From contig NZ_JAACYI010000018.1 in NCBI RefSeq assembly GCF_009996735.1, positions 1-64,000 of the forward strand: 64,000 bases of DNA, read 5' to 3'. The DNA comes from Cellulomonas sp. APG4 (lineage in GTDB: Bacteria > Actinomycetota > Actinomycetes > Actinomycetales > Cellulomonadaceae). Below, piece after piece: positions 1 to 64,000 of the stretch; positions within the stretch are counted from its first letter, which is position 1, and each line of letters starts with the position of its first letter. The notes beneath the pieces are model-generated. The model had not been told where the DNA came from, searched no databases, and saw nothing but the letters and a program-made list of their open reading frames with translations. The position numbers and the translations under genes were made by a program.

Positions 1-1
1 A

Positions 2-1291
2 GACGCCCGGGACGCCGCCCGGCAGCGGGGCCGCACCGCGCCCGCCGTCGCCGCCGTGCTCGCGGCCGTGGCGGGTGCGACGGCCGGGGCCGTCTACCTG
101 GCGACCGACGACGCGCGGCGGGCGGAGGCGTGGACGCAGGCGACCGCGATGGGCTCCGTCCAGGTCGCGCTCGCCGGTGCGGAGCAGGACGGGCCGACCG
201 AGCTCGAGGACAGACTCTCGACGGTGACGACGGCGCTCGAGCGGCGGTTCCCCGCCGACGTCGCGCCGGTGGTCGGCTACCTGCCGCCGTCGGGTGACGT
301 CTTCCTCTCGACATCCGTCGCGCGCACGCCCGAGCAGGCGTGCCCGCTGTGGGAGTCGGACGAAGCCTTCGCGGAGGACGAGGTCGCGCGCCTGCTCGAC
401 GACCCGCGCTGCGCGTCCGAGGTCGGCTGGTCCAGCACGGCCGTCTGGTCCGTGGGCGGCGGCATGGCGCCGCTGCTCGACGACGGCACGTTCGTCGCGC
501 TCGCGGGTCTGCCCGGAGCGGAGGAGGCGGCGGCGGCCGTCCGCGGCGGTGCGGCCCTGGTCAACGACCCCCGCGCGGTGTGGCCGGACGGGACGGCACG
601 CGTGACAGTGTCGTCGTACGACCTGACGGGCTTCGGCGAGAGCTACGAGGAGGTGGTCGAGCTCGAGCTCCCCGCGCACGTGGTCGACTGGCCGGACGTG
701 CTCTGGGACGTCGTCCTCCCCGTCGGGGTCGCGGACGAGCTCGCGCCCCTCGGCGGTCGGGTGGGACCCGCCGGCCTGCTCGCGCGGCCTCGCGGTGCCG
801 TGCCGGACGAGGTCGAGCTGCGCGAGTCGCTGCGTGCGGTGGACCCGGACCTGAGCGTCGCGGTCCAGGGCCCTTACCGCGGGGAGCTCGCGGTCACGCT
901 CCTGCTCGTCGTCGCCGCCACCGCGGTGGTCGGTCTCGGCGCCACCTGGATCGTCGTGGGGCTCGCCGCGGCCGAGTCGCGGGCCGACCTCGCGACGCTC
1001 GCCGCCGTGGGCGCCTCGCCGCGCACCCGCCGCCGGGTCGCGGGGGCGCAGGCCGGGGTGGTGACCGTGACGGGCACGGCCCTCGGTGTGGTCGCGGGAC
1101 TGCTGCTGGCCGCCCTGCTGGTGCACATGCGCGCGAGCAGCGGGTACGACGACGGGTTCGGGCCGTGGGAGCTCGACGTGCCGTGGGGCGCCCTCGGCAT
1201 GATCGGCCTCGGCCTCCCCGCCGCCGCCGTGCTGGTGGCGATGGTCGCGACGCCCTCGCGCCTGCCGCTCGTGCGCAGGATCGCGACGTGA
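2..1291 (+). CDS. FtsX/MacB-type ABC transporter permease, C-terminal part (5' end outside window)
   Basis: The frame is open from the window edge, so the true start lies upstream and about 430 residues are visible. A basic stretch (RQRGRTAP) leads into a hydrophobic segment. A long extracytoplasmic domain of roughly 250 residues follows, then three hydrophobic segments at about nt 880-980, 1060-1130 and 1190-1250. The sequence LAAVGASPRTRRR after the first of these matches the cytoplasmic loop common to FtsX-family permeases. Such permeases pair with a MacB/LolD-type ATPase to move lipids, peptides or drugs, or to transmit force across the membrane. The ATPase partner is not in the window and the substrate cannot be read. 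The next gene overlaps the stop by GTGA. Confidence 0.8.
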   Translation, partial: DARDAARQRGRTAPAVAAVLAAVAGATAGAVYLATDDARRAEAWTQATAMGSVQVALAGAEQDGPTELEDRLSTVTTALERRFPADVAPVVGYLPPSGDVFLSTSVARTPEQACPLWESDEAFAEDEVARLLDDPRCASEVGWSSTAVWSVGGGMAPLLDDGTFVALAGLPGAEEAAAAVRGGAALVNDPRAVWPDGTARVTVSSYDLTGFGESYEEVVELELPAHVVDWPDVLWDVVLPVGVADELAPLGGRVGPAGLLARPRGAVPDEVELRESLRAVDPDLSVAVQGPYRGELAVTLLLVVAATAVVGLGATWIVVGLAAAESRADLATLAAVGASPRTRRRVAGAQAGVVTVTGTALGVVAGLLLAALLVHMRASSGYDDGFGPWELDVPWGALGMIGLGLPAAAVLVAMVATPSRLPLVRRIAT

Positions 1292-1518
1292 CGCCGCGTA
1301 CAGGCACGGTGGGGCCCGCACCCGGGTCTGCGGCCGTGAGCGCCGACGAGCCCGAGGTCGCGCTCGATGACGTGCTGGGTGAGGGAGCCGGCCAGGGCCA
1401 CGACAGCCCCACCGAGCGCGAGCTGCGGCGGATGGTCCTCCTGCACCGGCGTGCGGCGCTCGCCGCACGCCGTCGTGCCGGGGTGCCCACGCCGCGGCGT
1501 GGCATGCTCGGGCCGTGA
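1288..1518 (+). CDS. Small hypothetical protein (76 aa)
   Basis: A 76-residue frame starts with GTG overlapping the upstream TGA (GTGA) and ends overlapping the next GTG in the same way, so it fits exactly between two genes as a coupled cistron. The N-terminal half is acidic and Gly/Ala/Pro rich. The C-terminal half is strongly basic and could form a helix (ELRRMVLLHRR then [10 protein letters not shown]). There is no signal peptide or membrane segment. No family is recognised. The caveat is that a -10-like CATGCT lies inside its 3' end, serving the next gene, so it may be only spacer that happens to stay open. Confidence 0.45.
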   Translation: MTPRTGTVGPAPGSAAVSADEPEVALDDVLGEGAGQGHDSPTERELRRMVLLHRRAALAARRRAGVPTPRRGMLGP

Positions 1519-2042
1519 TCACCCGGATGGCGACGGTCGACGACGCCCCTGCCGTGGCCGACCTGGTGCACCGCGCCTACCGCTCGGACGAGAGCCGCAC
1601 GGGGTGGACCACGGAGGCCGACCTCGTCGGCGGGCAGCGCGTGGACGCCGCGATGGTGAGCGAGCTCGTGACCTCGCCCACCGGGGTGGTGCTGGTCGCC
1701 GAGGACGACGACGGCCTGCTGGCGTGCTGCCACCTCGAGCGCCGTGACGCCGTCGCGTACCTCGGCATGTTCGCGGTGCGGCCTCGGCACCAGGGCCGCG
1801 GCACAGGGCGCGCGATGCTCAGCGCCGCCGAGGAGCATGCGGCCCGGGCATGGGGTGCGGCCACGCTCGAGATCTCGGTGATCAACCACCGCCACGAGCT
1901 CATCGCCTGGTACGAGCGCTGCGGGTTCGCGCGCACCGGGGTCGAGCACGCGTTCCCCTACGGCGACGAGCGCTACGGACTCCCGCAGCGGGACGACCTG
2001 GTGCTCCTCGAGATGGTCAAGCGGCTGGGGCCTGCGGCCTGA
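1515..2042 (+). CDS. GNAT-family N-acetyltransferase
   Basis: A 175-residue single-domain GNAT protein. It shows the expected order: N-terminal start (ITRMATVDDAPAVADL), central strand ending YLGMFAVRP, and the acetyl-CoA pyrophosphate loop RHQGRGTGRAML, a good Q/RxxGxG/A match. The C-terminal strand-helix is NHRHELIAWYERCGF with the typical WYxRxGF. It should transfer acetyl from acetyl-CoA to an amine; the substrate cannot be inferred. The start is GTG at 1515: a -10-like CATGCT at 1503-1508 sits 6 nt upstream with no Shine-Dalgarno, fitting a leaderless transcript, although the codon also overlaps the preceding stop. Confidence 0.85.
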   Translation: MITRMATVDDAPAVADLVHRAYRSDESRTGWTTEADLVGGQRVDAAMVSELVTSPTGVVLVAEDDDGLLACCHLERRDAVAYLGMFAVRPRHQGRGTGRAMLSAAEEHAARAWGAATLEISVINHRHELIAWYERCGFARTGVEHAFPYGDERYGLPQRDDLVLLEMVKRLGPAA

Positions 2043-2096
2043 CGCCGCCCACCCGGCGCGCCCGCCGACCCCGTGCGGCGTGGCGGGCGCTCGGGG

Positions 2097-2102
2097 CAGG
2101 AT
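2097..2102 (+). promoter_or_regulatory. -10-like hexamer of a leaderless start (SDR gene)
   Basis: CAGGAT is followed by exactly 6 nt and then the ATG at 2109, with no Shine-Dalgarno between. In actinobacteria this spacing puts the transcription start on the first base of the start codon. The assignment is by pattern only. Confidence 0.45.
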
Positions 2103-2108
2103 GGACCC

Positions 2109-2951
2109 ATGAGCGACGCAGCCCATCCCCAGACCCCACGCACCGCCGTCGTCACGGGAGCAGGTCGCGGCATCGGCCGTGGCCTCGCGCTCGGCCTCGC
2201 CCGGGCCGGCTACGCGGTCGCGCTGGTCGGCCGCAACCGCGACACCCTCGAGGCCGTCGCCCTCGAGATCTCTGACGGCCCGGCCGAGCACGAGGCCGTG
2301 GTGGTGGTGGCCGACGTCTCGGACCCGGACGCCGTCACCGCCGCCGCCCAGCAGATCGAGGGGGCGTTCGGCGCGCAGGGCGGGGTGGGCCTGCTGGTCA
2401 ACAACGCGGGCGTGATCGAGCAGCAGGAGAAGCCGTTCGCCGAGGACGACGTGGCCGACGTGTGGCGCGTGATCGAGGTCAACGTGCGGGGCCCGCTGCT
2501 GCTGACGCATGCGCTGCTGCCCGGCATGCTCGCGCGCGGCGGCGGCCGCATCGTCAACATCAACTCGGGCTCGGCGTTCCGCCGTTCCGAGACGTACACG
2601 GGCTACGGGATCAGCAAGGGAGCCCTCGCGCGCTTCACCACGCTGCTCGACTCGCAGTACCGCGACCAGGGCCTGCGGACGTTCGACCTCGCGCCGGGCG
2701 TGGTCGTCACGGACATGACGCGCGCCATGCCGCTGCACGAGGAGCGCACCGAGTGGACCCCCATCGAGGCGAGCGTGGACCTGGTGGTGGGCATCGGAGA
2801 CGGGCAGCTCGACGCGCTCTCAGGGCGGTTCCTTCGCGCAGGCTCGGACGACCTCGCCTCGCTCAGCACCCACGCCTACGACATCCTCGTGGCCGACTCG
2901 CGCCGCCTCGCCGTGCTCCCGTGGGGCCACGACGACCCGTTGCAGCCCTGA
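2109..2951 (+). CDS. Short-chain dehydrogenase/reductase (SDR)
   Basis: A 280-residue classical SDR. The NAD(P)-binding motif TGAGRGIG lies at about residues 16-23, NNAG at about 100-103, the catalytic serine in NINSGSAF, and the catalytic pair in YGISK. SDRs of this type interconvert hydroxyl and carbonyl groups on small substrates in the cytoplasm; the substrate cannot be read. Longer in-frame starts exist back to 2073, but 2109 is preferred because a -10-like hexamer lies 6 nt upstream and the Rossmann motif then falls at the usual distance from the N-terminus. It runs convergently into the P-loop kinase gene, 40 bp away. Confidence 0.85.
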   Translation: MSDAAHPQTPRTAVVTGAGRGIGRGLALGLARAGYAVALVGRNRDTLEAVALEISDGPAEHEAVVVVADVSDPDAVTAAAQQIEGAFGAQGGVGLLVNNAGVIEQQEKPFAEDDVADVWRVIEVNVRGPLLLTHALLPGMLARGGGRIVNINSGSAFRRSETYTGYGISKGALARFTTLLDSQYRDQGLRTFDLAPGVVVTDMTRAMPLHEERTEWTPIEASVDLVVGIGDGQLDALSGRFLRAGSDDLASLSTHAYDILVADSRRLAVLPWGHDDPLQP

Positions 2952-2991
2952 CCCGAGAGCGTCGGGACTCGCGACGCGTGGACGAGCCCGG

Positions 2992-3498
2992 TCAGACCTG
3001 GGCCGACGGTGAGACGACGCGGATCTCGAGGCCCTCGTCGGCCGTCGGCGGTTCGAAGAGCCGGGCCAGGTGCCGCACGCCCTCGGCGGTGAGGGCGTGC
3101 GATGTCTCGTCGCCGGCGCAGCGGCGATGCTCCGCCCGACCGAGGGCCGTCTCGAGGGGCACCGCGACGTGGTGCAGCACCGGTCGGTAGCCGGCCGACA
3201 GGGCCTCGTCCCGCCACCGCTCGCGCCGATCGCGGCTCCAGAGGTTCCAGTCGAGGACGACGTCCGTGCCCGTGGCAAGCACCTGCAGCGCGACGTCCCA
3301 GATCAGTCGCCGGCAGCGCTCGCTCAGCTCGGGGTAGCGAGGGTCCTCGTACGAGAGGCCGTGGAGCCGGAGCATCCACTCGTCGAGGGTGAACCGCACC
3401 GCCGGTCCTTCGGCCTCCAGGCGCCGGGCATGGGTCGTCTTGCCTGCACCGTTGAGTCCCGCGAGCAGGTGCACCGTCGTCCCGGCCGGACCAGTCAT
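2992..3498 (-). CDS. P-loop kinase-like ATPase (AAA_33/zeta-like fold)
   Basis: 168 residues. A Walker A motif GLNGAGKTT lies close to the N-terminus and is followed by TLDEWMLRL, where the Asp-Glu resembles the substrate/base position of gluconate-kinase or zeta-toxin-like kinases. TDVVLDWNLWSRDRRERW matches the AAA_33 pattern (vvlDgnf...r) and the C-terminal part carries the expected Arg-rich lid (LETALGRAEHRRC). It probably phosphorylates a small molecule, nucleic acid or antibiotic. ATG 3498 is chosen over 3510 because CATGAT lies 7 nt upstream in the leaderless arrangement. It diverges from mazEF across a perfect inverted repeat, so it may share regulation with that pair. Membership of a toxin system is inference. 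Confidence 0.7.
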   Translation of the reverse strand: MTGPAGTTVHLLAGLNGAGKTTHARRLEAEGPAVRFTLDEWMLRLHGLSYEDPRYPELSERCRRLIWDVALQVLATGTDVVLDWNLWSRDRRERWRDEALSAGYRPVLHHVAVPLETALGRAEHRRCAGDETSHALTAEGVRHLARLFEPPTADEGLEIRVVSPSAQV

Positions 3499-3535
3499 GG
3501 CCGCGATCATGCCTGACCGGAGGTCGCAAGGGACG

Positions 3536-3568
3536 GCTCTGTGCATCCCGATCCGGGATGCACAGAGC
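3536..3568. promoter_or_regulatory. Perfect 15-bp inverted repeat, candidate MazEF operator
   Basis: The arms GCTCTGTGCATCCCG and CGGGATGCACAGAGC are exact complements separated by 3 nt (ATC). The element sits between the divergent P-loop kinase and mazE genes, covers the expected -35 to -10 spacer of the mazE promoter, and ends one base before the TAGGAT hexamer. Type II toxin-antitoxin pairs are usually autorepressed by the antitoxin through such a palindrome, which is the inferred role here. Confidence 0.75.
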
Positions 3569-3574
3569 TAGGAT
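3569..3574 (+). promoter_or_regulatory. -10-like hexamer of a leaderless mazE transcript
   Basis: TAGGAT is followed by 6 nt and the ATG at 3581. The matching -35 position falls inside the inverted repeat, so a repressor bound there would block RNA polymerase. Confidence 0.55.
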
Positions 3575-3580
3575 GGCGGC

Positions 3581-3814
3581 ATGAGCACGCAGATCGCCGT
3601 CAGGCTCCCCGACGAGATGGTCGCCTTCCTCGACCGCACGGTCGCGAGTGGGCTCGCACCCAGCAGAGCCGCCGTCGTCGTCTCGGCCGTGGAGCGGGAG
3701 ATGCGCCGCCTCCTGGCGGAGCAGGACGCCCGCCTGCTGGAGCAGAAGGGGAGTGCGGACGACCTCGACGAGCTCGTGCGGTGGACCGCGAGCCACGTCG
3801 AGATCGAGGACTGA
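3581..3814 (+). CDS. MazE-like antitoxin, ribbon-helix-helix type
   Basis: 77 residues. The N-terminus (MSTQIAVRLPDEMVAFLD) is a ribbon-helix-helix DNA-binding start: a short beta strand IAVRLP followed by helix DEMVAFLDRTVA and a second helix from SRAAVVVSAVERE. The charged C-terminal half (RRLLAEQDARLLEQKG and the acidic tail) is the part that in this family wraps and neutralises the MazF toxin. The stop is 2 nt before the toxin start, a standard antitoxin-toxin order. It is probably the DNA-binding autorepressor acting at the 15-bp palindrome upstream. Confidence 0.82.
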   Translation: MSTQIAVRLPDEMVAFLDRTVASGLAPSRAAVVVSAVEREMRRLLAEQDARLLEQKGSADDLDELVRWTASHVEIED

Positions 3815-3816
3815 GC

Positions 3817-4131
3817 GTGCGGGAGATCCGCCTGGTACGTCTCGACAAGACGCGACCTGCGGTGGTGCTGACCCGGGAGGCTGCGCGCGCGGCGATGTCG
3901 AAGGTGACGGTCGCCCCGATCACGAGCACCGTGAAGGGGCTGTCCAGCGAGGTGCTGGTCGGCCCGGAGAACGGCCTGGACCACCGCTGCGTGGTCGCGC
4001 TCGACAACGTCGTCACGGTGCCGGACGCTGCCCTCGGACGCACCGTCGGGTACCTCACGGCGACGCAGGAGGCCGAGCTCGCACGCGCGGTGGTGCTCGC
4101 GTACGACCTCGACGTGCCGCTCCTCGGCTGA
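3817..4131 (+). CDS. MazF/PemK-family endoribonuclease toxin
   Basis: 104 residues from a GTG start two bases after the antitoxin stop. Family landmarks are LDKTRPAVVLT near the N-terminus (RP then the hydrophobic strand), VTVAPITST in the middle, GLSSEVLVGPENGL and CVVALDNVVTV. The Arg of KTRP and the Thr/Ser of PITST occupy the positions of the MazF active site. The family cleaves mRNA at short sequence motifs and arrests growth when the antitoxin decays; the cleavage site of this member cannot be told. Length is normal and all core motifs are intact, so it is likely active. It ends 12 bp from the convergent glycosyltransferase gene. Confidence 0.88.
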   Translation: MREIRLVRLDKTRPAVVLTREAARAAMSKVTVAPITSTVKGLSSEVLVGPENGLDHRCVVALDNVVTVPDAALGRTVGYLTATQEAELARAVVLAYDLDVPLLG

Positions 4132-4143
4132 GGCGCCCGGAGC

Positions 4144-5228
4144 TCAGTGGTGGACGGCGGGGCGCACCTCGTCACTGATCGCCACGGGCCCGAACCACTC
4201 GGTGACACGCTCGACTATCGCCTGCTCGAACACGTCGTCGTCGTGGCGGGCGCGCAGCCAGGCGCCGAAGTCGCCGTCCGCGCACGCGTCGAGCTCGCGC
4301 CTGCACGCGGCGGTGTCCGTCACCGCGCGCAGCAGCATCTCCTCGGCCTCGTGCGCCGAGCGGTACACGAACGGGTAGCCCTCGGGCAGCAGCGCGCGCG
4401 CCCACGGCTCGTCGGGGAACACCCCCACGGCGCCCGCGACCATCGCCTCGACGTACTCCAGGCCGTACGACTCCTCCACGGCCGTCGCGAGGAACGCCGT
4501 CGTGCGCGCGAGCGCGTGCCAGTAGTCCTCGCGGGACGCGGTGAGCGGGCCCACCCAGCTCCAGTCGCGCCGCGAGAGCCGCATCGCCTGCTCGCTGATC
4601 AGGTGCGACTCGTGCAGCCGCGCCTCGACCTTGATCGGTGTGCGGCGTGCGACGCGCTCGACCACCTCGAGGAACAGCGCGGGACGCTTGCGCTCGGACA
4701 GGTAGATCGCGGGGTAGAGCACCACAGGCACGGACGGCTCGGAGCGCGGCTGCACGTGCTCGAGCCGGATGCCCAGGTTGACCCACGCGATCTCGGCCTT
4801 GCCCGCGAGCGGCGCGATGGTCCACTGGTCGACGATCTCGCGGATCTCCGTCGCGGTACGCGCCGAGTTCGCGAACGTCGGGAAGAGCGCGCAGGACAGC
4901 GCGAGGGCCGCGCGTTCGACCTTGTGCGTGTACTGCGAGGTGTTCCACCACACGAAGTTCATGAGCCGGGGCTCGGCGCCGCGTGCGTGCAGCGTCTGCC
5001 ACACGGTCACCGAGTCGAGCACGTCCATGGTGAGCACCACGGTGTCGTCCGTGTCGACGAACTCGAGCGGGATCATGTCGAACCCGTCGCACTGCCGCGG
5101 CCCCGGGCCGATCAGCAGCGCCTCGGGGAACACGCGCAGCAGGCGCCGCACGAGGGTCGCACCGGCGTCGTGGCCCGTGACGTGACCGTCCGCGTCGACC
5201 ATCGCCTGCGCGTACCGCACCGCGACCT

Positions 5229-5232
<4 letters not shown>
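4144..5232 (-). CDS. Glycosyltransferase-like protein (GT-B fold)
   Basis: 362 residues, cytosolic, with no signal peptide. The C-terminal half looks like a GT4-type nucleotide-sugar binding domain: VVLYPAIYLSERKRPALFLE corresponds to the strand after the linker, and SYGLEYVEAMVAGAVGVFP to the E-x7-E donor-binding motif (EESYGLEYVEAM). The N-terminal half contains a TVWQTLHARG/NFVWWNTSQYTHKVERA acceptor-side segment. The acceptor and sugar are unknown. Its ATG overlaps the hppA stop (ATGA), so it is translationally coupled to the membrane pyrophosphatase. No functional link between the two is known to me. Confidence 0.7.
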
Positions 5233-7790
<2,558 letters not shown>

Positions 7791-7994
7791 GCGCTACCAC
7801 CTCGTCGTGTCTGCCACCCCACCCTCGACGCTAGGACCGCGCGGCCCCGCCTGACCCGTGACCTTCGGCCCCTGCTCGGGCGCACGACGGCGCTGCGGGT
7901 CCTTGGTCCCCTGGATCGGGGGGCGGGGCGGGAGCACCCTGGGACGTAGTCGGCGTCCGCAACGGGGCGGGCGTCCTGCGCAGAGAGGCGCATC
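7791..7994. promoter_or_regulatory. Divergent promoter region between hppA and ppdK
   Basis: 204 bp with no frame of its own. Reading leftward, TAGCGT at 7828-7833 could be the hppA -10 box with a leader of about 30 nt. No convincing -10 is visible for ppdK. No strong palindrome or riboswitch-like structure was seen. Confidence 0.4.
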
Positions 7995-10721
7995 GTGGCC
8001 ACGTACGTCTACGACTTCAGCGAAGGCAACAAGGACCTCAAGGACCTCCTCGGCGGCAAGGGGGCCAACCTCGCCGAGATGACGCGGATCGGTCTGCCGG
8101 TCCCGCCCGGGTTCACGATCACCACCGAGGCGTGCCGCGCCTACATGGCGAGCGGCCACCTCCCACCCGAGCTGCGCGTCGAGGTGACCATGGCCCTGCG
8201 CAGGCTCGAGGACTCCCTGGGCCGCGGGCTCGGTGACTTCCACGACCCGCTGCTGGTCTCGGTGCGCTCGGGCGCCAAGTTCTCGATGCCCGGGATGATG
8301 GACACCGTCCTCAACATCGGCCTCAACGACGCGTCGGTGCAGGGCCTCACGAAGTTCTCGGGTGACGAGCGGTTCGCGTGGGACTCCTACCGCCGGCTCA
8401 TCCAGATGTTCGGCAAGACCGTCCTGGACATCGACGGCGACCTGTTCAGCCACGCGCTCGACGACATGAAGAAGGCGCGCGGCGTCGCGGCGGACACCGA
8501 GCTCAGCGCGGGCGACCTGCACGAGCTGGTGGACCAGTTCAAGGAGATCGTGCGCGAGCAGTCGGGCCGCGAGTTCCCGCAGCACCCGCGTGAGCAGCTC
8601 GACCTCGCCATCACCGCCGTCTTCAACTCGTGGAACACCGACCGCGCGCGCCTGTACCGGCGGCGCGAGCGCATCCCGCACGACCTGGGCACGGCCGTCA
8701 ACGTGGTGTCGATGGTCTTCGGCAACCTCGGGGCGGACTCGGGCACGGGCGTGTGCTTCACGCGGGACCCCGCCACGGGCAAGTCCGGCGTGTACGGCGA
8801 CTACCTGCCCAACGCGCAGGGCGAGGACGTCGTCGCGGGCATCCGCAACACCCTGAGCCTCGCGGACCTCGAGCGCCTCGACCCGACGTCGTACGCCGAG
8901 CTGCGCGCCGCGATGCGCACCCTCGAGACGCACTACCGCGACCTGTGCGACATCGAGTTCACGATCGAGCGCGGCAAGCTCTGGATGCTGCAGACCCGCG
9001 TGGGCAAGCGGACCGCGGGTGCGGCCTTCCGTATCGCGACCCAGCTGGTCGACGAGCACCTCATCACGATGGACGAGGCGCTCCAGCGCGTCTCGGGCGC
9101 CCAGCTGAGCAACCTCATGTTCCCGCAGTTCGACTCCGAGGCCGAGCGCGACCTGCTCGCCACGGGCATGGCCGCCTCGCCGGGAGCCGCCGTCGGGCAG
9201 GCCGTCTTCGACTCGGCCACGGCCCAGGAGTGGGCGGCCCAGGGCAAGGACGTCATCCTCGTGCGCCGCGAGACCAACCCGGACGACCTGGGCGGCATGA
9301 TCGCCGCGGTCGGCGTGCTGACGTCGCGCGGCGGCAAGACCTCGCACGCGGCCGTCGTCGCGCGCGGCATGGGCACCACCTGCGTGGTGGGCGCCGAGAA
9401 GCTCGACGTGGACGTGGTGGCCCGCCGCATCAGGGTGGGCAAGCGCGTGGTGGCCGAGGGCGACACGATCGCGATCGACGGCTCGACCGGCGAGATCTTC
9501 GTGGGCGCGGTGCCGGTGGTCCCGTCGCCCGTCGTCCAGTACCTCGAGGAGGGGCTCGACGTCGCGCTCGGGGCACTGCACGGGGACGACGCCGACCAGA
9601 CGGCCGAGCTGGTGCGGGCCGTGGACCGGATCCTCACCCACGCCGACGTCGTGCGTCGCCTGCGCGTGCACGCCAACGCCGACACGGCCGACGACGCCCA
9701 CCGTGCACGGCTGTGGGGTGCCCAGGGCATCGGTCTGTGCCGCACCGAGCACATGTTCCTCGGCGAGCGGCGCGTGCTCATCGAGCGGCTGATCCTCGCG
9801 ACCACCGACGACGAGCGGACGGCGGCGCTCGACGCGCTGCTCCCGCTCCAGCGTGCGGACTTCGTCGACCTGCTCGAGCAGATGGACGGGCTCCCGACGA
9901 CGATCCGGCTGATCGACCCGCCGCTGCACGAGTTCCTGCCCGACCTCACCGCGCTCTCGGTCAAGGTCGCGCTCGCCGACGAGCGCGGCGAGACGGGCGA
10001 GGACGTCGAGCGTGACCGGCTGCTGCTGGCCGCGGTGCAGCGCATGCACGAGGCCAACCCGATGCTGGGCCTGCGCGGCGTGCGCCTGGGGATCGTGATC
10101 CCGGGGCTGTTCGCCCTGCAGATCCGGGCCGTGGCCGAGGCCGCGGCGCAGCGTCTGGCCGACGGCGGCCGTCCGCACGCCGAGATCATGGTGCCGCTCG
10201 CGGCATCCGTGATGGAGCTGCACCTGGTGCGCGACGAGGCCGAGCAGATCATCGCCGACGTCGCACGCGAGCAGGGGGTCGAGCTGCACATCCCGATCGG
10301 CGCGATGATCGAGCTCCCGCGCGCGGCGCTCACGGCCGACCGCATGGCCGGCGCCGCCGAGTTCTTCTCGTTCGGCACCAACGACCTGACGCAGACCACG
10401 TGGGGCTTCTCGCGTGACGACGTCGAGGGCGCGTTCTTCGCCGAGTACACCGAGAAGGGCGTGATCAGCGTGTCGCCGTTCGAGACGATCGACCGGCGCG
10501 GCGTGGGTCGCCTCGTGCGGATCGCCGTCGAGGAGGGGCGCGCCGCGCGGCCCGAGCTCACGCTCGGCGTCTGCGGTGAGCACGGCGGCGACCCGGAGTC
10601 GGTGCACTTCTTCCACGAGGTGGGTCTCGACTACGTCTCCTGCTCGCCGTTCCGCGTGCCCGTGGCCCGGCTCGAGGCCGGCCGCGCCGCCGTCTCGACG
10701 GGAGGCAGCGACACCCGCTGA
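7995..10721 (+). CDS. ppdK: Pyruvate, phosphate dikinase
   Basis: 908 residues. It interconverts pyruvate + ATP + Pi with PEP + AMP + PPi. The domains are in the family order. The nucleotide-grasp domain starts with GGKGANLAEMTRIGLPVPPG. The phosphohistidine domain has SRGGKTSHAAVVARGMG, with the swivelling His at about residue 451. The TIM-barrel PEP domain has GLCRTEHMF, FGTNDLTQTTWGFSRDD and the C-terminal SCSPFRVPVARL. The GTG at 7995 is preceded by AGAGAGG at a good distance. Divergence from hppA suggests linked control of pyrophosphate: PPDK run toward PEP makes PPi, run in glycolysis it consumes it. All catalytic motifs are intact. Confidence 0.96.
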   Translation: MATYVYDFSEGNKDLKDLLGGKGANLAEMTRIGLPVPPGFTITTEACRAYMASGHLPPELRVEVTMALRRLEDSLGRGLGDFHDPLLVSVRSGAKFSMPGMMDTVLNIGLNDASVQGLTKFSGDERFAWDSYRRLIQMFGKTVLDIDGDLFSHALDDMKKARGVAADTELSAGDLHELVDQFKEIVREQSGREFPQHPREQLDLAITAVFNSWNTDRARLYRRRERIPHDLGTAVNVVSMVFGNLGADSGTGVCFTRDPATGKSGVYGDYLPNAQGEDVVAGIRNTLSLADLERLDPTSYAELRAAMRTLETHYRDLCDIEFTIERGKLWMLQTRVGKRTAGAAFRIATQLVDEHLITMDEALQRVSGAQLSNLMFPQFDSEAERDLLATGMAASPGAAVGQAVFDSATAQEWAAQGKDVILVRRETNPDDLGGMIAAVGVLTSRGGKTSHAAVVARGMGTTCVVGAEKLDVDVVARRIRVGKRVVAEGDTIAIDGSTGEIFVGAVPVVPSPVVQYLEEGLDVALGALHGDDADQTAELVRAVDRILTHADVVRRLRVHANADTADDAHRARLWGAQGIGLCRTEHMFLGERRVLIERLILATTDDERTAALDALLPLQRADFVDLLEQMDGLPTTIRLIDPPLHEFLPDLTALSVKVALADERGETGEDVERDRLLLAAVQRMHEANPMLGLRGVRLGIVIPGLFALQIRAVAEAAAQRLADGGRPHAEIMVPLAASVMELHLVRDEAEQIIADVAREQGVELHIPIGAMIELPRAALTADRMAGAAEFFSFGTNDLTQTTWGFSRDDVEGAFFAEYTEKGVISVSPFETIDRRGVGRLVRIAVEEGRAARPELTLGVCGEHGGDPESVHFFHEVGLDYVSCSPFRVPVARLEAGRAAVSTGGSDTR

Positions 10722-10734
10722 CGGGGTCGACGGC

Positions 10735-10740
10735 TACGCT
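10735..10740 (+). promoter_or_regulatory. -10-like hexamer of a leaderless start (DUF368 gene)
   Basis: TACGCT is followed by 6 nt (CGGCGG) and the GTG at 10747. It supports a separate transcript in addition to read-through from ppdK. Confidence 0.5.
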
Positions 10741-10746
10741 CGGCGG

Positions 10747-11763
<1,017 letters not shown>

Positions 11764-11772
11764 CCGAGGGGC

Positions 11773-12363
11773 TCACCGCAGCGGTACGAACCGGTAGCCG
11801 CCGTGCTCGGTGACCAGCACCGCGCCGTCCTCGCGACGTACCAGGCGCATCTCCCCGCGCACCGGGATCACCATGCGCCCGCCCGGCGCCAGCTGCTCGA
11901 CCAGCTCGACGGGCAGCTCGCGGGCCTCGGCCGAGACGAGTACACGGTCCCACGGGGCGCCGTCGGGGTCGCCCAGCACGTCCGGCCGCGCCGCCTCGAG
12001 CCGAGCCGCACCTCGACCGGACGGGTCCACGGCGGCGACGTTCGCGGCGCCCCAGCGCGCGAGGTCGGGCTCGAGCTCGAGGCCCAGCACCTCGCCATCG
12101 GGCCCCACGAGGTGCGCGAGCAGCGCCGTCGTCCAGCCCGAGCCGGCCCCGACGTCGAGCACGCGCGCCCCCGGGACCACCTCGAGCAGCTCGAGCATCG
12201 CGCGCGCCGTCGACGGCTGGGAGCTCGTCTGCCCGTGACCGATCGGCAGTGGCCTGTCCTCGTGTGCGCGGCGTCGCTCGCCCCGCGGCAGGAACCCGGC
12301 CCGCGGCGTCGTCGCGAACGCCCGCGCGACCCGCGCCCGCACGCCGTCGTCGGGCACCGTCAC
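11773..12363 (-). CDS. Protein-L-isoaspartate O-methyltransferase-like protein
   Basis: 196 residues. The N-terminal segment includes FATTPRAGFLPRGERR and PLPIGHGQTSSQPSTARAML, a clear Pcm hallmark where the Ser-rich loop contacts the isoaspartate substrate. The SAM-binding motif VLDVGAGSGWTTALLAHLVG follows, then VLGLELEPDLA and the post-motif LVEQLAPGGRMVIPV. It would methylate isoaspartyl residues in damaged proteins from SAM. Slightly shorter than typical Pcm (about 210-220) but motif-complete. It is convergent with the DUF368 gene (9 bp between stops) and divergent from osmC. The start is GTG at 12363; a second in-frame GTG two codons on is possible. Confidence 0.85.
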   Translation of the reverse strand: MTVPDDGVRARVARAFATTPRAGFLPRGERRRAHEDRPLPIGHGQTSSQPSTARAMLELLEVVPGARVLDVGAGSGWTTALLAHLVGPDGEVLGLELEPDLARWGAANVAAVDPSGRGAARLEAARPDVLGDPDGAPWDRVLVSAEARELPVELVEQLAPGGRMVIPVRGEMRLVRREDGAVLVTEHGGYRFVPLR

Positions 12364-12458
12364 AGCCGCCCCCTACGGATGCCCGGATGCCGCGTCCGGT
12401 CTAGCGTCGGGAGGGCCGCATCGCGGCACCACGTACCCGCCCGACACCTGGAGGACGC

Positions 12459-12896
12459 ATGGCCACGCGCACCGCACGGACCGCCTGGAACGGCACGCTC
12501 GCCGACGGAGGGGGCCAGGTCGAGCTCACGAGCTCGGGCGTCGGCACCTACGACGTCTCGTTCCCCAAGCGTGCCGCCGAGGACGCCGACGGCACCACGA
12601 GCCCCGAGGAGCTCGTCGCCGCCGCGCACTCGTCGTGCTACGCGATGCAGCTCTCGGCGCTCATCGGTGAGGCGGGCGGCACCCCGCACAGCCTCGAGGT
12701 GACCGCCGACGTCGAGCTGGGGCCGGACCCGGACGGCGGCTTCCACCTCACCGGCATCCGCCTGACCGTGCGCGGTGAGGTCGAGGGCCTCGACGAGCAG
12801 GGCTTCCTGGCCGCCGCCGAGGACGCCAAGAAGACCTGCCCCATCAGCAAGGCGCTCACGGGCGTGCAGATCACGCTCGAGGCCTCGCTCGCCTGA
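12459..12896 (+). CDS. OsmC/Ohr-family peroxiredoxin
   Basis: 145 residues. Two conserved redox cysteines are visible in AAAHSSCYAMQLS (about residue 59-60) and DAKKTCPISKAL (about 126), the OsmC pattern. The protein reduces organic hydroperoxides using thiols. The N-terminus (TARTAWNGTLADGGG) and SPEELVAAAHSSC are typical of the OsmC rather than the Ohr branch. ATG 12459 follows GGAGG with a 4-nt spacer. A TAGCGT at 12401-12406 upstream is a possible -10. It is followed by a strong hairpin terminator. Confidence 0.9.
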   Translation: MATRTARTAWNGTLADGGGQVELTSSGVGTYDVSFPKRAAEDADGTTSPEELVAAAHSSCYAMQLSALIGEAGGTPHSLEVTADVELGPDPDGGFHLTGIRLTVRGEVEGLDEQGFLAAAEDAKKTCPISKALTGVQITLEASLA

Positions 12897-12902
12897 CCGC
12901 TC

Positions 12903-12941
12903 GGTCCCGGCGCCGGCCCGCAACGGGTCGGCGCCGGGACC
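12903..12941. terminator. Hairpin terminator between convergent osmC and alcohol dehydrogenase genes
   Basis: The perfect 12-bp stem GGTCCCGGCGCC / GGCGCCGGGACC encloses a 15-nt loop that can itself fold. There is no T run on either side, as is common for high-GC actinobacterial terminators. It can serve both strands. Confidence 0.7.
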
Positions 12942-12973
12942 GGTGAGGTCTCGCGCGGGGACGTGCCGAGGGC

Positions 12974-14167
12974 TCAGGCCCAGGGGTCGAGCACGACCTT
13001 GATGCATCCGTCCTGCTTCTTCTGGAACGTCTCGTAGTACGCCGGCGCCTCCTCGAGCGAGGCCCGGTGCGTGCGCAGGTCGAGCACGCCCAGCGGGTCG
13101 TCCTCGCGCTGCGCGATCGGCAGCAGCTCCGGCAGCCAGTGCTGCACGTTCGCCTGGCCCATGCGCACCGTCAGCTGCTTGTCGAACAGCTCCATCATCG
13201 GCATCGGGTCCGCCGCGCCGCCGTAGACGCCCGAGAGCGACAGCGTGCCGCCGCGCGCGACCACCGAGATCGCGGTGTGCAGCGCCGCGAGCCGGTCGAT
13301 CCCGGCCTTGTCCATCATCGCGCGCCCCACGACGTCGGGGAGCATCGCCGTGACCTTGTGCGTCGCCTCGGCCACGGGCGAGCCGTGCGCCTCCATGCCG
13401 ACGGCGTCGATCACGGACTCGGGCCCGCGACCGTCCGTGAGCGCGCGGATCGCCTCGGGAAGGTCGTCGTGCTCACGCAGGTCGAGCACCTCGATCCCGT
13501 GGCGGCGCGCCATCTCGAGTCGCTCGGGCACCAGGTCCACACCGATCACACGACCGGCTCCGCGGTACGCCGCGACGCGCGCGGCCATCTGGCCGATGGG
13601 ACCCAGACCGAGCACCGCGACGGTGCCGCCCTTCGGGACGTTCGCGTACTCGACCGCCTGCCACGCCGTCGGGAGCACGTCGGTGAGGTACAGGTAGCGC
13701 TCGTCGGGGGCACCGTCGTCGGGCACCACGAGCGGGCCGAAGTCCGCGTGCGGCACCCGCAGGTACTGCGCCTGGCCGCCCGGCACCTGGCCGTAGAGCT
13801 TGGTGTAGCCGAACAGCGACGCGCCCTTGTGGTGCTCGCGCACCTGCGTGGTCTCGCACTGCGTGACCAGCCCGCGCGCGCAGTTGTGGCAGTGGCCGCA
13901 CGCGATGACGAACGGCACGATCACGCGGTCGCCGACCTTGAGGTCGGCGACCCCGGCGCCCACGGCCTCGACCACGCCCATGGCCTCGTGGCCCAGCACG
14001 TCTCCGGCGTCGATGAACATGCCCAGGGTCGAGTAGAGGTGCAGGTCGGAGCCGCAGATCGCGGTCGACGTCACCCGGATCACCGCGTCGGTGTCCTCGC
14101 GCACCGTCGGGTCGGGGACGGTCTCGACCGAGACCTCTTCGGTGCCCTGCCAGGTCAGTGCGCGCAT
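12974..14167 (-). CDS. Zinc-dependent alcohol/formaldehyde-type dehydrogenase (MDR family)
   Basis: 397 residues. The catalytic zinc ligands are in TAICGSDLHLY (Cys) and GHEAMGVVE (His-Glu). A structural zinc site is formed by the Cys residues of IACGHCHNCARGLVTQC. The Rossmann motif GLGPIGQMA follows. The long insert and the C-terminal DLRTHRASLEEAPAYYETF match glutathione-independent formaldehyde dehydrogenase-like or 2,3-butanediol-type medium-chain dehydrogenases; the substrate is not certain. ATG 14167 is chosen because GGAGG lies 6 nt upstream. The frame stays open upstream but without supporting signals. It ends at the hairpin shared with osmC. Confidence 0.88.
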   Translation of the reverse strand: MRALTWQGTEEVSVETVPDPTVREDTDAVIRVTSTAICGSDLHLYSTLGMFIDAGDVLGHEAMGVVEAVGAGVADLKVGDRVIVPFVIACGHCHNCARGLVTQCETTQVREHHKGASLFGYTKLYGQVPGGQAQYLRVPHADFGPLVVPDDGAPDERYLYLTDVLPTAWQAVEYANVPKGGTVAVLGLGPIGQMAARVAAYRGAGRVIGVDLVPERLEMARRHGIEVLDLREHDDLPEAIRALTDGRGPESVIDAVGMEAHGSPVAEATHKVTAMLPDVVGRAMMDKAGIDRLAALHTAISVVARGGTLSLSGVYGGAADPMPMMELFDKQLTVRMGQANVQHWLPELLPIAQREDDPLGVLDLRTHRASLEEAPAYYETFQKKQDGCIKVVLDPWA

Positions 14168-14394
14168 GTGGTGCCTCCGTCGACGTTCGCAGTCGCGGGC
14201 GTTCGATCCGCCCTCGCCCACTCTCCCCCGCCCACGCAGGTCCCGCACATGGACGACCGTCGACGCGAGCTGGCCGTTCCCACACCATGGTCACCCAAGC
14301 GTCGAACTCGGTTGGAGGGCCTCCCGCTCCCGGCTCGTTGGGGGGCGCGCCCTGACACAGCAACGCTGGGATCGCTCCGAAGGCCGCCTGAGCC
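14168..14394. other. Intergenic region at the left edge of the low-GC block
   Basis: This is the left part of a 309-bp gene-free stretch (14168-14476). It has a CTCGGTTGGAGGGC copy at 14307-14320 that recurs at 14970-14983 beyond the I36 gene. No gene or riboswitch was recognised. Confidence 0.4.
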
Positions 14395-14424
14395 TTGTGA
14401 CGGGTAGTCACAGGCTGCTATTTT
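14395..14424 (+). promoter_or_regulatory. Promoter with embedded palindrome upstream of the I36 gene
   Basis: TTGTGA (14395-14400) and TATTTT (14419-14424) are separated by 18 nt, a good housekeeping-type promoter by actinobacterial standards. A 6-bp palindrome TGTGAC-N5-GTCACA (14396-14412) overlaps the -35 box and spacer, so a repressor bound there would block transcription. The regulator is not identified. Confidence 0.6.
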
Positions 14425-14458
14425 GAGTTCCGGCAGGGCGGGGGCCCCGCCGGAACTC
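14425..14458 (+). promoter_or_regulatory. Bulged GC hairpin at the 5' end of the I36 transcript
   Basis: GAGTTCCG pairs with CGGAACTC, and the inner GCGGGG pairs with CCCCGC around a single G; five bases bulge on the left side. It begins just downstream of the -10 box, so it would form at the very 5' end of the mRNA, 19 nt before the start codon. It could stabilise the transcript or attenuate it. There is no T run, so an intrinsic terminator is unlikely. Confidence 0.5.
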
Positions 14459-14476
14459 TGACAGGGGGCGATTGGA

Positions 14477-14887
14477 TTGAAGGGTTGGCGACGGGGGGCA
14501 ATCCTCGCAACGGCCACCGCGATGTTGCTGGTGGGCACAGTCTCCGGAGCAGCGAACGCGGCCTTGAGTCAGTGCTCGAGCGGCAATTTGTGCCTTTGGC
14601 TGAGCAACGACTACAGCGGAGGCTTCGACCAGTCCACTGGGTACATCATCCTTGGGGCGGTATACAACAATCAGACGGACTCGGTTGCGTCGTATGGAAA
14701 CGTCAACTGTGCACAGTTTTTCGATCGACAAGATCTTACCGGTGAGAACATCTACTTCAGTCGTCCTGGAAGAGGCGGCACGTACCGAGATCCCAATCTT
14801 GGAAACGGCGGTGGATACGGTTCCACAGCTCACCTCCCCTGGAATCACAAGATTGGTTCGGCGAATTGGCGCACGTGTCCCTTCTAG
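14477..14887 (+). CDS. Secreted small protein, peptidase inhibitor family I36-like (beta/gamma-crystallin-type fold)
   Basis: 136 residues. The N-terminus has a clear signal peptide: basic MKGWRRG, a hydrophobic core, and cleavage after about residue 28 (ANA|A). The mature protein begins with CSSGNLCLWLSNDYSGGF, the pattern of I36 (SMPI-like) proteins, in which Cys-G-x-LCLW leads a Greek-key crystallin motif. Two more cysteines (NVNCAQFF and TCPF) could form disulfides. Gly/Asn-rich loops follow. The role may be inhibition of an extracellular protease or wall binding; family members are poorly characterised. The start is TTG, supported by AGGGGG 8 nt upstream. Base composition is visibly lower in G+C than in the flanking genes. 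Confidence 0.75.
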   Translation: MKGWRRGAILATATAMLLVGTVSGAANAALSQCSSGNLCLWLSNDYSGGFDQSTGYIILGAVYNNQTDSVASYGNVNCAQFFDRQDLTGENIYFSRPGRGGTYRDPNLGNGGGYGSTAHLPWNHKIGSANWRTCPF

Positions 14888-14994
14888 CGTGGAAAGCGGC
14901 CCTCACGGCTGAGACGCCAAGGCGCCCGGGCCGGGCACTGGTAGGTCCTGTTGAGAATCGTCGCCGACCCTCGGTTGGAGGGCGCGCTCGACTG

Positions 14995-15828
14995 ATGCGG
15001 GTGCCCGTGCTCCGAGTCATGATGTTGGCACCCATTCTCGCAGTTCTGTCAACTGGATGCTCAGATCCGGCCGATCATCCTCGGGAGGTCGATCCGGTTC
15101 ACGCGACACCGGAGATCCACGCGGATACCGGGGCGATTGTCCTGCCGGCGGATCGATATGCGCTATCGGCCGAAGAGGTCAACATTCTTGGTAGCGCCCG
15201 CGGGTTGGCGTTGTCGCGATGTGCGGCAGCCAAGGGGCTTGACCTCGGTTGGCAGCGGGTGCACTTTGAACCCGTGAGCGACCGACGCTATGGCGTGTGG
15301 TTTGAGCCAGAGGCCGAGCGGTATGGGTACGGGCTGCCGGTAGCGGAGCCCCCGAGCGAAGCGACACCGGCGCTCTCCGACGCGCAGCTAGCTGAGATCG
15401 AAGAGTGTGCCACGGAGGACGAGGTCGTGAGGGCCTTTAACTTCGAGGGAATCCGGCCCGGGTTCGACTATGCGGAAGCTATGACGGGACGCTTGAGCGA
15501 CGATGCGTTCGCCACGAGCGAAGGCCGGCAGGTCTTTGCGGAATGGGAAGAGTGCCTTGCCGAACACGGCCTCCAGCGCAACCCGTCTGTCAGCCCGACC
15601 AACATCAGGGGAACAAGCCTCGAACCTTCAGAGCAGAATATCCGCGTCGCTCTACTGGACGTGTCCTGCAAGGCCGAGGTGGACTTCGTCGCTCGTCTAG
15701 CCGCTATCGAGGCCGAGCTTCAAGCGCCGGTTATTGCTGAGCACCTTAGGGAACTCGAGGAGTGGCGCCAGGAGTATGACACGGCCCTGGACGCGGCGCG
15801 CACCTATCTCCGCGAGAACGCCGAGTGA
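14995..15828 (+). CDS. Putative lipoprotein of unknown function
   Basis: 277 residues from ATG 14995. The start MRVPVLRVMMLAPILAVLSTGC gives a lipoprotein signal with cysteine at position 22. The lipobox (S-T-G-C, with Leu at -4) is slightly off consensus. The mature part is acidic and soluble, with several cysteines (SRCAAAKG, IEECATEDE, WEECLAEHG, VSCKAEVDF) that could form disulfides, and a helical charged C-terminus. No family is recognised. The frame is open upstream to 14866, but only this start places a signal at the N-terminus. It overlaps the next gene by GTGA, so it is a member of the adaptor/ABC operon. Confidence 0.7.
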   Translation: MRVPVLRVMMLAPILAVLSTGCSDPADHPREVDPVHATPEIHADTGAIVLPADRYALSAEEVNILGSARGLALSRCAAAKGLDLGWQRVHFEPVSDRRYGVWFEPEAERYGYGLPVAEPPSEATPALSDAQLAEIEECATEDEVVRAFNFEGIRPGFDYAEAMTGRLSDDAFATSEGRQVFAEWEECLAEHGLQRNPSVSPTNIRGTSLEPSEQNIRVALLDVSCKAEVDFVARLAAIEAELQAPVIAEHLRELEEWRQEYDTALDAARTYLRENAE

Positions 15829-17039
15829 GCGTTCGGCGATCGACGGTCCGCCCTTGGTTGTGGTGGGGCGGGATGGGGCTCACCCTTCTCGTTGTCGGGT
15901 ACTTTGTCGGACAGTCTGTCACGTCGCCGTGGGCGCTTGCAGAGAAGAACGCGGAGAAGCCGGTGTTTGCCACCGCAACTGTGGTGACCGATACGCTGAC
16001 CCCGCCGTTGCCCGTCGCCGTCGGTAGTCTCTCTCTGGGTGCCGAATTCGACGTTCAATGGCCCGATGGGGCAGGGCGCGCCGTTGTCACGGCGACTGGC
16101 GCGGAGATCGGAGAGTCTACCCGCTCCGGAGAGGTTCTCATCGAGGTTTCGGGTCGCCCGATGATCGCCCTGGCTCTCCCATTTATGCTCTATCGCGACC
16201 TGCGACGTGGCGACAGCGGGCCAGACGTCCGAGCACTGCAGGGTGCTCTGGCAGAGCTCGGGCTATACCGCGGCAGGCTGGACGGCGACATGGGTCCACA
16301 AACTACGGAGGCGGTTCGGGCGCTTTACGTGCAAGCTGGCGCGTCGGCCCCGGTCACGGTTGCTCAGCCGCCCCCGAGCTCCGGAGAGCCTGACTCGGAG
16401 GCTGCGCAAGAGGTGACCGCCGAGCCGTCGTCCGGTGACGACGATCGTGTTGAGGTCGATCCTTGGCTCCCGGCCGAGGAGATCGTAGCGATTCCGAGTG
16501 GCTCCGCGACGGTCGTCGCCGGGAGCCCAGTCGGGGCGGTTCGGACGGACGCTGCGGCGCCGCTCATGACGCTCCGCACGACAGCACCTCACGTCACCTT
16601 CCGAGCGAGTGTGGCTGATGCGTCCGCCTTCGATGTCGCGTCCGACGTTGCGGTGACGAGCCTGGGTACCTCCCTTGTCGTTGCTGGGACAGTGACAGCA
16701 GTCAGCGACTTCCTTCCGGCGGGCGACGAGGACACGCCCCCGGGCTATGACGTGGTTGCGGGCCTCAGTGAAGTCCCCACCTGGGCTGATGGGAGCCGGG
16801 TGACCGTCACGCCTGGCGACCCGCCCCCGCCGCAACTCGGGCTCGTCGTTCCTCTCATCGCAGTGCGGGAAGATGACCGCGGCACTTACGTCCTGCGGTT
16901 GCCTCGGTCTGACGTCGAGCCAGGATCAGCCGAGTTCGAGCGAATCTCAGTCGAGGTCGCGTTGGCGCACGGTGGTCGGACTCTGATCACGGGAGCGCTC
17001 AGGGACGGCGACCAGGTCGTCGTGGCAGAAGCGCAGTGA
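15825..17039 (+). CDS. Membrane-anchored adaptor with a peptidoglycan-binding domain (efflux periplasmic-adaptor type)
   Basis: 404 residues. One N-terminal membrane anchor (about residues 10-33) is followed by an extracytoplasmic part. A PG_binding_1 domain lies at about residues 125-170: RRGDSGPDVRALQGALAELG then YRGRLDGDMGPQTTEAVRAL. An acidic Pro/Ser linker follows, then a beta-rich C-terminal half ending with GLVVPLIAVREDDRGTYVLRL and a final KOW-like strand set, as in MacA/HlyD-type adaptors. It is the extracytoplasmic partner of the ABC ATPase and permease downstream. The GTG start overlaps the lipoprotein stop (GTGA). A wall-binding module inside an adaptor makes sense in a Gram-positive cell lacking an outer membrane. 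Confidence 0.78.
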   Translation: MSVRRSTVRPWLWWGGMGLTLLVVGYFVGQSVTSPWALAEKNAEKPVFATATVVTDTLTPPLPVAVGSLSLGAEFDVQWPDGAGRAVVTATGAEIGESTRSGEVLIEVSGRPMIALALPFMLYRDLRRGDSGPDVRALQGALAELGLYRGRLDGDMGPQTTEAVRALYVQAGASAPVTVAQPPPSSGEPDSEAAQEVTAEPSSGDDDRVEVDPWLPAEEIVAIPSGSATVVAGSPVGAVRTDAAAPLMTLRTTAPHVTFRASVADASAFDVASDVAVTSLGTSLVVAGTVTAVSDFLPAGDEDTPPGYDVVAGLSEVPTWADGSRVTVTPGDPPPPQLGLVVPLIAVREDDRGTYVLRLPRSDVEPGSAEFERISVEVALAHGGRTLITGALRDGDQVVVAEAQ

Positions 17040-17710
17040 CCACCACGATCCGAGCGCGCGGCCTGTCCCGTACGTTCGAAGGGCGACCGCCCGTCCAGGC
17101 CCTCGCCCACGCGTCGCTGGATGTCGCAGCTGGTGAACGTCTCGTTGTCCTTGGCCCTTCAGGGTCGGGCAAGTCGACCCTCCTGAACCTTCTTGGCCTG
17201 CTGGACGCGCCTTCTTCTGGCTCGTACGCGATCCTCGGTGCGGAGTCCACCCGCATGCGCCAGCCCGACATCGACCGATTGCGGCGCGACGCCTTGGGAT
17301 TCGTGTTCCAGGCGTATCACGTTCTGGGTAACCGCACGGCCGCCGAGAATGTGGCGCTGAAGCTGAGGATCGCGAGGGTGCCCAGGGACGAACGTGACGC
17401 GAAGGTCGCCCGGGCTTTGGGGCTGGTCGGGCTCTCACACCTCACTCACGCCCTGGGTAGCACTCTTTCCGGTGGGGAGAAGCAACGGTTGGCCATTGCG
17501 CGGGCGGTGGTCAACGAGCCGCAGATCGTCCTCGCCGACGAACCCACGGGCAACCTTGACGACGCGAATGCGGATACGGTGCTCGGGCTGCTCGCGAGCC
17601 TGGCTCATACGGGTGTGACGGTGATTGTCATCACCCACGACTCGCGCACAGCAGCATGGGCCGATCGCGTGCTCCGTCTGGAGGCCGGTGTGCTGGACGA
17701 ACCGACGTGA
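17036..17710 (+). CDS. ABC transporter ATP-binding protein (MacB/LolD family)
   Basis: 224 residues, a single nucleotide-binding domain. It has Walker [14 protein letters not shown]-loop [13 protein letters not shown], signature [14 protein letters not shown], Walker [13 protein letters not shown] and the switch His in [11 protein letters not shown]. The EPTGNLD form is typical of the LolD/MacB/FtsE class, which works with FtsX-like permeases rather than with classical importers. GTG 17036 overlaps the adaptor stop. All motifs are intact. Confidence 0.93.
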
Positions 17711-18900
17711 TGTTGGGGAGCGTCCGCGACGACCTTGGCGACGTCCTCCTCGAGATCGACTCCCGCCGCGCCCGAGCCTTGCTGCTGGTCGCGGCTGTCA
17801 GCCTGAGTGTCGGCTCTCTCGTCGCAAGCGTAGGCGTCAGCACGACGGCCGCGGCGCAGATCGGAGCGGACATCGCTGCAGGAATGCTCAACGAGGTCAC
17901 ACTCACGCGCACACCCGGCGGTACGTTCGAGACTCCGCAAGGCGAGCTGTTCGACCCGGGTGCGGAGGCCAGGGCGGCAGCGCTGCCGATGGTCACCGCC
18001 GCGGGCCTCCGGATCGATGTCGAGCATGTAGTTGCGTCCCCGCGCCGTTTCCTCGGTGATGATCCGGTCACAGGCGTGCAGGTCTTCGGTGCGACATCCG
18101 GCTACCTGCACGCGGTGAGCCTCTCCGCCCCCACGGCGGGATGGATGTTCGACCGAGGAAGCAGCGCCGACGTCGCTCTGGTGGGAGCGTCCGCCGCGCG
18201 GGCCCTTGGGATAGGGGGCTCACCCGCTCGTGGCGACTACCAGATCCGTGTCGCCGGGCGGGTGCTGACGGTCGTGGGCACCCTCGACGCGAAGGGTGAC
18301 CGAAGACTCGATTCGACCATCATGGTCCCTTACGACGCTGCCGTGACGTGGTTGGGGGGAGACGAGGCTGCACGACTTGTCGTGCGCACCGAGGTGGGCG
18401 CCGGTTCGTCTGTCGCCGCCGTTCTACGGGAGGCGGTCGTCCCCTCCGCCCCTGCCACGGTCACCGCGTCCCGAGTCGTTGACCCGCTCGAGTTGCGCCG
18501 CGGCGTCCAGGAGCAGTTGAGTCGTCTGGTCGGTGCCGTCGGAGCGCTCTTGCTCTTTGTGACTGCCCTGCTCATCGCGAACTCCATGATCGTGTCCGTT
18601 GTCGCGCGCACGGCTGAGATCGGGCTCAGACGAGCGTTGGGAGCATCCCGTGCCGATGTCGTCCGAACATTCCTCTACGAAGGGGCCCTGGTGGGTGCAC
18701 TCGGGGGCCTCGGGGGAGCTGCAATCGGAACGTGGGCCGTGGTGGCCGTGGCCCACATGAACTCATGGACGGCTGTCCTCGACTCGCGAATACCAGTTGC
18801 GGCCGTCGCCATAGGGGTCGTTGTCGGACTGATGTCGGCGGGATATCCCGCCGCGCGTGCCGCGTCGATCCGACCTGCGGTTGCCGTTCGCGTGGAGTAG
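17710..18900 (+). CDS. FtsX/MacB-type ABC permease
   Basis: 396 residues. There is one hydrophobic segment near residues 22-45, then an extracytoplasmic domain of about 220 residues. Three C-terminal membrane segments follow (about residues 275-305, 328-350, 360-385). Between them lies TAEIGLRRALGASRADVVRTF, the standard FtsX loop (E-I-G-x-R-R-A-L-G-A), and the end reads YPAARAASIRPAVAVR, the MacB-type C-terminus. ATG 17710 overlaps the ATPase stop (TGATG); a GTG one codon earlier is possible. It completes an adaptor-ATPase-permease set of MacAB architecture without an outer-membrane channel. Codon use with T/A third positions continues to the stop. Confidence 0.9.
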   Translation: MLGSVRDDLGDVLLEIDSRRARALLLVAAVSLSVGSLVASVGVSTTAAAQIGADIAAGMLNEVTLTRTPGGTFETPQGELFDPGAEARAAALPMVTAAGLRIDVEHVVASPRRFLGDDPVTGVQVFGATSGYLHAVSLSAPTAGWMFDRGSSADVALVGASAARALGIGGSPARGDYQIRVAGRVLTVVGTLDAKGDRRLDSTIMVPYDAAVTWLGGDEAARLVVRTEVGAGSSVAAVLREAVVPSAPATVTASRVVDPLELRRGVQEQLSRLVGAVGALLLFVTALLIANSMIVSVVARTAEIGLRRALGASRADVVRTFLYEGALVGALGGLGGAAIGTWAVVAVAHMNSWTAVLDSRIPVAAVAIGVVVGLMSAGYPAARAASIRPAVAVRVE

Positions 18901-19176
18901 TCGGCCCCAGTCTGCTGATTCACTGTTGAGACATCACGACGTGTCATCAAGTCCTGCAGGAGCCCGGGCGCACACGCCGCGAGGCGGCGCAGGGCGCAGT
19001 ACACCGAGCGGTGTGGCGGACTTGCAGACTTCCCGCCCCGGCCATTCAGCCGCTCCCGCACCCGGTCCGTCGGCCCCATGCTCCCACTTGGGGGCGAACG
19101 ATGACGCAACCTCGGAGTTCCGGGTTCGCGGGTGTCGGTGGGCGGGACGTCCGGGAGGGCGGCGGGGGCGGCGTGG
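18901..19176. other. Intergenic region at the right edge of the low-GC block
   Basis: No supported gene. Composition returns to high GC over this stretch. No recombinase gene, tRNA or attachment-like repeat matching the left edge was seen. Confidence 0.4.
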
Positions 19177-19182
19177 CAGGAT
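19177..19182 (+). promoter_or_regulatory. -10-like hexamer of a leaderless start (FAD/Fe-S dehydrogenase)
   Basis: CAGGAT precedes the GTG at 19189 by 6 nt. The same bases include GGCAGGA, which could also act as a weak Shine-Dalgarno. Confidence 0.4.
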
Positions 19183-19188
19183 CGGCGC

Positions 19189-22143
19189 GTGTCGACCGAG
19201 ATCGCGGCACCCGCCGCCCACGCCGAGGCCACCGCCGAGCTGCTGCACCTGCTGCGTTCGGCCGCGCCCGCCCCGGGCCAGGTCGACGTCGCCACGCGGC
19301 GCCGCGCCGAGTACAGCACCGACGCGTCCAACTACCGGGTCCCTCCGCAGGTGGTCGTGTTCCCGCGGCACGTCGACGAGCTGCTCGCGGTGCACGAGGT
19401 CGCGCGCACCACGGGCACACCCCTGACGGTGCGGGGCGGCGGCACCTCGGTCGCCGGGAACGCCGTGGGCCCGGGGATCGTGGTCGACACCTCGCGCCAC
19501 CTGCACGCGATCGGTGAGATCGACCCGCAGGCCCGTACCGCCGTCGTCGAGCCCGGCGTGGTGATGAGCTCGCTGCAGGCCGCCGCGCGCCCGCACGGGC
19601 TGCGCTTCGGCCCGGACCCCTCGACCCAGAACCGCGCGACCCTCGGCGGGATGATCGGCAACAACGCGTGCGGGCCGCATGCGGTCGCGTACGGCCGCAC
19701 GGCCGACAACGTGGTGGCCCTCGACGTGGTCGACGGCCACGGCCGACGCTTCACGGCCGGCAGCGGGAGCGGCGCGCTCGACGCCGTGCCCGGGCTCGGC
19801 GGGCTCGTGACCGCCAACCTCAGCACGATCCGCACCGAGCTGGGCCGGTTCGGCAGGCAGGTGTCCGGCTACTCGCTCGAGCACCTGCTGCCCGAGAACG
19901 GCACCGACCTGGCCAAGATGCTCGTGGGCACCGAGGGCACGCTCGTCACGGTGCTCGGCGCGACCGTGAAGCTCGTCCCGATCGCCGACGCCGCGGTGCT
20001 CGTGGTGCTCGGCTACCCGGACATGCCGAGCGCGGCCGACGCCGTGCCCGCCCTGCTGCGGCACCACCCGCTCGCGGTCGAGGGCCTCGACGCGCGCCTG
20101 GTCGACGTGGTGCGCCGCCACCGCGGTGAGGCCCAGGTACCCGAGCTGCCGCCGGGCGCGGGCTGGCTCATGGTCGAGATGGGCGGCGAGACCCGCGAGC
20201 AGGCGCTCGCGGCCGCGCGCGCGATGGTCGCCGACGCCGGGACCGACGCCGCCCGGGTCATCCCGCCGGGCGCCGAGGCCTCGGCGATGTGGCAGATCCG
20301 GGCCGACGGCGCGGGCCTCGCGGGCCGCACGCCCGACGGCGCCCAGGCGTGGCCCGGCTGGGAGGACGCGGCCGTGCCGCCCGAGCGGCTCGGCGCCTAC
20401 CTGCGCGAGTTCGACGCGCTCATGGCCGCGCACGGCGTGGACGGCCTGCCCTACGGCCACTTCGGCGACGGCTGCATGCACGTGCGCATCGGCCTGCCGC
20501 TCGAGCGGGCCGACGACGTCGCGGGGTTCCGCGCGTTCATGACCGAGGCCGCGCACCTGGTCGCGTCGCACGGCGGCTCGCTCTCGGGTGAGCACGGCGA
20601 CGGGCGTGCGCGCTCCGAGCTGCTCTCGGTGATGTACCCGGGCGAGGTGGTCGACCTCTTCGCGGCGACCAAGCAGCTGTTCGACCCGACCGATGTGCTC
20701 AACCCCGGCGTGCTGGTGCGGCCCCGGCCGTTCGACGCCGACCTGCGGCGTCCGCACGCCGCGCCCCTGCCGCGCGCCGGCGGCTTCGCGTTCCCGCACG
20801 ACGGCGGCGACCTCACCACGGCCGTGCACCGCTGCGTGGGCGTGGGCAAGTGCCGCGCCGACTCGTCGGCGTCGGGCGGGTTCATGTGCCCCTCGTACCT
20901 CGCGTCACGCGACGAGAAGGACTCGACGCGCGGCCGCGCACGTGTGCTCCAGGAGATGGCCAACGGCACGCTCGTGACCGACGGCCCGCGCTCGCGCGAG
21001 GTGCACGAGGTGCTCGACCTGTGCCTGAGCTGCAAGGCCTGCTCGAGCGACTGCCCCGCGGGCGTGGACATGGCGCAGTACAAGGCCGAGGTGCTGCACC
21101 GCACCTACCGCGGGAAGCTGCGGCCGGTCGACCACTACGCGCTCGGCTGGCTCCCTCGGTGGAGCGCCCTGGTCGGTCGCCTGCGCGCCGGCCGGCTGGC
21201 CAACGCGGTGCTCGGCGTGCGACCGATCGCCCGCCTCGTGCTCCGCCTGGGCGGCATGGACACCCGGCGCAGCATCCCGCAGTTCGCCGAGGTCCCGTTC
21301 CGCACCTGGTGGGAGCGGCACGCGGAGCAGTCCCACACCAACCAGGGCCTGGGCGAGGACGCCGCGTCGCACGCGCACGCCGCGGGCGAGGTGGACCCCG
21401 CACGCCGCGTGGTGCTGTGGACCGACTCGTTCAGCGACGGGTTCGACCCCGAGGTGCCGCGCGCCATGATCACGGTGCTGCGCAGCGCGGGCTACGAGGT
21501 GATCGTGCCGGACGAGGCCGCGTGCTGCGGCCTCACCTGGATCAGCACGGGCCAGCTCGACGGCGCACGCAAGCGCCTGACGCACCTGCTCGGCGTGCTG
21601 GGCCCCTACGCGGTCAACGGCATCCCGATCATCGGCGTCGAGCCGTCGTGCACGGCGGTGCTGCGCTCGGACCTGCTCGACCTGCTGCCCGACGACCCGC
21701 GCGCGGTCGCGGTGGCGCGTGCGACCCGCACCCTCGCGGAGCTGCTCACGGCCCCCGCGCCGCTGGGCCCCGACGGCTGGCAGCCCCCGAGCCTCGCGGG
21801 CACCACGGTGATCGCGCAGCCGCACTGCCACCACCACTCGGTGATGGGGTACGACGCGGACCGCGCCCTGCTCGACAGCACGGGGGCCGAGGTCACGACG
21901 CTCGCGGGCTGCTGCGGGCTCGCCGGGAACTTCGGCATGCAGCGCGGGCACTACGACATGTCCGTCGCGGTGGCCGAGCACGCGCTGCTCCCGGCGCTGC
22001 GCGAACGCGCCCCGGGCACCGTGCTCCTCGCCGACGGCTTCTCGTGCCGCACGCAGGCGGACCAGCTCGCGGACGCCGACGGCGTGCACCTGGCGCAGGT
22101 GCTCGCGGACGCCCTGGCCGCCGAGGGACGCGCGCCCGCCTGA
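19189..22143 (+). CDS. Fused FAD-binding and Fe-S dehydrogenase (GlcD/GlcF- or D-lactate-dehydrogenase-like)
   Basis: 984 residues. The N-terminal half is a flavoprotein of the PCMH type. The FAD loop reads LTVRGGGTSVAGNAVGPGIV and ATLGGMIGNNACGPHA. The FAD-oxidase C-terminal domain carries YGHFGDGCMHVRI and SGEHGDGRARSELL. The second half is a GlcF/LldE-like subunit: two ferredoxin cysteine clusters (CVGVGKCRADSS...FMC, and CLSCKACSSDCPAGVDM) and two CCG domains (EAACCGLTW, AGCCGLAGNF). It should oxidise a 2-hydroxy acid (lactate, glycolate or 2-hydroxyglutarate type) and pass electrons to the membrane quinone pool. The substrate is undetermined. GTG 19189 is chosen on position and upstream signal. 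Confidence 0.9.
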   Translation: MSTEIAAPAAHAEATAELLHLLRSAAPAPGQVDVATRRRAEYSTDASNYRVPPQVVVFPRHVDELLAVHEVARTTGTPLTVRGGGTSVAGNAVGPGIVVDTSRHLHAIGEIDPQARTAVVEPGVVMSSLQAAARPHGLRFGPDPSTQNRATLGGMIGNNACGPHAVAYGRTADNVVALDVVDGHGRRFTAGSGSGALDAVPGLGGLVTANLSTIRTELGRFGRQVSGYSLEHLLPENGTDLAKMLVGTEGTLVTVLGATVKLVPIADAAVLVVLGYPDMPSAADAVPALLRHHPLAVEGLDARLVDVVRRHRGEAQVPELPPGAGWLMVEMGGETREQALAAARAMVADAGTDAARVIPPGAEASAMWQIRADGAGLAGRTPDGAQAWPGWEDAAVPPERLGAYLREFDALMAAHGVDGLPYGHFGDGCMHVRIGLPLERADDVAGFRAFMTEAAHLVASHGGSLSGEHGDGRARSELLSVMYPGEVVDLFAATKQLFDPTDVLNPGVLVRPRPFDADLRRPHAAPLPRAGGFAFPHDGGDLTTAVHRCVGVGKCRADSSASGGFMCPSYLASRDEKDSTRGRARVLQEMANGTLVTDGPRSREVHEVLDLCLSCKACSSDCPAGVDMAQYKAEVLHRTYRGKLRPVDHYALGWLPRWSALVGRLRAGRLANAVLGVRPIARLVLRLGGMDTRRSIPQFAEVPFRTWWERHAEQSHTNQGLGEDAASHAHAAGEVDPARRVVLWTDSFSDGFDPEVPRAMITVLRSAGYEVIVPDEAACCGLTWISTGQLDGARKRLTHLLGVLGPYAVNGIPIIGVEPSCTAVLRSDLLDLLPDDPRAVAVARATRTLAELLTAPAPLGPDGWQPPSLAGTTVIAQPHCHHHSVMGYDADRALLDSTGAEVTTLAGCCGLAGNFGMQRGHYDMSVAVAEHALLPALRERAPGTVLLADGFSCRTQADQLADADGVHLAQVLADALAAEGRAPA

Positions 22144-22328
22144 CCTGCGCCACAGCCGTCACCCGTGGTGCCGGGCGCGCCGGCATGTCGCCTGAACGGG
22201 TCATGACGGACATACCGGACCGCGCGTACGCTCGCCTCGCGTGTCCGTTCCGTCACGCTTGTCCGTACGATCAGCGAGGGGCGTTGGGATCGGTGCCCAT
22301 GTTCCAGGTCGCTGGCGGGAGGTCGACG

Positions 22329-23582
22329 ATGGTCGAGCCGCAGCCACCGACGCGTGAGCGCTTCGGCGCCGAGGCGCCGGACATGGTCGCGGAGCACCTC
22401 GACGCGCTCCTGGGCGAGCAGCTGCTGCCCGTGCGCACCCGGCAGGGCGGCGAGGACGCGCCCTACCTGCTCGCGGTCGACGCCGCGGGGCTGCCCGTGG
22501 TGGTCGAGGTGGTGCCCGTGCTCGACGAGGCGGCGGGCACGCGCGCCCTGCGGCACGCTGGCCGTGCCGCTCGCATGACGAACGGCGAGATCGCCGCCGC
22601 CTACCACGCGGGCCCCGAGCGCTTCGCGGAGCACCTCGCCCGGTTCCGGGGCCAGGTCCCGGCGAGCGCCCTGACCCCGGCACAGCCCCGGGTCGGCGCG
22701 CGGCTGCTGCTCGTGTGCTCCGAGGTCACGCCCGCGATGCAGGACGTCGCGGAGTTCCTGCTCCAGCCCGGCTGGCAGGTCGAGATCCTCCAGGTGGGCG
22801 TGCTGCACGACGACGAGGGACGCCGGATCGTCGACGTCTCGCCCCTCGTGCGCACGGGCCCCGGGCCGCGGCTCGAGTCGCACCACCCGACCACGCCCGG
22901 CCGCGGCACGCGGGCCTCGTCGGGACCGCCCACGCGCACCCCCAGCCTGCACCGCACGCCGTCGTCGGCGCCCGGTCCGCGCACGCCGCGCATCGTGCCG
23001 CCGGCCTTCGCGGGCTCGGTCATCACGCACGTGCCCGACGGCGCCGAGACGCGTGAGCTCGCGAAGGTCCCCCCGGTGCCCTACGTCGACGCGGCCGAGA
23101 GCCCCGCGCACGACGAGCGCACGTGGACCCCGTCGTCGGACCTCCCACCCGTGCCCGTGCCGGCCCCCGCGGTGCCGAGCCGGGCCCTCGACACGCCGCC
23201 GCTCGCGTGGGCGCCGTCCGCGGGACCCGCCCGCGAGCCTGCGCCCCGCCCCTCCGCGCCGTCGGCCGCGGCGCCCTACGCGTTCACGGGCGTCCTCGCA
23301 CCGGGGCACGAGTCCGCGCCGACCCCCGACCCCCGGCTCGTCCGACTCGCGGCCGAGATCGGCGAGCCCATGCCGCTCGCGTGGGTGCGGCAGCGCCGTG
23401 GCACGCGGTTCGACGCCGTGCTCACCGTGGACGGGCTCATCGAGCTGCCCGACGGCGCGCTGCACAGCGACCCCGACCACGCGGCCGCGGCGGCGAGTGG
23501 TGCCGAGGGGCCCGTCGACGGCTGGGCGGTCTGGCGGCTCGCGGGAGACGGCCCCACGCTCGCCGAGGCGCTCGAGCTCTAG
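22329..23582 (+). CDS. Nuclease-fold-like protein with C-terminal RAMA domain
   Basis: 417 residues. Residues 1-175 have an alternating strand/helix layout with D51 and E60 placed as in PD-(D/E)XK nucleases (LLAVDAAGLPVVVEVVP), but the Lys expected two residues after the Glu is Val, so catalysis is doubtful. Residues about 180-335 are a Pro/Ala/Ser/Thr-rich linker. Residues about 341-410 match the RAMA domain: GTRFDAVLTVDGLIELPDG, then AAAAASGAEGPVDGWAVWRL. RAMA domains occur with adenine methylases and restriction proteins and are proposed to read modified DNA. ATG 22329 has GGGAGG 6 nt upstream. No methylase is next to it. Function is unknown. Confidence 0.65.
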   Translation: MVEPQPPTRERFGAEAPDMVAEHLDALLGEQLLPVRTRQGGEDAPYLLAVDAAGLPVVVEVVPVLDEAAGTRALRHAGRAARMTNGEIAAAYHAGPERFAEHLARFRGQVPASALTPAQPRVGARLLLVCSEVTPAMQDVAEFLLQPGWQVEILQVGVLHDDEGRRIVDVSPLVRTGPGPRLESHHPTTPGRGTRASSGPPTRTPSLHRTPSSAPGPRTPRIVPPAFAGSVITHVPDGAETRELAKVPPVPYVDAAESPAHDERTWTPSSDLPPVPVPAPAVPSRALDTPPLAWAPSAGPAREPAPRPSAPSAAAPYAFTGVLAPGHESAPTPDPRLVRLAAEIGEPMPLAWVRQRRGTRFDAVLTVDGLIELPDGALHSDPDHAAAAASGAEGPVDGWAVWRLAGDGPTLAEALEL

Positions 23583-23607
23583 CCGGGCGGGGCCGTGAGC
23601 CGGCCCG

Positions 23608-24573
23608 TCAGTCCCAGCCGTACGCGGTGAGCCAGCGGCTCAGCTCGGCGTAGAACCGCTCGCGGGCCGGCGCGGCCGAGAGCGTGAGGTCGTGCAGCCC
23701 GCCCGGGATGCGCACGACCGTGACGACCGAGCCGAGGAGCACCGCGCGGCGGGCCAGCAGGTCGACGTCGAGCACCGTGTCGGTCTCGCGCATGTCCTCG
23801 CGCCAGCGCGGGCCGATCACGCTGCGCGAGGAGGCCGCCATGAACACCGGGACCGTGAGGTCGAGTCCCCGGGCCACCTGCGCGTGGCCGTTGAGCACGG
23901 CCTGGAGCCAGCCGGGCCGGATCGGGAAGAACGGCGTGGGTCGCCAGCGTGCGTCGTAGGTCCACTCGCCCTCGAGCTCGGAGCTGATGGTCCGCGTGTA
24001 GAAGCCCGGGTCGATCGTGAGCACGGGTGCCTTGGGTCGCGTGCGGGCGAGCTGCTGGACCAGGGGTGTGCCCAGGTTGCGCATCACGGACGAGCCCGTG
24101 AGCTCGAGCCATGGGCTGTTGAGCACGAGACCCGTGACGGCGCCCGGGTGCCGCTGGGCCCACAGCACGCCCACGAGCCCTCCCGTCGAGTGGCCCATGA
24201 GCAGCACGCGCGCGCGGCGGCCCAGGTCGCGGTGAATCCGGTCGAGCGCGGCGGCCAGGTCCTCGTCGTAGGTCGCCAGGTCGTCGACGTAGTTGGGGGT
24301 CTGGTGCGCGCGCAGGCTCCGGCCGTACTTGCGCAGGTCGAGCGCGTAGAACGCGGCACCCTGCGCGGCCCAGTACTCGGCGAGGCCGGTCTGGAAGAAG
24401 TAGTCGTTCCACCCGTGCACGTAGAGCACCGCGCGCGCGGGCCGCACGGGCTCCTCCGACGGCGGCCGGTGGCGCACGAGGGTCGCGACCACCTCCCCCT
24501 CGTCGTCGTCCTCGAGCGGGAGCGTGCACGCCTCGTAGCCGGGACCGAGGACGTCGGGCTCCCACGGGGTCAT
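23608..24573 (-). CDS. Alpha/beta hydrolase (serine lipase/esterase-like)
   Basis: 321 residues without a signal peptide. YVHGWNDYFFQTG supplies the oxyanion loop (HGW), GHSTGG the nucleophile elbow with the catalytic Ser, VPVFMAAS a candidate acid strand, and GGLHDLTLS the catalytic His. The layout resembles monoacylglycerol lipase-like serine hydrolases (Hydrolase_4). The substrate is unknown. GAGGA lies about 8 nt before the ATG. It follows the MDR oxidoreductase gene by 10 bp in the same direction, a likely two-gene unit. Confidence 0.85.
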   Translation of the reverse strand: MTPWEPDVLGPGYEACTLPLEDDDEGEVVATLVRHRPPSEEPVRPARAVLYVHGWNDYFFQTGLAEYWAAQGAAFYALDLRKYGRSLRAHQTPNYVDDLATYDEDLAAALDRIHRDLGRRARVLLMGHSTGGLVGVLWAQRHPGAVTGLVLNSPWLELTGSSVMRNLGTPLVQQLARTRPKAPVLTIDPGFYTRTISSELEGEWTYDARWRPTPFFPIRPGWLQAVLNGHAQVARGLDLTVPVFMAASSRSVIGPRWREDMRETDTVLDVDLLARRAVLLGSVVTVVRIPGGLHDLTLSAAPARERFYAELSRWLTAYGWD

Positions 24574-24583
24574 CGCCCCGTCC

Positions 24584-25552
24584 TCACGGCGTCACGACGA
24601 TCTTGCCGACGTGCTCACCCGCAGCCATGCGCGCCAGCGCCCGTGGGGCGTCGGCGAGGGACCACGTCGAGTCAATCGTCGGCCGCAGGCCCGTGCGGGC
24701 GCAGAAGCGCAGCAGGGCCTCGAGCTCGGCGCGCGTGCCCATCGTCACGCCCTGCACGCGCACCTCGGTGAAGAACACGCGCGTGAGCTCGGCGCCCGGC
24801 TGGTCCCCGCTCGTCGCACCCGCGACCACGACGGTGCCGCCCGGGCGCACCGAGCGCATCGAGTGCGCCCAGGTCGCGGCGCCGACGGTCTCGACCACGG
24901 CGTCCACCCGAAAGGGCAGCCGGTCGCCCGGCGCCACGGCGTGCGCGGCACCCATGCCCAGCGCACGCTCACGCTTGTGCGCGTCCCGGCTGGTCGCGAC
25001 CACCTCGATGCCGGCTGTGGCGCCGAGGGTGATCGCCGCGCTGGCCACGCCGCCGCCCACGCCCTGCACCAGCACGCGGTCGCCCGGCCGAAGGGCGGCC
25101 GAGGTGAAGAGCATGCGGTACGCCGTCAGCCAGGCCGTCGGCAGGCACGCAGCCTCGGCGAACGTGAGCTCGGCGGGCTTGTCGACGAGGTTCCACGTGG
25201 GCACCGCGACGCGCTCGGCGAGCGTGCCGGGGTACCGCTCGGAGAGGAGGGACCGGCGCTCGCCGGGTCCCACCCCGTGGCCCTCGCCGCCGATGACGCC
25301 GTGCACCACCACCTCGCGGCCGTCGGGCGTGACGCCCGCGGCGTCCGTGCCGAGCACCATCGGCAGCGCGTCGTCCGGCAGGCCCACGCCCCTGAGCGAC
25401 CACAGGTCGTGGTGGTTGAGGGATGCGGCGCGCACGTCGACGACCGTCCAGTCCGGCCGGCCGGCCGGGGGAGCGGCGTCGGGCACCTCGCCCACCTCGA
25501 GGCCGCTCAGCGGGTCATCGGCGTCGGTGCGGGCGGCGTAGGCGGCGAGCAT
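24584..25552 (-). CDS. Zinc-less medium-chain dehydrogenase (quinone oxidoreductase-like)
   Basis: 322 residues. The N-terminal GroES-like domain has SLNHHDLWSLRG and MVLGTDAAG. The Rossmann domain reads VLVQGVGGGVASAAITLG. The C-terminus has GKIVVTP as in the quinone-oxidoreductase branch of MDR proteins. The cysteine ligands of zinc enzymes are missing, consistent with an NADPH-dependent zinc-free reductase. The start is supported by TAGGTT on the minus strand (25559-25564) 6 nt upstream in the leaderless arrangement. It is followed closely by the hydrolase gene. Confidence 0.85.
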   Translation of the reverse strand: MLAAYAARTDADDPLSGLEVGEVPDAAPPAGRPDWTVVDVRAASLNHHDLWSLRGVGLPDDALPMVLGTDAAGVTPDGREVVVHGVIGGEGHGVGPGERRSLLSERYPGTLAERVAVPTWNLVDKPAELTFAEAACLPTAWLTAYRMLFTSAALRPGDRVLVQGVGGGVASAAITLGATAGIEVVATSRDAHKRERALGMGAAHAVAPGDRLPFRVDAVVETVGAATWAHSMRSVRPGGTVVVAGATSGDQPGAELTRVFFTEVRVQGVTMGTRAELEALLRFCARTGLRPTIDSTWSLADAPRALARMAAGEHVGKIVVTP

Positions 25553-25665
25553 GGCCCCAACCTACGACCGTCCGCGGTCCGGCGCTGGGACTCGTGGCCC
25601 GGCCCGGCCCCGGCTGCGCCGTCGTCGGTGCGTGCCGCCGCCGGCCGCAGCGGCACGCCGTCGGC

Positions 25666-26421
25666 TCAGAGCAGGGGCAGCGCCGTGCCGAGGTCGGGCA
25701 GCGAGTCGGAGGTGTACGTGGGCCGCAGCGCCCGGGCGGCGGTGTCGGGCGTCAGGTCCGTTCGACCGGACGCGAGCCGCACCCACGCCATCTCGTCGGC
25801 CACCTCGAGGCTCCAGCCGCCGCGGTCGACGGCGATCTCGAGGAGCGTGCGCGCCGAGACGTGGACCGCGTCGGGGTCGAGCGGGCTCGTGCCCCGGCCC
25901 GGCTCGTCGTCGGCCCCCTCGCCGCCGAGCGTCGTCGAGCGCACCAGGTCGTCCGCGTGCACCACGAGCTCGAGCAGGCGCGACAGCAACATCTCGGAGA
26001 GGTGGATCGGGCCGCGGCGGGCCTGGACCACCGGGTCGGGCCCGGCCTCGCGCAGGGCGGTGAGCTGCGCGAACGCGGCCTCGACGCGGCGGTCGACGGC
26101 CGTCAGCGGGTCCTGCGCGATCTGTGCCGCGAGCTCGCGCGTGGTCTGCGCGATCTCGTCGGCGCTGCGCGCGTAGCCGCCCAGGTACTCGGCGAGCGAG
26201 AGGGGCACGGTGCCCTCGGGCGTCGGCTGCACCGCGGCCAGCGCGTCCATCGCGCGGCCCAGGTGGGCCACCAGGTCGCCCACCGTCCAGCCGTCGAGCA
26301 CGCTCGGCTCGGTGGTCGCGGCGTCGTCGAGCTCGCCGAGCCAGGTGCGCAGGCGCAGCCACTGACGTCGCAGCAGGTCCTCGAGGGCGGCGACCTCGGT
26401 CGCGTCGTAGGGGGCTCCCAT
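25666..26421 (-). CDS. DinB/maleylpyruvate-isomerase N-terminal domain protein
   Basis: 251 residues. The first half is the mycothiol-dependent maleylpyruvate isomerase N-terminal fold (DinB superfamily): DGWTVGDLVAHLGRAMD supplies the first metal His. LSEMLLSRLLELVVHADDLVRS supplies the second His region. A C-terminal SCP2-like portion follows (VHVSARTLLEIAVD to the end). Members are thought to be metal- and thiol-dependent transferases; the substrate is unknown. ATG 26421 is preferred over 26430 because TACGAT on the minus strand (26429-26434) lies 7 nt upstream. mshA at the other end of the window shows that the cell makes mycothiol. Confidence 0.8.
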   Translation of the reverse strand: MGAPYDATEVAALEDLLRRQWLRLRTWLGELDDAATTEPSVLDGWTVGDLVAHLGRAMDALAAVQPTPEGTVPLSLAEYLGGYARSADEIAQTTRELAAQIAQDPLTAVDRRVEAAFAQLTALREAGPDPVVQARRGPIHLSEMLLSRLLELVVHADDLVRSTTLGGEGADDEPGRGTSPLDPDAVHVSARTLLEIAVDRGGWSLEVADEMAWVRLASGRTDLTPDTAARALRPTYTSDSLPDLGTALPLL

Positions 26422-26454
26422 GGCGATCATCGTAGGGAGGGGCGTGCGGGGACG

Positions 26455-26520
26455 CAGGCCGGGGCGGGCGGGGCGCAGGGTCCAGGCCGGGGCGGGCGGG
26501 GCGCAGGATCAGGCCGGGGT
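26455..26520. repeat. 28-bp tandem repeat, two full copies and a partial third
   Basis: Units 26455-26482 and 26483-26510 are identical except one base (GCAGGGTC versus GCAGGATC). A third, partial unit runs toward the metX stop. The unit is GC-rich (CAGGCCGGGGCGGGCGGGGC then GCAGG). It lies between metX and the DinB gene and probably arose by slippage. Confidence 0.8.
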
Positions 26521-26523
26521 GGG

Positions 26524-27813
26524 TCAGGTGCGCGCGAGGAAGTCGGTCACCAGGGCGCCCATCTGCTCGAACTCGATGAGGAACCCGTCGTGGCCGAAGT
26601 CCGAGCGGATCACGTGCAGCTCGGCGTCGGGGATCGCCGCGGCCATCCGGCGGGACTGCGTGGGCGGGTACAGCCTGTCGGTGTCGACGGCGATCACCAG
26701 GGCGGACGCGGCGACCCCGGCGAGCGCGGCCTCGACGCCGCCCCGGCCTCGGCCCACGTCGTGCGAGAGCATCGACTCGGTGAGCACGAGGTAGGTGTTG
26801 GCGTCGAACCGGCGTGCGAGCTTGCCCGCGTGGTGGTCCAGGTAGGACTGCACGGCGTAGCGCCCGCGGCCCGTGATGGGGAGCTCGGCGCCCTGGGGCA
26901 GCCGGCCGAACCGCTCGTCGAGCTCGACCGAGCTGCGGTACGTGGTGTGCGCGATCTGGCGCGCCACGCCGAGACCGCGGTGCGGGCCCTCGCCGTCGGG
27001 CAGGTCGTAGTAGTCGCCGCCGCGCCACCCCGGGTCCGAGCGGATCGCCTCGAGCTGGGGGTGCGCCCACGCGATCTGGTCGCCCGAGGTCTGCGCCGTC
27101 GTGACGAGCGCCGCGACGCGCTGCACGCGCGCGGGTTCGGTGACGGCCCACTCGAGCACGCGCATGCCGCCCATCGAGGCGCCGATCACCAGGGCCCACG
27201 TGTCGATCCCGAGCGCGTCCGCGACGGCGACCTCCGCGCGCACCTGGTCGCGCGTGGTGACGTACGGGAACCGCCCGCCCCAGGGGTGTCCGTCGGGCGC
27301 GGTGGACGCCGGCCCGGTGCTGCCCTGGCAGCCGCCCAGCACGTTGGGGGCGACCACGAACCAGCGGTCGGTGTCGATGGGGCGACCAGGCCCGACCATG
27401 GTGTCCCACCATCCGGCCGTGGGGTGACCCGGCCCCGCGGGTCCGGTCAGGTGCGAGTCGCCCGTGAGCGCGTGCAGCACCAGGACGGCGTTGTCACGCT
27501 CGGGCGAGAGGGTGCCCCACGTCTCGTACGCCATCCGCACGTGGGGCAGGTGGCCGCCGCCCTCGAGGTCGAGCGCGCCGATGTCGACGAACCGTCGGTC
27601 ACCCACGGGGTCGCCCTCGCGCCAGGCACCCGACGCCGGGACGGGCGCTCCCTCGGCCCACACCGCCCCGGCCCGCATGCGCTCGGCGGACGGGTCCCGG
27701 GGCGCGGGGGCGGACGCACCGGGCTGCACGAGGTGCAAACCTACGGTGCGTGCGTCCCTGCGGCCCGGGGTGTCCACGGCGTGCGCCGCGGGCCGGTGCG
27801 GGTGGGCGGTCAT
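26524..27813 (-). CDS. metX: Homoserine O-acetyltransferase
   Basis: 429 residues, alpha/beta-hydrolase fold. It acetylates homoserine with acetyl-CoA, the committed step toward methionine. Landmarks are VLHALTGDSHLTG (oxyanion region), NVLGGCQGSTGP, the nucleophile elbow VIGASMGGMRVLEW with the catalytic Ser, VDTDRLYPP with the catalytic Asp and FGHDGFLIE with the catalytic His. It has an N-terminal extension of about 60 residues relative to many MetX proteins. ATG 27813 overlaps the metY stop (TGATG), giving a tight metY-metX operon. Succinyl specificity cannot be excluded by motif alone, but the MetY partner and phylum favour acetyl. Confidence 0.94.
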   Translation of the reverse strand: MTAHPHRPAAHAVDTPGRRDARTVGLHLVQPGASAPAPRDPSAERMRAGAVWAEGAPVPASGAWREGDPVGDRRFVDIGALDLEGGGHLPHVRMAYETWGTLSPERDNAVLVLHALTGDSHLTGPAGPGHPTAGWWDTMVGPGRPIDTDRWFVVAPNVLGGCQGSTGPASTAPDGHPWGGRFPYVTTRDQVRAEVAVADALGIDTWALVIGASMGGMRVLEWAVTEPARVQRVAALVTTAQTSGDQIAWAHPQLEAIRSDPGWRGGDYYDLPDGEGPHRGLGVARQIAHTTYRSSVELDERFGRLPQGAELPITGRGRYAVQSYLDHHAGKLARRFDANTYLVLTESMLSHDVGRGRGGVEAALAGVAASALVIAVDTDRLYPPTQSRRMAAAIPDAELHVIRSDFGHDGFLIEFEQMGALVTDFLART

Positions 27814-29129
27814 CAGGCGCCCTTGGCCGCTCGGAAGCCCGCGTCGAGGTCCGCCAGGATGTCGTCGATGTGCTCGAGGCCCACCGAGAGCCGCACGAGG
27901 CCCGGGGTGACGCCCGAGAGCGCCTGCTCCTCGGGGCTCAGCTGGCTGTGCGTCGTCGACGCCGGGTGGATCACGAGCGAGCGCACGTCGCCGATGTTCG
28001 CGAGGTTGGAGTGCAGCTCGAGGCCGTCGACGAAGGCCTTGCCGGCCTCGGCGCCGCCCGCGAGCTCGAACGCGAGCACCGCGCCGGCACCCTTGGGCAG
28101 GTACTTGCGCGCGTTGGCGTGCCAGGGGCTCGAGGGCAGGCCCGCGTAGTGGACGCCCTGCACCTCGTCGCGCGCCTCGAGCCACTCGGCGACCTTCTGC
28201 GCGTTCTCGACGTGCCGCTCGATGCGCAGCGACAGCGTCTCGAGGCCCTGCGCGATGAGGAACGCGTTGAACGGCGAGATCGCCGAGCCCAGGTCGCGCA
28301 GCAGCTGCACGCGGGCCTTGAGGATGTACGAGAGGTTGACGCCGAACGCGCCGTCGACGCCCAGGTCGCGCGCGTAGACGAGGCCGTTGTAGGTCGGGTC
28401 CGGCGTGTTGAAGTTGGGGAAGCGCTCGGGGTGCTGCGCGAAGTCGAACGAGCCGCCGTCGACGATGACGCCGCCGATCGCGGTGCCGTGCCCGCCCAGG
28501 AACTTGGTGGCCGCGTGCACCACGACGTCGGCGCCGTGCTCGAGGGGACGCAGCAGGTAGGGCGTGGGGATCGTGTTGTCGACGACGAGCGGCACGCCCG
28601 CCTCGTGCGCGACCCCGGCGACGGCCTCGATGTCGAGCACGTCCGAGCGCGGGTTGGGCACCGACTCGGCGAAGAAGAGCTTGGTGTTCTCGCGGACGGC
28701 GTCGCGCCAGGCCTGCGGCTGGTGCGGGTCGCTCACGAAGCTCACCTCGACGCCGAGCTTGCGCAGCGTGTGGGCGAACAGGTTGTAGGTGCCGCCGTAG
28801 AGGCTCGGGCTCGCGACCACGTGGTCGCCCGCCTCGGCGACGTTGAGGATCGCGTACGTGCTCGCGGCCTGGCCCGACGCGAGGAGCAGCGCGCCGACGC
28901 CGCCCTCGAGGGACGCGATGCGGTCCTCGACCGCCTGCTGGGTCGGGTTGCCGATGCGCGTGTAGATCGGGCCGAGGTCCTGCAGCGCGAAGCGCGCGGC
29001 GGCCGTGTCGGCGTCCGGGAACACGAACGAGGTGCTCTGGTAGATGGGCAGCGCGCGTGCGCCGGTGGTCGGGTCCGGGGTCTGCCCGGCGTGGATCTGA
29101 CGCGTCTCGAAGGACCAGCTCTGGCTCAT
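27813..29129 (-). CDS. metY: O-acetylhomoserine sulfhydrylase
   Basis: 438 residues, a PLP enzyme of the Cys/Met metabolism family. It makes homocysteine from O-acetylhomoserine and sulfide. Visible features are ETRQIHAGQ at the N-terminus, YTRIGNPTQQAVEDRIASLE, LLASGQAAS (cofactor phosphate), VVDNTIPTPYLLRPLEHGAD and the Schiff-base lysine in HAATKFLGGHG. SHSQL-type C-terminal substrate residues are in HPASTTHSQL. Length is normal for the long (about 430 aa) MetY group. AGGAG precedes the ATG. It is the first gene of a leader-peptide-controlled operon with metX. Confidence 0.95.
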   Translation of the reverse strand: MSQSWSFETRQIHAGQTPDPTTGARALPIYQSTSFVFPDADTAAARFALQDLGPIYTRIGNPTQQAVEDRIASLEGGVGALLLASGQAASTYAILNVAEAGDHVVASPSLYGGTYNLFAHTLRKLGVEVSFVSDPHQPQAWRDAVRENTKLFFAESVPNPRSDVLDIEAVAGVAHEAGVPLVVDNTIPTPYLLRPLEHGADVVVHAATKFLGGHGTAIGGVIVDGGSFDFAQHPERFPNFNTPDPTYNGLVYARDLGVDGAFGVNLSYILKARVQLLRDLGSAISPFNAFLIAQGLETLSLRIERHVENAQKVAEWLEARDEVQGVHYAGLPSSPWHANARKYLPKGAGAVLAFELAGGAEAGKAFVDGLELHSNLANIGDVRSLVIHPASTTHSQLSPEEQALSGVTPGLVRLSVGLEHIDDILADLDAGFRAAKGA

Positions 29130-29271
29130 GAGGACTCCTGGTGAACAGGGCGAGAACCAGTCGTCAGCACACTGACCCTGGTCCCCGCGGAGGGGACGGA
29201 CGAGGGTGGGTGCACGTGGGGGTGGTCCCGAGCCGGTGCTCGTGGCCTCAGGGGCGGGCGACCGGGCGCGG

Positions 29272-29308
29272 GCACGCCGAACGTGCGCGGGTCAGCGGCA
29301 CATTCGGC
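29272..29308 (-). promoter_or_regulatory. Mutually exclusive hairpins overlapping the Cys leader peptide (candidate attenuator)
   Basis: In the leftward transcript GCCGAAUGUGC (29308-29298), which spans the Cys codons, can pair with GCACGUUCGGC (29286-29276) over 11 pairs with one G-U. The downstream arm can instead fold with CGUGC (29276-29272) as GCACG-UUCGG-CGUGC. The two structures exclude each other, so ribosome position on the leader peptide could select between them. A further hairpin GTCCCC/GGGGAC lies at 29181-29197 nearer metY. Structures are by eye. Confidence 0.6.
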
Positions 29309-29315
29309 AGTACAT
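29292..29315 (-). CDS. Seven-residue Cys-containing leader peptide upstream of metY
   Basis: ATG at 29315 followed by TAC TGC CGA ATG TGC CGC TGA encodes MYCRMCR. Two of seven codons are Cys, in front of a sulfur-assimilation operon. The start sits 7 nt after a TACGCT box, so the transcript would be leaderless and begin on the leader ATG. Cys-rich leaderless short ORFs acting as cysteine-responsive attenuators are established in mycobacteria; applying that model here is inference. Confidence 0.6.
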   Translation of the reverse strand: MYCRMCR

Positions 29316-29322
29316 GGCCCCG

Positions 29323-29328
29323 AGCGTA
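29323..29328 (-). promoter_or_regulatory. -10-like hexamer for the metY-metX transcript
   Basis: TACGCT on the minus strand is followed by 7 nt and the leader-peptide ATG. No good -35 box was found. Confidence 0.5.
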
Positions 29329-29354
29329 GGGACCGCGCTCCGTCTCCCGATACG

Positions 29355-29377
29355 CCCGTCTCACCAACCGAGACGGG
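29355..29377. promoter_or_regulatory. Perfect 8-bp inverted repeat upstream of the metY promoter
   Basis: CCCGTCTC-N7-GAGACGGG lies about 27 bp upstream of the TACGCT box. A further GTCTCCCG half-site is at 29342-29349. Spacing and symmetry suit a dimeric TetR-type regulator. In corynebacteria McbR controls methionine genes through a comparable GTCTA-type palindrome, but the regulator here is unknown. Confidence 0.5.
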
Positions 29378-29552
29378 AGTCGACGCCCTCTGCGGCTGGG
29401 CGGTCGAGACGTGCCGTCGAGCTGGTCGAGGGTGTTGTTCGTGTGACTCATGTGGTTGGTGGGACTCGGTGGCATTCGGGTGACAGGTGTTCTCTTGTGG
29501 GACTGCCGTGAGTACGCTCGATCGGGCCCGGACGGGTGAGGACGGAGACACC

Positions 29553-30929
29553 GTGACGACACGAACCGGCGGCCACGCGCTCGTGGCCGTCACGCTGCTG
29601 GTCGGCTCGTTCCTCGTCGTGCCCGGAGCCCAGGCAGAGCCCACCGACGACGACGTCCGCCGCGCGCAGGACGCCGTGCGCAGCACGGCCGCGACGATCG
29701 CGGGCCTCGAGGTCGAGATGGCCGCCCAGGCGGCCCGCCTCGACGACGCGTGGGTCGCGGTCGCCGCCGCGAACGAGGACTACACCGCGGCCGTGGTCGC
29801 CGCCGACGAGGCCGCTGCGGCTGCTGCTGCCGCCGCCGAGCGGCACGACGCCGCGCAGCTCGAGGTCGAGGCCGCGAGGGTCGAGCTCGGCGCCATCGCC
29901 CAGCAGGCCTACCGCGGCGGCGGCTCGATGGACACCGTGGGCGCGATGTTCTCGGCCGACGGCTTCGAGGACCTGGTCCAGCGCTCGCAGGCGGTCGACC
30001 GCCTGGGCACCCAGGCCGACCGCGCCGTCCAGCGGTTCAGCGCGGCGGACCTGGTGGCGAGCACGCTCGCCGACCTCGCCGAGGCCGCGGCGGACGAGGC
30101 CGACGCGGCCGCCCGTACGGCCGAGGAACAGCTCGCCGAGGCCGAGGCCGCCAAGGACGACGCCGAGCAGGAGGTCGCCGACGCGACCGCGCGGCGCGAG
30201 GCCCTCGTGGTGCAGCTCGCCGACCTTCGCCAGACCTCGGTCGAGGTCGAGCGTGCGCGTCAGGAGAGCCTCGACGAGGAACGTCGTGCGCGGCAGGAGG
30301 CGGCGGCCGCGGGCGAGCGTGACGCGCCGACGGGCGGTTCCGGCGGCACCGGTTCCGGTGGGGTGGGTTCCGGTGGTTCGGGTTCGGGTGGTTCGTCCGA
30401 CCCGGCGACCCCGCCGGCTACGACGACTCCGCCGCCGACCACCCCGACGACGCCCCCACCGACCACCGCGCCGCCGACCACGCCCCCACCCACGACGCCG
30501 CCGCCCACCACACCTCCCGCGGATCGCTACGGGCTGGGCACCGGCAGCGCCCGCGGCTCGGCCGCGCAGGGACAGGCCGCGGTCGCGTGGGCGCTCCAGC
30601 AGGTCGGCAAGCCCTACGGCTGGGGTGCGTCAGGCCCCTCCGCGTTCGACTGCTCGGGGCTCACGAGCCAGGCCTGGCGGGCGGCGGGTCTGTCGCTCAC
30701 GCGCACGTCACGCTCGCAGTTCGTCGAGGTGCGCAAGATCCGCTTCGGCGACATGCGTCCCGGCGACCTGATCTTCTACGGCACCAACACGGCCGACCCG
30801 CAGTCCATCCACCACGTCGCGATGTACGTGGGTGGCGGCCAGATGGTCGAGGCCCCGCGACCCGGGGTGAACGTGCGCGTCACCGCCGTGCGCTGGTCCG
30901 GGACCATGCTCTACGCCGGGCGCCCCTGA
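29553..30929 (+). CDS. Secreted NlpC/P60 peptidoglycan hydrolase with coiled coil and proline-rich linker
   Basis: 458 residues. The signal peptide ends near AQA|EP (about residue 28). Residues about 30-265 are Ala/Glu-rich and predicted coiled coil, as in RipA-type hydrolases. Residues about 270-330 are a Gly/Ser then Thr/Pro linker with repeated TPPPTT units. The C-terminal NlpC/P60 domain has the catalytic Cys at about 367 (FDCSGL) and His at about 420-421 (IHHVAMYVGGGQM). It cuts peptide stems in the wall, probably during division. GTG 29553 follows GGAGAC; an upstream in-frame GTG (29508) would put acidic residues before the signal peptide and is less likely. TACGCT near 29513 may be the -10. 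Confidence 0.9.
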   Translation: MTTRTGGHALVAVTLLVGSFLVVPGAQAEPTDDDVRRAQDAVRSTAATIAGLEVEMAAQAARLDDAWVAVAAANEDYTAAVVAADEAAAAAAAAAERHDAAQLEVEAARVELGAIAQQAYRGGGSMDTVGAMFSADGFEDLVQRSQAVDRLGTQADRAVQRFSAADLVASTLADLAEAAADEADAAARTAEEQLAEAEAAKDDAEQEVADATARREALVVQLADLRQTSVEVERARQESLDEERRARQEAAAAGERDAPTGGSGGTGSGGVGSGGSGSGGSSDPATPPATTTPPPTTPTTPPPTTAPPTTPPPTTPPPTTPPADRYGLGTGSARGSAAQGQAAVAWALQQVGKPYGWGASGPSAFDCSGLTSQAWRAAGLSLTRTSRSQFVEVRKIRFGDMRPGDLIFYGTNTADPQSIHHVAMYVGGGQMVEAPRPGVNVRVTAVRWSGTMLYAGRP

Positions 30930-30955
30930 GCGGGCCGCACGCGTCGGCCCGCTCA
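30927..30955. terminator. Hairpin terminator between convergent NlpC/P60 and ppa genes
   Basis: The perfect 10-bp stem TGAGCGGGCC / GGCCCGCTCA has a 9-nt loop. It starts on the NlpC/P60 stop codon and ends 8 bp before the ppa stop. It can serve both strands. Confidence 0.75.
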
Positions 30956-30962
30956 GAGCGCG

Positions 30963-31451
30963 TCAGTGGCCCGAGGTCTTCGCGCGCTCGAACGACCTGA
31001 CGATCTCCGCCTCGGCCTCCTCGCGGCCCACCCAGTGCGCGCCCTCGACGGACTTGCCGGGCTCGAGGTCCTTGTAGACCTCGAAGAAGTGCTGGATCTC
31101 GAGGCGGTGGAACTCGCTCACGTCGTCGATGTCGAGCCGCCACGAGGCGCGCGTGTCGCCCGCGGGCACGCACAGCACCTTGTCGTCGCCCCCGGCCTCG
31201 TCGCTCATGCGGAACATGCCGAGCGCGCGGCACTTGATCAGGCAGCCCGGGAACGTGGGCTCCTCGAGCAGCACGAGCGCGTCCAGGGGGTCCCCGTCCT
31301 CACCGAGCGTGCCGTCGATGAAGCCGTAGTCGTCGGGGTAGCGCGTCGAGGTGAAGAGCATGCGGTCGAGCCGGATCCGGCCCGTCTCGTGGTCCACCTC
31401 GTACTTGTTGCGCTGACCCTTGGGGATCTCGATCGTGACGTCGAACTCCAC
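30963..31451 (-). CDS. ppa: Soluble inorganic pyrophosphatase (family I)
   Basis: 162 residues. It splits PPi released by biosynthesis. The metal-binding acidic residues are in [20 protein letters not shown] (the DxDPxD signature), preceded by [19 protein letters not shown] and [10 protein letters not shown]. Length and sequence are typical of actinobacterial Ppa. The GTG start at 31451 is preceded by AGGAGA. It diverges from dacB, as in many actinobacteria. The cell thus has both soluble and membrane pyrophosphatases. Confidence 0.95.
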
Positions 31452-31500
31452 AGCTCTCCTTCGCGGCCCGGCCGGTGTCCGGCGCACCCGGCCCGGTGAC

Positions 31501-31506
31501 TAGTGT
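31501..31506 (+). promoter_or_regulatory. -10-like hexamer upstream of dacB
   Basis: TAGTGT is followed by 7 nt and GTG 31514. It favours that codon over a later GTG at 31556 that has GGGAGG only 4 nt upstream. Confidence 0.4.
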
Positions 31507-31513
31507 GACGCAC

Positions 31514-32977
31514 GTGCAGGGCTCCCGCGGCGGGGGCGCCGACGAGGGAGGTCAGGTGGCGAGGTCACGTGCGGCGCGCGCGACCGCGGTCGTCGTGAGC
31601 GTGCTGCTCGCCGGTGCCGGTGCGTACGCGACCGCCGACGCGTACGACGTCGTCCCGGGCCTGGTCACGCTCGAGCCGGAGCCCGAGCCTGCGCCGCCGT
31701 TCCCGACAGCTCCCGCGGCCGTGCCCGGGCCCGACGTCGTGCCCGTGCTCGACGTCGCGGACCCGGCCGCACCGGTCCCGGACGCGGCCGCGCTCACCGC
31801 GGCCGCGCAGGCCGCCGTGGACCACAGGTGGATGGGCGAGTCGACCGCCGTCGTCGTGCGGGACGTCCTGACCGGGGAGACGCTCGTCGACCTCGCGGGC
31901 GAGACCCCGCGCGAGCCCGCGTCCACCGCCAAGCTGCTCACGGTCGCCGCGGCCGTCACGTCGCTGGACCCTGACGCGACCGTGAGCACGCGCGTGGTCG
32001 CCGACGGCGCCGGTCGTGTCGTGCTGGTGGGCGGCGGCGACATGATGCTCTCGGCCGGCGCGGGCGAGCCCGAGGCGACCAACGGCCGGGCGGGCCTCGT
32101 GGACCTCGCGGCCCAGGTGGTGCGTGAGCTGCGCCTCGCGGGGACGACGCAGGTCGAGGTCGCCGTCGACGACACGCTCTTCACCGGCCCCGCCCTCAAC
32201 CCGGGGTGGACGACCGAGCACTCGTCGCTCGGGTACGTGGCGCCGGTCGCGGCCCTCGCGGTCAACATCGCCAAGACGCGCGAGGAGCCCTACCCGCCCC
32301 GGCACGCCGACCCCGCGCTGCACGCCGCGCGGACGTTCGCGGACCTGCTGGTCGAGCAGGGCGTCGCGGTCAGCGGGGTGGTGCGCGGCACCGCGCCGGA
32401 GTCGGCGCGCGAGCTGGGCTCCGTCGAGTCCGCGACCATCCGCGAGATCGCGCGGTACGCGCTGCACACGTCGGACAACACGGTGACCGAGGCGCTCGGG
32501 CGGCTGGTCGCCGTGGGCGCGGGTCTGCCCGGGAGCTTCCAGGGGGCGACGACGGCCGTGCTCGCGGCGGTCGAGGAGGCCGGGGTCGACGTCACGGGTG
32601 CGCGGCTCTCCGACGCGAGCGGCCTCGCGGCCGGGTCGCTCGTGCCCGCCGCGACCCTCGTGAACCTCATGACCCTGGCGGCCGACGGCGAGCACCCCGA
32701 GCTGCTGCCCGTCGCGGTCGACGCCCCCGTGTCGGGGTGGCAGGGGACCCTCGCGGACCGCCTGCTCGAGGGCCCCGCGCGCGGCCTCGTGCGTGCCAAG
32801 ACCGGGAGCCTGCCGGGCACCACGACGCTCGCGGGCACCGTGCTCACGGTCGAGGGGCGCCTGCTCGCGTTCGCCGTCATGACCAACGAGACGCCGCCGG
32901 GCGGTCAGCTCGGCCCGCGACGCGTGATCGACGCCCTCGTGCAGCAGATCGCGGGCTGCGACTGCCCGCTACCGTGA
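31514..32977 (+). CDS. dacB: D-alanyl-D-alanine carboxypeptidase/endopeptidase (PBP4 type)
   Basis: 487 residues. A signal anchor (ATAVVVSVLLAGAGAYATA) is followed by the class C penicillin-binding domain. All three serine-penicilloyl motifs are present: SxxK in PASTAKLL, SxN in TSDNTV and KTG in RAKTGSLPG. It trims D-Ala or cuts cross-links in peptidoglycan outside the membrane. The start is uncertain: 31514 has the leaderless -10 arrangement, and 31556 (473 aa) has a close Shine-Dalgarno and puts basic residues directly before the anchor. Conserved position between ppa and the zincin gene. Confidence 0.92.
   Translation: MQGSRGGGADEGGQVARSRAARATAVVVSVLLAGAGAYATADAYDVVPGLVTLEPEPEPAPPFPTAPAAVPGPDVVPVLDVADPAAPVPDAAALTAAAQAAVDHRWMGESTAVVVRDVLTGETLVDLAGETPREPASTAKLLTVAAAVTSLDPDATVSTRVVADGAGRVVLVGGGDMMLSAGAGEPEATNGRAGLVDLAAQVVRELRLAGTTQVEVAVDDTLFTGPALNPGWTTEHSSLGYVAPVAALAVNIAKTREEPYPPRHADPALHAARTFADLLVEQGVAVSGVVRGTAPESARELGSVESATIREIARYALHTSDNTVTEALGRLVAVGAGLPGSFQGATTAVLAAVEEAGVDVTGARLSDASGLAAGSLVPAATLVNLMTLAADGEHPELLPVAVDAPVSGWQGTLADRLLEGPARGLVRAKTGSLPGTTTLAGTVLTVEGRLLAFAVMTNETPPGGQLGPRRVIDALVQQIAGCDCPLP
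32970..32975 (+). promoter_or_regulatory. -10-like hexamer of a leaderless start (zincin gene)
   Basis: TACCGT overlaps the 3' end of dacB and precedes ATG 32982 by 6 nt. Confidence 0.5.
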
Positions 32978-32981
32978 GCCG

Positions 32982-34022
32982 ATGAGCGAGCCGCCGCAGG
33001 GGTCCCTCGAGGTGGACTGGGACCAGGCCGGCCGCTGGGCGGGGCGCCTGGCGTCGCCCGGGCCCACCGCGAGCCGCGCCGACCTCGCGCGGCTCGTCGG
33101 GGAGCTCCACGACGCCGCGACGCGCGCGCACGGCCTCGCGCTGCGGTCCTCGCGCCTCGCCGACCTGCTGCCCGACGACGTCCCGCCCACCCCGGTGCTC
33201 GTCGTCGACCGGGCCGGGTGGGCGCGCGCCGCGGCCCAGTCGTTCGGCAGCCTCGCGGGCGGTCGGGGCGAGGGGCGCGTCGCCGCCGTGCGTGCGGTGC
33301 CGGCGACCGCGCAGGCCGCAGGGATGCTGGGCCTGCTCGCGAGCCGCGTGCTCGGCCAGTTCGACCCGTTCGCGGCCGACGGACGCCTGCTGCTGGTCGC
33401 GCCCAACGTGCTGCGGGTCGAGCGCGACCTCTCCGCCGACCCGGCCGACTTCCGCCTGTGGGTGTGCGTCCACGAGCAGACCCACGCGCTGCAGTTCGCC
33501 GCCGCGCCCTGGCTCGCCGCGCACCTGCGCGACGAGGTGGGCTCGCTGGTGACCGAGCTGTCGCAGGGGTCTGCCGGGCAGGAGATCCTCGCGGCGGTCC
33601 AGCGCGGTCTCAGGTCGCTGCGGCAGGGCGGGGACGACGAGTGGGGCGTGCTCGAGGCCGTGCTCGACGACGCGCAGCGCGACCGCGTCGAGCGGCTCAC
33701 CGCCGTCATGTCGCTGCTCGAGGGGCACGCCGACGTGACGATGGACGCCGTCGGGACGCGCTCGATCCCGAGCGCACGGCGGCTGCGGGCCCGCTTCGAC
33801 GCGCGCCGCCGCACCGCGACCGGGATCGACCGGCTGCTGCGTCGGCTGCTCGGGATGGACGCCAAGCTCGAGCAGTACCGGCGCGGTGCCGCATTCGTGC
33901 GGGGCGCGCGCCGGGCGGGTGGGCGCCGCGCGCTCGACCCGGTCTGGTCCGGCCCCGAGGCGCTGCCGACCCCGGTCGAGCTGACCGACCCGGCCGCCTG
34001 GGTGCGGCGGGTGCACGGCTGA
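32982..34022 (+). CDS. Zincin-like metallopeptidase, DUF2342 family
   Basis: 346 residues. The zinc motif HEQTH lies in [17 protein letters not shown] (about residues 163-167). A downstream [14 protein letters not shown] supplies the third ligand region (EGH). The family (DUF2342, also labelled coenzyme F420 biosynthesis-associated) is universal in actinobacteria next to dacB and tilS, but its substrate is unknown. No signal peptide is evident, so it is probably cytosolic. Confidence 0.85.
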
Positions 34023-34059
34023 GCGACGTGGCGACGCGCGACGGCCGCGGGGTGCCCGG

Positions 34060-35121
34060 ATGACCGGGCCCGCCCCGGTGGTCGCGCGGCTGCGCACGGC
34101 CGTCCGCGACGCGCTCGCCGACCTGCCCGACGGCGCGCTCGTGCTGGTCGCGTGCTCGGGTGGCGCCGACTCCCTCGCCCTCGCGGCCGCGACGGCGTTC
34201 GTGGCACCGCGGGCGGGCCTGCGCGCCGGCGCCGTCGTCGTCGACCACGGCCTCCAGCGGGGGAGCGCCGCGGTCGCGGACCGGGCTGCGCAGGCGTGCA
34301 GACGGCTCGGCCTCGCTCCCGTCGAGGTGCACCCCGTCGACGTGGAGCAGCGCGGGCGTGGCCCCGAGGCCGCCGCCCGCGAGGTCCGGTACGCCGCCCT
34401 CGAGACGGCCGCACGCGCCCACGGCGCGGCCGCGGTGCTGCTCGGCCACACCCTCGACGACCAGGCCGAGACCGTGCTGCTCGGGCTCGCGCGGGGCGCG
34501 GGGCCCCGGGCCCTCGCCGGCATGGCGCCCGTCCGCGGCCTGCTGCGCCGGCCCCTGCTGGGCGTGCGCCGCGACGAGACCCTCGCCGCGTGCGCCGCGC
34601 AGGGCCTCGAGCCGTGGCACGACCCGACGAACGCCGACGGCCCGCTGGCACCGCTGCGCTCGCGGCTGCGCCACCGTGTGCTGCCCGTGCTCGAGGACGT
34701 GCTCGGCCCGGTGGCACCCGCGCTCGCGCGGACCGCCGAGCAGCTGCGTGACGAGGACGCGCTCCTCGACTCCCTCGCGCACGAGCTGCTGACCCTCGCG
34801 AGGGTGTCCGAGCCGAGCGTGCCCGACGGCGGGGCGGACGCCGTCGTGCTCGACGTGCAGGCGCTCGCGGGCGCCCCCGCCGCGCTGCGTCGGCGGGCGC
34901 TGCACCGCGCCGTGCTCGACGCCGGCGCGCGCCCGGGGGCGCTGTTGCGCACGCACGTGCTGGCCGTCGAGGCGCTCGTCGTCGCGTGGCACGGCCAGGG
35001 CCCGGTCGCGCTGCCCGGCGGCGGCGAGGCCCGGCGCACGTGTGGCAGGCTGACGCTGCGCGGCTCGCCGGCCGCGCGCGGAGAGCGGGCCGAGCGGCCG
35101 AGGACGCACGAGGAGACGTGA
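34060..35121 (+). CDS. tilS: tRNA(Ile)-lysidine synthase
   Basis: 353 residues. The ATP-pyrophosphatase P-loop SGGADS lies in [38 protein letters not shown] and [20 protein letters not shown] are family-specific. It converts C34 of tRNA-Ile(CAU) to lysidine so that AUA is read as Ile. The C-terminal domain is the short actinobacterial form. The rare AUA codon is nearly absent from the flanking genes, but the enzyme is still essential in most bacteria. Its stop overlaps the upstream GTG candidate of hpt. Confidence 0.94.
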
Positions 35122-35123
35122 CG

Positions 35124-35678
35124 GTGGACCCAGCGGACATGGGCGACGACCTCGAGCGGGTGCTCCTCAGCGAGGAGCAGATCGGGACCCGCCTCGACGA
35201 GCTCGCCGAGCGGATCGACGCCGACTACGCGGGGCGCGACCTGCTGCTGGTCGGGGTCCTCAAGGGTGCGGTCATGGTCATGGCGGACCTCGCACGTCGC
35301 CTGCACACGCCGGTCGAGATGGACTGGATGGCGGTGTCCTCGTACGGGGCGGGCACGTCGTCGTCGGGCGTCGTGCGGATCCTCAAGGACCTGGACACCG
35401 ACCTCACGGGCCGGCACGTGCTGATCGTCGAGGACATCATCGACTCGGGGCTCACGCTGTCCTGGCTCCTGTCGAACCTGCGCACCCGGGGCGCGGCCTC
35501 GGTCGAGATCGCGACGCTGCTGCGCAAGCCCGAGGCCGCCAAGGTCGAGGTCGACGTGCGCTACGTGGGCTTCGACATCCCCACGGAGTTCGTCGTGGGC
35601 TACGGCCTCGACTACGCCGAGCGCTACCGGAACCTGCCCTTCGTCGGCACGCTCGCGCCCCACGTCTACAGCGACTGA
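35124..35678 (+). CDS. hpt: Hypoxanthine phosphoribosyltransferase
   Basis: 184 residues. The PRPP-binding motif is [13 protein letters not shown]. Upstream [18 protein letters not shown] carries the pyrophosphate loop, and the hood region is [15 protein letters not shown]. It salvages hypoxanthine and guanine to IMP and GMP. GTG 35124 is preferred because AGGAG (35111-35115) lies 8 nt upstream; the GTG at 35118, which overlaps the tilS stop, has only 2 nt spacing. Conserved tilS-hpt-ftsH order. Confidence 0.95.
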
Positions 35679-35807
35679 GCCGCCGCGCGGCACCGTGCGC
35701 GCGTGCGCCTGCGGCGAACACGGGGCCGTACGCCCAGGTTCGGCAGGTAACGTGACGGGACCCAGACGTCCCACGACCAGAGAGGGAGAGGGCTCGGCCC
35801 GTCGCCC

Positions 35808-37832
35808 ATGAACCTCAAGCGTCTCTCCCGCGGCCCAGTGCTGTGGATCGTCCTCGCGGTCGTGATCCTGTGGCTCGGCGCGTCGTCCTTCATGGCGCCC
35901 GGCATCCAGCGCATCGACACCTCCGACGGCCTCGAGCTGCTCGCGGGCGACACGGTCGAGCAGGTCAAGATCGTCGACGGGCAGCAGCGCGTGGACCTGA
36001 CCCTCACCGAGGACTTCGGTGACAAGGGCCGCAACGTGCAGTTCTACTACGTCGCGCCGCAGGGCGAGGCCGTGGTCGAGGCGATCGCCGCGGCGGACCC
36101 GGAGGGCGGCTTCAACTCCGAGGTGCCGCAGACGTCGTGGTGGGCGAGCCTGCTCGGCCTCCTGCTGCCGTTCGTGATCATCCTGGGCCTGTTCTGGTTC
36201 CTCATGTCGCGCATGCAGGGCGGCGGCTCGCGCGTCATGCAGTTCGGCAAGTCCAAGGCCAAGCTCGTCTCGAAGGAGACCCCGCAGGTCACCTTCGCCG
36301 ACGTCGCGGGTGTCGACGAGGCCGTCGAGGAGCTCCAGGAGATCAAGGAGTTCCTGGCAGACCCGGCCAAGTTCCAGGCCGTGGGCGCCAAGATCCCCAA
36401 GGGCGTGCTGCTGTACGGCCAGCCCGGCACCGGCAAGACCCTGCTCGCCCGTGCCGTCGCGGGTGAGGCGGGCGTGCCGTTCTACTCGATCTCGGGCTCG
36501 GACTTCGTCGAGATGTTCGTGGGCGTGGGCGCCTCGCGCGTGCGCGACCTGTTCGACCAGGCGAAGCAGAACGCGCCGGCCATCATCTTCATCGACGAGA
36601 TCGACGCCGTGGGTCGCCACCGCGGCGCGGGCATGGGCGGCGGCCACGACGAGCGCGAGCAGACCCTCAACCAGATGCTCGTCGAGATGGACGGGTTCGA
36701 CGTCAACGCGAACGTCATCCTCATCGCCGCGACCAACCGGCCGGACATCCTCGACCCGGCCCTGCTGCGCCCGGGGCGCTTCGACCGCCAGATCACCGTC
36801 GACGCCCCCGACCTCAAGGGCCGCGAGCGCATCCTCACGGTGCACGCCAAGGGCAAGCCGGTCGCGGCCGACGTCGACCTGCACGCGGTCGCCAAGCGCA
36901 CGCCGGGCTTCACGGGTGCGGACCTCGCGAACGTGCTCAACGAGGCCGCGCTGCTCACCGCGCGCTCGGGCGGGCAGCAGCTCGGCAACCGTGAGCTCGA
37001 CGAGGCGATCGACCGCGTCATCGCCGGACCGCAGAAGCGCACCCGGCTGATGAACGACAAGGAGAAGAAGATCACCGCGTACCACGAGGGCGGGCACGCG
37101 CTCGTGGCGGCCGCCCTGCGGTACACGGACCCGGTCACGAAGGTGACGATCCTCCCGCGCGGGCGGGCCCTGGGCTACACGATGGTCATGCCGGCCGAGG
37201 ACAAGTACTCGACCACGCGCAACGAGCTGCTCGACCAGCTCGCGTACGCGATGGGCGGCCGCGTGGCCGAGGAGATCGTCTTCCACGACCCCACCACGGG
37301 TGCCTCGAACGACATCGAGAAGGCGACCTCGGTCGCGCGCAAGATGGTCACCCAGTACGGCATGAGCGAGCGCGTGGGCGCGGTCAAACTGGGCCAGGGC
37401 AGCGGCGAGGTCTTCCTGGGCCGCGACATGGGCCACGAGCGCGACTACTCCGAGCAGGTGGCCGCGACGGTCGACGTCGAGGTGCGCAGGCTCATGGACT
37501 TCGCCCACGACGAGGCCTACGCGATCCTCAACGAGTACCGGCACGTGCTCGACGACCTCGTGGTCCAGCTGCTCGAGCGGGAGACGCTCAACCAGGCCGA
37601 GCTGGCCGAGGTCTTCGCCCCGGTGGTCAAGCGCGACCCGCGCGACGTCTGGCTCTCGAGCCCCGAGCGCACGCCGTCGGACCTGCCGCCCGTCCAGACC
37701 GCCAAGGAGCGCGCGAGCGCCAACGGCGCGCCCGTGGTCCCCCAGGACGAGGCCGCGGCCGCGAAGGACGAGCACCCGGCGAACCCCGTCGGCGAGGTTC
37801 CGCCCGGCGGCACCGTCGACGGCGCGCACTGA
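35808..37832 (+). CDS. ftsH: ATP-dependent zinc metalloprotease FtsH
   Basis: 674 residues. There are two membrane segments (about residues 10-29 and 107-126) with a small extracytoplasmic domain between. The AAA domain has Walker A GQPGTGKT, Walker [16 protein letters not shown] and the second region of homology [19 protein letters not shown]. The protease domain has zinc motif HEGGH in [14 protein letters not shown] Pro/Ala/Glu-rich tail ends the protein. It degrades membrane and some soluble proteins at the inner face of the membrane. A TAACGT at about 35751 is a candidate -10 with GGGAGAGGG further on. Confidence 0.97.
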
Positions 37833-37839
37833 GGTCACG

Positions 37840-38463
37840 ATGACGCACACGCCCGACGACGTGCCGCTGCCCGAGGAGGACGCCGTGCGCGCCCCCGTGC
37901 GCTACGACGCGCCACGCGCCGAGCGTGCGGTGCGCGAGCTGCTGCTCGCCGTGGGGGAGGACCCGGACCGCGACGGCCTGCGGGACACCCCCGCACGCGT
38001 CGCCCGCGCCTACGCCGAGACCTTCGCGGGCCTGTACTCCGACCCGCGCGAGGTGCTCGCGACGACCTTCGACGAGGGCCACGAGGAGATGGTGGTCGTC
38101 AAGGACATCGCGGTGTACTCGACGTGCGAGCACCACCTGGTGCCGTTCCACGGCGTGGCCCACGTGGGCTACATCCCGAACGCCGACGGCCGGATCACGG
38201 GCCTGTCGAAGATCGCCCGCCTGGTCGACCTCTACGCACGGCGACCGCAGGTCCAGGAGCGCCTCACGTCCCAGGTGGCCGACGCGCTCGTCGAGGGGCT
38301 GGCGCCGCGCGGGGTGCTCGTGGTGATCGAGTGCGAGCACCTGTGCATGTCGATGCGCGGTGTGCGCAAGCCCGGCTCGCGCACCGTGACCTCGGCCGTG
38401 CGCGGGCAGATGCGTGACGTCGCGACCCGGGCCGAGGCGATGAGCCTCATCCTCGGACGCTGA
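37840..38463 (+). CDS. folE: GTP cyclohydrolase I
   Basis: 207 residues. It opens GTP to dihydroneopterin triphosphate, the first step of folate synthesis. The zinc and active-site residues are in [31 protein letters not shown] supplies the second Cys, and [21 protein letters not shown] is the family hallmark. It starts 7 bp after ftsH and leads the folate run folE-folP-folBK. Confidence 0.97.
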
Positions 38464-38477
38464 GCGCGGGGCGCACC

Positions 38478-39392
38478 GTGCTCCACCCCGCCCCGCTGCC
38501 CGAGCGGCTCACGCGGCTGCGCCGCACGCTCGTCATGGGCGTCGTCAACGTGACCCCCGACTCGTTCAGCGACGGCGGCCGGTGGTTCGAGCCCGACGAC
38601 GCCGTCGCGCATGGCTTGGCGCTGCTCGCGGAGGGCGCGGACGTGCTCGACGTGGGCGGTGAGTCCACGCGGCCCGGTGCGCGCCGGGTGCCGCTCGACG
38701 AGGAGCACCGACGCGTGCTGCCGGTGATCCGTGCGCTCGCCGACGCGGGTGCCGTGGTGAGCGTCGACACGACCAGGGCCGAGGTCGCGCAGGCAGCGGT
38801 CGAGGCGGGCGCGCTCGTCGTCAACGACGTCTCGGGCGGCCTGGCCGACCCGGCGATGTACGACGTCGTCGCCCGCACGGGCGTCGTCTACGTCGCGATG
38901 CACTGGCGCGGTCACGCCGACGTGATGGACGACCTCGCCGCGTACGACGACGTCGTCGCGGACGTGCGCGACGAGCTCGCGTCCCGCCTCGAGGCCGTGG
39001 TGGCCGCGGGCGCGCGGCCCGAGCAGGTGGTGCTCGACCCGGGGCTGGGCTTCGCGAAGCCGGGACGTGACAACTGGCCCCTGCTCGCGCACCTCGACGC
39101 ACTCGTCGGGCTCGGCCGGCCGGTGCTCGTGGGCGCGTCGCGCAAGCGGTTCCTCGGCCATCTGCTCGCGGGGCCGGACGGCGCGCCCGTCGCACCCGCA
39201 GCGCGCGACCGCGCGACCGCGGCGGTGTCGGCGCTGGCCGCGGTTGCGGGAGCATGGTGCGTGCGGGTCCACGACGTACCCGGCTCGGCGGACGCCGTCC
39301 GGGTCGCCCACGCGTGGACAGCCGCCCGCTCGACGGGCGACCACCTGCAGGGGACGACGCAGGAAGGACACGAGAGTGCACCAGCCGGCTGA
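38478..39392 (+). CDS. folP: Dihydropteroate synthase
   Basis: 304 residues, a TIM barrel. It condenses 6-hydroxymethyl-dihydropterin pyrophosphate with p-aminobenzoate. The first signature is VMGVVNVTPDSFSDGG, followed by DVGGESTRPGA, VNDVSGG, DPGLGFAKPG and the phosphate site LVGASRKRFLG. These are the sulfonamide-target motifs and appear unmodified. GTG 38478 is the first available start after folE. Its 3' end overlaps folBK by 17 nt. Confidence 0.96.
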   Translation: MLHPAPLPERLTRLRRTLVMGVVNVTPDSFSDGGRWFEPDDAVAHGLALLAEGADVLDVGGESTRPGARRVPLDEEHRRVLPVIRALADAGAVVSVDTTRAEVAQAAVEAGALVVNDVSGGLADPAMYDVVARTGVVYVAMHWRGHADVMDDLAAYDDVVADVRDELASRLEAVVAAGARPEQVVLDPGLGFAKPGRDNWPLLAHLDALVGLGRPVLVGASRKRFLGHLLAGPDGAPVAPAARDRATAAVSALAAVAGAWCVRVHDVPGSADAVRVAHAWTAARSTGDHLQGTTQEGHESAPAG

Positions 39393-40611
39393 CCGGTCCC
39401 TCGACCGGATCCGACTCACGGGGATCGCGGCGACGGGCTACCACGGGGTGTTCGCGCACGAGCGCCGCGACGGGCAGACGTTCGTCGCCGACGTCGTGCT
39501 GCACGTCGACACGCGTCCCGCTGCGCACGAGGACCGCCTCGACCGCACGGTGGACTACGGCGCGGTCGCGGAGCAGGTCGCGGGGGTTCTCACGGGTGAG
39601 CCGGCGGACCTGCTCGAGACCGTGGCCGAACGCATCGCCGCGGTCGCGCTCGCCCACCCGGCCGTGGAGGCCGTCGACGTGGTGCTGCACAAGCCGCAGG
39701 CCCCCATCACGGTCCCGTTCACGGACGTGACGGTCGAGGTGCACCGGGACCGCGAGCACCGCCCGGTGGTCGGCGTCCCGAGCTCGTCCGGCCCGGCGAC
39801 CCGGCCGGCACCCGCCGACGTCCTCGACGCCGCGGTACCGCTGGCTGAGATCATCGCCCCGCACCTCGCGACGGGTGTCGCGGGCGGGGTCGCGACGCCG
39901 CTGCCCCTCGGGGGCTCGGCCGGGGCCGCCGTCGTCGGCGCAGGCCTCGCAGCCACGGGCGCGCCCACGCCCGCACCCGTGCCCTTCAGCCCGGACGTCG
40001 CCGCTCCCGCGGAGGTCGCAGCGGGCGAGGCGCCGATGGCGCTGCCGGCCCTGACCCTCGAGGACCGGCTCGACGTGGCGCCCGACGAGCCCGTCGACGT
40101 CGTGCTCGCGCTGGGCTCGAACGTGGGTGCGAGCCAGGAGACGCTGCGCCGGGCGATCTGGGACCTCGCGGCCGTGGACGGCCTCGAGCTCACGGTGATC
40201 TCGCCGCTCGCGCGCACCGCCGCGGTGGGCGGGCCGGAGCAGCCCGACTACCTCAACGCGGTGGTGCTCGGTCGCACGACCCTCGCGCCGCGCGCGCTGC
40301 TGCACGCGACCCAGGCGGTCGAGGCGCAGCACGGCCGTGTGCGCGAGGAGCACTGGGGGCCGCGCACCCTCGACGTGGACATCGTGCTGCACGGTCGCAC
40401 CGTGGCCGTCGCGGACGACCTCGAGCTGCCGCACCCGCGCGCGCACCAGCGGGCGTTCGTGCTCCAGCCGTGGGCGCAGGTGGACCCCGACGCCGTGCTG
40501 CCCGGGCTGGGTGGCGGCCCCGTGGCGGACCTCGCGCGCACCGCCCCCGATCGCGAGGGGATCCGCTGGATGGCGCTCGACTGGTGGAAGCAGCCCGAGG
40601 CCGGGTCCTGA
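39376..40611 (+). CDS. FolB-FolK fusion: dihydroneopterin aldolase / HPPK
   Basis: 411 residues. Residues about 8-125 are dihydroneopterin aldolase (RLTGIAATGYHGVFAHER, then VDYGAVAEQV, LLETVAERIA and KPQAPI). Residues about 130-235 are an Ala/Pro/Val-rich low-complexity linker. Residues about 238-400 are 6-hydroxymethyl-dihydropterin pyrophosphokinase (VLALGSNVGASQETLRRA, then GPRTLDVDIVLHG and LPHPRAHQRAFVLQPW). The two activities are consecutive steps before folP. In many actinobacteria these are separate adjacent genes. Start GTG 39376 with a GGAAGG-type site. It overlaps folP and touches the DUF3180 start (TGATG). Confidence 0.93.
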   Translation: MHQPADRSLDRIRLTGIAATGYHGVFAHERRDGQTFVADVVLHVDTRPAAHEDRLDRTVDYGAVAEQVAGVLTGEPADLLETVAERIAAVALAHPAVEAVDVVLHKPQAPITVPFTDVTVEVHRDREHRPVVGVPSSSGPATRPAPADVLDAAVPLAEIIAPHLATGVAGGVATPLPLGGSAGAAVVGAGLAATGAPTPAPVPFSPDVAAPAEVAAGEAPMALPALTLEDRLDVAPDEPVDVVLALGSNVGASQETLRRAIWDLAAVDGLELTVISPLARTAAVGGPEQPDYLNAVVLGRTTLAPRALLHATQAVEAQHGRVREEHWGPRTLDVDIVLHGRTVAVADDLELPHPRAHQRAFVLQPWAQVDPDAVLPGLGGGPVADLARTAPDREGIRWMALDWWKQPEAGS

Positions 40612-41090
40612 TGCGACGCACCCCGTGGCTGCGCGTCGTCGGCGTCGCCGTCGTCGCGACGCTCGTGGCCCTCGGGGGGCTGCGGCTCGCCGAGACCCGC
40701 GGGGCCACCCTGCTGCCCGTCCCGCTGCTCTCGAGCCTGGTGGTGGGTGTGATCGCCGTGGTCGTGCTCGTGCTCGGCTGGAACGTGCGGCAGTTCGCGC
40801 GCGGTCGTCGACCGGGGTTCGACCCGCTGGTCGCGGCCCGCACCGTGGTGCTCGCGACCGCGTCGGCCTACACGGGGGCGCTGCTGACCGGCTGGTACGG
40901 CGCGCACGCCCTCGTGGTGCTCGGCGACCTCGACATCCCCGCACGTCGCGAGGTCGCGCTCAGCACGCTGCCGGCCCTCGTGTGCACGGTCGCGCTCGCC
41001 GTCGTGGGGCTCGTGGTCGAGCGCTGGTGCGAGGTGCGTGGCGGTGACGACGAGACGGGCGACGGCGCCGCCACGGGCAGCACCGCCTGA
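40611..41090 (+). CDS. DUF3180 membrane protein
   Basis: 159 residues with four hydrophobic segments (about residues 9-26, 38-58, 78-100, 118-138). Conserved elements such as the Arg/Pro-rich loop GRRPGFDPLVAARTVVLA and AYTGALLTGWYGAHAL mark DUF3180, an actinobacterial family found directly after folK. Function is unknown. ATG 40611 overlaps the folBK stop. Confidence 0.85.
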   Translation: MRRTPWLRVVGVAVVATLVALGGLRLAETRGATLLPVPLLSSLVVGVIAVVVLVLGWNVRQFARGRRPGFDPLVAARTVVLATASAYTGALLTGWYGAHALVVLGDLDIPARREVALSTLPALVCTVALAVVGLVVERWCEVRGGDDETGDGAATGSTA

Positions 41091-41107
41091 GTGCGAGGAT
41101 GGTGCGC

Positions 41108-41602
41108 ATGACCCAGCACCCCGACGTCTTCGACCTGCCCGGGATGGCGTGGCAGCGGGTCTCCCCGCGCCTGACCACCGTGCGCCTGATCAGCGCGGGG
41201 ATCACTCTCGCGCTGCCCCTGGCGGGTGGCGTGGTGCTCGCGGTGCTCGTGGGCTCGCCGTGGCTGTGGCTCGTGCCCACCGCGGTGGCCGCCCTGGCCG
41301 TGTGGACCGCCGTCGTCGTGCCGCGCCAGGTGCGTGCGATCGGCTACGCCGAGCGCGACGACGACCTGCTGATCCGCTCGGGCGTGCTCTTCCGGTCGCT
41401 CGTCGTGGTGCCCTACGGACGCATGCAGTTCGTCGACGTCCAGGCGGGCCCGCTGGACCGCTGGGGCGGGGTCGCCAAGGTGCAGCTCCACACGGCATCG
41501 CCCTCGAGCGACGCCGTGATCCCCGGCCTGCCGCCCGAGGAGGCGGCCCGCCTTCGTGACCGTCTGGCTGCGCGCGGCGAGGCGCAGCTCGCGGGCCTGT
41601 GA
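41108..41602 (+). CDS. PH domain-containing membrane protein (YdbS-like)
   Basis: 164 residues. Two N-terminal membrane segments (about residues 28-70) are followed by one bacterial PH (bPH2) domain: DDLLIRSGVLFRSLVVVPYGRMQFVDVQ and KVQLHTASPSSDAVIPGL. ATG 41108 is chosen over 41099 because GAGGAT lies 7 nt upstream. It is paired by a GTGA overlap with a larger PH protein, as YdbS/YdbT pairs usually are. The function of these pairs is not well established; an envelope-associated role is likely. Confidence 0.82.
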   Translation: MTQHPDVFDLPGMAWQRVSPRLTTVRLISAGITLALPLAGGVVLAVLVGSPWLWLVPTAVAALAVWTAVVVPRQVRAIGYAERDDDLLIRSGVLFRSLVVVPYGRMQFVDVQAGPLDRWGGVAKVQLHTASPSSDAVIPGLPPEEAARLRDRLAARGEAQLAGL

Positions 41603-43113
41603 CCACCCCGCACCCCGCCCCCGGGCCGCACGCGCCGGACGCCCTCGCGGCCCAGCCCGGCGTCGCCGACCCCGCTCCCGACGCCCCCGCCGACCGCTGG
41701 CGCCGCGTCCACCCCGTGACCCCCGCGGTCAGGGGGTGGAAGGTCATCGTCGTGCTGCTGGTGGTGCTGGGCCAGCAGGTGAGCCAGAACGTCGTGGCGG
41801 CGCGCGAGGCGATCGACGCCGTGGGCTGGCTCCCGGTGCTCGGCCTCGTGGTGGTCGTCGCGCTCATCGGCTTCGGCTACTCGGCGATCGCCTGGCGCAT
41901 GACGCGCTACGCGATCGACGACGAGGCCGTCTACCTGCACACGGGCGTGCTCTTCCGCCAGCAGCGCAGCGCACGGCTCGACCGCATCCAGGCGATCGAC
42001 GTGGTGCAGCCCGTCCTGGCGCGCATCTTCGGCCTGGCGGAGCTCAAGATCGAGGTGGCCGGCGGCAGCGACTCGGCGGTCGCCCTCGCGTTCCTCAAGG
42101 AGGCCGACGCGCAGGCCGTGCGCAACGAGATCCTCGCGCGGGCCGCGGGGGTGCGCTTCGGCACGCCCGAGCAGCCCGAGGCGCCCGTCGCGCCGGAGCG
42201 GCCCATGGTCGCGGTGCCGCCGGGCCGCCTCGTGAGCTCGCTCGTGCGTTCGTCGGCGACGTTCTGGGCGGTCGTCGCCGTCGCGGTGGTGACGGTCACG
42301 GCGATCACGACGCGATCGGTCGGCTCGACGTTCGCGATGCTGCCCGTCCTCGCAGGCACGATCGGCTACCTGTGGCAGCGGTTCGCGGGCGAGTTCGGCT
42401 TCCGCTCGGCGCTCTCGCCCGACGGCATCCGGCTGCGCCGGGGGCTGCTCGAGACGCGGACGCAGACGGTGCCGCCCGGCCGCGTCCAGGCGGTCCGGCT
42501 CACCCAGCCCCTCTTGTGGCGCGGACCAGACTGGTGGCGCGTCCAGGTCAACGTGGCCGGCTACGGCCAGGGCGACGGCACGTCGTCGACCGAGACCGTC
42601 CTGCTGCCCGTGGGCGACCGTGACGAGGCCCTCGCGACGCTGTGGCTCGTCGTCCCGGACCTGGGCGTCGCGGACGCGCGCGCCCTGCTCGACGTCGCGC
42701 TCGCCGGGCAGGGCCCCGACGGCGGGTTCACCACGAGCCCGCGCCGGGCGCGCTGGCTCGACCCGCTCTCGTGGCGGCGCGAGGGCTTCGTCGTGACGCC
42801 GCGCGCCCTGCTCGCACGCTCGGGGCGCTTCGTGCGTCGCCTCGTCGTGGTCCCGCACGAGCGCACCCAGTCCCTCGGCCTCGTCCAGGGTCCGCTGCAG
42901 CGGCGCCTCGGTCTCGCCTCGTTCACGCTGCACTCGACGCCGGGCCCCGTCGCGCCGCGTGTCGACCACCTCGACGCGGCCGCGGCCTCGGAGCTGATGA
43001 CCGAGCAGGCCGCCCGCGCCCGTGCCGCGCGCGCCGCCGCGGGGCCCGAGCGCTGGATGTCGGAGCTCGCCGCGGCGCAGGACGACCCGGCGGGCGAGGC
43101 ACGTCCGTCATGA
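41599..43113 (+). CDS. PH domain-containing membrane protein (YdbT-like, multiple bPH2 domains)
   Basis: 504 residues. Pairs of membrane segments (about residues 50-95 and 218-262) separate bPH2 domains: IDDEAVYLHTGVLFRQQRSA with RLDRIQAIDVVQPVLARIFG, then LSPDGIRLRRGLLETRTQTV with GRVQAVRLTQPLLWRGPDWW, and a third around LLARSGRFVRRLVVVPHERT. The protein overlaps both neighbours by 4 nt. It is likely a membrane complex partner of the smaller PH protein. Confidence 0.85.
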   Translation: MTTPHPAPGPHAPDALAAQPGVADPAPDAPADRWRRVHPVTPAVRGWKVIVVLLVVLGQQVSQNVVAAREAIDAVGWLPVLGLVVVVALIGFGYSAIAWRMTRYAIDDEAVYLHTGVLFRQQRSARLDRIQAIDVVQPVLARIFGLAELKIEVAGGSDSAVALAFLKEADAQAVRNEILARAAGVRFGTPEQPEAPVAPERPMVAVPPGRLVSSLVRSSATFWAVVAVAVVTVTAITTRSVGSTFAMLPVLAGTIGYLWQRFAGEFGFRSALSPDGIRLRRGLLETRTQTVPPGRVQAVRLTQPLLWRGPDWWRVQVNVAGYGQGDGTSSTETVLLPVGDRDEALATLWLVVPDLGVADARALLDVALAGQGPDGGFTTSPRRARWLDPLSWRREGFVVTPRALLARSGRFVRRLVVVPHERTQSLGLVQGPLQRRLGLASFTLHSTPGPVAPRVDHLDAAAASELMTEQAARARAARAAAGPERWMSELAAAQDDPAGEARPS

Positions 43114-44057
43114 CCGCGCCCGGACGCCTGGGCGTCGGCGTGGTCGGGGCAGGTCGCGTCGGGGCCGTGCTCGGCAGCGCCCTGCGCGCGACCGGGCACG
43201 CCGTCGTGGGGGCGAGCGGCATCTCGGCCGCGACCACCGAGCGCATCGCGACGCTGCTGCCGGGTGTCCCGCACCTCGAGGTGCCCGAGGTCGTCGAGCG
43301 TGCCGAGCTGGTGCTGCTGACCGTGCCCGACGACGCGCTCACCGAGCTCGTCGAGGGGCTCGCCCGCCTCGGGGCGTGGCAGCCCGGGCAGATCGTCGTG
43401 CACACCGCGGGCGCCCACGGGACCGCGGTGCTCGAGCCCGCGCGCGCGCTCGGCGCGATCCCGCTCGCGCTGCACCCCGCGATGACCTTCACGGGCACGT
43501 CGCTCGACCTGGGCCGGCTCGTGGGCTGCACGTTCGCGGTGACGGCCCCGGCGCCCGTGCTCCCCATCGGCCAGGCGCTCGTGGTCGAGATCGGCGGTGA
43601 GCCCGTGGTGGTCGCCGAGGAGGCGCGACCGCTCTACCACGCGGCCCTCGCCCACGGTGCGAACCACCTCGTCGTGCTCGTCGCCCAGGCCGCGCAGGCC
43701 CTCGCTGGCGCGGGCGTCGCCGAGCCGCACCGCGTGCTCGGCCCCCTGCTCACCGCGGCCCTCGACGGCGCGGTGCGGGCGTCGGCGTCGATCGGGGAGG
43801 ACCCGGCCGGGACCGCGGCCGCGGGCGTCGCCGTCCTGACCGGGCCCGTGGTCCGCGGGGACGCGGGGACGGTGGCGGCGCACCTGCGCGAGCTCACCGC
43901 GCTCGCGGGCCGCGAGCCTCGCGCCGCCGACGTCCCGGCGACGTACCGCGCGCTCGCCCGTGCCACGGCCGCCCGCGCGCTCGCGGGTGGCCGGATCGGC
44001 ACGTCGTCGGCCCAGGCCGTGCTCGACGTGCTCGCCGAGCCCGAGGAGGACAGATGA
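43110..44057 (+). CDS. Rossmann-fold DUF2520 protein (ketopantoate-reductase-like)
   Basis: 315 residues. The N-terminal NAD(P)-binding motif is GVVGAGRVGAVLGSALRATGH. IPLALHPAMTFTGTS and the C-terminal helical DUF2520 domain (ARPLYHAALAHGANHLVVLV) match a family that sits next to panC in many actinobacteria. Because ketopantoate reductase (panE) is not otherwise visible here, a redox role in pantothenate synthesis is possible but unproven. ATGA overlap with the PH gene and 4-nt overlap with panC. Confidence 0.82.
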   Translation: MTAPGRLGVGVVGAGRVGAVLGSALRATGHAVVGASGISAATTERIATLLPGVPHLEVPEVVERAELVLLTVPDDALTELVEGLARLGAWQPGQIVVHTAGAHGTAVLEPARALGAIPLALHPAMTFTGTSLDLGRLVGCTFAVTAPAPVLPIGQALVVEIGGEPVVVAEEARPLYHAALAHGANHLVVLVAQAAQALAGAGVAEPHRVLGPLLTAALDGAVRASASIGEDPAGTAAAGVAVLTGPVVRGDAGTVAAHLRELTALAGREPRAADVPATYRALARATAARALAGGRIGTSSAQAVLDVLAEPEEDR

Positions 44058-44911
44058 CCAGGCCCCCCGTCGTGGTGCGCACGCGCCGTGAGCTCGCGAT
44101 CGCCCTGGTGCCCGTGCCCCGGCGCGCCGTCGTCATGACCATGGGTGCGCTGCACGAGGGCCACCTGAGCCTCGTGCGCGAGGCGCGCTCGCGCGCCGAC
44201 CAGGTGGTCGTGACGATCTTCGTGAACCCCCTCCAGTTCGCCCCGACGGAGGACCTCGAGCGCTACCCGCGTGACCTCGAGGGCGACGTCGCGCTGCTCG
44301 CCGGCGCCGGGGCCGACGTCGTCTTCGCCCCGACGGTCGACGAGGTGTACCGCGACGAGCCCGTGGTGCGCGTCGACGCGGGCGAGGTCGGCTCGCGCCT
44401 CGAGGGGGCGCACCGTCCGGGCCACCTCGACGGCGTGCTCACCGTGGTGCTCAAGCTGCTGCACCTCGTGCGGCCGCAGGTCGCGCTGTTCGGCCAGAAG
44501 GACGCCCAGCAGCTCATGGCGGTGCGCCGCATGGTCCACGACCTCGACGTTCCCGTCGAGGTGGTCGCGGTGCCCACGGTGCGCGACCCGGACGGCCTCG
44601 CGCTGTCCTCGCGCAACGCGTACCTCGACCCGTCCGAGCGCCAGGTCGCGCTCGGCCTCTCGCGTGCCCTGCGGCTCGCCGAGCAGCGGGCGCGTGCCGG
44701 TGCGGGGGCCGACGAGGTGCGGCTCGCCGCCGCGGCAGAGCTCGCGCGCACGGACCGCCTCGTGGTCGACTACGTCGCGCTGATCGACCCGGTCCTCGCG
44801 CGTGACGTCGCGGGCGACCACCGCGGGGCGGCCGTCCTGGCGGTCGCCGGCCGCGTGGGGTCGACGCGCCTGATCGACAACGTCGTGCTCGAGATCGAGG
44901 AGACCGCATGA
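44054..44911 (+). CDS. panC: Pantoate--beta-alanine ligase
   Basis: 285 residues. It condenses pantoate and beta-alanine with ATP to pantothenate. The nucleotidyl-transferase signature is [18 protein letters not shown] (HxGH type). [48 protein letters not shown] and [13 protein letters not shown] are all present and intact. It overlaps the next gene, panD, by 4 nt. Confidence 0.97.
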
Positions 44912-45330
44912 GGATGCGACCGATGATGGTGGGCAAGATCCACCGCGCCACGGTGACCCAGGCGGACCTGCACTACGTGGGCTCCGTCACCGTCGACGCA
45001 GACCTGCTCGACGCCGCGGACGTGCTCCCGGGCCAGCAGGTGGACGTCGTCGACGTGACCAACGGGGCGCGGCTGACGACGTACGCGATCGCGGGTGAAC
45101 GCGGGTCGGGCACCGTGTGCATCAACGGCGCCGCGGCCCACCTGGTGCACCCGGGCGACGTCGTGATCCTCATCGCCTACGCGATGCTCGACGAGGACGA
45201 GGCCCGCACGTACAGCCCCCACGTGGTGCACGTCGACGCGCAGAACCGGCTCGTCGAGGTGGGTGAGGACCCGGGTGCTCCGCTCGAGGGCCTGGCGACC
45301 TCCGCGCTCCCGTGGGGCGCGACGCGGTGA
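44908..45330 (+). CDS. panD: Aspartate 1-decarboxylase
   Basis: 140 residues. It decarboxylates aspartate to beta-alanine for PanC. The self-processing site is G25-S26 in [17 protein letters not shown], which yields the pyruvoyl cofactor. The conserved [33 protein letters not shown] and [11 protein letters not shown] segments are present. A start at the internal ATG-ATG (residues 6-7) would be closer to the usual length. Its stop overlaps the nadB GTG (GTGA). Confidence 0.96.
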
Positions 45331-47078
45331 GGCTCGCGCGTCGGCTCGCGGGCCCCGTCCCGGGGTGGACCGCCACGGCCGACGTCGTGGTCGTGGGCTC
45401 GGGCATCGCAGGTCTGACGGCCGCGCTGCGCCTGCGTACGCGCGTCCCCCGGGTGCTGCTGGTCACCAAGGGCGCCCTCGCGTCCGGCTCGACGGTGTGG
45501 GCGCAGGGCGGGATCGCCGCGGCGCTCGCCCCGACGGACTCGCCGGCCGCCCACCGCGACGACACGATCGCGGCCGGGGGCGGCCTGTGCGACCCGGACG
45601 CCGTCGACGTCCTGGTGACCGAGGGCCCCGCGCGCGTGCGCGAGCTCGCGGGCCTGGGCGCGGCGTTCGACACGGGGCCCGACGGCGGCCTGGCGCTCAC
45701 GCGCGAGGGCGGGCACGGTGCCGATCGGATCGCGCACGCGGGCGGCGACGCGACGGGCGCGGAGATCTCACGTGCGCTCGTCGCGCAGCTCGAGGCGGTG
45801 CGGGCGGACCCGGGCATCGAGGTGATCGAGCACGCGCTCGTGCTGGACCTGCTCACGGCCGCGCCGGACGCCGACGGCCGGCCCGGGCCCGTGTGCGGCG
45901 TGACGCTGCACGTGATCGGCGAGGGCAGCCGGGACGGCGAGGGCGCCGCGCTCGGCCGCGCCGTCGTGCTCGCGACCGGCGGCATCGGCCAGGTCTACCC
46001 GTCCTCGACCAACCCGGCCTCGGCCACGGGGGACGGGCTCGCGGCCGCGCTGCGTGCGGGGGCCGCGGTGGCCGACGTCGAGTTCGTCCAGTTCCATCCG
46101 ACGGTGCTGTGGCTCGGCGCGGGGGTCAAGGGGCAGCTCGCGCTCGTCTCCGAGGCCGTGCGTGGCGAGGGGGCGTGGCTGGTCGACACCGACGGCGTGC
46201 GGTTTATGCCCGCCGAGCACCCGCTCGCCGAGCTCGCACCGCGGGACGTCGTGGCGCACGCGATCGTGCGCCGCATGGCGAGCACGGGCTCGGACCACGT
46301 CTTCCTCGACGCGCGCCACCTGGGCGCGGCGTTCCTCGCGGAGCGGTTCCCGACGATCGCGCAGCGGCTCGCGGCCGAGGGGATCGACCTGGGCAACGAC
46401 CTGGTGCCCGTCGCACCGGCGCAGCACTACCACTCGGGCGGGGTGCTGACGGACGTGTACGGGCGCTCGGGCGTCGAGGGGCTGTGGGCGGTCGGGGAGG
46501 CCGCGTGCACGGGCGTGCACGGCGCCAACCGGCTCGCGTCGAACTCGCTGCTCGAGGGCCTGGTCTTCGCGCACCGCGCGGCCGACGACGTCGTCGCGCG
46601 GGTTGCGGCGGGCGACCTGCCGCAGCTCGAGCCGGTCGAGCGGGGCGGCCCGGCTGCGCTCGTCGCGGCGGCGGCCCGGCCGCGGCTCCAGCGGCTCGCG
46701 CAGCGCGGGCCCGGGGTCATCCGCTCCGAGGCGGGTCTCGCCGCGGCTGCCGATGCGCTCGCGTCTGTGCCCACGCGTGCGCACCTGGACCCGGGCACGG
46801 TCGCGAGCCCCCAGACGGCGGAGTGGGAGACGACCAACCTGCACCAGGTCGCCTCGGTGCTCACCGCGGCCGCGCGCGCCCGGACCGAGAGCCGGGGCGG
46901 GCACTTCCGTGAGGACTTCCCCGAGCCCGACGACGGCGCGTGGCGCGTACGTCTGGTCGCGTCGCTGGACCCGGACGGCGGGCTCGTGCTCGACCGCGTG
47001 CCCCTCAGCGCTCAGTCGAGCGGGAACCCCGCGGCACGCCAGGCGCCCGTACCGCCGGCGACGTTGACGACCTCGTGA
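45327..47078 (+). CDS. nadB: L-aspartate oxidase
   Basis: 583 residues. It oxidises aspartate to iminoaspartate, the first step of NAD synthesis. The FAD motif is [16 protein letters not shown]. The succinate-dehydrogenase/NadB flavoprotein landmarks are [49 protein letters not shown] in sequence order and [16 protein letters not shown]. The GTG start overlaps panD. The coding end overlaps the convergent rhodanese gene by 67 bp. nadA is not in the window, and nadC follows the intervening sulfur cluster. Confidence 0.95.
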
Positions 47079-47347
47079 CCCTGCTGGGCGAGCCACGCCG
47101 TGGCCTGTCCCGAGCGGTTCCCCGACTGGCAGATCAGGTACACCTCGCCCGGACGCGCCGTCACCTCGGTCACGCGGTCGACGAACGTGGTGAGCGGCAC
47201 GTTGAGCGCTCCCGGCACGTGGCCCGTGGCGAACTCGTGCTCCTCGCGCACGTCGACCACGGTGCGGGGCGTGCCGTCGTCGCTGCCGAGCGCGGCGCGC
47301 AGCCCTGCGACGTCGATCGTCGGGATCTGCTCGGGTCCGGTGGTCAT
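47012..47347 (-). CDS. Single-domain rhodanese
   Basis: 111 residues. VVDVREEHEFATGHVPGALNVPL is the N-terminal rhodanese strand-helix, and the catalytic Cys lies in the loop LICQSGNRSGQA. The last segment [16 protein letters not shown] is standard. It accepts and passes on sulfane sulfur. ATG overlaps the stop of the CoA-disulfide-reductase gene (TGATG), so it is the last gene of that leftward operon. Its last 67 bp lie over the end of nadB on the other strand. Confidence 0.92.
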   Translation of the reverse strand: MTTGPEQIPTIDVAGLRAALGSDDGTPRTVVDVREEHEFATGHVPGALNVPLTTFVDRVTEVTARPGEVYLICQSGNRSGQATAWLAQQGHEVVNVAGGTGAWRAAGFPLD

Positions 47348-49038
47348 CAGGCCTCCTCGATCTCGGCGGTGGCGAGCTCCAGGCCCGGGACGGCGGCCTG
47401 CAGCGTGAGCATGCCACCCGAGAGGTTGGCGGAGTCGAACCCGGCCTGGTCGAGCACGCGGTGCGCGAGGTAGGACCGGAACCCGCTCGCGCAGTGCACG
47501 CGCACGGGGCGCCCGGCTGCGACCGCCCGCACCTCGTCGAGCCTCTCGCGCAGCTCGGTGTGCGGCACGTTGAGCGCGCCGGGGAGGTGCCCGCGTGCGA
47601 ACTCGCCGCGTGAGCGCACGTCGAGCACGAGAGCCGTCGCGCGCACCTGGTCGAGGTCACGCGGGTACCAGAGCCGCAGGGTGCCGTCGAGCACGTTCTG
47701 GGCCACGAAGCCGGCCATGTTGACGGCGTCCTTGGCCGAGCCGTAGGGCGGCGCGTAGGCGAGTTCGAGCTCCGCGAGGTCGTCGGCCGTCATGCCTGCG
47801 GCGAGTGCCGTGGCCAGCACGTCGATGCGCTTGTCGACTCCTTCGCGGCCCACGGCCTGCGCGCCGAGCAGGCGGCCGTCGGCGCCCACGTGCACGAGCA
47901 GGTGGAGCTGCTCGGCCCCCGGGAAGTAGCCGGCGTGGTGCCCCGGGTGCACGTGCACCGTGTGGTGCTCGACGCCTGCACGCTCGAGCGTGCGGTGGTT
48001 GGCCCCCGTGGAGGCCGCCGTGAGGCCGAACACGCGCACGACGGCGGTGCCCAGCACCGGCCGGGCCTCGGTCGACGAGGTGAGCCGGCCGAAGATCGCG
48101 TCCGCGGCGCGCCGGCCCTGGCGGTTGGCGGGGCCCGCGAGCGGCACGGGGGCGACGGTCCCGGTGACGGCGTGGCGCACCGTGGTCGCGTCGCCCACGG
48201 CCCACACGTGCGGGTCGGAGGTGCGCTGCTGCGCGTCGACGACGATCGCGCCGTTGACGCCGAGCTCGAGGCCGGCGTCGCGTGCGAGCCGGCTGTCGGG
48301 GGCGACACCGACGGACAGCACGACGAGGTCGGTCGGCAGCACGGTGCCGTCCGAGAGGGTGACCTCGAGCGAGGTCTCGGCCCCCGGGGTGCGGGTGACC
48401 CGCTGGGCCGCGACGCCCACGTGGGTGCGTACGCCGTGCGCGGCGAGCTCCGCGTCGAGCAGGGACGCGAGCTCGTCGTCGATCACGGGGAGCACGTGCG
48501 GTGCGAGGTCCACCAGGTCCACGTCGAGGCCGCGCACGCGCAGGGCCTCGGCGGCCTCGAGGCCGATGTAGCCGGCGCCCAGCACCACGGCGCGGCGTGC
48601 GCCGTCAGCGACGAGGGCGCGCAGCGCATCGGCGTCGGGGAGGGTGCGCAGCGTGTGCACGCCGGGCAGGTCGAGCCCCTCGACCGGCGGGCGCACCGCC
48701 GCGGCACCGGGGGCGAGCACGAGGGCGTCGTAGGCGAACGTCTCGACGCCGTGGGCAGACCGTGCGGTGACGGTGCGCGCCGCACGGTCGATCGCGACCA
48801 CCTCGTGGCCCGTGCGGACGTCGAGGTCGAGCGCCGCGCGCAGCGAGGCCGGCGTCTGCAGCAGCAGCGAGTTGCGGTCCGCGATCTCGTCACCCACGTG
48901 GTACGGCAGGCCGCAGTTGGCGAACGAGACGTAGGCGTCGCGCTCGAGGACGAGGATCTCGGCGTCCTCTGACAGGCGACGTGCCCGCGCCGCGGCGCTC
49001 ATGCCCCCGGCGACCCCGCCGACGATGACGATCTTCAT
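47347..49038 (-). CDS. CoA-disulfide/persulfide reductase with C-terminal rhodanese domain
   Basis: 563 residues. An FAD/NAD(P)H disulfide oxidoreductase makes up residues 1 to about 450: VIVGGVAGGMSAAARARRL, the redox Cys42 in SFANCGLPYH, and the second dinucleotide site VVLGAGYIGLEAAEAL. A rhodanese domain follows (about 465-555: VLDVRSRGEFARGHLPGA, then catalytic Cys in HCASGFRS). This CoADR-Rhd architecture is known to reduce CoA persulfide and polysulfide to thiol and sulfide. ATG 49038 follows GGAGGAG. A CsoR/CstR-type operator lies 64-79 bp upstream. Confidence 0.93.
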   Translation of the reverse strand: MKIVIVGGVAGGMSAAARARRLSEDAEILVLERDAYVSFANCGLPYHVGDEIADRNSLLLQTPASLRAALDLDVRTGHEVVAIDRAARTVTARSAHGVETFAYDALVLAPGAAAVRPPVEGLDLPGVHTLRTLPDADALRALVADGARRAVVLGAGYIGLEAAEALRVRGLDVDLVDLAPHVLPVIDDELASLLDAELAAHGVRTHVGVAAQRVTRTPGAETSLEVTLSDGTVLPTDLVVLSVGVAPDSRLARDAGLELGVNGAIVVDAQQRTSDPHVWAVGDATTVRHAVTGTVAPVPLAGPANRQGRRAADAIFGRLTSSTEARPVLGTAVVRVFGLTAASTGANHRTLERAGVEHHTVHVHPGHHAGYFPGAEQLHLLVHVGADGRLLGAQAVGREGVDKRIDVLATALAAGMTADDLAELELAYAPPYGSAKDAVNMAGFVAQNVLDGTLRLWYPRDLDQVRATALVLDVRSRGEFARGHLPGALNVPHTELRERLDEVRAVAAGRPVRVHCASGFRSYLAHRVLDQAGFDSANLSGGMLTLQAAVPGLELATAEIEEA

Positions 49039-49101
49039 GACTCTCCTCCGTGCGGCTCGCCGCCGCGCCTGGGTGGTTCCTTCAGGTCCGCGGACGTCAA
49101 C

Positions 49102-49117
49102 ATACCCCGTGGGGTAT
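49102..49117. promoter_or_regulatory. CsoR/CstR-type operator upstream of the persulfide reductase operon
   Basis: ATACCCC-GT-GGGGTAT, a perfect 7-bp palindrome, lies between the repressor gene and the reductase gene. Operators with a TACCCC core and GGGGTA are the established type for CsoR-family repressors. An AT-flanked element in such GC-rich DNA stands out. Confidence 0.8.
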
Positions 49118-49165
49118 TGATTCCCTGGGACCGAGGTCACGCCCCCGGGCGGGCGACGGCGGCGG

Positions 49166-49456
49166 TCAGGCGAGCGACAGGAAGAGCTTCTGCAGGCGCT
49201 CGCGGTCGATGCCTGCGGCCTCGTCGCCCTCGAGGATGCAGCGCTCGAGGCCCGTCGCGATGATCGCGAAGCCGGCGCGGTCGAGCGCCTTCGAGGCGGC
49301 CGAGAGCTGCGTCACGACGTCGACGCAGTCGGCGCCGGACTCGAGCATCTTGAGCACGCCGCCGATCTGCCCCTGGGCGCGACGGAGGCGATGGATGACC
49401 GACGTCATCTCTGCGGGGTCGAGCTGCATGCGCGCACGTCCTTCGGTGCTGTCCAC
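49166..49456 (-). CDS. CsoR-family repressor, persulfide-sensing (CstR-like) type
   Basis: 96 residues, all-helical. HRLRRAQGQIGGVLKMLESG is the family signature. The sensing residues are C44 and C73, 29 positions apart as in CsoR and CstR. The His that Cu(I)-sensing CsoR has four residues before the second Cys is Gly69 here, which points to a CstR-like thiol persulfide sensor rather than a copper sensor. The surrounding rhodanese and CoADR genes agree. It lies 3 nt after the upstream rhodanese stop. ATG 49456; a second Met at residue 10 is possible. Confidence 0.88.
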   Translation of the reverse strand: MDSTEGRARMQLDPAEMTSVIHRLRRAQGQIGGVLKMLESGADCVDVVTQLSAASKALDRAGFAIIATGLERCILEGDEAAGIDRERLQKLFLSLA

Positions 49457-49459
49457 GGG

Positions 49460-49813
49460 TCAGTCCTGCCCGGCGGCGCGCCATGCGGCGAGGCCGCCCG
49501 AGAGGCTCGTCGCACGGTACCCCGCCGCGCGCAGGCGGGCGGCGGCGCCGCGCGAACGCATGCCCGAGGCGCACATGACGACCACCGGCGCCTCCTTGGG
49601 CAGGCGACGGGCCTCGGCGTCGAGCCGGCCGAGCGGGATGTGGCGTGCCCGGCGGGCGTGGCCGCGGCGCCACTCGTCGCGCTCGCGCACGTCGACGAGC
49701 ACGGCGCCGGCGTCCAGCAGCTCGACCGCGCGGGCCACGGGCACGCTGCGGGGCACGGCGTCGGGGTCGCGGCGCAGCAGGCGGTCGAGGAAGGAGCGGC
49801 GGGTGGTGGTCAT
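49460..49813 (-). CDS. Rhodanese-like sulfurtransferase
   Basis: 117 residues. A basic N-terminal segment of about 20 residues is followed by a rhodanese domain: VLVDVRERDEWRRGHARRARHIPLG, catalytic Cys in VVMCASGMRS, and the ending LSGGLAAWRAAG. It is the first gene of the leftward unit with the CstR-like repressor. Its upstream region carries the second ATACCCC/GGGGTAT operator 27-42 bp before the start, so the repressor probably controls its own unit. Confidence 0.9.
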   Translation of the reverse strand: MTTTRRSFLDRLLRRDPDAVPRSVPVARAVELLDAGAVLVDVRERDEWRRGHARRARHIPLGRLDAEARRLPKEAPVVVMCASGMRSRGAAARLRAAGYRATSLSGGLAAWRAAGQD

Positions 49814-49839
49814 GGTGGGTCCTCTCGTCGGTGATGAAC

Positions 49840-49855
49840 ATACCCCAAGGGGTAT
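49840..49855. promoter_or_regulatory. CsoR/CstR-type operator upstream of the rhodanese-cstR unit
   Basis: ATACCCC-AA-GGGGTAT has the same 7-bp arms as the operator at 49102-49117, with a different 2-bp centre; both are preceded by AAC. It lies between the leftward rhodanese gene and rightward nadC. Confidence 0.8.
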
Positions 49856-49901
49856 AACCCACGGGAGGCCCGAGGATTCCCGCGGGCCGTGCGTGCGCCG
49901 C

Positions 49902-49907
49902 TACCGT
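49902..49907 (+). promoter_or_regulatory. -10-like hexamer of a leaderless start (nadC)
   Basis: TACCGT is followed by 7 nt and GTG 49915, which decides against the in-frame GTG at 49906. Confidence 0.5.
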
Positions 49908-49914
49908 GGGGCCC

Positions 49915-50832
49915 GTGACCAGCGCCCCCACCCCCGTCCGCACGCCCGGGCTCGACCCGGCGTGGCTGCGCCGCACCGTCGCTGTCGCGCTCGACGAGGA
50001 CCTGGGCCCCGCCCCGGGCCGTGACGTGACGTCGCAGGCGACCATCGACCCCACGACCAGCGGCACCGCGGAGCTGGTCGCGCGCGCCGACGGCGTGCTC
50101 GCGGGTCTGCCCGTGGTCGCCGAGGTGCTCGACCAGGTCGCGGTACGCCTGGGCACGGCGCCCGTGCGGGTCGAGGTCCTGACCGCCGACGGCGGCCGCG
50201 TCGTGACGGGGACGCGCGTGGCACGCCTCGTCGGGCCGGTGCTGAGCCTCCTCGTGGCCGAGCGGACGATGCTCAACCTCCTCTCGCGGGCGTCGGGGGT
50301 CGCGACGCACACGCGCAGGTGGGCCGACGCGCTCGAGGGCACGGGCGCGCGCGTGCTCGACACGCGCAAGACCACACCCGGCCTGCGCGAGCTCGAGAAG
50401 TACGCGGTGCGCTGCGGCGGGGGCACGAACAAGCGCATGGGGCTGTTCGACGTCGCGATGGTCAAGGACAACCACGTGGTGGCGGCCGGCTCCGTGACGG
50501 CCGCCGTCCGCGCGGTCCGCAAGCGTTTCCCCGACGTCGAGGTACAGGTCGAGGCGGACACCCTCGCCCAGGCGGTCGAGGCCGTCGAGGCCGGTGCGCG
50601 GTTCCTGCTGCTCGACAACATGGCACCGGAGATGCTGCGCGAGGTGGTCGCGGCCGTACGCGCCCTCGAGCCGACGCACGGGCGCGTCGAGCTCGAGGCC
50701 ACGGGCAACCTGACGCTCGAGGCGGCCGCGCGGGTCGCCGCGACCGGGGTAGACCACCTCAGCGTCGGCGCGCTGACCCACTCCTCGCCCATCCTCGACC
50801 TCGCGCTCGACCTCGTAGGATCACCCGGGTGA
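49915..50832 (+). CDS. nadC: Nicotinate-nucleotide pyrophosphorylase (carboxylating)
   Basis: 305 residues. It converts quinolinate and PRPP to nicotinate mononucleotide. Features are [18 protein letters not shown] near the N-terminus, [35 protein letters not shown] in sequence, [11 protein letters not shown] and the C-terminal [19 protein letters not shown] with [12 protein letters not shown]. Separated from nadB by the persulfide cluster, which is transcribed in the other direction. Its stop overlaps the lysS start. Confidence 0.96.
50816..50821 (+). promoter_or_regulatory. -10-like hexamer of a leaderless start (lysS)
   Basis: TAGGAT inside the 3' end of nadC is followed by 7 nt and GTG 50829. 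lysS can therefore be transcribed without nadC. Confidence 0.5.
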
Positions 50833-52376
50833 CCGCGCCCGAGCCCACCCCCGCGACCGCAGCCGCAGGCGACCCCGTCGTCGACGAGACGTTCGGTGAG
50901 GACGTCCCCGAGCAGATCCGCGTCCGGCGCGCCAAGCGCGAGCGCATGCTCGCCGAGGGGCGCGAGCCCTTCCCGGTGGGCGTCCCCGTCACGGCGACGA
51001 TCGCCCAGGTGCGTGCGCAGCACGGCGACCTCGAGGCCGGCCAGGAGACGGACGTCGAGGTGGGCGTCGCGGGCCGGGTCGTGTTCCTGCGCAACACCGG
51101 CAAGCTGTGCTTCACCACGCTCCAGGACGGCGAGGGCAACCGCCTCCAGGTCATGCTGAGCCAGGCGGTCGTGGGCGAGGACGAGCTCGAGCGGTTCAAG
51201 GCCGACGTCGACCTGGGCGACCACCTGTTCGCGCACGGCCGGGTGATCTCCTCGCGCCGCGGCGAGCTGAGCGTGTTCGCCGACGAGTGGCGGATGGCCG
51301 CCAAGGCGCTGCGCCCGCTGCCGGTGCTGCACAAGGAGATGTCCGAGGAGGCGCGCGTGCGCCGCCGCGAGGTCGACCTCGTGGTGCGTCCGGCCGCACG
51401 GGACACCGTGCGCCTGCGCGCCGCCGTCGTGCGCTCGCTGCGCGAGAACTTCCACCGGCGCGGCTACCTCGAGGTCGAGACCCCGATGCTGCAGACGCTG
51501 CACGGCGGTGCGGCCGCGCGGCCGTTCACGACCCACATGAACGCGTTCGACCTCGACCTCTACCTGCGCATCGCACCCGAGCTGTTCCTCAAGCGCGCCG
51601 TGGTGGGCGGCGTCGAGCGCGTCTTCGAGATCAACCGCAGCTTCCGCAACGAGGGGGCGGACTCGACCCACTCACCCGAGTTCGCGACGCTCGAGGCCTA
51701 CGAGGCGTATGGCGACTACGACACGATGGCGGCCCTCACGCAGGACCTCGTGCAGACCGCGGCGCTCGACGCGCTCGGCACCACTGCGCTGACCCTCGCC
51801 GACGGGACCGAGTACGACATCGGCGGGGACTGGACCCACCTGAGCCTGTACGGCTCGCTGTCGGAGGCGCTCGGGCAGGAGATCACCCCGCAGACGTCCG
51901 TCGCGGACCTCATGCGGCTCGTCGAGCAGTTCGACCTCCAGGTGGACCCGGCGCGGCAGAACCACGGAAAGCTCGTCGAGGAGCTGTGGGAGCACCACGT
52001 GGGAGACACGCTGCACGCCCCCACGTTCGTGCGCGACTTCCCGGTCGAGACGAGCCCGCTCACACGTGACCACCGGAGCATCCCCGGCGTCGTCGAGAAG
52101 TGGGACCTGTACGTGCGCGGGGTCGAGACCGCGACCGCGTACTCCGAGCTGGTCGACCCGGTGGTGCAGCGCAGGCGATTCGAGGCGCAGGCACTTCTCG
52201 CGGCCGCGGGTGACGACGAGGCCATGGCGCTCGACGAGGACTTCCTGACCGCGATGGAGCACGCGATGCCCCCCGCGGGCGGCATGGGCATGGGCATCGA
52301 CCGCCTGCTCATGGCGCTGACGGGGCTCAACATCCGCGAGACGATCCTGTTCCCGCTGGTCAAGCCGTTGTCCTGA
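50829..52376 (+). CDS. lysS: Lysine--tRNA ligase (class II)
   Basis: 515 residues. The N-terminal anticodon-binding OB domain includes [18 protein letters not shown]. The class II core has motif 1 around [20 protein letters not shown], motif 2 [11 protein letters not shown] and motif 3 [32 protein letters not shown] and [18 protein letters not shown] are LysRS-specific. The frame is open upstream, but GTG 50829 is supported by the overlap with nadC and the upstream hexamer. Confidence 0.96.
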
Positions 52377-52386
52377 CTGCGCGGAG

Positions 52387-52392
52387 TAGCAT
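52387..52392 (+). promoter_or_regulatory. -10-like hexamer of a leaderless start (54-aa membrane protein)
   Basis: TAGCAT precedes ATG 52400 by 7 nt, with no Shine-Dalgarno in between. Confidence 0.5.
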
Positions 52393-52399
52393 CGTCCGC

Positions 52400-52564
52400 A
52401 TGCCCGTGGCTCTCGAGGTGCTCGCCGCGCTCGCACCGTCCGTCGGTGTCGGGCTCGTCTTCTGGTACGCGATGCGCGCCATCATCCGCGCCGACAGGCG
52501 TGAGCGAATCGCGCTCGCGCGCCTCGAGGAAGCCGAGGCAAAAGGCGCCGACGACGCCGCGTGA
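52400..52564 (+). CDS. Small single-pass membrane protein (54 aa) between lysS and lsr2
   Basis: The frame reads MPVALEVLAALAPSVGVGL, one hydrophobic helix ending FWYAMRAII, a basic patch RADRRERIA and an acidic tail EEAEAKGADDAA. The topology should be N-out/C-in by the positive-inside rule. A leaderless -10 box 7 nt upstream and its conserved-looking slot between lysS and lsr2 support a real gene; small membrane proteins in this slot are common in actinobacteria. Function is unknown. Confidence 0.75.
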   Translation: MPVALEVLAALAPSVGVGLVFWYAMRAIIRADRRERIALARLEEAEAKGADDAA

Positions 52565-52657
52565 ATTCCCCCGCACATTTCTCGGGTGGGCGATCCTGCA
52601 GAAATCGTCGTAGGATCTGCGCACCAGTTCAGTCGAGCACCCGGAAATGAGAGCCAG

Positions 52658-52996
52658 ATGGCACAGAAGGTCCAGGTCGTCCTTGTCGACGACATCGACG
52701 GCGGAACCGCTGACGAGACTGTCTCTTTCGCACTCGACGGTATCTCCTACGAGATCGACCTGAGCACCGCGAATGCGGCACGTTTCCGCGACGAGATCGC
52801 CACCTGGGTGGGCCACGCGCGCCGCGTCGGGGGCCGCGCACGCAGCGGGCGCCGTGGCGGCGCCTCGCGCGGCCAGAGCCGCGGCTCGGGGGAGAGCGCC
52901 GCGATCCGCGAGTGGGCGCGCGAGAACGGCTTCACCGTCAACGAGCGCGGCCGCATCCCGGCCGAGGTGCGCGAGGCGTACGAGAAGTCGCGCTGA
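52658..52996 (+). CDS. lsr2: Lsr2-family nucleoid-associated protein
   Basis: 112 residues. The N-terminal dimerisation domain (AQKVQVVLVDDIDGGTADET, then VSFALDGISYEIDLS) is followed by a basic linker (RSGRRGGASRGQSRG). The C-terminal DNA-binding domain is REWARENGFTVNERGRIP, with the AT-minor-groove RGR at residues 97-99. Lsr2 silences AT-rich, often acquired, DNA. The low-GC block at 14.4-18.9 kb is the sort of target it would bind. Region 52565-52657 carries TAGGAT as a possible -10. ATG 52658 with GAGAG upstream. Confidence 0.96.
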   Translation: MAQKVQVVLVDDIDGGTADETVSFALDGISYEIDLSTANAARFRDEIATWVGHARRVGGRARSGRRGGASRGQSRGSGESAAIREWARENGFTVNERGRIPAEVREAYEKSR

Positions 52997-53035
52997 CGGC
53001 TTCCTCCCGGCGGTAGGTCGAGCCGGGCGCACGAG

Positions 53036-53077
53036 AACGACGAGGCCCGCGGTGCACGCACCGCGGGCCTCGTCGTT
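53036..53077. terminator. 20-bp perfect hairpin terminator between convergent lsr2 and xylB
   Basis: AACGACGAGGCCCGCGGTGC is exactly complementary to the 20 bases after a 2-nt centre, ending CGTCGTT with TTCC following. It is the strongest hairpin in the window and can terminate transcription from both sides. Confidence 0.9.
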
Positions 53078-53088
53078 CCTCCGGCCGG

Positions 53089-54522
53089 TCAGCCCCGGGT
53101 CGCGGTGAGCTCACGCACCTCGGCGTACCGGGCGCGCACGGCGGGCTCCACGGGCTGGTCGTGGACCTCCGCGGGCGCGGGGGTCCACGCGGGCGGCTCG
53201 GCACCGCCGGCTCCCGCGCGCGACGCGAGCACCCACGCGGCCTGACGCGCGGCACCGTCGGCGACGTACTCGCCCGGCTCGGGCACGCTCACGGGGAGGC
53301 CGAGCACGGTGGGGGCGATGCGACGGACCGCCTCGGACTGGGCGCCCCCGCCGATGAGCTGCAGGCGCTCGACCGGCACGCCCTGGGCGCGGAGCGCGTC
53401 GAGGCCGTCCGCGAGGGCGCACAGCATGCCCTCGACGGCCGCGCGCGCGAGGTGGGAGGGCGTGGTGTTCGCGAGCCTCAGCCCGTGCAGCGCGCCGGTC
53501 GCGTCGGGCTTGTTCGGTGTGCGCTCACCCTCCAGGTAGGGCACCAGGACGAGGCCGTCCGCGCCTGCGGGCGCCGAGAGCGCGAGCTCGCTGAGGCCCG
53601 CGTGGTCGACCCCGAGCATGCGGGCGGCGGCGTCGAGGACGCGCGAGGCGTTGAGGGTCGCGCACAGCGGCAGGTAGCGGCCGGTCGCGTCGGCGAACCC
53701 GGTGACGAGCCCCGAGGTGTCCGCGGTGGGCTCGTCCGCGATCGCCGAGACGACGCCCGACGTCCCGATCGAGATCGTGACGTCGCCCGCGCTCATGCCG
53801 AGGCCCAGGGCCGCGGCGGCGTTGTCGCCGGCGCCGGGGCCCACCAGGAGCGTGCCCGAGGCCCGCTCGACCACGTGCGCCGCCTCCGCCGGGCCGACGA
53901 CCCGGGGGAGCACCGCGTCGTGACCGAGGCCGAGCTCGAGCAGGTCGCGTCGGTACCCCTCGGTCACGGGCGACCAGTAACCGGTGCCCGACGCGTCCGA
54001 GCGGTCGGTCGCGAGGGCCGCGAGGTCGGCGTTGCCGGGCCCGTAGCCGGCGAGGCGCCAGCTGAGCCAGTCGTGCGGGAGCGCGACGGCGGCGACCCGC
54101 GCGGCGTTGTCCGGCTCGGCGTCGCGCAGCCAACGCAGCTTGGTCACCGTGAGCGACGCGACCGGGACGGATCCGATCGACCGCGCCCACTCGGCCGGCC
54201 CGCCGAGCTCGTCGACGAGGTCGAGGGCGGCCTGGGCGGAGCGGGTGTCGTTCCAGAGCAGGGCGGGGCGGATCACCTCGCCGTGCTCGTCGAGCACGAC
54301 CATGCCGTGCTGCTGGCCGCCCACCGCGACAGCCGCGACGTCGTCCAGGCCACCGGCCTGCTCGAGCGCCTCGGTGAGCGCGGTCCACCAGTGGTCCGGG
54401 TGCACCTCGGTGCCCTCGGGGTGACGCGCGCGACCCGAGCGCACGAGCGCGCCGGTCTCCGCGTCACGGATGACGACCTTGCAGGACTGGGTGGACGAGT
54501 CCACCCCGGCGACCAGCGCCAT
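53089..54522 (-). CDS. xylB: Xylulokinase
   Basis: 477 residues, FGGY carbohydrate kinase. It phosphorylates D-xylulose to xylulose 5-phosphate. Landmarks are [19 protein letters not shown] (phosphate loop), [18 protein letters not shown] (the xylulokinase GGQQHGMV motif), [30 protein letters not shown] and [12 protein letters not shown] near the C-terminus. ATG 54522 follows AGGAG. It lies downstream of xylA, separated by two hairpins, and ends at the strong terminator shared with lsr2. Confidence 0.95.
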
Positions 54523-54543
54523 GACGGCTCCTTCGATACGCGT

Positions 54544-54573
54544 GTGGTCGGTCGCGGCGGGGCGACCGACCAC
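54544..54573 (-). terminator. 12-bp hairpin just upstream of xylB in the xylA-xylB spacer
   Basis: GTGGTCGGTCGC / GCGACCGACCAC is perfect with a 6-nt loop (GGCGGG). There is no T run. It may give partial termination or mRNA stabilisation so that xylA is expressed more than xylB. Confidence 0.6.
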
Positions 54574-54592
54574 GGGGGACGGGAGCCGGCGG

Positions 54593-54627
54593 CCCGCCGC
54601 CCCGCCACGTCGGGCGGGGGCGGCGGG
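54593..54627 (-). terminator. GC-rich hairpin after xylA in the xylA-xylB spacer
   Basis: CCCGCCGCCCCGCC faces GGGCGGGGGCGGCGGG across a 5-nt loop, with small bulges. Together with the adjacent 12-bp hairpin it fills most of the 123-bp spacer. Confidence 0.5.
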
Positions 54628-54645
54628 ACGCCGGGGAGAGCAGGG

Positions 54646-55833
54646 TCAGCGGGCGCCGATCGCGTGCTCGAGCGCCAGCTGGTTGAGCCGGACGAAGTGG
54701 AAGCCGCGCGCGGCGACGGCGTCGACGTCGAGCTCCTCGTAGGCCGAGCGGTCCGCGAGCAGGTCGGCGAGCGTCTCGCCCTCGCCCAGGGTGGGCGTGG
54801 CGAGCTCGAGGACGCCGGACGCCTCGAGGGCCTCCTGGACCTCGGGGTCGGCACGGAAGGCCTTCGCGCGCTCGGCCAGCAGGATGTACGTCGACATGTT
54901 GGCGGCGGCCGAGTCCCAGACGCCCGTCATGTCCTCGGTGCGCGAGGGCTTGTAGTCGAAGTGCACCGGGCCGTCGTAGCGCGGGCCACCGCTCGGGAAG
55001 CCGTTGACGAGCAGGTCGACCGTCGCGAAGGCGGAGAACAGGTCGCCGTGGCCGAAGACCAGGTCCTGGTCGTACTTGATCGAGCGCTGGCCGTTGAGGT
55101 CGATGTGGAAGAGCTTGTCGGCCCACAGCGCCTGGGCGATGCCGGTGGTGTAGTTCAGGCCGGCCATCTGCTCGTGGCCCGTCTCCGGGTTGAGGCCCAC
55201 GATGTCCCCGTGCTCGAGCTTGGCGATGAGCGCGAGGGCGTGGCCGACGGTCGGGAGCAGGATGTCGCCGCGGGGCTCGTTCGGCTTGGGCTCGAGGGCG
55301 ATCTTGAGGTCGTAGCCCTTCTCCTTGATGTAGCCCGCCACCGTGTCGATGCCCTCGGCGTAACGCTCGTGCGCGGCGTAGAGGTCCTTCGCGGAGTCGT
55401 ACTCGGCGCCCTCGCGGCCGCCCCACATGACGAACGTCTTGGCGCCGAGCTCGGCCGCGAGGTCGACGTTGCGGACGATCTTGCGCAGGCCGTAGCGGCG
55501 CACGCGGCGGTCGTTCGAGGTGAACGCGCCGTCCTTGAAGATCGGGTGCGTGAAGGTGTTGGTCGTGACCATCTCGACCTTGATGCCGGTCTCGTCCAGC
55601 GCACCGCGGAAGCGGGCGAGGATGCGGTCGCGCTCGGCCGCGTCGGAGCCGAACGGCACGACGTCGTCGTCGTGGAAGGTCACGAAGGACGCGCCGAGCT
55701 CGGCCAGACGGTGGACGGACTCGACCGGGTCCAGGTCGGGACGCGTCGCGTCACCGAACTGGTCACGGGCCGCCCATCCGACGGTCCAGAGGCCGAAGGA
55801 GAACTTGTCCTCGGGGGTGGGCTTGCGAACCAT
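54646..55833 (-). CDS. xylA: Xylose isomerase
   Basis: 395 residues, TIM barrel, class I actinobacterial type. It interconverts D-xylose and D-xylulose with two divalent metals. Key segments are [12 protein letters not shown] (catalytic His), [25 protein letters not shown] (metal Glu), [33 protein letters not shown] (metal Asp residues) and DYKPSRTED. The Shine-Dalgarno GAGGAG abuts the first ATG (55839) but is 6 nt before the second (55833), so the second is taken as the start. The transcript is divergent from the ROK regulator, with an operator-like site between. Confidence 0.96.
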
Positions 55834-55961
55834 GTCCATCTCCTCGCTGCTGCGGCCGGTGGGCCGGCGGGTGGCCCGGCGACGAGCCGGTGCGTCGTCG
55901 GCGACGCGGCCCGGAGGCCTCGCCCGGGGAGGGGGCGGACGTCCGGAAGGGCCACGCTGCC

Positions 55962-55984
55962 ATTTGTTGTGTGAATGAACTTAT
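55962..55984 (-). promoter_or_regulatory. Candidate xyl operator facing xylA
   Basis: Read toward xylA it is ATAAGTTCA-TTCACAC-AACAAAT. It matches the element at 57387-57409 in 18 of 23 positions and in the same orientation relative to the controlled gene. It contains GTT-N9-AAC dyad symmetry and is AT-rich against its surroundings. The presumed binder is the adjacent ROK repressor. Confidence 0.65.
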
Positions 55985-55998
55985 CCCTCCCGAGCGGG

Positions 55999-56004
55999 TA
56001 GGGT
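55999..56004 (+). promoter_or_regulatory. -10-like hexamer of a leaderless start (ROK regulator)
   Basis: TAGGGT precedes ATG 56011 by 6 nt. The xyl operator lies just upstream, so the regulator could control itself too. Confidence 0.5.
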
Positions 56005-56010
56005 CAAGAC

Positions 56011-57255
56011 ATGGACGACGTCGCGCCGCGCCCCGAGGCCGCCGGCCGCACGCGTCGTCGCGGGCTCGCGGTCCGCGCGCAGGGCATGCGGCACCACAAC
56101 CTGCGCCTCGCGCTGCGGCACGTCCTGGACGCCCCGGAGCCGGTGTCCCGCGCGGACATCGCCCAGGCGACGGGCCTCACGCGGGCCACGGTCTCGGCGC
56201 TCGTCGACCGTCTGCTCGCCGCAGGGCTCGTGGTCGAGATGGCGCCTGTCGCGGCCCAGCGCGCCGGCCGGCCCGCCGTGCCGCTGGCGCCCGCCCGGGG
56301 GACCGTCGCCGCGCTCGGCATGGAGGTCAACGTCGACTACCTGGGCGTGCGCGGCGTCGACCTCGCGGGGCGCGTGGTCTCGGAGCGCGTCGAGCTCGGT
56401 GACTTCCGCGGCTCGCAGCCCGCGCGCGTGCTCGACCGGTTGGCCGACCTCGCGGACTCGGTGCTCGCACTGCTCTCCGCCGACGGCGTCGCGCTCGTGG
56501 GCACCGCGCTCGCGCTGCCCGGTCTGGTGGACCGCGTGACCGGCCCGCTGCGCCTGGCGCCGAACCTCGGGTGGCGCGACGTCGACGTCGTCAGCCTGCT
56601 GTCCGCGCACCCGGTGCTCGCGGGCCTCCCCCCGCGGCTCGCGAACGAGGCCAAGCTCGCGGCGCGTGCGGAGGCCCAGGTGCGGCGCCACCGCGGGCCC
56701 ACGAGCTTCCTGTACGTCTCGGGAGAGGTCGGCGTCGGCATGGCGATCGTGCTCGACGGCGAGATCTACCCCGGGCGGCACGGCTGGAGCGGCGAGATCG
56801 GGCACACCGCGCTCGGCACCGCAGGGGAGCCAGGCACCGGCGGCACGCTCGAGGCCTACGCCGGTCAGGACGCGATCCTCGAGCGGGCCGGTCTCGCGAG
56901 GCAGACGCCGCTCGCGGAGCTGGTCGCACGTGCCGACGCGGGCGAGGTCGCCGTGCGCGAGGCGCTGGGCGTCGCGGGGCGTGCGCTCGGCACGGCGCTC
57001 GCGAACGTGGTCAACGTCGTGGACGTGGACCACGTCGTGCTCGGGGGCACGTACGCGGCGCTCGCGCCCCACCTGCGCCCGCACGTCGCGGCCCAGCTCG
57101 AGGCGCGGGTGATCTCGGCGCCCTGGTCCTCGGTCGAGATCGAGACGGCGTCGGCCGGGCAGTACCCGGCGATGACGGGCGGTGCGCTCGCGGTCCTGCG
57201 GGCCTACGTCGACGAGCCCGCGGCCTGGGCGGGGGACGAGCCCGAGGGCGCCTGA
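56011..57255 (+). CDS. xylR: ROK-family transcriptional repressor, probable xylose regulator
   Basis: 414 residues. Residues about 25-90 are a winged helix-turn-helix (VSRADIAQATGLTRATVSALVDRL). Residues about 95-400 are a ROK sugar-kinase-like domain (GMEVNVDYLGVRGVDLAG, GVGMAIVLDGEIYPGRHG, WSGEIGHTALGT). The zinc-binding Cys cluster after the EIGH motif in ROK kinases is replaced by a Cys-free GEPGTGGTLE, so it is unlikely to be a kinase. It sits between xylA and the sugar importer, each preceded by the same operator-like element. The symbol is given by context; the sugar ligand is inferred. Confidence 0.85.
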   Translation: MDDVAPRPEAAGRTRRRGLAVRAQGMRHHNLRLALRHVLDAPEPVSRADIAQATGLTRATVSALVDRLLAAGLVVEMAPVAAQRAGRPAVPLAPARGTVAALGMEVNVDYLGVRGVDLAGRVVSERVELGDFRGSQPARVLDRLADLADSVLALLSADGVALVGTALALPGLVDRVTGPLRLAPNLGWRDVDVVSLLSAHPVLAGLPPRLANEAKLAARAEAQVRRHRGPTSFLYVSGEVGVGMAIVLDGEIYPGRHGWSGEIGHTALGTAGEPGTGGTLEAYAGQDAILERAGLARQTPLAELVARADAGEVAVREALGVAGRALGTALANVVNVVDVDHVVLGGTYAALAPHLRPHVAAQLEARVISAPWSSVEIETASAGQYPAMTGGALAVLRAYVDEPAAWAGDEPEGA

Positions 57256-57386
57256 CGGGCCGCGTCACCCGATCGGCCGCGCCCGCGGCCAGGAGCGGGG
57301 ATCCGTGACCACATCGTGACCTCGACCCGGGCCCTCCGGCCTTGTCCCGGCTGCATTGACTTCACTATCGTTAACTCAACGAGTGC

Positions 57387-57409
57387 ATAAGTTCACTCGA
57401 CCAACAAAA
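57387..57409 (+). promoter_or_regulatory. Candidate xyl operator facing the sugar ABC operon
   Basis: ATAAGTTCA-CTCGACC-AACAAAA lies about 114 bp before the substrate-binding-protein ATG. TTGTCC-18-TATCGT (about 57342-57371) and TTGACT at 57356 are candidate promoter boxes just upstream, so a bound repressor would sit in or right after the promoter. A nested CGAGTG-N8-CACTCG dyad overlaps it. Confidence 0.65.
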
Positions 57410-57522
57410 CCGTCGGTCGCCGAGGAGGGTGACCATCCGAGGTGTCGCCGAGGACGCCCGGGGGCGGTGGCGGGGGTCACGCGTCGGAGGCTCCGGCGCG
57501 CACGGACCGAAGGGTGACGAAG

Positions 57523-58659
57523 ATGTCGTTCAGGACGACCAGGGCGGTGGCCGCGTTCGCGGGTGCCGCGCTCCTCATGGGTGGGCTCGCCGCCTGCAGC
57601 AGCGAGCGCACCGATGACGGTGGCACCGACGCGGGCGGCGAGGCTGCTGCCTCCGACACGCTCGTCGGGATCGCGATGCCCACCAAGAGCCTCGAGCGCT
57701 GGAACAAGGACGGCTCGAACCTCGAGAGCCTCCTGCAGGACGCGGGCTACGAGACGAACCTGCAGTACGCCGACAACAAGGTGGACCAGCAGATCACGCA
57801 GCTCCAGAACATGATCAACGCGGACGCCGACATCCTCGTCGTCGCGTCGATCGACGGCACGGCCCTGGGCCCGGTGCTCGCCGACGCCAAGTCGAAGGAC
57901 ATCACGGTCATCGCGTACGACCGCCTGATCAACGAGACGCCGGACGTCGACTACTACGCGACGTTCGACAACTACCAGGTGGGCCAGGAGCAGGGGAAGT
58001 TCATCGAGGAGACCCTGGGCCTCGCCGACGGTGAGGGCCCGTACAACCTCGAGCCCTTCGCCGGGTCGCCTGACGACAACAACGCGAAGTTCTTCTTCTC
58101 GGGTGCGTGGGACGTCCTGCTGCCCTACGTCGAGTCGGGTCAGCTCGTGGTGCCCTCGGGCAAGTCGCCGGTCGACAACGAGGCGTGGCAGAGCATCGGC
58201 ATCCTCGGCTGGGGCTCGGACGACGCCCAGGCCGAGATGGAGACGCGCCTGAACTCGTTCTACGCGGGCGGCGAGACGGTCGACGTCGTGCTCTCGCCGA
58301 ACGACTCCCTCGCGCTCGGCATCGCCCAGGCCCTCGAGGCCGCGGGCTACACCCCGGGTGAGGACTGGCCGGTGCTCACCGGTCAGGACGGCGACCAGGC
58401 CAACGTGAACAACATGCTGGCCGACAAGCAGTCGATGACCGTGTGGAAGGACACCCGCACGCTCGCCGCGCAGGTCGCGAAGATGATCGACCAGATCGTC
58501 GCCGGCGAGACCGTCGAGGTCAACGACGAGGAGACCTACGACAACGGGGTCAAGACCGTCCCGACCTACCTGCTGCCGCCCAAGGTCGTCACCAAGGACA
58601 CGGTCCAGGCCGACCTGGTCGACTCCGGGTTCTACGACGCGGCCGACCTCGACCTCTGA
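57523..58659 (+). CDS. chvE: Sugar ABC transporter substrate-binding lipoprotein (ChvE/multiple monosaccharide type)
   Basis: 378 residues. Lipoprotein signal with lipobox GLAAC (Cys at about residue 25), then an acidic Gly/Asp linker. The periplasmic-binding type I fold has VGIAMPTKSLERWNKDGSNL, INADADILVVASIDG, VIAYDRLIN, EPFAGSPDDNNAKFFF and VLTGQDGDQANVNNML. These match ChvE-type aldose-binding proteins (xylose, glucose, arabinose, galactose). It is anchored outside the membrane and feeds the MmsA/MmsB importer. ATG 57523 is chosen because only it gives a proper signal peptide. Confidence 0.92.
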   Translation: MSFRTTRAVAAFAGAALLMGGLAACSSERTDDGGTDAGGEAAASDTLVGIAMPTKSLERWNKDGSNLESLLQDAGYETNLQYADNKVDQQITQLQNMINADADILVVASIDGTALGPVLADAKSKDITVIAYDRLINETPDVDYYATFDNYQVGQEQGKFIEETLGLADGEGPYNLEPFAGSPDDNNAKFFFSGAWDVLLPYVESGQLVVPSGKSPVDNEAWQSIGILGWGSDDAQAEMETRLNSFYAGGETVDVVLSPNDSLALGIAQALEAAGYTPGEDWPVLTGQDGDQANVNNMLADKQSMTVWKDTRTLAAQVAKMIDQIVAGETVEVNDEETYDNGVKTVPTYLLPPKVVTKDTVQADLVDSGFYDAADLDL

Positions 58660-58669
58660 GCCGTCCGGT

Positions 58670-58746
58670 GGGGGCGTGGCGAGCGCCACGCCCCCGCTGA
58701 CGGCCGGCCGCCCGTCCCACCGGTCACGAGCCGGTGGGACGGGCGG
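58670..58746 (+). terminator. Two perfect tandem hairpins between the binding protein and ATPase genes
   Basis: First: GGGGGCGTGGCG / CGCCACGCCCCC (12 bp, 2-nt centre, 58670-58695). Second: CCGCCCGTCCCACCGG / CCGGTGGGACGGGCGG (16 bp, 7-nt loop, 58708-58746). They lie inside an operon. Such hairpins usually give partial termination or protect the upstream mRNA, so that binding protein is made in excess. Confidence 0.75.
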
Positions 58747-58790
58747 GCGGACGTCAGCCCCCATTCCCACGAAGGAGGTGTGAGCTGACC

Positions 58791-60371
58791 ATGTCGAGCG
58801 ACCACCCGACGTCGGCCCCGACGACGTCGACCGAGCACCCCATCCTCGAGATGCGGGGCATCACCAAGACGTTCCCGGGCGTCAAGGCGCTCCAGGACGT
58901 GACGCTGAACGTGCGCCGCGGCGAGGTCCACGCGATCTGCGGCGAGAACGGCGCGGGCAAGTCGACCCTCATGAAGGTGCTGTCGGGGATCTACCCCCAC
59001 GGCACCTACGAGGGGGACATCCTCTTCGAGGGGAAGCCCTGCGAGTTCCGCACCATCCGCGACAGCGAGCACCGCGGGATCGTGATCATCCACCAGGAGC
59101 TCGCGCTGAGCCCCTACCTGTCGATCGCCGAGAACATCTTCCTCGGCAACGAGCAGTCCTCGCGCGGCGTGATCGACTGGACGAAGACCAACCTCGAGGC
59201 GGCCAAGCTGCTCGCGCGGGTCGGTCTCACCGAGAGCCCTGACACCAAGATCATCGACATCGGTGTGGGCAAGCAGCAGCTCGTCGAGATCGCCAAGGCG
59301 CTCTCCAAGCGGGTCAAGCTGCTCATCCTCGACGAGCCCACCGCGGCGCTCAACGACGAGGACAGCGCCCACCTGCTCGACCTGATCCGCAGCCTCAAGG
59401 GCCAGGGCATCACGTCGATCATCATCAGCCACAAGCTCAACGAGATCGCGGCGATCGCGGACTCCACGACGGTGATCCGTGACGGGCGCTCGATCGAGAC
59501 CCTCGACATGCACGGGGCCGAGCCGGTGACCGAGGAGCGGATCATCCGCGGCATGGTCGGCCGCTCGCTCGACCAGCGCTTCCCGCACCGCTCGGCGACC
59601 ATCGGCGAGGAGGCGCTGCGCATCGAGGACTGGACGGTCCACCACCCGGTGCAGCACGAGCGCGTCGTCGTCGACGCCGCCAACCTGAGCGTGCGCCGGG
59701 GTGAGGTCGTGGGGATCGCGGGCCTCATGGGTGCGGGCCGCACCGAGCTCGCGATGAGCGTCTTCGGCCGTACTTACGGCAGCAACATCCGCGGCCGCGT
59801 GGTCAAGGACGGGCAGGAGGTGCGGCTGCACAGCGTGAGCGACGCGATCAAGGCGGGCATCGCCTACGTGAGCGAGGACCGCAAGCGCTACGGGCTCAAC
59901 CTGATCAACGACGTCAAGCGCAACATCACGGCGTCGGCGCTCGGCAAGGTCTCGCGCTGGGGCGTCATGGACGCCAACGGGGAGACCAGGATCGCCAACC
60001 GCTACCGCACCGACATGAACATCAAGACGCCCACGGTCGACGCGCTCGTGGGCAACCTCTCGGGCGGCAACCAGCAGAAGGTCGTCCTGAGCAAGTGGGT
60101 CTTCACCGACCCGGACGTGCTGATCCTCGACGAGCCCACGCGTGGCATCGACGTCGGGGCCAAGTACGAGATCTACACCATCATCAACCGACTGGCCGAG
60201 GAGGGGAAGGCGGTCATCGTCATCTCCTCGGAGCTCCCCGAGCTGCTCGGCCTCTGCGACCGCATCTACGCGCTGAGCCAGGGCCGCATCACGGGCGAGG
60301 TCTCCCGTGAGGACGCGACCCAGGAGAACCTCATGCGCTACATGACCATGGAGAGGGAGACGTCCCGATGA
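58791..60371 (+). CDS. mmsA: Sugar ABC transporter ATP-binding protein (MmsA/GguA type)
   Basis: 526 residues, two fused ABC domains. The first has Walker [17 protein letters not shown], then [20 protein letters not shown], characteristic of MmsA/GguA, and Walker [14 protein letters not shown]. Its signature motif is degenerate ([17 protein letters not shown]), as is normal for this family. The second has [20 protein letters not shown] and a full signature [14 protein letters not shown] with [13 protein letters not shown]. It energises uptake of the sugar delivered by the binding protein. AAGGAGGTG lies about 12 nt before the ATG, a slightly long spacing. Confidence 0.95.
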
Positions 60372-61540
60372 GCAGCATCAAGCAGGCGCTGGGGGGAGAC
60401 CTCCGGCAGTACGGCATCGTGGGTGCCCTCATCGCGATCGTCCTGCTGTTCCAGATCACGACCGACGGCAAGCTCCTGCTGCCGAACAACATCGCGAGCC
60501 TGGTGCAGCAGAACGCCTACGTGATGATCCTCGCGATCGGCATGGTGATCGTGATCATCGCTGGGCACATCGACCTCTCCGTGGGCTCGATCATCGCGTT
60601 CATCGGCGGGATCGTGGCGCTCGCGATGAAGGACGCGGGCATGCACTGGCTCGTCGCGGTCCTCATCGGCCTCGCGCTCGGTGCCGTGGTCGGTGCCTGG
60701 CAGGGGTTCTGGGTCGCCTACGTAGGGATCCCGGCGTTCATCGTGACCCTCGCGGGCATGCTGATCTTCCGCGGCCTCGCGATCGTCATCGTCGGCGAGA
60801 CCGTCGCGGGCCTGCCCGGCTCGTTCAACGCCATCTCCAACGGCTACCTGCCCAACTGGCTCGGTTTCGTCGCCAACCGTGACGCGGTCACGCTCGTGCT
60901 CGGTGCCGTCTCGATCGCGGCGCTCGTCCTGAGCCAGGTCCGCGCCCGGCGCAACACGCTCAAGCACGGCCTGCACGCGGACCCGCTGGGGGCGTTCGTC
61001 GCCAAGGTCGTGGTCTCGGCTGCCCTGATCGGCTACCTCGCCTGGGTGCTCGCGGGCAGCCGCGGCGGTGCGCCGATCGTCCTGGTGCTCGTGGGCGTGC
61101 TGATCATCACGTACAGCTTCATCATGGGGAAGACGGTCTTCGGCCGTCACGTGTACGCGATCGGTGGCAACCTGCACGCCGCGATCCTCTCGGGCGTCAA
61201 CACCCGTCGGGTCAACTTCATGATCTTCGTGAACATCGGCCTCCTCACGGGTGTCGCGGCCCTCGTCACGACGTCCAAGGCCGGTGCCGCGGTGGCCTCG
61301 GCCGGCAACATGTACGAGCTCGACGCGATCGCCGCGTGCTTCATCGGCGGTGCTGCCGTGACCGGCGGCGTCGGCCGGGTCTCGGGCGCGATCGTCGGCG
61401 CCCTCATCATGGGCGTGCTCAACATGGGCCTGTCGATCATGACGGTCGACTCGGCCTGGCAGCAGGCCATCAAGGGCCTCGTGCTGCTGCTCGCGGTCGC
61501 GTTCGACCTGATCAACAAGCGGCGCGCCGGAACGCGCTGA
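60368..61540 (+). CDS. mmsB: Sugar ABC transporter permease (MmsB/GguB type)
   Basis: 390 residues with about ten hydrophobic segments. The family loop [20 protein letters not shown] and the conserved [20 protein letters not shown], then [20 protein letters not shown] are those of xylose/galactose/multiple-monosaccharide permeases (BPD_transp_2). It forms the membrane channel with MmsA. ATG overlaps the mmsA stop (ATGA). Confidence 0.95.
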
Positions 61541-61566
61541 CGCCGCTCCCGGTACCGTCGCGGACC

Positions 61567-62673
61567 ATGTCGAGCTCCGCGGCGGTACCGGGAACCCAGC
61601 GCACCCTCTGGGTCGGGACGTATCCCGCGGGAGGGCCGGGCGCACCGTCGTCGGGTGAGGGCGTCTGGCGCCTCACGCTCGACACCGGGACCGGAGGGCT
61701 CACCGGGCACCTCGCGGTGCGCACCCCGTCGCCGTCGTTCCTCGCGAGCTCTGGCCGGCACCTGCTCGTGGTCGAGGAGGGCCCCGAGGGGGCGGTCACC
61801 CAGCTCACGCCCGACGCGGACGGTGAGACCGTGCTGACGGCACGCGTGAGCAGCGGCGGCGGCGACCCGTGCCACGTCCTCGTCCATCCGGACGGCCGCG
61901 CGGCCTACGTCGCGAACTACGGAGCAGGCTCCCTGGCGGTGCTCACGCTCGACCCCGACGGCGGTCTCTCGGAAGCGGTCCGCGGGTCCGGCGGTCCGGT
62001 CCAGCTGCTCGGCGGGCGAGGCTCCGGGCCCGTCGCCGGGCGTCAGGACGGCCCCCACGTGCACTCCGCCACCCTCGCCCCCGGCGGGCGCCACCTGCTC
62101 GTCGCCGACCTCGGCACGGACGAGCTGCGTCGCCACACCGTGCGTCCTGACGGGACGCTCGAGGACGACGGATACGTCGTCCGCCTGCCGGCGGGCACCG
62201 GTCCGCGCCACCTGGCCCCGGGCCCGGACGGTCACCTGTACGTGGTGGGCGAGCTCTCCGCGACCGTCCACGTGCTCGCCTGGGACGCCACCACGGGTGA
62301 GGCCCGGCACGTGCAGGCGCAGCCGGTGAGCCGTACCGCTGCGCCCGCGCGCGTGGACGTCCACCCGTCGCACCCCGTGCTCGTCACGGCCGCGCCCGAC
62401 GACGAGGTGCTCGTGGTCGGCGTGCGTGGCACCGACGTCCTCGCGCGCCACGCGGTGCGGGACGGCGGCTCGCGGCTCGAGCACCTCGCGGACCAGCCGT
62501 TGCCCGGGACGCGCCCGCGCCACCTCGCCGTCGTCCCTCGTGCCGCGCCCGGGGTCGGGGCGTGGACCGTGGTCGCGCTCCAGGACTCCGACGAGGTCGT
62601 GAGCCTCACGCCCGACGGCGACGTCGCCGGGCGGTGCCCGGTGCCGCGCCCGGCCTGCGTCGTGCCCGCCTGA
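61567..62673 (+). CDS. Lactonase family beta-propeller protein (6-phosphogluconolactonase/YbhE-like)
   Basis: 368 residues. Repeated seven-bladed propeller strands, for example LWVGTYPAGGPG at the start, PCHVLVHPDGRAAYVANYGAG, GPHVHSATLAPGGRHLLVADLG, GPRHLAPGPDGHLYVVGELS and RPRHLAVVP. The HVH and RHLA-like positions are the lactonase hallmarks. It may open a sugar lactone such as 6-phosphogluconolactone or xylonolactone. It follows mmsB by 26 bp and may be part of that operon, though TACCGT 8 nt before the ATG suggests its own promoter. Confidence 0.85.
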   Translation: MSSSAAVPGTQRTLWVGTYPAGGPGAPSSGEGVWRLTLDTGTGGLTGHLAVRTPSPSFLASSGRHLLVVEEGPEGAVTQLTPDADGETVLTARVSSGGGDPCHVLVHPDGRAAYVANYGAGSLAVLTLDPDGGLSEAVRGSGGPVQLLGGRGSGPVAGRQDGPHVHSATLAPGGRHLLVADLGTDELRRHTVRPDGTLEDDGYVVRLPAGTGPRHLAPGPDGHLYVVGELSATVHVLAWDATTGEARHVQAQPVSRTAAPARVDVHPSHPVLVTAAPDDEVLVVGVRGTDVLARHAVRDGGSRLEHLADQPLPGTRPRHLAVVPRAAPGVGAWTVVALQDSDEVVSLTPDGDVAGRCPVPRPACVVPA

Positions 62674-62843
62674 CACCCGTCCGGCCCTCCCCGGTTCGCC
62701 CGGCCCGCCGGCACGGCGGATAATCGTCGGGGCCGCGGCGGCGCGCACGGCGACCGACCGGCCGCGGTGGCCGTCCCGGGTCCCCGCGCGGTCGAGGCCG
62801 CAGACCCGAGGGCCACGGCCCGCACGAGCGAAGGAGGTGGGTG

Positions 62844-64000
62844 GTGAGCCGCACGGGCACGCGCGTCGCGATGGTCTCTGTGCACACGTCGCCGCTCGAC
62901 CAGCCGGGCACCGGCGACGCGGGCGGCATGAACGTCTACGTGACCGAGCTCGCGCACGCCCTCGCGGACCAGGGCGCGAACGTCGAGATCTTCACGCGCG
63001 CGACCGATCCGCACCGCCCGACCGTCGTCGAGATGGCCGACGGGGTGCTCGTGCGGCACGTCACCGCCGGGCCGCACCGTGGGCTCGGCAAGCACGACCT
63101 GCCGGGTCAGCTCTGCGCGTTCACCGCCGGGGTGCTGGACCAGGTGGGGCGCGACGCGGACTTCGACGTCGTGCACTCCCATTACTGGCTCTCGGGCCAC
63201 GTCGGCTGGCTCACGGCCGAGGCCTGGGACGTCCCCCTCGTGCACACCATGCACACGCTCGCGAAGGTCAAGAACGCCGCCCTCGCGCCTGGTGACGTGC
63301 CCGAGCCCGCGGGGCGCGTGATCGGCGAGGAGCAGGTGGTCGACGCGGCGCAGGCGCTCGTCGCGAGCACGGCCGAGGAGGCCGCCGACCTGGTGGGCCT
63401 CTACGACGCGGACCCGGGCGCGGTGCACGTGGTCGCCCCGGGCGTGGACCTCGACCTGTTCGCCCCGGGCACGGAGCGCGTGGATGACGAGGGCCTCGCG
63501 TCCGCGCAGCAGCGGGCCCGTGCGGCGCTCGGGCTCCCGCGCCGGGAGCAGGTGGTGCTCTTCGCGGGGCGTGTGCAGCCGCTCAAGGCGCCCGACGTCC
63601 TGGTGCGCGCCCTCGGCGAGCTCGCGACCGCGGGCCTGCCGGTGCCGCTGCTCGTGGTCCTCGGCGGCCCGAGCGGCAACCCGCGCGCCGTCGCCGACCT
63701 CGTCGCGCTCGCCGAGCACCTGGGTGTGGGGCACCGCGTGCTCGTGCGCCCTCCCGTGGCGCGGCGTGCCCTCGTCCGCTGGTACCGCGCGGCCGACGTC
63801 GTCGCGGTGCCGTCGCGCAGCGAGTCGTTCGGCCTGGTCGCGGTCGAGGCGCAGGCCGCCGGGACCCCTGTGCTGGCCGCCGCCGTCGGTGGGCTGCGCA
63901 CCGTGGTGCAGGACGGCACGAGCGGGGTGCTGGTGCGCGGGCACGACCCGCACCGGTGGGCGCACGCGCTGCACGACCTGCTGACCGACCACGCGCGGCG
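62844..64000 (+). CDS. mshA: D-inositol-3-phosphate glycosyltransferase, first step of mycothiol synthesis (3' end outside window)
   Basis: About 385 residues are visible and the frame runs off the edge; MshA is normally about 430. It transfers GlcNAc from UDP-GlcNAc to 1-L-inositol 1-phosphate. The N-terminal GT-B domain has [36 protein letters not shown] and [14 protein letters not shown]. The C-terminal domain has [27 protein letters not shown] and the donor motif [23 protein letters not shown] 62844 has AAGGAGG 6 nt upstream, decisive over the adjacent GTG 62841. Confidence 0.95.

Follow-up and report, generated by a model that had tools for sequence, protein, structure and literature searches.

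The metY-metX genes of the window, as we call the whole 64,000-nucleotide stretch of DNA analysed here, are preceded by a mini-ORF with methionine and cysteine codons in a conserved frame. Judging from sequence comparison, we think it rather probable that this leader controls the two genes through the ribosome translating it, and that it senses the supply of Met-tRNA and Cys-tRNA; such control would be riboswitch-gated in relatives and leaderless in the window. A broader and more tentative reading, whose chances we would put somewhat below even, is that CGA-AUG mini-ORFs form a previously unnamed family controlling sulfur-amino-acid genes across several actinomycete families. Its ancestral SAM-IV riboswitch would regulate the mini-ORF and not the enzyme, with SAM gating initiation and Met-tRNA or Cys-tRNA (or a pause at CGA-AUG) governing elongation, and some lineages would have lost the riboswitch and kept the mini-ORF in leaderless form.

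The whole feature lies on the minus strand, which an earlier interpretation made from the letters of the window (the sequence-only reading) had left unstated. A -10-like element, TACGCT (29323-29328), stands 7 nt before the ATG (29315-29313) of the frame ATG TAC TGC CGA ATG TGC CGC TGA (29292-29315), which encodes MYCRMCR (peptides are written here up to their stop codon) and is kept in relatives. The core codons CGA ATG TGC (Arg-Met-Cys) occupy positions 29298-29306 inside the mini-ORF. A predicted stem of 11 bp with one G-U, stem 1, pairs GCCGAATGTGC within the mini-ORF (29298-29308) with GCACGTTCGGC (29276-29286, hereafter segment 2), which is GCRCACGTTCG-like in most relatives; the stem is present in both the MFE and the centroid folds. 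The stability of the leader as a whole is not unusual (z -1.65, equalled by 14 of 200 shuffles). The sequence-only reading had claimed seven codons with their Cys codons in an 11-bp stem before metY-metX, and sequence and fold confirm this; it had also called the frame leaderless, which agrees with the spacing of the promoter-like element, and transcription would accordingly begin at the ATG.

Downstream of the leader, metY comes before metX. A Shine-Dalgarno-like AGGAG (29135-29139) precedes metY, which encodes an O-acetylhomoserine/O-acetylserine sulfhydrylase (27813-29129; NF005872, 769.5 bits, cut-off 703), and metX encodes a homoserine O-acetyltransferase (NF047917, 523.4 bits, cut-off 475; 26524-27600 is the stretch tested, the true start being further upstream). 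The distance from the mini-ORF ATG to metY is 186 nt in the window and ranges from 144 to 336 nt across 72 leaders described below. The leader is C-rich (C 45%, G 30%), and no intrinsic terminator with a U-run was found between 29090 and 29480. An Rfam scan of the window matched no family, SAM-IV included, and a Pfam search on one N-terminus gave no match. Between leader and metY lies an inverted repeat, GGTCAGTGTGCTGAC (29163-29177, minus strand), with similar, GGTCAGYGCGCTGGC-like sequences in the closest relatives; its role is not part of the reading given here.

The mini-ORF is widely kept among relatives. Searching 59 genomes for metY, among them that of the window, yielded 30 loci (two of them, L014 and L015, identical), and 27 of these, the window and 26 of 29 relatives, carry the pattern TANNNT-N6/7-ATG followed by a mini-ORF; the alignment of relatives that the sequence-only reading had proposed thus finds the peptide conserved. 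The exceptions are L005, with only ~160 nt upstream, L027, with MSKRMCCY and no promoter pattern, and L032, with neither. A covariance model built from 26 leaders, the window's included, matched in 49 of 248 genomes of the order, leaving 199 without a match; 30 loci were retained from these matches, the window being one, of which 29 stand before metY and one, L060, before metX, and a second metX leader, L064, came from the class-level model search. Among 131 unique metY upstream regions, some of them fetched with the covariance model, 73 have a leaderless-type mini-ORF, and all of these except L152 have an in-frame CGA-ATG. In each of the 72 leaders that combine a leaderless start with a CGAATG core, the ATG is in frame with the core, at a distance of 6 nt (58 leaders), 9 nt (13) or 12 nt (1). 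The spacing from the -10 element to the ATG is 6 (23), 7 (48) or 8 (1), partly by construction, the search pattern having allowed 6-8 nt. When the count is confined to unique loci fetched through metY itself, 39 of 91 carry the leaderless-type leader.

A short Arg-Met frame is present in 16 of 51 named actinobacterial metY loci, including those of Cellulomonas, Cellulosimicrobium, Actinotalea, Isoptericola, Paraoerskovia, Puerhibacterium and Ornithinimicrobium sediminis; among the same 51, none was seen at the loci of Arthrobacter, Kocuria, Nesterenkonia, Leucobacter and Microbacterium. At class level, 8 of 60 metY upstream regions have an in-frame CGA-ATG mini-ORF and 52 do not. L122, whose core lies near an SD-GTG in another frame, was left uncounted. 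A gap-free core pattern run over 394 class genomes gave 28 matches versus 1 for the reversed control: one is the window, 12 belong to family f19 and lie before another gene, and the remaining 15 looked like chance. The 24 weak class-level loci of the model (L065-L088) were likewise mostly chance-like, four of them being f19 leaders. Chance as an explanation of the conservation of the mini-ORF itself is rejected.

The conservation extends to the level of the codon. The core Arg codon is CGA in 72/72 leaderless leaders, and in all 39 of the loci fetched by metY CGA likewise encodes the Arg that precedes the internal Met; in six ORFs of the window CGA makes up 7 of 176 Arg codons. The codon preceding CGA is CGT in 32 peptides, TGC in 18, CGC in 16, CGA in 3, CAC in 2 and ATG in 1, so that it encodes Arg in 51/72 and Cys in 18/72. 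After the core Met comes Cys in 70/72 (TGC 36, TGT 34) and Arg in the other two, and the frames end in TGA (69), TAG (2) or TAA (1). At least one Cys occurs in 71 of the 72 peptides, far above chance; 46 have one, 24 two, one three and one none. CGA and Met are the fixed part of the frame and Cys is nearly fixed, and the two-Cys version that the sequence-only reading had described does not define the leader, being a minority form, to which the window belongs. The window's MYCRMCR has no stretch of adjacent Cys codons close to its stop. Cys-less variants comprise MTRRMRS (CGA ATG CGC AGC), found before metY in L018/L046 of family f12 and before metX in L060 and L064 of genus g41, and MNHHRMRR in L125. 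Since CGA-ATG is invariant, the step that is sensed could be Met or the CGA-AUG pair at least as well as Cys.

The link to SAM-IV riboswitches (Rfam RF00634) had not been seen in the sequence-only reading. SAM-IV gave no match in the window's genome with stricter filters, and a scan of 20 other loci with a leaderless leader found no Rfam family at all; it occurs in 149 of 246 class genomes. It was detected in 24 of 60 class-level metY upstream regions scanned (six further ones, L319-L324, lay outside the 60) and in 8 of 14 upstream loci chosen for missing the standard leader or having a variant form. Pooling these 24 and 8 leaders, we retained the 16 in which aptamer and metY are 110 nt or more apart and left out the 16 with shorter gaps. 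An SD-led mini-ORF with in-frame CGA-ATG is present in 10 of the 16 (0.00 expected, with 300 shuffles per leader), and CGA is the Arg codon in all 10 Arg-Met cases; at least two Cys codons are found in 7 (0.03 expected) and at least one in 14 (0.25 expected). Examples are MCCCCRMTRR, MCCCRMQQVTGA, MRSCRMHTR, MSCQRMPRR, MCIRRMCCR, MIERMCR and MNHHRMRR. In these related families the mini-ORF sits between SAM-IV and metY and has its own Shine-Dalgarno site. A comparable arrangement is found in family f37, taken for Streptomyces, where 9/9 loci (L225, L228, L231, L232, L236, L241, L242, L244 and L245) read GTG-(AGC AAG or AAC CAG)-CGA-ATG-CGN-TAG 40-60 nt behind SAM-IV, encoding MSKRMR or MNQRMR without Cys; a short hairpin is predicted at their stop codon. 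The downstream gene resembles a SufS-like cysteine desulfurase at one locus (194.8 bits, below cut-off, on partial sequence), and in Streptomyces lividans SAM-IV stands before a gene annotated as cysteine desulfurase (PMC8079986).

Stem 1 is a common prediction among the leaderless leaders. When all 72 were folded with 20 nt of one generic gene start placed at every 3' end, the core was predicted to pair with the sequence following the stop at a mean of 0.731; in 12 sets of dinucleotide shuffles the mean was 0.162, and no set came up to the observed value. The second arm begins 0-7 nt past the stop, variably, in 71 leaders; by eye, L024, L026, L027, L120 and L121 keep the mini-ORF without a good stem. 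Covariation in stem 1 is absent (own arms 17.78, swapped arms 17.58), as its 5' arm is nearly invariant. The sequence-only reading had further proposed an exclusive second hairpin and, as a check, asking whether the peptide and both stems covary. Such a hairpin can indeed be drawn in the window as GCACG-TTCGG-CGTGC (29272-29286; arms 29286-29282 and 29276-29272, 5 bp). Over the 72 leaders, however, it is not enriched relative to shuffles, nor is it favoured when a ribosome is masked in at the Cys codon (1.05 vs 1.32 in shuffles), and it was dropped as a general alternative fold. Five leaders of family f9 (L038, L039, L041, L043 and L045) have a perfect GCGCACG-TTCGG-CGTGCGC hairpin a few nucleotides past the stop of the mini-ORF; in these the proposed second hairpin would be a strong one.

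The predicted folds offer a more distant candidate partner for segment 2. Long-range pairing is favoured when the mini-ORF is masked (9.17 vs 6.33), and the downstream helix of segment 2 (GCGCACG..) is better than in shuffles (18.17 vs 15.49), with p<0.05 in 14 of 71 leaders (L313 being left out because its segment 2 was not located), a median p of 0.21 and p 0.29 for the window alone. The partner is often RCGTGCGC, and matched variants occur as GCGCACAT/ATGTGCGC in L051 and GCACACG/CGTGTGC in L140; in the window a helix search gives ACGTGC (29212-29217), segment 4, as the candidate partner of the GCACGT in segment 2. Own partners score above swapped ones (18.17 vs 17.84, p 0.028, kinship ignored). 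The covariation between segments 2 and 4 is thus weak, and the suggestion that a long-range partner competes with stem 1 in place of the local hairpin is weakly supported by these models. Segment 3 (GUGUGCCC) has no enrichment of downstream pairing (17.65 vs 17.65), and a first impression of GGUGUGC/GCACACC covariation was abandoned after that result. Opening of the metY Shine-Dalgarno site by a stalled ribosome was not seen either: its predicted accessibility changes by +0.008 with the ribosome masked at Cys, as in shuffles (+0.008), and falls with the ribosome at the stop (-0.025 vs +0.007, sd 0.011). The accessibility of the start region stays below that of shuffles with the ribosome at Cys (+0.009 vs +0.026), Met (-0.006 vs +0.024) or the stop (-0.010 vs +0.025; sd about 0.005), the reverse of what one would expect if a stall simply opened metY.

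These observations suggest the following scheme. The mRNA would begin, leaderless, at the ATG of the mini-ORF, and the ribosome would read M-Y-C-R(CGA)-M-C-R and then stop. Were Met-tRNA or Cys-tRNA scarce, it would pause on CGA-AUG-UGC and cover the 5' arm of stem 1, freeing segment 2 (GCGCACGUUCGG) to pair elsewhere, most likely with a ACGUGCGC-type sequence that often lies 50-120 nt before metY, whereas fast completion of the mini-ORF would let stem 1 form. The refolded C-rich leader would then raise metY-metX expression under a shortage of sulfur amino acids. The read-out is probably Rho access or RNA polymerase pausing and not the hiding of the metY Shine-Dalgarno site; we favour the former two because there is no terminator, masking does not open the Shine-Dalgarno site and the leader is C-rich. 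In relatives with an SD-led mini-ORF behind SAM-IV, SAM plausibly gates initiation and Met-tRNA or Cys-tRNA elongation; in the window's lineage, with its leaderless mini-ORF and no riboswitch found, elongation alone could do the sensing. The signal might be Met-tRNA, Cys-tRNA or a CGA-AUG pause, and joint sensing of Met and Cys is favoured.

The nature of the signal is where the competing explanations diverge. The sequence-only reading had seen the geometry of attenuation by charged tRNA-Cys, with the leaderless poly-Cys frames of mycobacteria as the model and the Cys codons alone as the part that matters. The near-universal Cys of the leaderless leaders and its excess in the SAM-IV leaders uphold the part of that claim that concerns Cys codons, and Cys runs do occur in SAM-IV leaders of other families (MCCCCRMTRR, MCCCRMQQVTGA, MKICCCTRTVS and MHCCCTSIYT). 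A pure cysteine sensor nevertheless fits poorly with a window peptide that has no Cys run, with Arg before CGA in 51/72, with Met retained in 72/72 and with the Cys-less MTRRMRS, MNHHRMRR and f37 peptides, and neither a terminator nor a gain in Shine-Dalgarno access bears out the attenuation; we consider it unlikely. The invariance of CGA is not accounted for by a plain sensor of tRNA-Met or tRNA-Cys. It would be explained if the CGA-AUG junction were itself the sensor or pause device, either as a slow, inosine-decoded CGA before AUG or as a short arrest motif. CGA is decoded slowly, by inosine, and it persists whether the leader is leaderless or SD-led and whether or not the stem is present, before metY, metX, MetN-like and cysteine-desulfurase-like genes. 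In the window's own group, however, CGA is in addition paired to UCG within stem 1, and a device consisting of the junction itself appears doubtful to us as the whole account.

Two further explanations assign no sensing to the codons. The mini-ORF might be a ribosome loader or a site of termination and reinitiation that keeps Rho off or feeds metY, which would suit the C-rich leader, the missing intrinsic terminator and the unchanged Shine-Dalgarno site on masking; riboswitch gating of the mini-ORF's Shine-Dalgarno site would then suffice for control in relatives. Neither the codon-level invariance of CGA-ATG nor the Cys excess is needed for such a role, and 144-336 nt is a long way for reinitiation, and we regard this explanation as quite improbable. 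Lastly, a DNA operator or a protein-binding RNA site near the start, with the ORF incidental, could draw on the high nucleotide conservation and on CGAATGTG..CACGTTCG, an inverted repeat. It is disfavoured by the variable offset of the second arm and by length changes in codon multiples alone, and the varied stops (TGA, TAG, TAA) and the SD-led forms behind riboswitches also speak against it, which leaves it very improbable indeed. We return to the preferred reading, joint sensing of Met and Cys by the translating ribosome.

Attenuation by leader peptides is already on record, as are leaders with Cys runs and a methionine leader from Streptomyces. In mycobacteria, Cys-responsive attenuation has been reported or proposed for leaderless poly-Cys short ORFs before sulfur-metabolism genes (Canestrari et al. 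2020; Shell et al. 2015, PMC4633059). The leader described here shares with them a leaderless-type short upstream ORF with Cys codons before sulfur genes, and differs in having no Cys run, a constant Arg(CGA)-Met, metY-metX as its targets and a stem that reaches into the ORF. Leader peptides with Cys runs but no terminators before cys operons and cbs, for which Rho was suggested (Seliverstov et al. 2005, PMC1262725), are likewise short ORFs with Cys codons near the stop and no obvious terminator; the passage on methionine operons in that paper reports no conserved RNA structures upstream, whereas metY-metX here has a leader with a different core. At metE/ppe2 of Mycobacterium tuberculosis a B12 riboswitch interplays with a uORF (PMC11260477), so that there too a riboswitch is joined with a translated uORF upstream of a gene; the riboswitch is another one, and the term SAM-IV does not occur in the main text of that paper. 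SAM-IV precedes metY in relatives; none was found in the window or its genome, and in 10/16 long-gap leaders a CGA-ATG mini-ORF lies between aptamer and gene. With classical attenuators the leader shares codons for amino acids of the pathway in its frame, and differs in lacking an intrinsic terminator with a U-run. As far as the searchable passages of the open-licence literature go, we recognised no paper that describes either such a leader in front of metY or a mini-ORF downstream of SAM-IV. If our reading is correct, leader-peptide control is not confined to Cys runs but also works through a compact Arg-Met-Cys core in front of methionine genes, two sensors (a riboswitch aptamer and a ribosome) act in series through one mini-ORF, and a natural series with exchangeable parts leads from riboswitch-gated to leaderless forms. 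CGA-AUG is invariant down to the codon, an unexplained decoding feature that is directly testable.

The same core also occurs before other genes. In 12 genomes of family f19 (L090-L101) it takes the form ATG TGY TGY CGA ATG TGY CGC TGA, encoding MCCRMCR; no partner arm for stem 1 was seen by eye in these leaders. The next gene in L070 and L073 encodes a PhoB-like winged-helix protein (PF00486 in L070), which is perhaps a sulfur regulator. The Streptomyces lividans metL leader before metNIQ, which ends in CMCRRMCAF, has 29 codons and is called a methionine-dependent attenuator in PMC8079986, has a counterpart in L327 (1450-1520, plus strand), where a leader ending in GARCMCRMCAF carries CGA ATG TGC before a gene for a MetN-like ABC ATPase (TIGR02314, 346.8 bits, below cut-off, on partial sequence). 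With its 29 codons metL differs from the mini-ORF described here, and the passage on it in PMC8079986 connects it neither with SAM-IV leaders nor with a wider family. The short L327-type pattern matched in 1 of 12 f37 genomes.
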